Shown here: positions 1-30,253 of the stretch, in pieces
Numbering within the stretch: position 1 is the first letter of the stretch
Layout: each line of letters begins with the position of its first letter
Virus record (IMG/VR): IMGVR_UViG_3300036768_000489
Coordinates: 1-30,253 of that record
From: a virus
Length of the DNA: 30,253 bases
Reading direction: 5' to 3' (one strand)
Program-made: the position numbers and the translations under genes
The notes under the pieces: model-generated
Database searches by the model: none
The model's input: the letters and a program-made list of their open reading frames with translations, nothing else
Told to the model about the DNA's origin: nothing

Positions 1-1622
1 AGTCCTGGTTCTAGATAATTAAGTTTATCTTTATTCTTAGAAATTAGTTTAATCAATGTGTCAGCCGAGAATCCTCCAGTAGAGGCATCAAAAGATTTAC
101 CAAATATATAATTCAACAGGCCACCGACAGCTGGCTTAGTCCCAACTATATCTACAAGATCATCGAACTTTTGACTATCTTCAAAAATTGATCTAACTGA
201 GCTTGTTGGACTTGTTTTTACATCATAAGTCCCTTCTGGAAGTAGAGCCTCTCCAACTGCTGTTTTCTTGAACTTAGAAAGTGATTCACTTGCATACCGT
301 TTATAATCACGGTACTTCTGTAGAAGTCCAGCTTTCTTGAACCCTTCTTCTAGATCTTGATCCAAAGCCGTTCTAAATTCAGCAAGCAGCTTTCTCTGTG
401 GATTGTCCGCCGGCAGCTTCTCCAGAAGGTTATCAAGGTTAGTCCGCATCAGGTCTACGATTCGGATATTTTCAACTGGAGTAACTTTAAACTCAGTTAG
501 AGAACTGACCAGACTATTAATCCGCGCCGTCTCTTCCCCAACATTTTTAAACATACGCATAGTAGACTTAGAGGCAACAAGTGAACCAAATAGATCTCTA
601 AGTTCCTTTTCATTAATTCTCTTAGCTACTTGCGACGCATTTGTTAGTGGGATAGCTCCTTTTATTACTATGTTACCTTTGCTAGGATCAGGATTTGGAA
701 TCTGCACGGATGGCAGGCTTTTTGTTGCCGCATTAAACAAATCACCTTTTGTTTTACGCAGAGACTCTAACAGATCGGTATATCGAAGTCTAGTCTCATC
801 CTTTAAAATAGCCGCAATCTCACCAAGCTCAGAATTTAGAGTAAATCTTTTATCAAGGGTATCCAAAATATCCTGCATATCTTTTGCTATGAGTCTATTT
901 TGTTTAGCAAGAACTTCAGGAGCCTTAGGATTTTCTGAAAGAATATTAATAGCCAGAGGACTCTCCGTAGTTTGGGCTACCGTAAGAGGAACTTTTTTGC
1001 TCCTCATATATTCAAGCGGCTCGACCATAGAGGTAACTTTTCCAGTAAAGGGGTTTTGAATAAGCTGTTCACTAGCTGGTTTACCCAATTTTGTAATGCC
1101 CTTTTTGGCTAGATATTCAAATAGTTGCTTGCTAAGAGGTTTTCCTAAACCAGCTGATGCAGATAGAACTGGAATCCATGCGGCGGCCGCACCAAATGGA
1201 TCTTCTTTAAAAGTTTCTACTGGGCTAACATATGGTTCTACTGCACCTTTTGCCATTGATGTTACGCCAGCTTTAAATTTTTCTGGATTTGATGCAGCTA
1301 TACTTCCTAAAACTCCGGCTCCAAGTGCAGCAGTTGGAATACCAGTAACTGGGTTTGACAAAAGTGCGGCCAAACCTCCACCAATTGCAGTTGTTCCTAA
1401 AGTTGTTGCCGCACTAATAAGAGCTTTATTAATCATATTTTCTTGCTCTTGTGGCGAAACGTACTCATCACTTTCAACAACTTTAGGCCGCGGAGGTTCT
1501 GGATTTAATGGGACAAATTCAAAATCTTTTAGTTCTTCAGGAGAAAGTTCTACAAACCTTCCGTTCTGCTTCTTATAAATTCTGCCATCACTGCCCTTAT
1601 ATACCTGAGGCTGAAATTCCAT
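1..1622 (-). CDS. Ejection-type internal virion protein, C-terminus cut by window edge
   Basis: An open minus-strand frame of 540 codons runs off the left edge without a stop. The ATG at 1622 follows a GGAGG five bases upstream, so the start is secure. The N-terminus (residues 1-60) is polar and proline-rich. Residues about 67-110 form a long Ala/Gly-rich hydrophobic stretch that could insert in a membrane. The rest is mostly charged helix-forming sequence with many Lys, Leu and Glu. It is the third of three such proteins after the tail genes, where podoviruses commonly place proteins ejected with the DNA to form a channel through the cell envelope. The ejection role is inferred from position and composition; I recognise no specific family. 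Two long plus-strand frames inside it (403-1059, 1096-1578) are its antisense shadows. Confidence 0.8.
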   Translation of the reverse strand, partial: MEFQPQVYKGSDGRIYKKQNGRFVELSPEELKDFEFVPLNPEPPRPKVVESDEYVSPQEQENMINKALISAATTLGTTAIGGGLAALLSNPVTGIPTAALGAGVLGSIAASNPEKFKAGVTSMAKGAVEPYVSPVETFKEDPFGAAAAWIPVLSASAGLGKPLSKQLFEYLAKKGITKLGKPASEQLIQNPFTGKVTSMVEPLEYMRSKKVPLTVAQTTESPLAINILSENPKAPEVLAKQNRLIAKDMQDILDTLDKRFTLNSELGEIAAILKDETRLRYTDLLESLRKTKGDLFNAATKSLPSVQIPNPDPSKGNIVIKGAIPLTNASQVAKRINEKELRDLFGSLVASKSTMRMFKNVGEETARINSLVSSLTEFKVTPVENIRIVDLMRTNLDNLLEKLPADNPQRKLLAEFRTALDQDLEEGFKKAGLLQKYRDYKRYASESLSKFKKTAVGEALLPEGTYDVKTSPTSSVRSIFEDSQKFDDLVDIVGTKPAVGGLLNYIFGKSFDASTGGFSADTLIKLISKNKDKLNYLEPG

Positions 1623-1631
1623 AGCTACCTC

Positions 1632-2846
1632 CTATTTATTCCTAGGAACTAGAACCCCTGGAGTCATATTATTTGGAGCTTCAAGATCAATATCATTGAA
1701 ATTAATTTTATCAGCCGGAATAGTAGGATCACCCATAATAAAGTTGTGCACAAACAAAGTTTTGAACTGATCTTGAGTAAGATTTGGATGCACGGCTTTG
1801 GCTCTGGCATATGCAGCCTTTATTAGTGGAACCATTGCATTAAATTTCAGATTATACTGGCGCTTAATATCGTTAATAATTTGCTGTCTAGCTTCTGGAG
1901 AAAGAATAATCCCATCGGCAACTCTTCTAAATTTAATTCCAGCTCTTTGCAACCACGGGATAGCTTCTTGTGCCAAACGAAGCTCGCCTTCTCTAACAGC
2001 CGTACTATCTTGAGCTCTAATCCAGTTATACAAGAGCGAAATATCCTCAGCTCCGGTCATGTTCTTAGGATCTTTAATTGACTGAGCATAATAATATGCC
2101 GCTGTTGCTGCCTGGAAGTTTTTACCAATAAGAGAATTATTAACGTCTTTTACAACTCTATCAACAAATTCAGAAGCTCTAGTATTTTGAGAATTCTTAC
2201 CCAAAGCCATTCTGGCAGCTATTTGCATCTCAGCAATTTTCATCCTAGCTTCAATTTGTCGTTCATTCATATAGTTTTTAGTAGCCAGAGCTTCTCTTAC
2301 AGTATTAATTCTATCATCATGAATTAACCTATCAAGAGCTAACTTTTCTTCAAACATCTCTTTCTTAGCTCCAAGCTCTTCTCTCTTAAACTCGAGAGTT
2401 GGAGCTGCCTTAGCTCTTGCAAGTTGTTCTACAGTTTTTGCATATTCGGTTGGAAGTACAACTTCTTCTGGAGTAATTGGTTTTTCTAGTAGACCACCAA
2501 AGTCATATGGTTCTGCAAGAGTTTCCTTAGTTACGGTCGGCGGAAGTACAATCCCAGCTCTGGGTGCAAAAAATGGTGGAAGAGTCTCAGCAGGTTTCTT
2601 AGGAACATTAATAAGCCCTTGAGCTATCATGTTAATAACATCTTTTCTATTTTTTGCTTCAGCTGTTTTAATTGCCTGTTGTTGTGCCTCTTCATATGCG
2701 GCCGCTCTTCTTTCAGCAGCTTCTGCTTGTTTACGCTGAATTTCAAGCTGCTGTTTTTGAAGCTCAAGCAGTTCTCTCTGCCGGCGCAATTCTGCGCCTT
2801 TCATAAAGGCATCAATAATATCAGATGCTGCGTTAAAATAAGACAT
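1632..2846 (-). CDS. Coiled-coil ejection-type internal virion protein (404 aa)
   Basis: This 404-residue protein starts at an ATG with AGGAGG eight bases upstream. Residues about 15-70 form a strong Glu/Gln/Arg/Ala coiled coil; further long charged helices cover about 135-215. Residues 93-104 read FAPRAGIVLPPT, a peptide found unchanged at the C-terminus of the protein encoded just upstream. The C-terminal third (about 225-390) looks globular. Only nine bases separate its stop from the next start. Placed after the nozzle and appendage genes and beside two other Ala-rich helical proteins, it is best read as an internal virion or ejection protein. That role is inferred from context. A coiled-coil tail accessory protein is the alternative. 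Confidence 0.75.
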   Translation of the reverse strand: MSYFNAASDIIDAFMKGAELRRQRELLELQKQQLEIQRKQAEAAERRAAAYEEAQQQAIKTAEAKNRKDVINMIAQGLINVPKKPAETLPPFFAPRAGIVLPPTVTKETLAEPYDFGGLLEKPITPEEVVLPTEYAKTVEQLARAKAAPTLEFKREELGAKKEMFEEKLALDRLIHDDRINTVREALATKNYMNERQIEARMKIAEMQIAARMALGKNSQNTRASEFVDRVVKDVNNSLIGKNFQAATAAYYYAQSIKDPKNMTGAEDISLLYNWIRAQDSTAVREGELRLAQEAIPWLQRAGIKFRRVADGIILSPEARQQIINDIKRQYNLKFNAMVPLIKAAYARAKAVHPNLTQDQFKTLFVHNFIMGDPTIPADKINFNDIDLEAPNNMTPGVLVPRNK

Positions 2847-2858
2847 AATTATTCCTCC

Positions 2859-3635
2859 TTAAGGCTTTTTAGTAGGTGGAAGTACAATACCAGCCCTTGG
2901 AGCAAACACAGGAGGCAACCAATTACCGCTATTAAAATTATTAAAAGCCCCTTGACCCCAAAGAAATGCCAACAGAGAACCAAGAGACCCAAACAAACCG
3001 CCAAGCATATTACCAGGAGTAACACTTTCACCAATACTCTCACCAGTAGATTTTGTTTCAGTGGATCCCCAAGTATCTCCACCTTGCCAAGTCTCATAAG
3101 AAGTATCTTTAGGAACGGACGAGAAAATCTGTGCACCAAGAGCTTGCCGAGCATTTTCAGCTTGCTCGTTTTCAAGTCTAATCTGCCTTTCAAGCATTGG
3201 GAGCAAATTAGAATTTTGTATAAGCTCGGCAATTCTCTCTGATTGAGACACTCTATTAGCATAAGACGCCATAGGAGAATAGCTGAGACCTCTACGGGCC
3301 ATTTCATTAGCTAGAATTTTTTCTTTAAGAGCAGCTTTCTGATTGATTCCACTAACATTCTGTTGCAAAATTGACTGAGCTACTTCTCGAGGATCACCAT
3401 ATCTTCCAGGTTCAAACAAATTCATTGCAGTATCAAGCATTTTATTTCTATAGGCATAAAGCAATGGATCATAATCTACACGAGTAGATCCAGTGCCAAA
3501 CATATTTGTAGAATTTAGATAACTAGAATCTGTTTGACTAGAAGAACTTTGATACTGCCTAGACTTCTTAGCTCGATTTCCAAGAAGTCCGCCAATAGCA
3601 GAAGCACCTGCTAGAATAGCTGGAAGCCAGAACAT
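2859..3635 (-). CDS. Membrane-active ejection-type virion protein (258 aa)
   Basis: The frame could begin at a GTG at 3641, but that codon overlaps the AGGAGG ribosome site. The ATG at 3635 sits five bases after the AGGAGG and is the better start, giving 258 residues. The first 18 residues (FWLPAILAGASAIGGLLGN) are hydrophobic and Gly/Ala-rich, as in many short-tailed-phage ejection proteins. Residues about 80-165 are helical and charged. A second Gly/Leu-rich hydrophobic segment lies near 205-225. The protein ends in FAPRAGIVLPPTKKP; the first twelve of these residues recur in the next gene product. Two membrane-type segments around a helical core fit a protein ejected with the DNA. This is inference from composition and position. 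Confidence 0.75.
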   Translation of the reverse strand: MFWLPAILAGASAIGGLLGNRAKKSRQYQSSSSQTDSSYLNSTNMFGTGSTRVDYDPLLYAYRNKMLDTAMNLFEPGRYGDPREVAQSILQQNVSGINQKAALKEKILANEMARRGLSYSPMASYANRVSQSERIAELIQNSNLLPMLERQIRLENEQAENARQALGAQIFSSVPKDTSYETWQGGDTWGSTETKSTGESIGESVTPGNMLGGLFGSLGSLLAFLWGQGAFNNFNSGNWLPPVFAPRAGIVLPPTKKP

Positions 3636-3649
3636 AAACACCTCCTAAT

Positions 3650-4858
3650 TTACTCTTCGTAAATTTTTGCTGTTGGTTTACCCACTTCAGCAATTTCAAC
3701 ATTGCCTCTAATTGGTGCATGTAAAACTTCTAAATATAAAGCATGGATGTACAACTTAGGCCAGTGAGTCAAGTCTGCTGCACAGCTTTTAAGTGAATCT
3801 GTTTCAGTTCTAATAGAAATTCTGAATTGATAGGAATTTATCTCATTAACTTTTAAGTTCTTTCTGATACCGTAAAAATACTGGCACGGCATTTCTTTTC
3901 CTAGGAAAAAATTCCATTTCCATTCTTTCTCTCTAAAACTGTCTGAACACCAAGTTTCTAAATATTTCTTAGGTCTAGTACTATCTCCAATTGAACCAAT
4001 AAATGTAAGCTGATAGCCGTATATTGGTACTTCATCTTCTATTTTTTCAAACTCAAAAATTATATCACTGATTCCTTTTAACGGAAGTGCTGTTTTGTTG
4101 TCGATAGCCTTTCTTCTTAGTAGCTGAATATACTGCTCTTTTGACAGCTTATCATATTCTTCATCATAGCTAGCAAATCTTTGATAATCTATTACATCTA
4201 GAACACTTACAACAGCTGAAGTTCTTAACGTACCAGTTTTGTCATAATACAGATTATCTACACACTTACCTCGTATTTCAATATTACTAAAATAAAACCC
4301 ATATCCAACAATTTTTCCACCATTTAATACATCTAAATGTCTTCGAAATGAATAGCTAAAATACTGTGAATTATTTAAATAAATTATAATGTGTGTAGTA
4401 TCTAATTCAAAATATATAAATTTCCAGGTTTTCTCATCCACCAAAAATGAATTATCCATGTTAATATGGTCTTCAAAATAATAATCTGGCCCTATAAAGC
4501 CTAAAAAGTAGGATATATCAATTCTGTTCTTATGAATACTAATATTTAAAGAAAATCCAACATTATAATATGCAAATTCTTCCCCGCCGAATCCAGAAAA
4601 TTTTGGACCACTTGAGTTTATTGCATATAGAGCTTTACAATGAAATCCATATCTACAACTATTCCTTCCAGTTTGATAAATAACAGCCCCATTTTCTGTC
4701 GAGGCCTTGGATAGGTAACCAACAGCTGGAGATATGATACCAAATGAAACTGCTCTACATTTTAAAAAACAATTAGGATCTTTGACTAATTTATCAAATG
4801 ACTCTAGATACAGCGAGTGTGAATTGCTATCTGCGTCTATTTTTGAAACGCCACCCAT
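3650..4858 (-). CDS. Appendage-type virion protein, possible lectin-like fold (402 aa)
   Basis: The frame extends to a TTG at 4882, but the ATG at 4858 lies one base beyond the preceding stop and gives 402 residues, so I chose it. The Shine-Dalgarno is weak (GGGG about ten bases upstream), suggesting translation coupled to the preceding gene. The sequence is rich in aromatic residues, Ile, Ser and Asn in short alternating runs, so mainly beta strands. Residues about 95-210 resemble a LamG/concanavalin-like sandwich, ending in GKIVGYGFYFSNIEIRG. Near the C-terminus LYIHALYLEVLHAP echoes the VTQxYxEVL motif seen in the RVTQ-repeat protein of this phage. Together with the two preceding genes it probably forms a fibre or tail-tip appendage. 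Family membership is not certain. Confidence 0.65.
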   Translation of the reverse strand: MGGVSKIDADSNSHSLYLESFDKLVKDPNCFLKCRAVSFGIISPAVGYLSKASTENGAVIYQTGRNSCRYGFHCKALYAINSSGPKFSGFGGEEFAYYNVGFSLNISIHKNRIDISYFLGFIGPDYYFEDHINMDNSFLVDEKTWKFIYFELDTTHIIIYLNNSQYFSYSFRRHLDVLNGGKIVGYGFYFSNIEIRGKCVDNLYYDKTGTLRTSAVVSVLDVIDYQRFASYDEEYDKLSKEQYIQLLRRKAIDNKTALPLKGISDIIFEFEKIEDEVPIYGYQLTFIGSIGDSTRPKKYLETWCSDSFREKEWKWNFFLGKEMPCQYFYGIRKNLKVNEINSYQFRISIRTETDSLKSCAADLTHWPKLYIHALYLEVLHAPIRGNVEIAEVGKPTAKIYEE

Positions 4859-4859
4859 A

Positions 4860-5453
4860 TTATATAGGACCCCACGGACCAATTATATCATCTTCTGGAA
4901 CCCAACTTCTAGAATATGTGAATAAGTCTATACCATTATGTCCAAGATAGCTTACAATTTTAGGCTTATGCAATCCGCCTTCCTCGTCTTTCCCAGTAAA
5001 AATGTACGCAATTCCAACTGGAAGAAAAGTAGGGCGAATTTCAGTTACGCCTTTATAGAGAGTTTTACCATCTAAAAATTGACAAGAACAGTCATAGTAT
5101 ACAACTGCATAATAATGAGTTGTTGCCCGTATTTCAACGCTCGTACAAAATTGAAAATATGCTGGCATGCCTCTCCATAGTAAATTACGCCACATTAAAA
5201 AATCACTTGTTGTATGTAAATTGTCTGAAAAATGCTTATAGTCATATGGCCACGGCGTGCCACAATCCATTTCAATGCAAGATGGAAAGTGAACAGTAAA
5301 ACCAAAGAAAATTTCAAAAGTGGTTATTAGATTTGGATCATTATCATACATAACTGTAAAAGCATGTACTATTGTTGCTGTAAGATAGATTGTTTCATTA
5401 AAATCTGGATTAGCACTTACCCTACAAACTATCCCAACATTTCCAGCGCCCAT
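4860..5453 (-). CDS. Beta-rich appendage protein of unknown family (197 aa)
   Basis: The ATG at 5453 overlaps the preceding stop codon (TAATG) and has GAGGTG about six bases upstream. The 197-residue product is rich in aromatic residues, Thr and Cys, with alternating strand patterns and no helical stretches, signal peptide or membrane segment. I recognise no family. It ends in the odd tail SWVPEDDIIGPWGPI. It sits between a protein with a tail-fibre-type N-terminus and a lectin-like protein, in a tightly overlapped group of three, so an exposed virion appendage or receptor-binding component is the best guess. That is inferred from its neighbours only. Confidence 0.65.
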   Translation of the reverse strand: MGAGNVGIVCRVSANPDFNETIYLTATIVHAFTVMYDNDPNLITTFEIFFGFTVHFPSCIEMDCGTPWPYDYKHFSDNLHTTSDFLMWRNLLWRGMPAYFQFCTSVEIRATTHYYAVVYYDCSCQFLDGKTLYKGVTEIRPTFLPVGIAYIFTGKDEEGGLHKPKIVSYLGHNGIDLFTYSRSWVPEDDIIGPWGPI

Positions 5454-6058
5454 TATAACACCTCAAAGTAAAATTGAAATGAAAGAAAACTAATTTCAAA
5501 AGCATTAAAAATACTTATATAAAAATAATCTCCCTTTTTAAAAGTTAATTGATCACTAGATTCTAGACTTGGAAATTCTGTAAAGAAAACAACAGGAATT
5601 GGAACCAAATCTGCTTTAGTTACAGTTTTATGGGCACTAGAGAAAAACCAGTGCTGACTATTTTTAATAGCGTCAAAAGTAATTGTTCCAAGATCTGTAT
5701 AATCCATCGCTGCAAAGCTGGCCTGAATCAATTTAGAATCACGCTGAATTGCATATGCAGGAGTTCCAAGTTGATTCGGTTCTACAATAAAATCTATTGT
5801 AAATATAACTGAGTATCTATCTGGTCTCTGTGCAGACCCAGACCCAGAATCTTTAACCTTTTTACTTATGTCTTCAAAAAGTTTTCCTCCGGGTTGTAAT
5901 TCCTTTCTTACTACATAATCATAAGGCTCTTCCGATGGAGAAGCATTCTTGACACGCCGCCGCTGCATGTCAATATCTTTAGATTTGAGAAGATCGTAAA
6001 AAGAATATAATTCTCTGATAGCTATTTGTGCATCTTCAAGTGTCCTAATTTGTCTCAT
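5453..6058 (-). CDS. Tail-fibre-type protein with N-terminal attachment helix (201 aa)
   Basis: The start overlaps the stop of the nozzle-like gene by four bases (ATGA). Residues 1-50 form a helix followed by DIDMQRRRVKNASPSEEPYDYVVRKEL. This resembles the pattern common at the start of phage tail-fibre and collar proteins, where a DID/DMxxxRIxN element and a paired PxxPxDAVxKxYV-like segment attach a trimer to the tail. After a Gly/Ser hinge (about 70-76) the remainder (80-201) is a beta-rich domain ending in aromatic strands. Being encoded directly after the nozzle supports attachment of fibres to the tail. The fibre role is inferred from the N-terminal pattern and position; the distal domain is unrecognised. 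Confidence 0.68.
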   Translation of the reverse strand: MRQIRTLEDAQIAIRELYSFYDLLKSKDIDMQRRRVKNASPSEEPYDYVVRKELQPGGKLFEDISKKVKDSGSGSAQRPDRYSVIFTIDFIVEPNQLGTPAYAIQRDSKLIQASFAAMDYTDLGTITFDAIKNSQHWFFSSAHKTVTKADLVPIPVVFFTEFPSLESSDQLTFKKGDYFYISIFNAFEISFLSFQFYFEVL

Positions 6059-9000
6059 AGTCTCATCACTTCAATCTGAGAGTCATTTCCAGTTGGATTA
6101 TATTTGAGTTCAACCCAATAACGATGCCACGGATCTTGAAGCGGTCCAAGTTCAAGCCGTATAATTGTGCCTTTAATGGTCTTCGGAAGATAAGGAATTT
6201 CGTAGACTTCATTTGTACCATAATTTGTTTGAATATTCCCAGTTTGAATTACAGAATCTTCACTATATATAGTGTATCCAACCTGTTCTTGATATACAAT
6301 CATATTGACTCTAAATCCAATAATTCTACCAATACGACGTAGCTCAACCGGACCAACTTGATCAAACTTTTTATAAATCGGGAATATTTCTACAATTTCT
6401 GGCGTCTCCATCTTGTAAAATTCAAATGGGTAATTACTACTAAGTATACCATAGAAGTCTATACCAATTGCATCTGTTGTAAAGTAATAGAATACAGTGC
6501 GTGGAAAATTCCCAGTATTAAATGTGGCCGAAGGATATGCTACGCCGTCGAGATATGGTGTGAAAGTTACATTATTCCCCAGTGTATCAATTTGAAACGG
6601 AATTGTCCTGATCCGCTTCTTCTGCGGCGTGCCAAAGTTAGTCTTAGGCAGTATAAGAAATTTTGTAGGAGAAGGCAACTGTTCCATAACGGCATCTTTT
6701 ATTGCTAGACCGTAAAATTCAAATTTTCCATTATTGCCGTCTATTTCAAGATCAAAGTCTACAAATGGTTTATCTTCAGTGAAATAATAAACATGTGTTC
6801 TCTTACCATTTGACATCACAGTAAGAGTATTTTGAGCTACTCCATCAAGATATGGCCTAATAATTGAGTTAGTTCCAAGTGTATCAAGTTCAATCGGGAG
6901 AGCAAGTAGCCTCTTTCTAGCGTATGTCCCGAAGTTAGTTCCGCCGAGTCTATAAAACGTAAGTTGCTCCGGCCGCGGTTCATATTCGATTGTAAAATTA
7001 TAGAATTTAAATCTATTAGTGTTGCATACTATTCTAAGTGCATATCTAAACCCAAGCGGAACTTTATCGGCAATGGTAAATAGCCTTTCGACTTTTCCAG
7101 CAAACCCAACAGTCGAAACTTTTACCCAGCTTTCACCATCCCTTGAAATGTAAATATCTGCATTAGCCCCACCGGTATCCATAGTGACTTTTAGCGTAAA
7201 GACATCTTTTCTATTACGAGGCTGTCCGTTATGATCCCAGATTGTTCTAAGCTCTACGTTGTAATTGTACGGATCTGTATAAATAGTATAAAATCCATAA
7301 ACATACTGCTCATTAATTGCCAAAAGTAAATTACCATCTTCTTCGCCACGTAGAATATTAGCACCTACAGTCCATAGTCTCCAGTAATTTAATTTAAGAT
7401 CATACACAAAAACTTTGGTAGTTCCATCTGTCAGTTTAGTAGAAAAATATAGTTTATTCTTAGCAACTGCTAAAGAGTATTTTCCAGTATTATACAACTT
7501 AAGATCCACCGGGCTAACCCCATGTTTTTCAATTCCATTAAACAACTGATCTAATGGCTCAGAAATTCTCTTATAATTTCCACCTCCAACAATTCTGATA
7601 CCATCTTCGGCCACATATATCACAGAGCTTTCATACACAACATGTGTCTCATGTATTGGAGGAAATCCAGTTCCGAGCGGCGTTACTCTAACATCTAAAG
7701 TTCCATCAGGAAGCAGCGCCGCAGTTCCAGTAATTTCATAAATATCTTCAGTAGTACCAACTAGAAGTTGGTTCATGGATGTGGCCGCAATCCAAAGATT
7801 TTTCTCGGTATTACTTCCAGAAAGTTTAAGGTTCCAGATCGGACTATATAACCCAGGGTCAAACTCATCAGAAAATAGTACCTCTTTATCTGTTATATAA
7901 ACCATTCTATTATTCCAGAGAGAATTAGTTGACATTCTAATCTCATCTGGACTCAACATAATTGACTCAAAACCTTCAAAGTAAACCACATTTTCTAAAA
8001 TAGCATCTTCATCTGGAACATCGTCTATAAATGGGTCAGCAGTTGTTCTTACAGCAACTCTATAAAATTTATCTAGCTTTCTAACTCCTCCAATGGGAAT
8101 TACATCACTTCTCCAAGTAGCATCACGTCTATAGATCCAATATTCATTAACCTGTGAATCAGAAGACGGCGTAGGTGTAACAATGACCTTATTATTTATG
8201 ACCTGAATAGCTGGAGTTGGATCACTAGCTACGCTTTTGGCTAGGTAATAGCCATTGTTATTTACATTGACTTGAATATACTCATAGTAACTATTAAGAG
8301 TCCCTTCAGCCGACCCGGCGAAGAGTATTCCGTTTCTTAGTACAGTGACCTTTGTTTCAGATACAGTATTTACAACTAGTCTAATTCCGTAATATCTCTC
8401 CCAAGAAGTATCATCACTTTGGGAACTTTTTTCAAATTCATGCCTTATACACGTAAAATGCGTCCAGGCATCAGTCGCACCTTTATTTACAAAGTTTGAA
8501 CTCCATGAAAATTTATAATAATCAGTTAGTGGATCTTTTTGAGAATCGAGATAAATAAAAACATTAACCTCAACAACATTATCCGGATTATCAAATTTAA
8601 GCCACATGTGAAATGTGTCGTATGGCGTTCCTGTACTACCATCCGACATATTCATTGTGTTTTCTGGAACAGTTAGATTTTTGTGAATAGTTCCACCAGA
8701 TGCCGTTGTTCTAAATTCAATCCCATCTGTACCGCCTGGATTGAAATTAGAACCTTCTACCAAAGAAAAGTTTGACTCGTCCATTCCGTAAATCATAAAA
8801 TCAGGACGAGCAGCTTCCTGAATTTGTGGAGGATTTTCAGGTTTTACTGGCGTAATATCTGTTAGTCTAGTTCCATCAAATTTTTTTCTAACATTTCCAC
8901 TATACATATACACGTGTCCAAGACCATGTGCAAATGTACAGCGGAATGGAGACCCTCCACCAGTTAGATATTCGATTGCACTATTGCTGTACTGTTTATA

Positions 9001-9237
9001 TATGGAAGCATTCTCCGTTGAAATAAATCTATACTTAACATCACCAATTGTCTTAGAATAAATCGCAGTAATTGGCGCCGCCGCATTATCCAGCCATCTA
9101 ATTCCCTCTGTAATAGTCAAGGCACCTTCATCATCAAGCTTTAGATTATCCATCCTAAGAAGCCCATTGTGATCCCCATTATAGTCATCTGCATTCGGAG
9201 TCCAACCTAGTGGAAATCTCTCTCTAGTTAAATTCAT
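6055..9237 (-). CDS. Tail nozzle-like protein (tail tubular protein B / hub type, 1060 aa)
   Basis: At 1060 residues this is the largest gene here. The start has GGAGG seven bases upstream and overlaps the preceding stop (TGATG). The N-terminal two thirds show propeller-type repeats typical of podovirus nozzle proteins: DNLKLDDEGALTITEG near residue 30, then VYMYSGNVRKKFDGTRL, then a stretch about 435-590 containing NNRMVYITDKEVLFSDEFD, LLVGTTEDIYEITG and VIYVAEDGIRIVGG. Such proteins close the lower end of the short tail and help gate DNA. Two adaptor-like genes lie immediately upstream, as expected. The last ~300 residues (about 765-1060) hold three copies of a beta module of about 95 residues, the first two sharing TNFGT, RxxxxPxxxDTLG and PYLDGVA. 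This extension may carry receptor or fibre contacts. Nozzle identity is moderately sure. Confidence 0.75.
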   Translation of the reverse strand: MNLTRERFPLGWTPNADDYNGDHNGLLRMDNLKLDDEGALTITEGIRWLDNAAAPITAIYSKTIGDVKYRFISTENASIYKQYSNSAIEYLTGGGSPFRCTFAHGLGHVYMYSGNVRKKFDGTRLTDITPVKPENPPQIQEAARPDFMIYGMDESNFSLVEGSNFNPGGTDGIEFRTTASGGTIHKNLTVPENTMNMSDGSTGTPYDTFHMWLKFDNPDNVVEVNVFIYLDSQKDPLTDYYKFSWSSNFVNKGATDAWTHFTCIRHEFEKSSQSDDTSWERYYGIRLVVNTVSETKVTVLRNGILFAGSAEGTLNSYYEYIQVNVNNNGYYLAKSVASDPTPAIQVINNKVIVTPTPSSDSQVNEYWIYRRDATWRSDVIPIGGVRKLDKFYRVAVRTTADPFIDDVPDEDAILENVVYFEGFESIMLSPDEIRMSTNSLWNNRMVYITDKEVLFSDEFDPGLYSPIWNLKLSGSNTEKNLWIAATSMNQLLVGTTEDIYEITGTAALLPDGTLDVRVTPLGTGFPPIHETHVVYESSVIYVAEDGIRIVGGGNYKRISEPLDQLFNGIEKHGVSPVDLKLYNTGKYSLAVAKNKLYFSTKLTDGTTKVFVYDLKLNYWRLWTVGANILRGEEDGNLLLAINEQYVYGFYTIYTDPYNYNVELRTIWDHNGQPRNRKDVFTLKVTMDTGGANADIYISRDGESWVKVSTVGFAGKVERLFTIADKVPLGFRYALRIVCNTNRFKFYNFTIEYEPRPEQLTFYRLGGTNFGTYARKRLLALPIELDTLGTNSIIRPYLDGVAQNTLTVMSNGKRTHVYYFTEDKPFVDFDLEIDGNNGKFEFYGLAIKDAVMEQLPSPTKFLILPKTNFGTPQKKRIRTIPFQIDTLGNNVTFTPYLDGVAYPSATFNTGNFPRTVFYYFTTDAIGIDFYGILSSNYPFEFYKMETPEIVEIFPIYKKFDQVGPVELRRIGRIIGFRVNMIVYQEQVGYTIYSEDSVIQTGNIQTNYGTNEVYEIPYLPKTIKGTIIRLELGPLQDPWHRYWVELKYNPTGNDSQIEVMRL

Positions 9238-9917
9238 CAGTAAACCTCCTCCCCGAATTTACCAGAAGGAAGATTAAAACGCTTCTTTACATTAGCTGGC
9301 ATAAACTCACCCATTTGCATTATCTTAGCACCACTTGCCTTTAGAACAAAGGTAGTCAACTCCGTTAATGACCAATCAAATTTAGATTTAAAATATTCAG
9401 AAGCCACAAAATGTTGAGACTTTCCTTCCTTCCTATAGGCTAAGTACATTACATAGTACTTAGTAACGCGCCTTCTTAGATATTCAGGAAGAGTATTGAT
9501 ATCATCAGCAACATAATAATATGAAACTATGCATTGATTAGCAATGCCAGTCTCGATACCCATTGTACTTGGATCTGCATTCAGATTTTCACTAGGCGTA
9601 GGCCAAAATCTTATTGTATTATAATTCCCCTCATTAGTAAAATAATAAATTGGTGTACCAGTGGTATTCTTATTTATAACTGAGAATAAATTTCTATCTC
9701 TAGCTGTAAAAAGCGAGTGTGGTAGTACAATGTTACCTTTATAGGTTATTCCAACTATACTTGATACATTTTCAGGAAGCTGATACTCATTAACTCCAGC
9801 AGTAATTTGAAGCGGAGTTCTTTTAAAAAGAATGTTTACAGACGAAGTTATATACCTCTCTGCTGTTTGCTTTAGTCTATCCAAATAGACATCAGTAAAA
9901 AGCGGATTTGTTGACAT
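9237..9917 (-). CDS. Second head-tail adaptor-like protein (226 aa)
   Basis: The ATG at 9917 has GGAG six bases upstream and lies inside the end of the preceding gene (26-base overlap). The 226-residue product has the plan seen in podovirus adaptor or tail tubular A-type proteins: an N-terminal helix, paired strands (TPLQITAGVNEYQLPENVSSIVGITYKGN), a GTPIYYFTNEG turn followed by IRFWPTPSE, then SYYYVADDINTLPE and a helical C-terminal part. The same order of elements occurs in the preceding gene product, so the two appear paralogous. They likely form successive rings between portal and nozzle. Adaptor-type function is inferred from fold pattern and gene order. Confidence 0.65.
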   Translation of the reverse strand: MSTNPLFTDVYLDRLKQTAERYITSSVNILFKRTPLQITAGVNEYQLPENVSSIVGITYKGNIVLPHSLFTARDRNLFSVINKNTTGTPIYYFTNEGNYNTIRFWPTPSENLNADPSTMGIETGIANQCIVSYYYVADDINTLPEYLRRRVTKYYVMYLAYRKEGKSQHFVASEYFKSKFDWSLTELTTFVLKASGAKIMQMGEFMPANVKKRFNLPSGKFGEEVY

Positions 9918-10539
9918 TCATGACTCCTACATAATCGACCCTATTGACACGCTCGACAATTTGCTTAAAAGTATTATAATAATTTAGAAATAACTCCCAA
10001 GCCTGCTTAGATTTTTCCATCTCAAGCAGCTGATCGTACAAGTCAGAAACAACATAATATATCAGAACGTCTTCAGCTATTTTAGGAAGCTGTATAGAAT
10101 TTATAACACCAATAAAATCTTTCGGGTAAGCTTTATAATAAATAGTTAGCGGCTTCTCAGGAACTGTCTGATAATGAGGATAAAATGCAATCAAATTGGT
10201 AGGAAATAGACAATATAGCTGCGGCGTCCCGGCAGTAAGCTCCCATCTATTAATAGACTTGTTAAGCAACAGAATATTTGTTGGTTTTAGAAAGAGTTTA
10301 TTATTGGGGTTATAAATAGCAACCACCCTGAGAAAATCTGAAATTGGGCTCAGGTCGTAATAAACTCTACCGGCTTCAATATTCAACTCATAACTTTTAT
10401 TAAGATACCCAGTAAAAATAGCCAACAATGTCATAGCATCTTCGATAGAATCATAAATATCTTTATCAGTGAAGAACTGCCCAACACTTGGATCATCTAG
10501 TTCTTCTCTAATTCTAGATACAATATCAGCCAATTCCAT
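9892..10539 (-). CDS. First head-tail adaptor-like protein (215 aa)
   Basis: The frame opens at a TTG (10563), but the ATG at 10539 has GGAGG six bases upstream and gives 215 residues, so it is preferred. The product begins with a helical segment (MELADIVSRIREELDDPSVGQFFTDKDIYDSIEDAM), then strands around GRVYYDLSPISDFLRVVAIY, then TAGTPQLYCLFPTNLIAFYPHYQ, IYYKAYPKDF and a helical end. A helix pair followed by a GTPxxY...FYP strand pair is typical of podovirus adaptor proteins that dock under the portal. It overlaps both neighbours and leads into a second protein of the same plan. The identification rests on pattern and position. Confidence 0.65.
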   Translation of the reverse strand: MELADIVSRIREELDDPSVGQFFTDKDIYDSIEDAMTLLAIFTGYLNKSYELNIEAGRVYYDLSPISDFLRVVAIYNPNNKLFLKPTNILLLNKSINRWELTAGTPQLYCLFPTNLIAFYPHYQTVPEKPLTIYYKAYPKDFIGVINSIQLPKIAEDVLIYYVVSDLYDQLLEMEKSKQAWELFLNYYNTFKQIVERVNRVDYVGVMNVNKSAFY

Positions 10540-11422
10540 CAATGGCCTCCATTTTATCCCCAACTGCGATTATAAGTTCGCCCATTTTTAATAATCTATC
10601 ATTCAGATATCTTCGGATATAATCATCGGATTCTATGTTATAAATTGCTAGCTTATCAGCTAAATTGGTTATACTTCCCAGAGTCAAAATATACCCTACC
10701 GGGGATATAGTACCTATACTATCTAAAAGATTAATATCATCACCTAGAATTTTAGATAGAATTGATTTCAAATTAATATTATCAACTAAAAAGATTCCGT
10801 CTTGGTTAGTATTTATATAATTTAGATATGAATAAACCGCATCAATCAATAAATTAAATTCATGAATATTTAGTTTAAAATTAAAGGCATATTCAGATAG
10901 ATCTTGAATATTCAGACTATCATATAAGTGAGAATAAAGTTTCTGAAAATAAAGAAAATAATCATCAAAAGTTAGCTGATTTCCACTAACATCAATTAGA
11001 TATGAAAGTACTAGAGCAATAGAATCATCTAAGTTGAATATATCAAATCTTTCTTGAACAATCAGAGAAATATGTACTAGCAGAAGTACATTAAGAGACT
11101 CCTGCAACGTAATTTGATCAGTCAGTTCAGCAGTATAGACGGCAAAAGTTTCAAGATAATCGTTTAAACTAAGTTGATCAGACAAATCCTGATATAAAGG
11201 AACAGTATTTATAACTGGAGCAGAAATCTCTTTATATACTTGAGTTATTCGTAATCTAGGTATCTGCCCAGTAGCGGAAATTTCTTTATATTCTTGAGTA
11301 ACCCTGAGTTTCGGAGTTTGTCCAGTGGCAGAAATCTCCTTATATTCCTGGGTAACTCTCAACTTTGGAGTTTGCCCAGTAGCAGAGATTTCTTTATATT
11401 CTTGAGTTACTCTTATTGGCAT
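10526..11422 (-). CDS. RVTQ-repeat virion protein (298 aa)
   Basis: The start overlaps the preceding stop (TAATG). After MPI the protein contains four tandem 18-residue units: RVTQEYKEISATGQTPKL twice, then copies that diverge progressively, the last beginning RITQVYKEISAP. This VTQxYxE motif recurs in virion proteins of many uncultured tailed phages. The remaining 220 residues hold degenerate repeats of about 30-35 residues built around a (L/F)xDxLxLxD pattern (LSDQLSLNDYL, LTDQITLQESL, FNLDDSIAL, NQLTFDDYF), forming an acidic, Leu/Ile/Tyr-rich tail. It lies between a LamG-like protein and the adaptors. A fibrous or decorating virion component is likely, but no enzymatic or binding site is visible. 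The low-complexity composition makes homology-based naming unsafe. Confidence 0.65.
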   Translation of the reverse strand: MPIRVTQEYKEISATGQTPKLRVTQEYKEISATGQTPKLRVTQEYKEISATGQIPRLRITQVYKEISAPVINTVPLYQDLSDQLSLNDYLETFAVYTAELTDQITLQESLNVLLLVHISLIVQERFDIFNLDDSIALVLSYLIDVSGNQLTFDDYFLYFQKLYSHLYDSLNIQDLSEYAFNFKLNIHEFNLLIDAVYSYLNYINTNQDGIFLVDNINLKSILSKILGDDINLLDSIGTISPVGYILTLGSITNLADKLAIYNIESDDYIRRYLNDRLLKMGELIIAVGDKMEAIDGIG

Positions 11423-12450
11423 TAATCAATTACCACGCCTATTTCACAGGAGTCAGCTTCAGATTGAGTCCACGCAGAAGATGTAGCCGGATTAGTTGGC
11501 CAAAACTTTTGATAAAACAGATAGGATGAGCTAGGAGAATTAGAATTACCGGCATAGTAAGAAGAACCTTGTTTATTTATGAGTCTAAACGTCAAAGTTC
11601 CGGCATCATCTTTTCTAGCTACGGCCACCACTTTTACACCGCCGATAGTAGATGGAAGTCCTGAGATTGTTCCGGTACTAAAAGACTGCTTGTGACCAGA
11701 TGTGCTAGAATATACATAATCAGAATCTCCATTAGGTGGAATTTCATCTACACACTCATATCTGTTTCCACCAGATGCAGTAAAATCATTATAACTTCCA
11801 TCTGCATTTGGGACTTCATAATAGACTCTATGTTCACCAATATGATCATTATAAGATGTACCAGAGCCATCCATTATATGCAGATTATCTAACCAAGCAT
11901 CGAACATCAACCCCCCAGGATAAACATAAACATTGTCAATTAGGCCAGACGTCCCACCATTTCTAGTATCAATTCCAGTAAGATTTAATATGAAAGAACC
12001 GTCATATTTTATACTGATAGATCCATTAGTATCAGATATAACAACTTTATAAGTTATCCACCTATAAACCTTATACTCATAATCTATCTGATCTGAACTA
12101 CCAAGAAGCGTAGCTGCATCACCGCGATATGCCTTATACGTAACTTTACCTGCATTATAAGTTTGTTTAATTGACACATGACATGTAGTATCTTCAAAAA
12201 ATTTAAGTACATTATATTCTCCGCCGGCATTATAAGTATATGCTCTATGATACCCGACAATAACTGTTTGCGATGGGGAACTAAGTGTATACTGTAAATA
12301 ACTACCATCTCCACCAGTTATCACATAACCACTTGAAAATGGAGTATTACTTGAATTAGTTTCGAGACCAATATTAACTCTAGATGTATAACTTGGCCAG
12401 TTATAACTAGTTGTGTAACCATCAAACCCGTCTATCCACACCAAAGCCAT
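11422..12450 (-). CDS. LamG/concanavalin-like lectin-fold virion protein (342 aa)
   Basis: The ATG overlaps the preceding stop (TAATG) and has GGGAG nearby. The N-terminus (ALVWIDGFDGYTTS) and the run of strands to about residue 195 (ending GGLMFDAWLDNLHIMDGSG) match the single-domain LamG-like jelly roll common in tailed-phage virions. The C-terminal part (about 200-342) is the usual companion segment: GEHRVYYEVPNADGSYNDFT, a Gly/Asn-rich stretch, then VVAVARKDDAGTLTF. Such proteins are thought to be exposed on the particle and may bind glycans. Here the gene directly follows a fused glycosyltransferase-methyltransferase, an interesting pairing because the protein could be a substrate or a receptor binder. 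The fold call is fairly firm; the ligand is unknown. Confidence 0.75.
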   Translation of the reverse strand: MALVWIDGFDGYTTSYNWPSYTSRVNIGLETNSSNTPFSSGYVITGGDGSYLQYTLSSPSQTVIVGYHRAYTYNAGGEYNVLKFFEDTTCHVSIKQTYNAGKVTYKAYRGDAATLLGSSDQIDYEYKVYRWITYKVVISDTNGSISIKYDGSFILNLTGIDTRNGGTSGLIDNVYVYPGGLMFDAWLDNLHIMDGSGTSYNDHIGEHRVYYEVPNADGSYNDFTASGGNRYECVDEIPPNGDSDYVYSSTSGHKQSFSTGTISGLPSTIGGVKVVAVARKDDAGTLTFRLINKQGSSYYAGNSNSPSSSYLFYQKFWPTNPATSSAWTQSEADSCEIGVVID

Positions 12451-13592
12451 TATTTTACTCCCCTCCCAAATAAGTTATAACCAGAATCCCTTTCTATCTC
12501 CACATCTTTAAATCCACAGCGAGTAAGAAGTTCTTTTAATGAGTTTTCAGTAAATCCACTTTTATGAAAATCATACGGATTCAACTGTGCACCATACAGA
12601 ACCCAATTAGCCTCCACCCTATTCATATTTCTAAAAGCCCATTCTATATCTGGGACGATAATCTCAATTTTACAATTTGGCTTGAGTACTCTTTTCCATT
12701 CATAGATTATATTAGTGTGCTCTTCATGACCAAAGTGTTCTAGAACATGACTTGCTCTTACTTTATCAAAACTATCATCACCAAAAGGCAAATTTCTAAC
12801 ATCACATCTATAATCAGGATTAACTTCCTCCCTAATATCGACTCTAACAGTCTTAAATCCATATTCTTTGTAATAAATTTCGCCGCAGCCTATATCAAGC
12901 AGTGCTTTATCATTTACCAAGAGTCTCATAGTTGGCTTAGAACAGGGAGGAATTGTATAACACTTATTATTGGGAAAATCCCAATGCTCACATATAATCG
13001 AAGCGTCGGCAAAAATTTTATAATTCGTTTCCTCACAAACTTTTTTACAAAAATAAAGATCCTCAGTCCAAGTTTCAGATCTATTTAAACCGTTTTCCGA
13101 AAGATCTTCATCGACTGTCTTAAACCAAGGTTTTGACAAATTTTCTAGAATACTCACTCTAATTAGAGTACAGTCCATGCCAATTCCAGTAACTTCAAAA
13201 AACTCTCCAACTTTCCAGTCCCAATAAGAACCACTACCATTTTCTTTAAATACAAGTGGAAAAGGAGGCTCGGATTTTGTAAAGTAAATTCCTCCGCAAA
13301 CACCAATAGTTTCATCTTGTTCCATTCTATAGATAAGATTTCTAAGCGCAAAAGATGGAGGAACCACATCATCACCCAAAAAGTAAATATATTTGAATTT
13401 ATTTTTCAATGCATATTCACATAGTTCCTGCCTGGCTTCATCAACTGGTCGATTTTTTAGAACAAGGTATTGAGTATTAAAATTAATTGGAGGATTCTGT
13501 GATTTAAATGACAATGCCCATTCTAGTCCTACTGGGCGTCCGAGAGTCGGAATTGCAATTAAAACACCTTGTTTAGAATTTACAATTTTCAT
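12450..13592 (-). CDS. Fused glycosyltransferase (GT-A) and class I methyltransferase (380 aa)
   Basis: Two enzymes in one chain. Residues about 8-220 are a GT-A family 2-like glycosyltransferase: VLIAIPTLGRP at the start, a nucleotide/metal-binding strand KYIYFLGDDVVPP (68-79), the acceptor-side GIGMDCTLIRVSIL (136-149) and TWTEDLYFCKK (174-184). Residues about 225-380 are an S-adenosylmethionine-dependent methyltransferase: LLDIGCG (231-237), VDIREE (251-256), CDVRNLPF (263-270), HVLEHF (282-287) and KRVLKP (300-305). The metal-site strand has GDD rather than DDD, so activity may be altered. Both halves resemble the adjacent separate genes (14598-15344 and 14086-14601) in the same order, including GxQLNxYDxH in the methyltransferase part. 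GAGG lies five bases before the ATG. Likely targets are a virion or host surface glycan; this is not determined. Confidence 0.82.
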   Translation of the reverse strand: MKIVNSKQGVLIAIPTLGRPVGLEWALSFKSQNPPINFNTQYLVLKNRPVDEARQELCEYALKNKFKYIYFLGDDVVPPSFALRNLIYRMEQDETIGVCGGIYFTKSEPPFPLVFKENGSGSYWDWKVGEFFEVTGIGMDCTLIRVSILENLSKPWFKTVDEDLSENGLNRSETWTEDLYFCKKVCEETNYKIFADASIICEHWDFPNNKCYTIPPCSKPTMRLLVNDKALLDIGCGEIYYKEYGFKTVRVDIREEVNPDYRCDVRNLPFGDDSFDKVRASHVLEHFGHEEHTNIIYEWKRVLKPNCKIEIIVPDIEWAFRNMNRVEANWVLYGAQLNPYDFHKSGFTENSLKELLTRCGFKDVEIERDSGYNLFGRGVK

Positions 13593-13599
13593 AAAAACC

Positions 13600-14058
13600 T
13601 CATCCAGAAATATAATAATTAACTTCCAAAGTATTCGAAGTTGTTTTATTAATCGTACCGAATGTTGCCCTTGCTAGCATTGTCCCACCGGAGCTACTAT
13701 TAAATAGTCCGGCTTCTGACAAAGTCGTATTAGCTTCATTAGAAGCAAATAAGACCTGAGCTCTCCAATATGGAACTGTTGAAGTAAGCCCGTCAGTGAT
13801 AAAACTTGAAATTTGCTTTCTAGCATACTCATTACCAAGTGCAGTATCAGCAGTAGTGGGAGATGTTGTAGAAGTTCCGACTGCAAGATAAGAGATTGAC
13901 TGATTAGTAGTCATAAGTGATGAAGCAATTTGTTTAAGAACCCAAACTCTACCAGTAGTTACTACAACATTATTCTGCCTAACTGTTTCTACAACTTCAC
14001 CATTTAGATTTTTAAGGACGAGCTCAAGAGCTCCTTTGAGTTTGATAGTATCTTCCAT
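13600..14058 (-). CDS. Small beta-sandwich virion protein (152 aa)
   Basis: The start has GGAGG six bases before the ATG. The 152-residue product has the layout of a small structural protein seen widely in tailed phages: a first strand pair (LELVLKNLNGEVVETVRQNNVVVTTGRVWVLKQI), then ISYLAVGTSTTSPTTADTALGNE, then a long strand ending in TLSEAGLFNSSSGGTMLARATF and a final strand. The order VGTGxT...DTxL...EAGxF...GGTMLARxxF is the recognisable signature. Such proteins are usually virion components of undefined position, often near tail or receptor-binding genes. It sits between the separate methyltransferase and the fused enzyme, so it could be the protein they modify, though nothing in the sequence proves this. 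Confidence 0.72.
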   Translation of the reverse strand: MEDTIKLKGALELVLKNLNGEVVETVRQNNVVVTTGRVWVLKQIASSLMTTNQSISYLAVGTSTTSPTTADTALGNEYARKQISSFITDGLTSTVPYWRAQVLFASNEANTTLSEAGLFNSSSGGTMLARATFGTINKTTSNTLEVNYYISG

Positions 14059-14085
14059 GTATTACCTCCGTGATTACCTTATAGC

Positions 14086-14601
14086 TTAACTTATAAGTGA
14101 AATAGCTTCGTCATACCTAATTGTATCACCCTTACTGGCGACTACAAAGGTGTTGAAGTCTTGGGTTGGTTCACTTTCTGTGATCAAAACCTCAAAACCA
14201 ACATCCAGCATCAACTGAGTAAACTCAAAAGTATCCATTATGCAAACATGGTAATCAAATTGATTAAGCTGTCTGCCAAAAATCGTAGCTTCCCAAAATT
14301 CTCTAAGACCTTTATAGTTACTTTCCCAGTATTTATAGCATTTCTTAAACTCTGGATATGAAAATAGCACAACTCCACCAGGCTTCAACACTCTATAGAA
14401 TTCGACGAGAGTCTGTTTATGATAAAGTTTTTTAATATGTTCAATAACGTGGCATGCATATATTCTATCAAATGAGTTATTATCAAATGGAAGTGGATCA
14501 GTGATATCACATACAATATCAGGTTTAGTATCTGGGTTTATATCAACATTGATAGCATCGGGCATCTTATTAAATCCACAACCAACATTTAGAATTTTCA
14601 T
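14086..14601 (-). CDS. Class I SAM-dependent methyltransferase (171 aa)
   Basis: A short methyltransferase of the Methyltransf_11 type. Motif I is ILNVGCG (3-9), followed by the acidic strand NVDINPD (18-24), CDITDPLPF (31-39), the HVIEHI helix (51-56) and YRVLKPGG (69-76). Cofactor binding is therefore well supported; the substrate is not visible. The ATG overlaps the stop of the preceding glycosyltransferase by four bases, and AAGGGA lies eight bases upstream, so the two are translationally coupled and probably act in sequence, for example adding then methylating a sugar. Residues 108-118 (FGRQLNQFDYH) match a segment of the methyltransferase half of the fused enzyme, supporting duplication. 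Confidence 0.83.
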   Translation of the reverse strand: MKILNVGCGFNKMPDAINVDINPDTKPDIVCDITDPLPFDNNSFDRIYACHVIEHIKKLYHKQTLVEFYRVLKPGGVVLFSYPEFKKCYKYWESNYKGLREFWEATIFGRQLNQFDYHVCIMDTFEFTQLMLDVGFEVLITESEPTQDFNTFVVASKGDTIRYDEAISLIS

Positions 14602-15344
14602 ATACTGATCCCTTTTGATTCAACAACTTTTCTAATACTTTCAATATAGTTAGCACCTCTGTCAACTTCTTTACTATTTTGAAAATTCTTATAAAAATCT
14701 CTTAGATACTTCACAGTATCTTCCATAACTGCTTCTTTATCAAGCAAATGCCCAGTAGGAACACGCGTATCGACAGCAATAGTTACATTCGGATATTCTG
14801 ATTTACACTTTAGACAGAAATAAACATCCTCTGTATTATTGGGAGTAGTAATAAAATAAGGTTTGCTAATTTGCCTAAGCAAGCTGGTTTTAATAAGTAC
14901 GCAAGCAAACCCAACAGCATCAACAGCAACCAATCCTTTCTCATCCTTATGCTCCAGTAAATCGGTATAATACCTAAGTTCAAAATCAGGATCTCCAAAT
15001 TTACCCCTCGCCGTAATAAACGCCATAGGATTAAATGGATAACCTCGAATGTATGTGTGTGCCATCACAATATCTTTATCAGCATCAACCAAAGATTCAA
15101 GAGTATTTGGAGATACCAACATATCATCATCAATAAACATTAGATAGTCACAATCAGTTTGCAATGCATAAGCTGCGGCCATGTTTCTCATCCTATCAAT
15201 TGATAGCCGCCACGGTGTATACAAGAGAACTTCAATATTTTTACTTTCTTTAAGACGACCCAGATGATAGAAAAAAGCCATATGATTGCCGTAGACTTGG
15301 CTATCTATCATTGTCAATGTATTAATTCCAATAAGTACCTTCAT
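14598..15344 (-). CDS. GT-A glycosyltransferase (248 aa)
   Basis: The product begins with the strand MKVLIGINTL and carries a clear nucleotide-sugar/metal site YLMFIDDDMLVSP (67-79, DDD at 72-74). VDAVGFACVLIKTSLL (141-156) and NTEDVYFCLKC (170-180) complete the usual family 2 plan. Acceptor and donor are unknown. The start lies 10 bases after a strong hairpin and lacks a good Shine-Dalgarno (only A/T-rich bases precede it), so expression should be much lower than that of the capsid genes upstream. It overlaps the following methyltransferase by four bases. The glycosyltransferase half of the fused gene aligns with it along its length. Modification of a virion protein or of the host surface is the likely role, by inference. 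Confidence 0.82.
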   Translation of the reverse strand: MKVLIGINTLTMIDSQVYGNHMAFFYHLGRLKESKNIEVLLYTPWRLSIDRMRNMAAAYALQTDCDYLMFIDDDMLVSPNTLESLVDADKDIVMAHTYIRGYPFNPMAFITARGKFGDPDFELRYYTDLLEHKDEKGLVAVDAVGFACVLIKTSLLRQISKPYFITTPNNTEDVYFCLKCKSEYPNVTIAVDTRVPTGHLLDKEAVMEDTVKYLRDFYKNFQNSKEVDRGANYIESIRKVVESKGISI

Positions 15345-15353
15345 TTTTAAAAG

Positions 15354-15380
15354 TAGGGGGAGGATATTAACCTCCCCCTA
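15354..15380 (-). terminator. Hairpin terminator or attenuator after the capsid genes
   Basis: On the minus strand TAGGGGGAGG and CCTCCCCCTA form a perfect 10-bp, GC-rich stem with a seven-base loop, followed by CTTTTAAAA. It lies between the decoration protein and the glycosyltransferase gene. The short T run suggests partial termination, which would lower expression of everything downstream relative to the abundant capsid proteins. It could instead protect the 3' end of the capsid mRNA. Confidence 0.65.
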
Positions 15381-15389
15381 TTGACCTCC

Positions 15390-15890
15390 TTAAATAAGTG
15401 CCCTCACCCAAGCTTTAACATTTGCATAAGACACAAGATCAGTCAAAGTCGAGTTAGATGCTACTGATGCAACTGAAGCCAAATTTTCAAGGAGAATAAT
15501 TCCTGGAGTTTGACTTGCTACTGTATCTGCGCTGTATACAAACCCGTTTTTAGTATCAAGTGTATAATAAGCCCCGGCAGGCCTTGATGCAACAGATGCA
15601 AAAGAATCTGTAGAAGCTGCACGAGTTCTTACAACAATTCGAGCATTTGCAACATAACCTCTTGCAACAACATTTGCAATCCCACCTGGAGTTGTTGGAG
15701 ATGTACAAACACCTGCAAACAATGAAGTCATTGTTCCAGTGCCAGAAGTTGAAGGAAGCACAATTTTAGCAGGGTCTGCGGTTGAAAGAACTACAGGAGC
15801 ACCAGCTGGAATTGTAGCCGAAGATTCCCCTGAATAAGCAGAAAATCTTGCTCTCCAAGGACGATCATAGCTTCCGGGAGTTGAGTTCAT
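15390..15890 (-). CDS. Capsid decoration / head-stabilising protein candidate (166 aa)
   Basis: The start has GGAGG six bases before the ATG. The 166-residue product is rich in Ala, Ser, Thr and Val with strand-like spacing and few charges: after a polar N-terminus (about 1-20) come SGESSATIPAGAPVVLST, a FAGVCTSPTTPGGIANVVARGYV segment and a C-terminal strand set. That composition and the AGVxxxxxxPGxxxxVxxxGYV pattern are typical of small head decoration proteins encoded next to the major capsid gene. Here it directly follows the capsid gene and precedes a terminator-like hairpin, consistent with high expression. A head fibre base is an alternative. The role is inferred from composition and position. 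Confidence 0.65.
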   Translation of the reverse strand: MNSTPGSYDRPWRARFSAYSGESSATIPAGAPVVLSTADPAKIVLPSTSGTGTMTSLFAGVCTSPTTPGGIANVVARGYVANARIVVRTRAASTDSFASVASRPAGAYYTLDTKNGFVYSADTVASQTPGIILLENLASVASVASNSTLTDLVSYANVKAWVRALI

Positions 15891-15910
15891 AGTTTACCTC
15901 CGTAATTAAT

Positions 15911-16981
15911 TTAACTCAACGAACGAGCAATATTTCCAAGAACTCCACACTTACGCCGATTATTTACAGTAACTGTACCCATCCAAAGGATGTGCTGATA
16001 ACGAGCATCTTGGTTAACTGGCCGCAGCATTGGAGTCGTGACAAAGTTTGTATCAGATTCATAAACACATTCAAAAGAACGAGAGTTGATAAAGTACATT
16101 GTGCCTTTGCCTGTGCTGCTAGTATCAAGATTTCCACCAGCAACATTTGGCACATATTCATCCCAGACAACCAAAGCATTAAAGAACTTCAAATTAGGAA
16201 ATGGGAAATTTCCATCAGACATTGTAGTATTAAGAAAATAAGCCCTATAAGAAGCGTGGACAAGCTCCCATGTAATCTGATCGCAGAGAATTAGATCCGG
16301 CGGTCCACCAGGGCCTTTACTACAGGCATTATACATGTTAAGAACTTCTTGCATAAAAGCTTCTCTAGTAGTCGCCGTAGAAGCTTTAGATTGATTCCTC
16401 CACCAAGTAGCAGTGTTTTGGTCAATACCACCAATAGAAAGTGAAGGCCACGCTGAGGCAGGCTCGTAATAAATCAGCTTTGGAAGTGGATCAACAAAGT
16501 AAGATCCATTAACAGGGGAAGTATATGGAGTTGTAAGCGAGGAACCACTACCAGCAAGAGAACCTTGCAAGAAAGCCTTTGCCCAAAACTCCCTCATTGA
16601 GATCTCAGCCTGTTTAATTTTAGATTCAATGAGTGAAATAATACGCTGTTTATTCATTTTCTCTTGCTTGCCAGTAATGGCAATTGGAGTAACAGCCTGA
16701 GCCCACTGAAATTGAGCCTGAGTAATCCCATCAGTAAACGTCAGCGGGAGTTCATCAGCCCCGTCATAGCTGTCAGTGGGAGACAGCCCATACATCAAAT
16801 CAACAGCAACATAAAGTCCGCCATCTTGAGATGTCCAGTTAACTGTCTTAAAGAAAGCATTAGACGAACTAATGTTATCTTGAAGCTGCTTTCTATATGC
16901 AGCCAGCGAGGTTGAAACTAGAGCATCATAATTAAAAACTGATTGTGCTGGCTGCCCCGGAATTCCATAAGTAAGTGGCAT
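15911..16981 (-). CDS. Major capsid protein, HK97-type fold
   Basis: The ATG has AAAGGAG nine bases upstream. The 356-residue product fits an HK97-type shell protein: a polar N-terminal arm (1-55), beta elements around LPLTFTDGITQAQFQWAQAVTPIAI (78-102), a long spine helix KMNKQRIISLIESKIKQAEISMREFWAKAFLQG (about 108-140) and an axial/peripheral domain ending in RPVNQDARYQHILWMGTVTVNNRRKCGVLGNI. It follows a scaffold gene and a portal gene in the standard order portal, scaffold, capsid. There is no protease signature inside it, and no large N-terminal delta domain is evident because a separate scaffold is encoded. The call is firm from order, size and pattern, without a database comparison. 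Confidence 0.88.
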   Translation of the reverse strand: MPLTYGIPGQPAQSVFNYDALVSTSLAAYRKQLQDNISSSNAFFKTVNWTSQDGGLYVAVDLMYGLSPTDSYDGADELPLTFTDGITQAQFQWAQAVTPIAITGKQEKMNKQRIISLIESKIKQAEISMREFWAKAFLQGSLAGSGSSLTTPYTSPVNGSYFVDPLPKLIYYEPASAWPSLSIGGIDQNTATWWRNQSKASTATTREAFMQEVLNMYNACSKGPGGPPDLILCDQITWELVHASYRAYFLNTTMSDGNFPFPNLKFFNALVVWDEYVPNVAGGNLDTSSTGKGTMYFINSRSFECVYESDTNFVTTPMLRPVNQDARYQHILWMGTVTVNNRRKCGVLGNIARSLS

Positions 16982-16984
16982 ATC

Positions 16985-17689
16985 TTATTCTCCTTTCAAC
17001 TGTCTTATTGCAAATTCAACTGCTTCCCTTGGAGTCATCGGTTTATTTGGGACAGTCTTAAAAGCTTCCTCGTTGGCTTCAGCAGATACAGCTTTTGGCC
17101 TTTGTTTAATACTCGTTTGTTGTTTAGCGACCCTCGCAGCTTTACTGCGATGAAATTCAGTCAACTCAGTAAGGTATTCACGAAGTGGTGTTTCACCGTT
17201 CCAAGGAAATTTTTGAACCAATTTCATGAGCTCACCGGCTTCTTCTTCAGTAACTTTAAGATCACGAATCACAGAATTATATTCTCTTTCAAATTCCTTA
17301 GCAGCCCGGCGTGCTTCAATCTCCATAAACTCTTTACGAATAGCCTCTTCTCTTTCAGCAAGGATAGTTTCAAGAGCTTCTCCAAGTTCATTAGCAATGA
17401 AACTACCCTGGTCTCCAAGCTTCTCTTTTACGACATCTTTAATAGATCTAATGGTCTGCTTTTGTTGCTTAGGAGTTTGTTGGTCAAACAGCCCAAGTTT
17501 TTCAGCAAGGTTTTTAACGACAATTGGAGCAGTCTCGGGATCTTGGAGAGCTTCAAACAATTGAAGAGCGTACTTAACTTTTGTATCTTCAGCAGAACTG
17601 GGCGTAGATTCTTCAGTCTGCTCGGTTTCAGCAACTTGTTCCTGAGTAACTTGTTCAGTTTCAGGCTGTTTCACATCATCTTCAGGCAT
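16985..17689 (-). CDS. Head scaffold protein
   Basis: A 234-residue, strongly charged, almost wholly helical protein. It has an acidic Glu/Gln/Thr-rich N-terminus (1-35), long Glu/Lys helices in the middle (about 85-150) and a basic segment (KQQTSIKQRPK) before a C-terminal helix. Scaffold proteins have this composition and bind the inside of the growing shell through a basic C-terminal region. The gene lies between portal and capsid genes, exactly where scaffolds occur. AAGGA lies before the ATG, and the frame overlaps the end of a 43-residue peptide gene by eight bases. An HExxH peptidase encoded three genes upstream might process it, though this is speculative. Confidence 0.83.
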   Translation of the reverse strand: MPEDDVKQPETEQVTQEQVAETEQTEESTPSSAEDTKVKYALQLFEALQDPETAPIVVKNLAEKLGLFDQQTPKQQKQTIRSIKDVVKEKLGDQGSFIANELGEALETILAEREEAIRKEFMEIEARRAAKEFEREYNSVIRDLKVTEEEAGELMKLVQKFPWNGETPLREYLTELTEFHRSKAARVAKQQTSIKQRPKAVSAEANEEAFKTVPNKPMTPREAVEFAIRQLKGE

Positions 17690-17813
17690 ACTTTACTTTT
17701 CCTTTCTTAATAATCCTCTTTTTTAGTTGATCTAGCAATCTAAGTTTTAGCATTGACTTTGGAGAAATTTTTGGAACAGATTTAATAGAAACTTTCGGAG
17801 CTCTTATCCTCAT
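17682..17813 (-). CDS. 43-residue basic peptide between portal and scaffold
   Basis: The ATG overlaps the portal stop (ATGA, 17810-17813) and the frame ends eight bases inside the scaffold gene, so it fills the gap between them exactly. The 43-residue product begins MRIRAPKVSIKSVPKI and ends KKGKVKYA. It has no acidic residue except one Asp and at least twelve Lys/Arg. The perfect coupling to both neighbours supports real translation. Its strong positive charge suggests binding to DNA, to the acidic scaffold or to the portal, but no family is recognised. A minor head-assembly peptide is the best guess. Confidence 0.6.
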   Translation of the reverse strand: MRIRAPKVSIKSVPKISPKSMLKLRLLDQLKKRIIKKGKVKYA

Positions 17814-19600
17814 CTTGTCGGTACCCCCATTCTATCTAATTGTCCTTCTATTTGAGCCTGAGTTGGTGGAGTCATTTGCTCAGCTGTATTTTGAGCCAAA
17901 TTATCAGAAGCATTACCCTGCATTGGAGCAGCTCCGGCAATTTGACCAACCATTTGAAGCATAGCTGCTTGTTGGAAAGATCTAATTACACGGCGATTTC
18001 TATATCCGGTTCTATATGCAGCCTCTTCAATCAAATCTGGATGCATTGCAACAATTGGGTAAGCTCCCAAGATGGCCAAAAATTCCATAAACTTTCTCTT
18101 TTCTTGATCTTGTGCAATAGGTGATAGTGATTCAACAGATATAGAAATAGATACATCAAAAGATCCCAGATCTTCGGAAGTTAGTTGCCTCCAGTTAAAT
18201 TGAACCTGCGGCGCATCTTGGAAAAATCCGCCCACGTCATGCTGAGATCTAACCCAGAACGCTTGAGTCAGATTTTCTCTGGCTTGCATAAGAATTTCTT
18301 TACCAATTGCACAGATCCACCGTGCAACTGTTTCTCGTTCTTCATTATCCCTAATCTGTGCACGCTGATTTGTAATCGCAGCTTGGGTAGCAGTAACTCT
18401 GTCAGCTACGCCGCGCTGCTCAGCAGATGTGCCAGAGACGATATTAAAATCATCTTTTGAAACTTGAAGTACCGTACCTATGGAAGCATCCAGAGGTGGG
18501 TACATAATTGGTGTAATAGCCTCTGGCCTTTTTGCCCAAACTGTAGTTCCATCAGGGCCATTGAGAAGTTTTTCGGTTTCTTCAACATCAATTGCGCCCT
18601 CAACGGCAACCCAAAGTCTCTTTGCGCGTCGCCGTGCAGATCTAAGCTGTTGCCTTGATTCATTAATTTCATCTTGAACAGGAAGCCAGTTAAAGAACAA
18701 CGGAATTGGATAAAACCCTTGTCTACGACGGTGGAAAATTAGTGGGAAAATTGGGAGCCTTTCATATTCTTCAGAGTAGAGCTCAATGAAATCTCCATCT
18801 GTCATTATATAAAAGACTTTTTCAATTTGATCCCAAATTCTCCAGATCTTAATTCTGTCAGCCGGTGAGACATTTCCTTCTCTATCTTCCTCGAGATATT
18901 CAATCGTAGGATTCGAGGAGTCCTTAATAAATTCTCTGGTCTCTAGAACTTTTCTAACGTTCTTAAATCCATTAGACGGATCCTTAAGATCTTTAATTCG
19001 AATAAAATCGTAGTAACCAACCCAATCACATAGCTCAAGTTGCTGAGCGTTGTGACTACCAACTCTAAATCTATGAGCTGGGATTCTTTTGACTTTTATG
19101 TATTCTTTATCAATTACATATCTTGGTTCTTTTTCATCCCAAACTTCCGTACCAGTATTTTCAAATGACTGAACTGGCATACCAGCCAAAGGATTTGGCT
19201 TAAGTTCTGCAACATAGCCGACTTCAACAACGCCAAAATAACACCCAGCGTCAATAACTGCTAGTTCCAAAGCTTCGGAAATACCACACTCAGGCTGGAG
19301 GATTACAGTGTTCAAAAAATCCTCACAATTTTGTGCAAACTTAAATGCCTCTGCTGGAAATTCGTCAGCACTAAACGGCCGCGGATCAACGTAAAAAATA
19401 GGATCACGGAACATTAAAGTGGGTTTTTTGATGTTAAATGTTGAAAAAATAAGATTCATCACATAGCTGTCATCTTCGGTCTCTGTTTGAAAGCCTTCAA
19501 AGTATTTCTCCAGCTTTTTACATTTAAACTTCCGCTCCCATTTCTTAAACTGCTCATTAGCAGCCGCAATTTTTGGTGCCCATTCAGTCAAATCTTTCAT
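17810..19600 (-). CDS. Portal protein (596 aa)
   Basis: The start overlaps the terminase stop by four bases (ATGA). At 596 residues the product has the size of a podovirus portal. It begins with charged helices around ERKFKCKKLEKYFEGF, has a central beta-rich wing region with IPAHRFRVGSHNAQQLELCDWVGYYDFI, a NWLPVQDEINESRQQLRSARRRAKRL segment typical of portal stem regions, and a helical clip/crown part (GTSAEQRGVADRVTATQAAITNQRAQIRDNEER). The C-terminal 60 residues are Gln/Met/Pro-rich as in barrel extensions. Twelve copies would form the ring through which DNA is pumped by the terminase encoded just upstream. The call rests on order, length and these patterns. Confidence 0.88.
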   Translation of the reverse strand: MKDLTEWAPKIAAANEQFKKWERKFKCKKLEKYFEGFQTETEDDSYVMNLIFSTFNIKKPTLMFRDPIFYVDPRPFSADEFPAEAFKFAQNCEDFLNTVILQPECGISEALELAVIDAGCYFGVVEVGYVAELKPNPLAGMPVQSFENTGTEVWDEKEPRYVIDKEYIKVKRIPAHRFRVGSHNAQQLELCDWVGYYDFIRIKDLKDPSNGFKNVRKVLETREFIKDSSNPTIEYLEEDREGNVSPADRIKIWRIWDQIEKVFYIMTDGDFIELYSEEYERLPIFPLIFHRRRQGFYPIPLFFNWLPVQDEINESRQQLRSARRRAKRLWVAVEGAIDVEETEKLLNGPDGTTVWAKRPEAITPIMYPPLDASIGTVLQVSKDDFNIVSGTSAEQRGVADRVTATQAAITNQRAQIRDNEERETVARWICAIGKEILMQARENLTQAFWVRSQHDVGGFFQDAPQVQFNWRQLTSEDLGSFDVSISISVESLSPIAQDQEKRKFMEFLAILGAYPIVAMHPDLIEEAAYRTGYRNRRVIRSFQQAAMLQMVGQIAGAAPMQGNASDNLAQNTAEQMTPPTQAQIEGQLDRMGVPTR

Positions 19601-21174
19601 ACGGAATACTCCTCGAAATAGCCAGATTTTTTCAATGCTTTAATCCGCATCTGCATAGCTTTGAAACTATTTGGCTTAAGTTTTTCTTTAACAACTCGCG
19701 TATCTCTCAAATGCTGCGCCACATAATACCTCAGCGTATCGTAGGCGTGGTCAGAAACTGACTTTTCTCTATCATCGCCGTAGATTGGCCGCCCATTTAC
19801 TGTATCAAGTAGAACCTTCTTTTGAGAGCTTGTTTCTCGGATAACATGATAAGCCCCATTAGGATATAGATTGCTTCTCTGAATAAAGAATAGCCTTGGA
19901 GACCCTTTTTGCTTAGTAATTGGATGTTCGATATCAGGATCAACTCTAAGAAGTTCATTAATTCTATTCCTAGTAGCCAATTCATTATTGTCAGCAGGTG
20001 ACCAGTAAATGGGTTCAGAGTTCAGCTCTTTGTCCATGTATTCGTCGGCGACGGTCCAAAATCCACCGTACTTTTCTTGAGTCTTCTTAAATATTGCCGG
20101 ATCTGCCAAATTCATGACATAATATTCTTCTGGAGGTGATAGCTCATTTATACGCCGGCGATGCACCGAGATTACTTCATTAGCAGAATAGTATTCTCTA
20201 TAACAGAAATAACAACCGCCTTTAATCGCAGCCCACCAAGTACAACAGGTAGGGGAGGAAGCTCCGTGATCTAACACGCGAGCTAATACTCCCCTACCTA
20301 TCACATTCTTTGCAATCCATTCAGCCGACACTGTAAGTCTGTCAAAGTCATCCTTTTCTCCAACGTGAATCAGTGAGAGTGGGGATATTTCGTGTATAGC
20401 CCCAACTCCCTTTGAGAATTTGCCATACACATATCTTTTCACCCACTCTTCGTCACGTGAGAGCATAGTTTGAAGTACTTCTTTTGGCAACGCTTTATTC
20501 TCGAATGATGCTGATTCGAAATACGCGTGAGTCTTTGAATACTTCTCTCTATGCTCTGGAGAATCTGGATGATATCTTTGCCAGATATAGGAGAATTCTC
20601 CTTCATCGGGTGGATTGCAAAGAATAATCATGTAAGCCGGAGCTAAAGGTTTACCGGTAAATTCATTCCTAGGCCAGTTAGGATTAGCTTTTAGGAGATC
20701 TTCTGGAACTTCTACACCATCCCAACGCCCAACACGAGAATCAAGTGTTAGGTAAACCGATTCGGGAACTTCCTCAGCCTGATCAATAACCGCCGCATTA
20801 ATTTCCAGCGACCGAAGTGCGCCCTCATCAAATTCATCGAAATGCATCCAGTAAATCAGAGAACCATTAAACAATTTTACATATGCCGGGGGTGAATCAA
20901 CTCGCTTTCCTCCAAGTTCCTCGGAGTAAAGCTCCGGCGGACAAACTTTAAAAAATGTTTGCATTGTTGTTCTCTTCAATTCAATATTAGAATAACGGCC
21001 AACTGCAACTCTATAGCCGGGGAATTTTAGCATAAGCAGAAGAATTTTCTGCATAGCCGCATATGTTTTGCCCGCGCCATAGCCAGAGTTCCAGCAAATG
21101 TTGCGTTTATCACAGCGGACAAATTCCTCTGCCGTTTTAGATGAAAATGTAAAGTTAAGATTTATCTCCGGCAT
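19597..21174 (-). CDS. terL: Terminase large subunit (DNA packaging ATPase-nuclease)
   Basis: The motor that cuts and pumps DNA into the prohead. The N-terminal ATPase has Walker A GYGAGKT (31-37) and a Walker B strand NAAVIDQAEEVPES (126-139, with acidic residues D131 and E134). The C-terminal nuclease of the RNase H fold shows the expected acidic residues: RVLDHGASSPT (D302), NLADPA (D358) and KSVSDHAYDTLRYYVA (D475 or D479). At 525 residues it is of normal length. The ATG follows the stop of the preceding peptidase gene by one base with only a weak Shine-Dalgarno, so translation is probably coupled. It overlaps the portal start by four bases. This is the most secure call in the window. Confidence 0.95.
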   Translation of the reverse strand: MPEINLNFTFSSKTAEEFVRCDKRNICWNSGYGAGKTYAAMQKILLLMLKFPGYRVAVGRYSNIELKRTTMQTFFKVCPPELYSEELGGKRVDSPPAYVKLFNGSLIYWMHFDEFDEGALRSLEINAAVIDQAEEVPESVYLTLDSRVGRWDGVEVPEDLLKANPNWPRNEFTGKPLAPAYMIILCNPPDEGEFSYIWQRYHPDSPEHREKYSKTHAYFESASFENKALPKEVLQTMLSRDEEWVKRYVYGKFSKGVGAIHEISPLSLIHVGEKDDFDRLTVSAEWIAKNVIGRGVLARVLDHGASSPTCCTWWAAIKGGCYFCYREYYSANEVISVHRRRINELSPPEEYYVMNLADPAIFKKTQEKYGGFWTVADEYMDKELNSEPIYWSPADNNELATRNRINELLRVDPDIEHPITKQKGSPRLFFIQRSNLYPNGAYHVIRETSSQKKVLLDTVNGRPIYGDDREKSVSDHAYDTLRYYVAQHLRDTRVVKEKLKPNSFKAMQMRIKALKKSGYFEEYSV

Positions 21175-21175
21175 A

Positions 21176-22312
21176 TTACTTCAGAAACTCTAAGAGTGCT
21201 CCCTTTAACCTCGTTATAGAATCTACTTCAGGTTTAATTTGCTTAAGTTTCTCGCTATATCTGTAAGGTATTAAAAGCTCTCGTGGAATACGTATCTTAC
21301 CAAAACCAGGATTATCTCCTGCAAATATACTTGCTTTAGCAGCCAAAATTTGTGCAAGATCATTCAAATTAGTATCTGCTCTTTGAGCTGCTTGCAAGAG
21401 ATCACCCAACTCGCTGCCACGCTGAGCTTTCAAAACTTTAAGATTTTTCTTTACTATAAAAACATCTTCAAGAAGTTTTCTTAGATTTTTAATAGCTTCC
21501 ATCTGACCTGGATTAACTGGCGTTAATAGGAATTGTTCTGAATCATTTGGTAAGCCAAGTCGAGTCTTTGGAAATTCTGATAGCTCGTTTTTAAGTGCTC
21601 TAAGTTCAGTTAGTTTCGAAAAATAAGGCTCACCGCGTTCTACTTGGACAAGCTCTTTAATAAGATCACTTGTAGAACTCCTTTGAGCTTCTTTAGGAAT
21701 TATACTCCTAATCGCTTTCCTATCTGTCGTGTGTGATAGTTCGTGCTTAAGAATTCTAATTATATCATCCGTAAGGTATCCGGCGTTTCCTTTAGCAATA
21801 GCTTCGGATACCATAACTGAATTAAGTTCAGGGGCGTATAAACCGGTAAAACCAGTTGGTAAGCCAGTAGTAACATCAATATCGTGTATTAAGTCAATAT
21901 TTAAATTTTTGGTCAATCTAGGATGTCTGGCTTTAATATAAGCCAGCGCAGCTAGAAATCTTTTACTCAGAGCTTCGGCCGGAACTTGAGAAGTGGTTCT
22001 GGCAATGCCCGTAACTACCGGATATCTCTTTGTAAACTCCGGGCCTTCACTTACTAACTTATCATATGTTTTCAACAGGATGTTCTTAAATTTCTCCGCC
22101 GTCCTGGGAGTAAGTACCATTCCAACAGCCGGCGCAGTTTTTGGGACGGCGTAAAGTTCGGCAGATGGTGGATAAGCCTGAAGTGCAAAGTCAAGTTCTT
22201 TTAGAAAATCTTTAGCTTCTTCAGTGTTAGTACCTACTGCATTCAGCAAGGTTTCTAGGAGACCTTGCTTTTTAATTTCTTCGAGTTTCTTAGCTGGAAT
22301 TAGAATCGGCAT
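21176..22312 (-). CDS. HExxH putative zinc metallopeptidase next to terL (378 aa)
   Basis: The start overlaps the preceding stop (TGATG). The 378-residue product is mostly helical. Its centre reads IIRILKHELSHTTDRKA (184-200): H190, E191 and H194 form an HExxH zinc site on a helix, preceded by GLYAPELNSVMVSEAIA (157-173), the edge-strand arrangement seen in many zincin peptidases. A third ligand is not obvious; D197 or a downstream acidic residue are options. Helical flanks (1-120, 210-378) suggest a structural rather than secreted enzyme, with no signal peptide. Lying immediately upstream of terL, portal and scaffold, it might be a head-maturation protease or a virion-borne peptidase. Both are inference; it is not a typical prohead protease family. 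Confidence 0.65.
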   Translation of the reverse strand: MPILIPAKKLEEIKKQGLLETLLNAVGTNTEEAKDFLKELDFALQAYPPSAELYAVPKTAPAVGMVLTPRTAEKFKNILLKTYDKLVSEGPEFTKRYPVVTGIARTTSQVPAEALSKRFLAALAYIKARHPRLTKNLNIDLIHDIDVTTGLPTGFTGLYAPELNSVMVSEAIAKGNAGYLTDDIIRILKHELSHTTDRKAIRSIIPKEAQRSSTSDLIKELVQVERGEPYFSKLTELRALKNELSEFPKTRLGLPNDSEQFLLTPVNPGQMEAIKNLRKLLEDVFIVKKNLKVLKAQRGSELGDLLQAAQRADTNLNDLAQILAAKASIFAGDNPGFGKIRIPRELLIPYRYSEKLKQIKPEVDSITRLKGALLEFLK

Positions 22313-22647
22313 CAGAATCTCACAGTACTAACTGAAAAAACCATAGGTTGTACACTAGCTTGAGTCTCAAATGAACACAAGCGAACTACAACAGAATTAT
22401 CAGCCGAATACATAATACCAATTACATTCTGCGGCAGCTGTGAAGGCCAGCCGTATGCAAGAGAGGCTCCCTGAAAAAGACCGGGAGCCGCAAATGAAAG
22501 TTCCTTACATCCAGAGAAAGTACCGAAGTTCAGTTCTGATTGATATTTTGTTTCTAGATAAGCAAACTTCGATTGTGTAGGCACATCCAATTTAGTCTGT
22601 GCCATAGCAAGGAGACAAAGCAGAATTATCAAAATTCTTATTTGCAT
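22312..22647 (-). CDS. Secreted 111-residue protein with signal peptide
   Basis: The ATG overlaps the end of the preceding gene by ten bases. Residues 1-17 (MQIRILIILLCLLAMAQ) form a clear signal peptide with a likely cut after AMA. The mature part has strand patterns and the sequence LFQGASLAYGWPSQLPQNVIGIMYSADNSVVVRLCSFE. This resembles a small beta-sandwich unit often found at the end of phage virion proteins (GWPxxLPxxVIGxxxxxADxVxVRLCNF). A signal peptide on such a unit is unusual. It may act in the periplasm or on the cell surface, for example against superinfection, or be a membrane-routed virion piece. No stronger identification is possible. Confidence 0.6.
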   Translation of the reverse strand: MQIRILIILLCLLAMAQTKLDVPTQSKFAYLETKYQSELNFGTFSGCKELSFAAPGLFQGASLAYGWPSQLPQNVIGIMYSADNSVVVRLCSFETQASVQPMVFSVSTVRF

Positions 22648-23054
22648 ATTACAACTACCAAATCATCTGACAAACTAGGATCTGTAGAATCATTAAGCCC
22701 GTTTCTAAATTTGAGAGAGGTTGCTGTAACTGTAAAATCTTCATTCTCTAGCTGTAGAAGCCCGTTTCTAAAAACTCTAGGACTTCTACAAACTGTTGGC
22801 ATCTGCCATGTACCGTCAGTATTTCTAACCAGTTTATTAACCGTCTCAGCAACAGAAGCTGCCGAGATTTTCGGCGGCGTAGTTGACATATCAAGTATAA
22901 GACCATCACCGAGCTGAGCTAGAAGTGCTTTTCCATTTTGAAAAAGCAAAACATAAGTCTTTTGATCTTGCTGTGTTCGCAATTGGGTAGCCGAGGGTTT
23001 AGTTTGCGAAAAAAGTGGAGCAGCCAGGAATGTAAATACAATAAAAAATCTCAT
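22638..23054 (-). CDS. Secreted 138-residue protein with signal peptide and phage-type FRNG module
   Basis: An upstream in-frame ATG exists at 23072, but the ATG at 23054 overlaps the preceding stop (ATGA), has AAGGA just upstream and begins directly with the signal peptide RFFIVFTFLAAPLFSQ, so it is preferred. The mature protein contains SPRVFRNGLLQLENEDFTV and then SLKFRNGL ... DDLVVVIC, resembling the VFRNGLLxxxxxDYTV modules that recur in phage tail and fibre proteins. Together with the next gene it forms a pair of exported small proteins in the late operon between a small membrane protein and the metallopeptidase. Function unknown; export is well supported by the leader. Confidence 0.6.
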   Translation of the reverse strand: MRFFIVFTFLAAPLFSQTKPSATQLRTQQDQKTYVLLFQNGKALLAQLGDGLILDMSTTPPKISAASVAETVNKLVRNTDGTWQMPTVCRSPRVFRNGLLQLENEDFTVTATSLKFRNGLNDSTDPSLSDDLVVVICK

Positions 23055-23254
23055 TTCCTTTTCTTTTCCCATGGAATCTGTGCCGGCGTACCATCCGGGT
23101 TTGTTTCAGAGGTCTTTTTAACTACATAGCCAGTCAAGGCTACAATAGCTGCTTGTGCAGCCTGTTTTAGATTATCATCTTTAATGAACACAGGCGTAAC
23201 AAGCTGAGCCACTTGTAGACCAATGCCGGCTGTAATAGCAAACCATCTTTTCAT
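23051..23254 (-). CDS. Small membrane protein (67 aa), holin candidate
   Basis: The start overlaps the preceding stop by four bases (ATGA) and has GAGGAGG upstream. Residues 1-24 (MKRWFAITAGIGLQVAQLVTPVFI) and about 31-46 (QAAQAAIVALTGYVVK) could be two membrane helices, separated by a short charged turn (KDDNLK). The end is polar and basic (NPDGTPAQIPWEKKRK). The NPDGTPA tail with two small hydrophobic helices is common among small phage membrane proteins. A holin or pinholin role is possible, but a second candidate lies nearby (23818-24045), and the gene is not directly beside the lytic peptidase. Confidence 0.55.
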   Translation of the reverse strand: MKRWFAITAGIGLQVAQLVTPVFIKDDNLKQAAQAAIVALTGYVVKKTSETNPDGTPAQIPWEKKRK

Positions 23255-23457
23255 TGAATTTCCTCCTCATCAGAGTTCGTATCGAAATTAATCATTTCAT
23301 CAATATCACGGAGCCATTGAACCACATAAATGAATTTTAGACCTTTCTTTTCACAGAACTTTCTAGCTTTAGCAATGGCTGTTTGAAGATCCGAGGATTC
23401 GAAGTACATGGAATTTAGCAAGCTTCCCTTTTTGAAAACCAGTTGAAAAATTTTCAT
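23251..23457 (-). CDS. Small conserved-type phage protein of unknown function (68 aa)
   Basis: A TTG start at 23484 would add nine residues, but the ATG at 23457 has AGGAG eleven bases upstream and gives the compact 68-residue form MKIFQLVFKK. The product has strands at each end and a helix around SSDLQTAIAKARKFCEKKGLKFIYV, and ends in an acidic tail (SDEEEIQ). The pattern FExxDLxxAIxxARxFCExxxLxFIxV is of a type I associate with small phage proteins without assigned function. It overlaps the following membrane-protein gene by four bases. No role can be given. Confidence 0.65.
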   Translation of the reverse strand: MKIFQLVFKKGSLLNSMYFESSDLQTAIAKARKFCEKKGLKFIYVVQWLRDIDEMINFDTNSDEEEIQ

Positions 23458-23464
23458 AGTAGTC

Positions 23465-23779
23465 TTAGCTCCTTTCAGGTGCAAAAAGTGCGTTTAGATT
23501 ATTGTTACCAACATTAATATTGACGGTTATACCAGCTGGGGAGTTCTCAAAAGCCGGTTGAATATTAATACCTTTAGCTGCCAAAGCAAGCTGAAGTGCC
23601 TTAAGCCGCGTACTTTCTTTGCCGTTCATCAGCAAATCAGCCAAAATCTGCGCGAGCATGTCAATAGTCACGCCGCTAATTTCGAGAGACTGTGAAAATT
23701 GCTCCCGCGGCGGCAAGATTCCCGCGTCTACCAAAACTTCATCTACAATCTTAGGGATTACTGCTGGCAATTCTGGCAT
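23465..23779 (-). CDS. Small protein (104 aa), possible terminase small subunit
   Basis: The ATG has AAGGAG seven bases upstream. The 104-residue product starts with proline-rich turns, then helices at about 35-55 (VTIDMLAQILADLLMNG) and 57-70 (STRLKALQLALAAKG), then a strand VNINVGNNN and the end NLNALFAPERS. A helix of the xSxRLKAxxLAL type followed by a short oligomerising strand is seen in some small terminase or DNA-packaging accessory proteins, and no other small subunit is visible upstream of terL. There is no clear helix-turn-helix, so this remains a weak assignment. Otherwise it is an uncharacterised phage protein. Confidence 0.55.
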   Translation of the reverse strand: MPELPAVIPKIVDEVLVDAGILPPREQFSQSLEISGVTIDMLAQILADLLMNGKESTRLKALQLALAAKGINIQPAFENSPAGITVNINVGNNNLNALFAPERS

Positions 23780-23939
23780 TTTTAATCTCCTTATAGAGTG
23801 GTGAATTTTCTACTCTTTTAATTACTTCTTCTCTTGTTTCTGTGATATTCTTCAAGGTGCTGTTCAAGTCTTGAAGAAATCTCTGAGAGTCTGAGAGAAA
23901 TGAGTTGTAATTGCTGTTCAATAGTTCCTGATTTTCCAT
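23751..23939 (-). CDS. Overlapping hydrophilic coiled-coil ORF (62 aa), tentative
   Basis: A 62-residue frame starting MENQELLNSNYNSF overlaps the end of the holin-like gene by 122 bases in another frame and the start of the next gene by 29 bases. The product is a hydrophilic coiled coil (residues 15-50). No Shine-Dalgarno precedes its ATG. It would fill the gap before the next gene, which favours translation, but the same space might only carry the strong ribosome site of the next gene. I list it as tentative. Confidence 0.35.
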   Translation of the reverse strand: MENQELLNSNYNSFLSDSQRFLQDLNSTLKNITETREEVIKRVENSPLYKEIKNARIASSNP

Positions 23940-24045
23940 TTGTTCTTAGTCTAGATTCTAATATACCAAAATACCTGCCAGCCAGAAATACTCCAACTAA
24001 GATTGAAGATCCGGCGAGGATTTCCTGGAAGATTCCGTATCCCAC
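23818..24045 (-). CDS. Holin-like single-span membrane protein with coiled coil (about 75 aa)
   Basis: The frame opens at a GTG (24069) inside the end of the M15 peptidase gene; a second GTG at 24045 gives MGYGIFQEILAGSSIL and a cleaner N-terminus. Neither has a strong ribosome site, so the start is uncertain. Residues about 4-27 form one membrane helix (FQEILAGSSILVGVFLAGRYFGIL), followed by a coiled coil (about 38-65) and a basic end (HRNKRRSN). One N-terminal span followed by a charged helix is the layout of BhlA/UviB-like holins and of spanin-like proteins. Its position directly after a cell-wall peptidase supports a lysis role. The function is inferred. Confidence 0.55.
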   Translation of the reverse strand: MGYGIFQEILAGSSILVGVFLAGRYFGILESRLRTNGKSGTIEQQLQLISLRLSEISSRLEQHLEEYHRNKRRSN

Positions 24046-24440
24046 TTTAATACACCGTCGTAAAACCACATAGCCGGCGAGGTTCTAACATCTACATGCA
24101 AATAGCGTTGGCCAATTCCAATACCTGAAAATTTTACCTGAGATTTGTGCAACAGAATAAGAATTTCTGGACCAGTAAGAGCCTTGTAAGCATTTTCACC
24201 TGATTTAACTTGGATGCTAATATCAGCCGCCTCGCCAACAAGATGTCTGGATTCTGGTGCGCCGCCGACTTCAGCATTTCTTTTACTGCATCTAAAGCCG
24301 GATAGCACTATGATAGGGAGTTTTACATAGTCCCTGAATTGTTGCAGCTTATAAACTAACTCCGGAGATATCCTGTCTTCTCCCTGGCCGCAACAAGGGC
24401 AGATAAATTCTTTAGAATCAAAGTTTTTTGAGAGTTTCAT
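23997..24440 (-). CDS. M15-type peptidoglycan peptidase (endolysin candidate, 147 aa)
   Basis: A zinc D,D- or L,D-carboxypeptidase/endopeptidase of the M15 (Hedgehog/VanY-like) fold. Residues 12-18 (FICPCCG) are the usual N-terminal element. SGFRCSKRNAEVGGAPESRHLVGEAADI (47-74) holds two zinc ligands, H66 and D73, and YLHVDVR (113-119) provides the third, H115. At 147 residues it is a complete single-domain enzyme with no separate cell-wall-binding domain. There is no signal peptide, so release would need the holin-like protein encoded next. It overlaps the 46-residue gene upstream by four bases (ATGA). Cleavage of peptide cross-links at lysis is the likely role; a virion-associated lysin is less likely. 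Confidence 0.85.
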   Translation of the reverse strand: MKLSKNFDSKEFICPCCGQGEDRISPELVYKLQQFRDYVKLPIIVLSGFRCSKRNAEVGGAPESRHLVGEAADISIQVKSGENAYKALTGPEILILLHKSQVKFSGIGIGQRYLHVDVRTSPAMWFYDGVLKWDTESSRKSSPDLQS

Positions 24441-24577
24441 TTTGACTTCTTATGCTTAAAGTACTCAACTTGTCGAAGTCGTTTTTCAGCTTCGGCCTTT
24501 GTCTTGTACGGCCCACCAAGATTCTTGCCGGTTTTTTCCGAAACAACTTTGTAGCCGCCACTAACTTTCTTAATCAC
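24437..24577 (-). CDS. 46-residue basic phage protein
   Basis: A short frame starting at GTG (24577) with GGAGGG five bases upstream, overlapping the preceding gene by eight bases and the M15 gene by four (ATGA). The product has GGYKVVSEKTGKNLGGPYKT followed by KAEAEKRLRQVEYFKHKK. The GxKNLGGPYxTKxEAxKRLxQVEYFKHxK pattern resembles a small protein I recognise from many phage genomes, often near lysis or virion genes. It is basic, with a beta hairpin then a helix. Function is unknown. The exact fit between its neighbours makes it very probably real. Confidence 0.8.
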   Translation of the reverse strand: MIKKVSGGYKVVSEKTGKNLGGPYKTKAEAEKRLRQVEYFKHKKSK

Positions 24578-25184
24578 AACAGCCCTCCTTATTTTCACCA
24601 ACTACTAATGTTGAAGTATTAACCGGATTTGAATACCCAGTTGTAGAGACTGTTTTGAGCCTATGTTCAAGACTAAGTACGGCAGAATAAATTATATCCA
24701 GTTTACTAATAACAAGCTTAAGAGCCTTTGACGGGTCTTCAGTTATGTCCACAAGTTTCTTATTTATTACCGTAACCGCGCCGCCAAATCCAATTTCAAG
24801 TGCTTCATTTTCAGTCAGTTTTCTGATTGGAAATGGAACAATATTGCCAGTTCCTGGCTCATTTGTTACGCCAAAAGGGATATTAACAGTTCCAACATCA
24901 ACTTTCTTAACAACAAGTTTCCTTGGCTTAACAGGTACACCATTTTTAACTTCGATGTCCGAAGAATATGGATAAATTACCCAATAACCTTCATCCCACT
25001 CAGAATTTGGGTCAGGATCAAACCAGTATTTTGCATCTTTGGCCGGGTTATACTGCGGGCATGGCTTACCAGTGAAATTCTCATAATCTGTGCGTGTTTG
25101 GAAAATTGGAAACAATGAAAGATCGGATAAAGGTGCCCTTGGGACATCAATTTCATTATTCGAATACTTTGGAATTATTACCAT
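24570..25184 (-). CDS. Unknown 204-residue late protein
   Basis: A TTG at 25205 opens the frame, but the ATG at 25184 has AAAGGAGG six bases upstream and is clearly the start, giving 204 residues. The N-terminal half is rich in Pro, Tyr, Trp and Asp (YWFDPDPNSEWDEGYWVIYPY near residue 60), the middle has strand patterns (KLVVKKVDVGTVNIPFGV) and residues about 155-180 form a helix (DPSKALKLVISKLDIIYSAVLSLEHRL). It ends in Cys-Cys-Asp. I recognise no family, signal peptide or membrane segment. It overlaps the first gene of the operon by 29 bases, so the two are co-expressed. A small virion or lysis-associated component is possible. Confidence 0.65.
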   Translation of the reverse strand: MVIIPKYSNNEIDVPRAPLSDLSLFPIFQTRTDYENFTGKPCPQYNPAKDAKYWFDPDPNSEWDEGYWVIYPYSSDIEVKNGVPVKPRKLVVKKVDVGTVNIPFGVTNEPGTGNIVPFPIRKLTENEALEIGFGGAVTVINKKLVDITEDPSKALKLVISKLDIIYSAVLSLEHRLKTVSTTGYSNPVNTSTLVVGENKEGCCD

Positions 25185-25671
25185 GATAGCCTCCTTTTGA
25201 TTCAAGCTCTAAAACTGTTTCAAACCTCGATGTTACTGCGGCGTAAAGATCTCCGATTTCGGCTTTACGCCAGTCGAAGAATTTAAAGATATCACCCTGT
25301 TGCAGAAGATAGCAGCAAATTTCGGAACAGTACCAGTGAGTATTATCTGAGGATGGCTTGTTAATAGCGAGTTCTGCAACACCTAAAAAATCATATGACG
25401 CCGGAAATTGAAATTCACCGAGTTTTGCATAAATCCGGCGCTTTTGTTCGGCATCGAGACCTAAAACCGGAACTCTTACAAATTCGTCCGTAGGTTCCCG
25501 GAGAACGAGAGTTACGCCGTGCGGGTATGCAGAAACGCATTCATATTTATCGACGTCTTCAAATTTGAAGGCTAATTCGACGTGCGAGAATTCCGTAACA
25601 AGCCGGAATTGTATCAGGCGCTCTATCCAATTAGGTTTCTTAGATTTTCTAAACCATAATTCTATATCCAT
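25156..25671 (-). CDS. Permuted NlpC/P60-like (YiiX type) cysteine hydrolase (171 aa)
   Basis: First gene of the leftward late operon. The frame reaches a TTG at 25722, but that codon is the -35 box of the promoter. The ATG at 25671 with AAGGG seven bases upstream is the real start (171 residues). Residues 26-35 (VTEFSHVELA) hold a conserved His (H30), HGVTLVLREP follows (51-60), and THWYCSEICCYLL (111-123) supplies the catalytic Cys (C115). His-first, Cys-later order and the SHVxLxF and YCSE patterns fit the circularly permuted papain-like hydrolases of the YiiX/NlpC-P60 group, which cut amide bonds in peptidoglycan peptides or lipoproteins. No signal peptide. A second cell-wall enzyme beside the M15 peptidase is the likely role. 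Confidence 0.72.
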   Translation of the reverse strand: MDIELWFRKSKKPNWIERLIQFRLVTEFSHVELAFKFEDVDKYECVSAYPHGVTLVLREPTDEFVRVPVLGLDAEQKRRIYAKLGEFQFPASYDFLGVAELAINKPSSDNTHWYCSEICCYLLQQGDIFKFFDWRKAEIGDLYAAVTSRFETVLELESKGGYHGNNSKVFE

Positions 25672-25693
25672 AGAAATGCCCTTCCCAAACCCC

Positions 25694-25722
25694 AGCATAT
25701 CGCGGCGGCGGGAGTTTGTCAA
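25694..25722 (-). promoter_or_regulatory. Sigma70-type promoter of the leftward late operon
   Basis: On the minus strand TTGACA (25717-25722) and TATGCT (25694-25699) are 17 bases apart. Transcription would start near 25687, about 15 bases before the ATG of the first gene, just enough for its AAGGG ribosome site. No other promoter of this quality was seen upstream of the packaging genes. Confidence 0.72.
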
Positions 25723-25892
25723 ATAAAAAATATTTCCTTTGAATCCAGAAGGTTAGGGGTACTGGGACAGAGAATGTAACGAATTTGTGTGATTTTTATA
25801 TATTAATATTTATATGAGTGAGAGATATTATATAGCGTGAGGGTGGTCGTATTATTGGGGGAATAGGGGTACGCGGCGCGCAAATGTTCTGA
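25723..25892. other. Noncoding AT-rich stretch left of the palindrome
   Basis: No frame of note on either strand. It holds AT-rich runs (around 25795-25845) and two copies of TAGGGGTAC (near 25755 and 25864), the second followed by a GC-rich CGCGGCGCGC. These could be unwinding or protein-binding elements of the neighbouring repeat block. I see no promoter facing the repeats. Confidence 0.4.
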
Positions 25893-25894
25893 TA

Positions 25895-25940
25895 TTTGAA
25901 TATGAAAAGATTTGAATTTTCAAATATTTTCACATTCAAA
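25895..25940. repeat. 46-bp interrupted palindrome with nested inner palindrome
   Basis: Left arm TTTGAATATGAAAA (25895-25908) and right arm TTTTCACATTCAAA (25927-25940) are inverted copies with one mismatch in fourteen. Between them TTTGAATTTTCAAA (25911-25924) is itself a palindrome with the same centre. The element could extrude as a cruciform or bind a dimeric or tetrameric protein. It lies 27 bases before seven direct repeats, a common plan for a replication origin. Confidence 0.75.
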
Positions 25941-25952
25941 TAAATCACTCCA

Positions 25953-25964
25953 GTCTGGCCAGAC
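25953..25964. repeat. 12-bp perfect palindrome GTCTGGCCAGAC
   Basis: A perfect, GC-rich palindrome placed two bases before the first 30-bp direct repeat. It is a possible operator or an initiator-protein site. Confidence 0.55.
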
Positions 25965-25966
25965 CC

Positions 25967-26236
25967 AATTTCAGATAATCAGATCTTAATATCCGATTCT
26001 CTTAAAACCTCACCTGGAATTTCAGAGTTAAGGGTCTGAATATCCGAAAGCCCTAGAGCGAGGGTTTCAGAGTTTAAGACCCGAATATCCTAAACTGCCG
26101 ATTTAGGACAATCGGATCCGAATATCCGAAGCCGTAGCCTGGAATTTCGGACAATCGGATCTTAATACCTTAAGATCTTAAAAGTTTAAGAGCTTAAGAT
26201 CTTAATACCTTAAGAGTTTAAGACCTGAATGTCTGA
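25967..26236. repeat. Iteron-like array of seven imperfect 30-bp direct repeats
   Basis: Seven units begin at 25967, 26018, 26063, 26100, 26143, 26183 and 26207. The best-conserved half is a 15-base core such as GATCTTAATATCCGA (25982), GGTCTGAATATCCGA (26033), GACCCGAATATCCTA (26078), GATCCGAATATCCGA (26115), GATCTTAATACCTTA (26158 and 26198) and GACCTGAATGTCTGA (26222). The first half is of the type AATTTCAGAGTTAAG or AATTTCGGACAATCG. Spacings are 51, 45, 37, 43, 40 and 24 bases. All lie in one direction. The array resembles iterons bound by a replication initiator, or a set of operators; irregular spacing and divergence exclude CRISPR. Confidence 0.75.
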
Positions 26237-26257
26237 AATTATTTTAAAACAAAAAAG

Positions 26258-26290
26258 ACCTGGGAGTAGCAGAAATTGCTACTCCCAGGT
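26258..26290 (-). terminator. Rho-independent terminator of the 122-residue gene
   Basis: ACCTGGGAGTAGCA (26258-26271) and TGCTACTCCCAGGT (26277-26290) form a perfect 14-bp stem with a five-base loop. On the minus strand it is followed by CTTTTTTGTTTT, a good U tract. It lies five bases after the stop of the 26296-26664 gene and separates that transcript from the direct repeats. Confidence 0.88.
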
Positions 26291-26295
26291 GAGAG

Positions 26296-26664
26296 TTAAC
26301 TGATGCCGAGTCTGGACTTCAGAGACTCGGAGTCTACAACGATTGTGCCATTCAAGCCTTTTTCGTCATAGACTCGATTCTGAATCCGTTGCACTTCCTC
26401 TCGTGTCAAATCCCTGTTAATCAGGGACTTCACACTCTCAACGTGTGACCGAACCAGCGAGTCTGCCTCTTCCTTGATCAAGGCAAGGCGAGAAGCCTTA
26501 TAACGTCCGATCTGTTCTGCAATGAATCGGACGTGCTCCTTGCCAAGCTCGATAAGTTTCTCAACCGGAACTTCGAGTTCAGAAACTCGAATGTTGAACG
26601 GCTTACCATCGGTCTTTACCACCGTGGTATAAGACTCGAGTTTGACTGTTTCAGCCTTGGGCAT
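26296..26664 (-). CDS. Monocistronic helical protein of unknown function (122 aa)
   Basis: The ATG has AAGGAG eight bases upstream. The 122-residue product has an N-terminal strand pair (TVKLESYTTVVKTDGKPFNIRVSELEVPV) and a long charged helical body (about 34-100) with many Arg, Glu and Lys, ending in a short strand. I recognise no family and see no helix-turn-helix I would trust. It has its own strong promoter and terminator. A counted 60-base stretch (26401-26460) is 50% G+C against about 37% in a late gene, so it may be a late acquisition. Location beside an origin-like array and opposite the early promoter suggests a regulatory or replication role, or a moron-type gene expressed independently. 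Function not determined. Confidence 0.8.
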   Translation of the reverse strand: MPKAETVKLESYTTVVKTDGKPFNIRVSELEVPVEKLIELGKEHVRFIAEQIGRYKASRLALIKEEADSLVRSHVESVKSLINRDLTREEVQRIQNRVYDEKGLNGTIVVDSESLKSRLGIS

Positions 26665-26698
26665 CTTCTTTCTCCTTTTTTCAAAGATCCTTAGTCTA

Positions 26699-26717
26699 GC
26701 TAGCGCCGTCCGCTAGC
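26699..26717 (-). promoter_or_regulatory. 5' leader hairpin of the 122-residue gene
   Basis: GCTAGCG and CGCTAGC form a perfect 7-bp stem with a five-base loop within the first 30 bases of the predicted transcript. It may stabilise the mRNA 5' end or act as an operator in DNA form. It does not include the ribosome site. Confidence 0.5.
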
Positions 26718-26730
26718 CTATCCTGATACC

Positions 26731-26758
26731 ATCATAGCACACTCGCATACGCTGTCAA
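26731..26758 (-). promoter_or_regulatory. Strong sigma70-type promoter of the 122-residue gene
   Basis: On the minus strand TTGACA (26753-26758) and TATGAT (26731-26736) are 16 bases apart, and a TG one base upstream of the -10 box makes it an extended -10 promoter. The predicted start is near 26724, giving a leader of about 60 bases. Confidence 0.82.
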
Positions 26759-27556
26759 CAAAAAAGTGCGATTCGGCACATTAAAATTCCTTAATCTTCG
26801 GCACCTGTCGTACTAGTCCGAACCTCTATATCATGATTCGTAAATTCAGACTTTCAAGCCCGGTTTAAATAAAATAGTGAATGTCCTTATAATAGAAACT
26901 TTACCAGATTTTTTCAAAAAATGGCATAGAAAAGGCGAAAATTTTAAAATAAAATGGCGTATAAACGGCGAAAATTCCAAGATTTGTAGCAAAATCTAAA
27001 ATTTCTTCCAATAACAGAAAATGTAAGCCCTTACAATTTTGGACATTGCGATTTTCGCAGGTTTCGCGCTATTCTATTGGAAACAAAGCACTTAGACCCA
27101 ATTTTTAGCATGGGTGAAAAGACGGCGAAAGATTCGGGAATTTGACGCGGAAACCCTTTAGAATCAGTAGTTTAGCCCGAAATTCGGAAAAATTCATATA
27201 TACCCACCCCCAGGTTCAGCCGGTAACGAAAGTGCCCTATTTCGAGGATCGTCGAAATGCAAGTTGTTGATTCTAGGGGACTTATTAGTAATATTAAAAA
27301 AAATTAATAAAAAATGAGCAAGGAAACCCCACCCCCTCCAGACACGGGGGAGAGTTCCCCGAGAAAATCACGGCATCCTACTGATTCTAAAGGACTTATC
27401 AATTTTAAAAAATCGAATTTTCTGCAACTTTTTATTTAATTAAATCGAATAAATCCTTTAAAATCTTATACTTACCACGGCGGCCGGGTCTTGGGTCTGG
27501 CAGATCACCTGGCCTAGGCTGGCGCTAACCCCTTGATTCTAGGGCACTTATAGGTG
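26759..27556. other. Early control region, noncoding, rich in short repeats and palindromes
   Basis: About 800 bases between divergent promoters with no supported gene. It contains a 33-base-spaced pair ATGGCATAGAAAAGGCG / ATGGCGTATAAACGGCG (26921 and 26954), the palindromes TGTAAG-CC-CTTACA (27022-27035), CCGAAATTCGG (27177-27187) and ATTTCGA-N6-TCGAAAT (27239-27258), a GC hairpin around 27332-27350 without a U tract, and five copies of a 17-base motif listed separately. The density of dyads suggests several DNA-binding proteins act here. Confidence 0.55.
27149..27551. repeat. Five scattered copies of a GATTCTAAAGGACTTAT-type motif
   Basis: Direct copies: GATTCTAGGGGACTTAT (27269-27285), GATTCTAAAGGACTTAT (27383-27399) and GATTCTAGGGCACTTAT (27535-27551). 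Inverted copies: one sharing the exact 16-mer CTACTGATTCTAAAGG (27155-27170 on the minus strand, against 27378-27393 on the plus strand) and a degenerate GATTTTAAAGGATTTAT (27449-27465, minus). The last direct copy ends five bases before the -35 box of the early promoter, so a regulator-binding site is the likely meaning. Confidence 0.65.
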
Positions 27557-27585
27557 TTGACAGACCCTCAGACCTAGGCTACAAT
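27557..27585 (+). promoter_or_regulatory. Sigma70-type promoter of the rightward early genes
   Basis: TTGACA (27557-27562) and TACAAT (27580-27585) are 17 bases apart. The -10 box ends six bases before the ATG of the first gene, so the transcript should start at or next to that ATG. CCTAGGCT overlaps the -10 region (27573-27580) and recurs 60 bases upstream (27513-27520), a possible operator pair. Confidence 0.8.
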
Positions 27586-27591
27586 GGTAGC

Positions 27592-27942
27592 ATGGCACGG
27601 TCACATGATCTAGAGGTTCGGATTCTAAAGAATTTCAGAGACTTTATCAATAATGAGATAAAGTCTCTAAAACATTTTTCGGATTCAGATCTTGAATCCG
27701 AATTCACACGAATTTTTGTGCGGTATCAGGCTCTTAAAATTGAGCTTGATACGCGACAGATTCGTGATGAACAGAATAAGATTCTCGAGCGCCAGAATCG
27801 AACAAGTAAAACGTGCCTTTACACGCTCGAGAAAGAATCCAAGAAACGGCGTCTCACGCGCAAAGAAAAGAAAGAACTCGAAAAAATCCGGCTCCAAAAA
27901 GCAATTCTGGAGCTAGTCAAAGAATTTCAAAATCGGGAGTAA
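27592..27942 (+). CDS. First early protein, charged coiled coil, probably leaderless (116 aa)
   Basis: The ATG lies where the early promoter should start transcription, so the mRNA would have no leader and no ribosome site. The 116-residue product is highly charged and helical throughout: EVRILKNFRDFINNEIKSLKHFSDSDLESEF, then a Gln/Arg/Glu coil (about 50-70) and a very basic segment ESKKRRLTRKEKKELEKIRLQKA (81-103). No family recognised. A small basic helical protein made first after infection could bind host or phage nucleic acid. The next gene starts 14 bases later with its own ribosome site, so they share a transcript. Confidence 0.7.
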   Translation: MARSHDLEVRILKNFRDFINNEIKSLKHFSDSDLESEFTRIFVRYQALKIELDTRQIRDEQNKILERQNRTSKTCLYTLEKESKKRRLTRKEKKELEKIRLQKAILELVKEFQNRE

Positions 27943-27956
27943 GGGAGAAATTAGGC

Positions 27957-28409
27957 ATGAAGCGAGAAACATTCTTCAAAGTTTGTGCATTGCAACAAAC
28001 CCTTGAAGACGTAGAAAACAATCGGATTTTGGATGGTTATTTCAGTATTAACAATAATCCCGGTTTTACTCTAAAGTACGAACTGGGTAAAACAACAAAG
28101 GCTCCAAGAGGCACTGCATTGTTTGCGTTTGAAAATCTTTCGCAAGCAGAAGAATATGCAGACTCACTTCAATCCATTGTACGTCTTGCAATTCTAAAGG
28201 GAACAGGAATCAGATATAAGCACATGGTGCTTGATAAAATTCCGGCACCTTGGGCTTCCTATTATTTCAAGAAATTTTGGAAAAGAGTCAGAGATCGTGA
28301 AAAATATATCACAGAAGATATCGCACTCTCAGAATTGAGAAACACTCCAAACACATTTGTGTTTCTCTCTTCCTTCAAGCCTCTAGAAGTTATTCCGCGA
28401 TACTTCTAA
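27957..28409 (+). CDS. Early protein A of a tandem paralogue pair (150 aa)
   Basis: The open frame begins earlier, but the ATG at 27957 follows GGGAG and the stop of the preceding gene, so I take it as the start (150 residues). The product shows FFKV at the start, LKYELGKTTKAPRGTALFAFENLSQAEEYADSL (about 39-72), LAILKGTGIR (about 78-87), YFKKFWKRV (about 104-112) and a C-terminal TFVFLSSFKPLEVI. The same ordered elements occur in the next gene product. The YELGKxxxAPxGTxLFAFxSLxxA pattern is a small phage-type domain without known function. It is likely cytoplasmic. Confidence 0.72.
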   Translation: MKRETFFKVCALQQTLEDVENNRILDGYFSINNNPGFTLKYELGKTTKAPRGTALFAFENLSQAEEYADSLQSIVRLAILKGTGIRYKHMVLDKIPAPWASYYFKKFWKRVRDREKYITEDIALSELRNTPNTFVFLSSFKPLEVIPRYF

Positions 28410-28425
28410 AACTATGGAGGCAAAC

Positions 28426-28833
28426 ATGTTTTACAAAGTTGTTCGCAAACTCTCTCCGGATCTATACACATCCGCAGTATTCTCACTGTGTGAATTCACG
28501 GTGAGATACGAATTGGGCAAAGTTTCCTATCCAGTCCCAGGTACACTCGCTCTCATGGCTTTCAATTCTTTGGAAAAAGCCAGAGAGTGGAAAAAAGATA
28601 TGGAAACACTTGTCCCATTCAAGAAATTCGCAATTTTGAAGGGAAACGGTGAAACTCTAAACCTGGGAATCAGATATCTTCCATTTGTAACAAATCCTCA
28701 GGAAATCTGGAAATTCTGGAAAAATGTCACAGAATTTCCAGACTACAACGAAGTCCCTACAAAGCCTGCAATTGTCGCTCCACAAGGAACGATTTTTGTT
28801 AAGAACTTCACGCCAGAAGAAATCGTGGAGTAG
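28426..28833 (+). CDS. Early protein B, paralogue of the preceding gene product (135 aa)
   Basis: An ATG at 28414 lies upstream, but its codons contain the GGAGG that serves the ATG at 28426, so the latter is preferred (135 residues). It repeats the plan of protein A: FYKV, VRYELGKVSYPVPGTLALMAFNSLEKAREW, FAILKGNG, IWKFWKNV and a C-terminal GTIFVKNFTPEEIVE. The match is strong enough to infer tandem duplication followed by divergence. Function unknown. It is followed within five bases by the next gene. Confidence 0.72.
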   Translation: MFYKVVRKLSPDLYTSAVFSLCEFTVRYELGKVSYPVPGTLALMAFNSLEKAREWKKDMETLVPFKKFAILKGNGETLNLGIRYLPFVTNPQEIWKFWKNVTEFPDYNEVPTKPAIVAPQGTIFVKNFTPEEIVE

Positions 28834-28837
28834 AAAA

Positions 28838-29038
28838 ATGTCCCCGTTTAAAGATTTCAATGAAGCAATTAAATGGCTTCAAGATAATGCAACGGGCCCG
28901 GTTTCTGTTCTGTTGATAAATGAGACAGAAATTCTCTCAGGGTCATTCACGTTGCGGTCAAAGAAGTATAAAGAGAATCTCAAAAAAGCCCTAGTAGAAA
29001 AGGGTAAAGAAGATGCTAATAAAGACCAGTTGCAATAA
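28838..29038 (+). CDS. Small early protein of unknown function (66 aa)
   Basis: The ATG at 28838 has GGAG seven bases upstream, spanning the preceding stop; the longer open frame reaching back to 28724 only overlaps protein B. The 66-residue product starts MSPFKDFNEAIKWLQDNATG, then a strand pair (PVSVLLINETEILSGSFTL) and a basic helix to the end. No family recognised. It overlaps the helicase start by 26 bases, so the two are co-translated. Confidence 0.65.
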   Translation: MSPFKDFNEAIKWLQDNATGPVSVLLINETEILSGSFTLRSKKYKENLKKALVEKGKEDANKDQLQ

Positions 29039-30253
29039 ACTGTCAGAAGCCACGCTAACTCCATATAAAGAGCCCGGAGTTAGTGTGCTAACTTTTATTC
29101 CTTGTAACAAGATCCAAGATCTTGATTATGAAGAAGAAATAGAAACAGGGATTTTCCGCTTTCTCAAATGCGGCCACGTCATATTTGAACCACACAAAAA
29201 AGAGGAAATACGTAAACGCCACCCGATTCTTTGGAATTGGTTGTTACCGTTTCAAAAAGAGAGCGTCGAAAAATTAGAAAAAAGAAACGGCCGCGCATTA
29301 CTCGCTCATGAAATGGGATTGGGGAAAACAGTAATTTCTCTTTCTTATTTAAGAGAGAACAAAGAAACCGCTCTTTCCAAATATTGCCTAATTGTCACAC
29401 AAGCAGGAGATATTTTCAGGTGGAAAGAGGAAGCAGTAATATGGCTCGGACTTTCAGATCCTAGCCATATTATTGCGTCTGGAGATATCAAATTCGAAGA
29501 CCTCTTCTCTCCAGAACTAATCAGAATGTTTCCAGTAGTCTATACTGGAAACGGAAATCTCCCTCCGAATGGCGGGGTAATCATCACGTCTTGGACTCGT
29601 CTACGAGAAAAGAAATTCACCGACCAATTAAAAAAGGTTGGAATTTCTTGCTTCATTGTTGACGAGTCACACATGTATAAAAACCCCAATACTGGAAGGA
29701 CAAGATATCTATTAGATCTAATTTCTTGGGCGGATAAAAATAATGGGTACGCTACGCCAGTAATTTTTCTCTCTGGCACTCCAATTACAAATCGTCTCTC
29801 AGAGTTCACAACAACTCTCAACGTTCTAGATCCGATTCACTTTCCGAGCCCGCAGAGCGTTCTCAGATTCTGCGATTACGATTTTTATTCCAAGAAATAT
29901 CTTGGAATTAACAAATACCGCAGAGAACGCTTCTTCGAGCTTACGCGGAACTATGTATTCCGGGAAACTGCGGAAAGCGTACACCTGCCACTTCCTCCGC
30001 TTAAAACCGATGAAATTTTCGTTAACATTCAGAAATGGAATGCTAACGAACAGTTTGCGGCGGAATATAATGAGATTCTCGATGCTCTAGAGAGTGAAAT
30101 TAATTCCTCCCAACCCAATTCTGGAAACGTTCTGGGATATATGTCACAATTACGCCGCTGCACTGGAATGATGAAAGTTCTCGATATTGCAGCGTTTGCA
30201 GACAATTTTCTTCTAGAATACCCAGAAGAAAAACTCTGCATCGGAGTTCATCA
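29013..30253 (+). CDS. SNF2-type DEAD/DEAH helicase, C-terminus cut by window edge
   Basis: The ATG at 29013 lies in the right frame after AAAAGGGTAAAGAAG, and 413 codons are visible before the window ends. After an N-terminal region (1-75) comes the Q-type segment LLPFQKESVEKL (77-88), motif I HEMGLGKT (99-106), motif Ia around LIVTQAGDIFRWKEE (126-140), motif II VDESHMYKN (216-224) and motif III IFLSGTPITNR (251-261). These and the spacing fit the first RecA domain of SNF2-family DNA translocases, common in phage replication modules. The second RecA domain with motifs V and VI lies mostly beyond the window. Role: remodelling or unwinding DNA at early replication or recombination, inferred from family. 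Confidence 0.9.
   Translation, partial: MLIKTSCNKLSEATLTPYKEPGVSVLTFIPCNKIQDLDYEEEIETGIFRFLKCGHVIFEPHKKEEIRKRHPILWNWLLPFQKESVEKLEKRNGRALLAHEMGLGKTVISLSYLRENKETALSKYCLIVTQAGDIFRWKEEAVIWLGLSDPSHIIASGDIKFEDLFSPELIRMFPVVYTGNGNLPPNGGVIITSWTRLREKKFTDQLKKVGISCFIVDESHMYKNPNTGRTRYLLDLISWADKNNGYATPVIFLSGTPITNRLSEFTTTLNVLDPIHFPSPQSVLRFCDYDFYSKKYLGINKYRRERFFELTRNYVFRETAESVHLPLPPLKTDEIFVNIQKWNANEQFAAEYNEILDALESEINSSQPNSGNVLGYMSQLRRCTGMMKVLDIAAFADNFLLEYPEEKLCIGVH

Follow-up and report, generated by a model that had tools for sequence, protein, structure and literature searches.

Glycosylated virus particles have been described for a few cultured viruses. According to two accounts (PMC11256854, PMC12363180) citing Freeman et al. 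2023, the virions of the mycobacteriophages Che8, Corndog and Myrna are glycosylated, with phage glycosyltransferases (GTs) modifying capsid or tail proteins. The likeness of our locus to these phages is one of description, and the texts of the two accounts mention neither a fusion of a GT to a methyltransferase (MT) nor a cassette linkage of the type described below for the small virion protein fib152.

By fold, the closest known protein is A197 of the archaeal virus STIV. A197 is essential and the capsid protein of STIV is glycosylated (PMC10551542); the catalytic base of A197 is D151 (PMC4187194). The variant D151E delays replication, and A197 is a suspected capsid glycosyltransferase whose donor and acceptor are unproven. 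It was the best fold match of the GT domain of the fused GT-MT protein encoded in our locus (2c0n, Z 20.3, with 24% identity across 173 residues), and D178 of the fused GT fell on D151 in a profile match (E 8e-4). There are also differences. A197 stands alone without an MT, whereas the fused enzyme has one; its DED motif keeps the first Asp of DXD, whereas the fused clade has GDD; and STIV has an unrelated capsid. Further fold matches after A197 were LH3, mimivirus R699, COLGALT1 and Mnn9. LH3, COLGALT1 and Mnn9 (Anp1/GT62) share the GT-A fold (Z 15-17), and the separate GT of our locus exceeds the Pfam Anp1 cut-off (1.7e-8); however, these proteins are eukaryotic, larger and multidomain, with an identity of about 15%. 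Phages with a GT and/or MT directly behind the capsid genes include the Manatee Spring phage ctKR88 (MW202524), MW202496, MW202711, MW202573 and the Microcystis phage Mel-JY34, but these have other backbones and 25-33% identity, and no fib152 cassette was seen in them.

The window, i.e. the whole stretch of DNA analysed here, is a 30,253-bp fragment of an uncultivated tailed phage. Its late operon lies on the minus strand and encodes TerL, an SU10-type portal, an ORF at the scaffold position, the major capsid protein (MCP), p166, GT, MT and fib152, followed by the fused GT-MT, a 342-aa protein, a 298-aa protein and two SU10-type adaptors. The MCP (15911..16981, minus strand) matches PHROG 9953, major head protein (E 2.7e-37), and is only 26-28% identical to the nearest isolates; searches with TerL and MCP found no close cultured relative. 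Elsewhere in the window we observed a Peptidase M15, probably an endolysin (23997-24440, 1.1e-16), and a fragment of an SNF2-type helicase (29013-30251, 9.8e-25).

Three ORFs encode the enzymes, all on the minus strand. The separate, or core, pair consists of a 248-aa GT (14598-15344; DDD at residues 72-74, ED at 172-173) and a 171-aa class I SAM methyltransferase (14086-14601, Pfam Methyltransf_11), whose genes share 4 bp (14598-14601). A fused GT-MT of 380 aa (12450-13592) carries the two domains in the same order, with the GT domain at about residues 5-217 and the MT domain at about 228-380. These positions agree with the first-pass annotation of this DNA, as does its claim of shared domains: the copies are 25% identical over 168 columns for GT (E 1e-10) and 29% over 154 columns for MT (E 5e-19), a similarity beyond chance. 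Pfam gave a sub-threshold GT2 match in both GTs, and Methyltransf_11 matches above the cut-off in both MT parts (8e-10 and 1e-11). The model of the fused protein (P0001, pLDDT 86.7) points to a GT-A glycosyltransferase with an A197-like fold; the separate GT is assigned to GT-A from its sequence, the fold comparison being that of the fused model. The fused MT domain matched many class I SAM methyltransferases (Z 16), and the motif DIGCG was observed. Outside one clade in which the fused MT has decayed, both MTs are assigned to the class I SAM methyltransferases, which have a Rossmann fold and a glycine-rich motif I, the separate MT from its sequence.

The two GTs differ at the metal site, as had been noted at first pass. 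DDD is invariant among six relatives of the separate GT, whereas in the fused clade GDD is near-fixed, with one SDD, and the last Asp is kept; wider GT relatives have mostly DED or DDD, and one has GTD. The suggestion that GDD marks a lost activity is not supported, although a different donor or use of metal is possible. The ED motif, which includes the presumed catalytic Asp, is invariant among 24 fused-type and six core GTs, and ED178 and H203 are present in every sampled fused GT. Both GTs are under purifying selection, and in the close pairs that allowed an estimate the fused GT has a dN/dS of 0.03-0.10. We thus reject an inactive fused GT; the protein does not look dead and is a predicted enzyme, judged by its conserved residues. 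Two side observations concern the integrity of these genes. A probable intein (LAGLIDADG_3 E 1.5e-5) lies inside the fib152-linked GT-MT gene of contigs L152 and L168 (14023-16506), spanning CYSADTEV... to ...CGN immediately ahead of the Thr equivalent to T159 of the window, and in L085 (10903-12076) a frameshift, either a sequencing error or a real break, divides the fused gene.

The fate of the fused MT differs from that of the GT to which it is attached. Within a single clade of the phage phylogeny (L033, L034, L035, L037, L038, L041-L043, L088, L095 and L101) the MT half has decayed and the GT half is kept. The remnant lacks motif I, the acidic residue after motif I, SHVLEH and the GxQxxxxDxH region, and its dN/dS is 0.11-0.52, compared to 0.06-0.08 in intact copies. 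The core MT was lost as well in L037 and L040. Since MT is lost where GT is retained, the GT step looks more constrained than methylation.

The core pair was found next to the capsid genes in nearly all relatives. Profile scans of viral contigs yielded about 70 related contigs; P0003 as a single query of viral contigs gave no confirmed relative, and a search of genome contigs with the fused profile gave one groundwater MAG contig without host assignment. The block MCP-p166-GT-MT is present in 64 of the 66 relatives bearing an MCP, a count subject to bias, since GT or MT queries retrieved many of these contigs. The two exceptions are L006, a contig that stops behind GT, and L040, which has lost MT and has GT abutting adaptor 1. 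Contigs found via fib152 keep MCP-p166-GT, with L118, L120 and L123 having no core MT. A second copy of the p166 family lies directly 3' of the core MT region in L097 (9984-10484), and a Priestia megaterium plasmid (L111, 1-3844) carries a distant GT relative two genes away from one for a collagen-like repeat protein.

The protein p166 (15390..15890, minus strand) is encoded beside MCP, and its AlphaFold model (pLDDT 87) suggests a capsid-decoration fold. The highest VIA Z scores were 11.0 to HFTV1 (8qsy) and 10.1 to Pa193 (9b40), with a third of 9.9 to a solved decoration protein, and the decoration proteins of T1, E217, TW1 and Pam3 were matched as well. Downstream of the core pair, fib152 (13600..14058, minus strand) is predicted to be a small fibre-like virion protein from its matches to PHROG 5417 (E 7e-24) and PHROG 4176 (tail fiber, 1e-12) only; its match to Pfam Gp80 (podophage GP4 fiber I) reached 21.8 bits, below the cut-off of 27. 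The Ser plus Thr content is 25.7% in fib152 and 24% in p166 of the window, and the family means of 24.5% and 20.0% are the two highest among the virion proteins here; beta-rich virion proteins are often rich in Ser and Thr. The first-pass annotation had also placed a LamG protein beside the enzymes, but the neighbouring 342-aa protein has no LamG match in Pfam or PHROGs.

We next consider the linkage of fib152 to the fused enzyme. Of the 40 contigs that include MCP, adaptor 2 and the large gene that follows, some of which are near-copies, 19 contain both fib152 and a fused-type GT, 21 contain neither, and none is discordant. This state changed at least five times on the MCP, portal and TerL tree, and all four independent pairs on this tree were concordant, too few for significance (p 0.125). 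A scan seeded with fib152, and thus blind to GT, detected a fused-type GT at most 1.9 kb downstream in all 37 fib152 copies of this lineage with downstream sequence. The same scan detected one within 5.4 kb of fib152 in ten other backbones, in some of them at a distance of 3-5 kb; four further backbones, which end 0 to 3.9 kb beyond fib152, are outside this count. In the fetched stretches of the other fib152 backbones, neither the MCP nor an adaptor nor the core GT of this lineage was detected. The cassette occupies three positions, following either MT, adaptor 1 or adaptor 2. No fused-type GT was present in the stretches read of the isolates BUCT-ZZ01 and Simon, which have distant fib152 homologues.

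How the two enzyme sets are related was analysed by phylogeny. The GT trees place the separate GTs in a clade of their own (100/99 and 99/98); the fused types make up a second clade, with which fused proteins from other backbones group. A joint clade of this lineage's core and fused GTs was rejected by the AU test (p 0.044), and again when other backbones were added (p 0.013, lnL difference 52.6), whereas uniting every fused GT with the separate GTs was borderline (p 0.053). The separate MTs also form a firm clade (98/97, 100/99), but none of the corresponding MT constraints was rejected (p 0.127, 0.36 and 0.16). Duplication within the lineage followed by fusion, which had been the first-pass explanation, is not supported, as the GT tree rejects it and the fused protein tracks fib152 and not the core pair; the MT tree is not decisive. 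From the GT rejection, the MT non-rejection and the borderline test of all fused GTs, we conclude that a recent duplication is unlikely whereas an ancient one is possible. An ancestral duplication of the separate pair, followed by fusion and later specialisation of the copies, would explain the homology and the identical domain order. The MT tree does not reject it either, and for GT a very old event is only borderline. However, the fused side of the MT tree also includes MTs from Azospirillum, Vitreoscilla and other phages, and fusions in both domain orders have arisen elsewhere too, in S-CRM01 and in L152, where a 406-aa MT-GT fusion of reverse order (6823-8043) lies upstream of fib152. Together with the separation of the GT clades, this makes an ancestral duplication quite improbable. 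The two forms represent deep clades of their own, and in the best reading each was acquired separately.

Based on these observations, we lean towards two independently acquired modules for virion-directed glycosylation, one for the capsid surface (p166 or MCP) and one for fib152. Module 1, behind the major capsid gene, would comprise p166, GT and MT. Its GT-A enzyme probably adds a sugar to p166 or MCP, and its MT probably methylates either the attached sugar or the protein that carries it. Module 2 would be a transferable cassette of fib152 and the fused GT-MT, in which the GT probably glycosylates fib152 and the attached MT domain would add a methyl group. We regard p166 as the candidate acceptor of the separate pair and fib152 as that of the fused enzyme, although neighbourhood is no proof; for module 1 the acceptor could also be MCP, and for module 2 a tail protein other than fib152. 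The sugar taken from the presumed donor would form a glycan that may have a role in adsorption or masking.

Alternatively, both GTs might build a single virion glycan in sequence, with a first sugar, an extension and a methyl cap. Both GTs belong to one late operon, and in L160 (9644-13965) the genes beside fib152 form a series of MT, a 367-aa ORF without a match, a weak GT, a further MT and a fused GT-MT, which would suit such a pathway. Nevertheless, 21 of the 40 well-covered relatives contain the core pair alone, without fib152 and fused GT, and other backbones contain the fused enzyme and fib152 with no core pair detected. As each set occurs alone, neither needs the other, and we consider a sequential pathway unlikely. 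Other kinds of phage GTs and MTs act on phage DNA or on the surface of the host, and by this general precedent the enzymes could serve to avoid restriction or to exclude superinfection. However, both enzyme sets lie among head and connector genes and the closest protein by fold is a viral GT associated with glycosylation of the capsid. Furthermore, none of the genes scanned was recognised as one for base hypermodification, which weighs little as the window is a fragment. We consider such targets very unlikely. The location in the virion module, as first annotated, is supported, and action on virion proteins is probable.

Under the reading of two virion-directed modules, a small fibre protein may carry its own dedicated fused GT-MT between unrelated backbones, in phages that already glycosylate their capsid surface via a second, separately acquired GT-MT pair; we put this forward tentatively, as a fairly even prospect. 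If true, a broad uncultured podovirus-like group would pair enzyme sets with specific particle proteins, offering candidate pairs of GT and acceptor that are open to direct testing. The clade in which the methyl-adding half was lost while the sugar-adding half was kept would then constitute a natural experiment.
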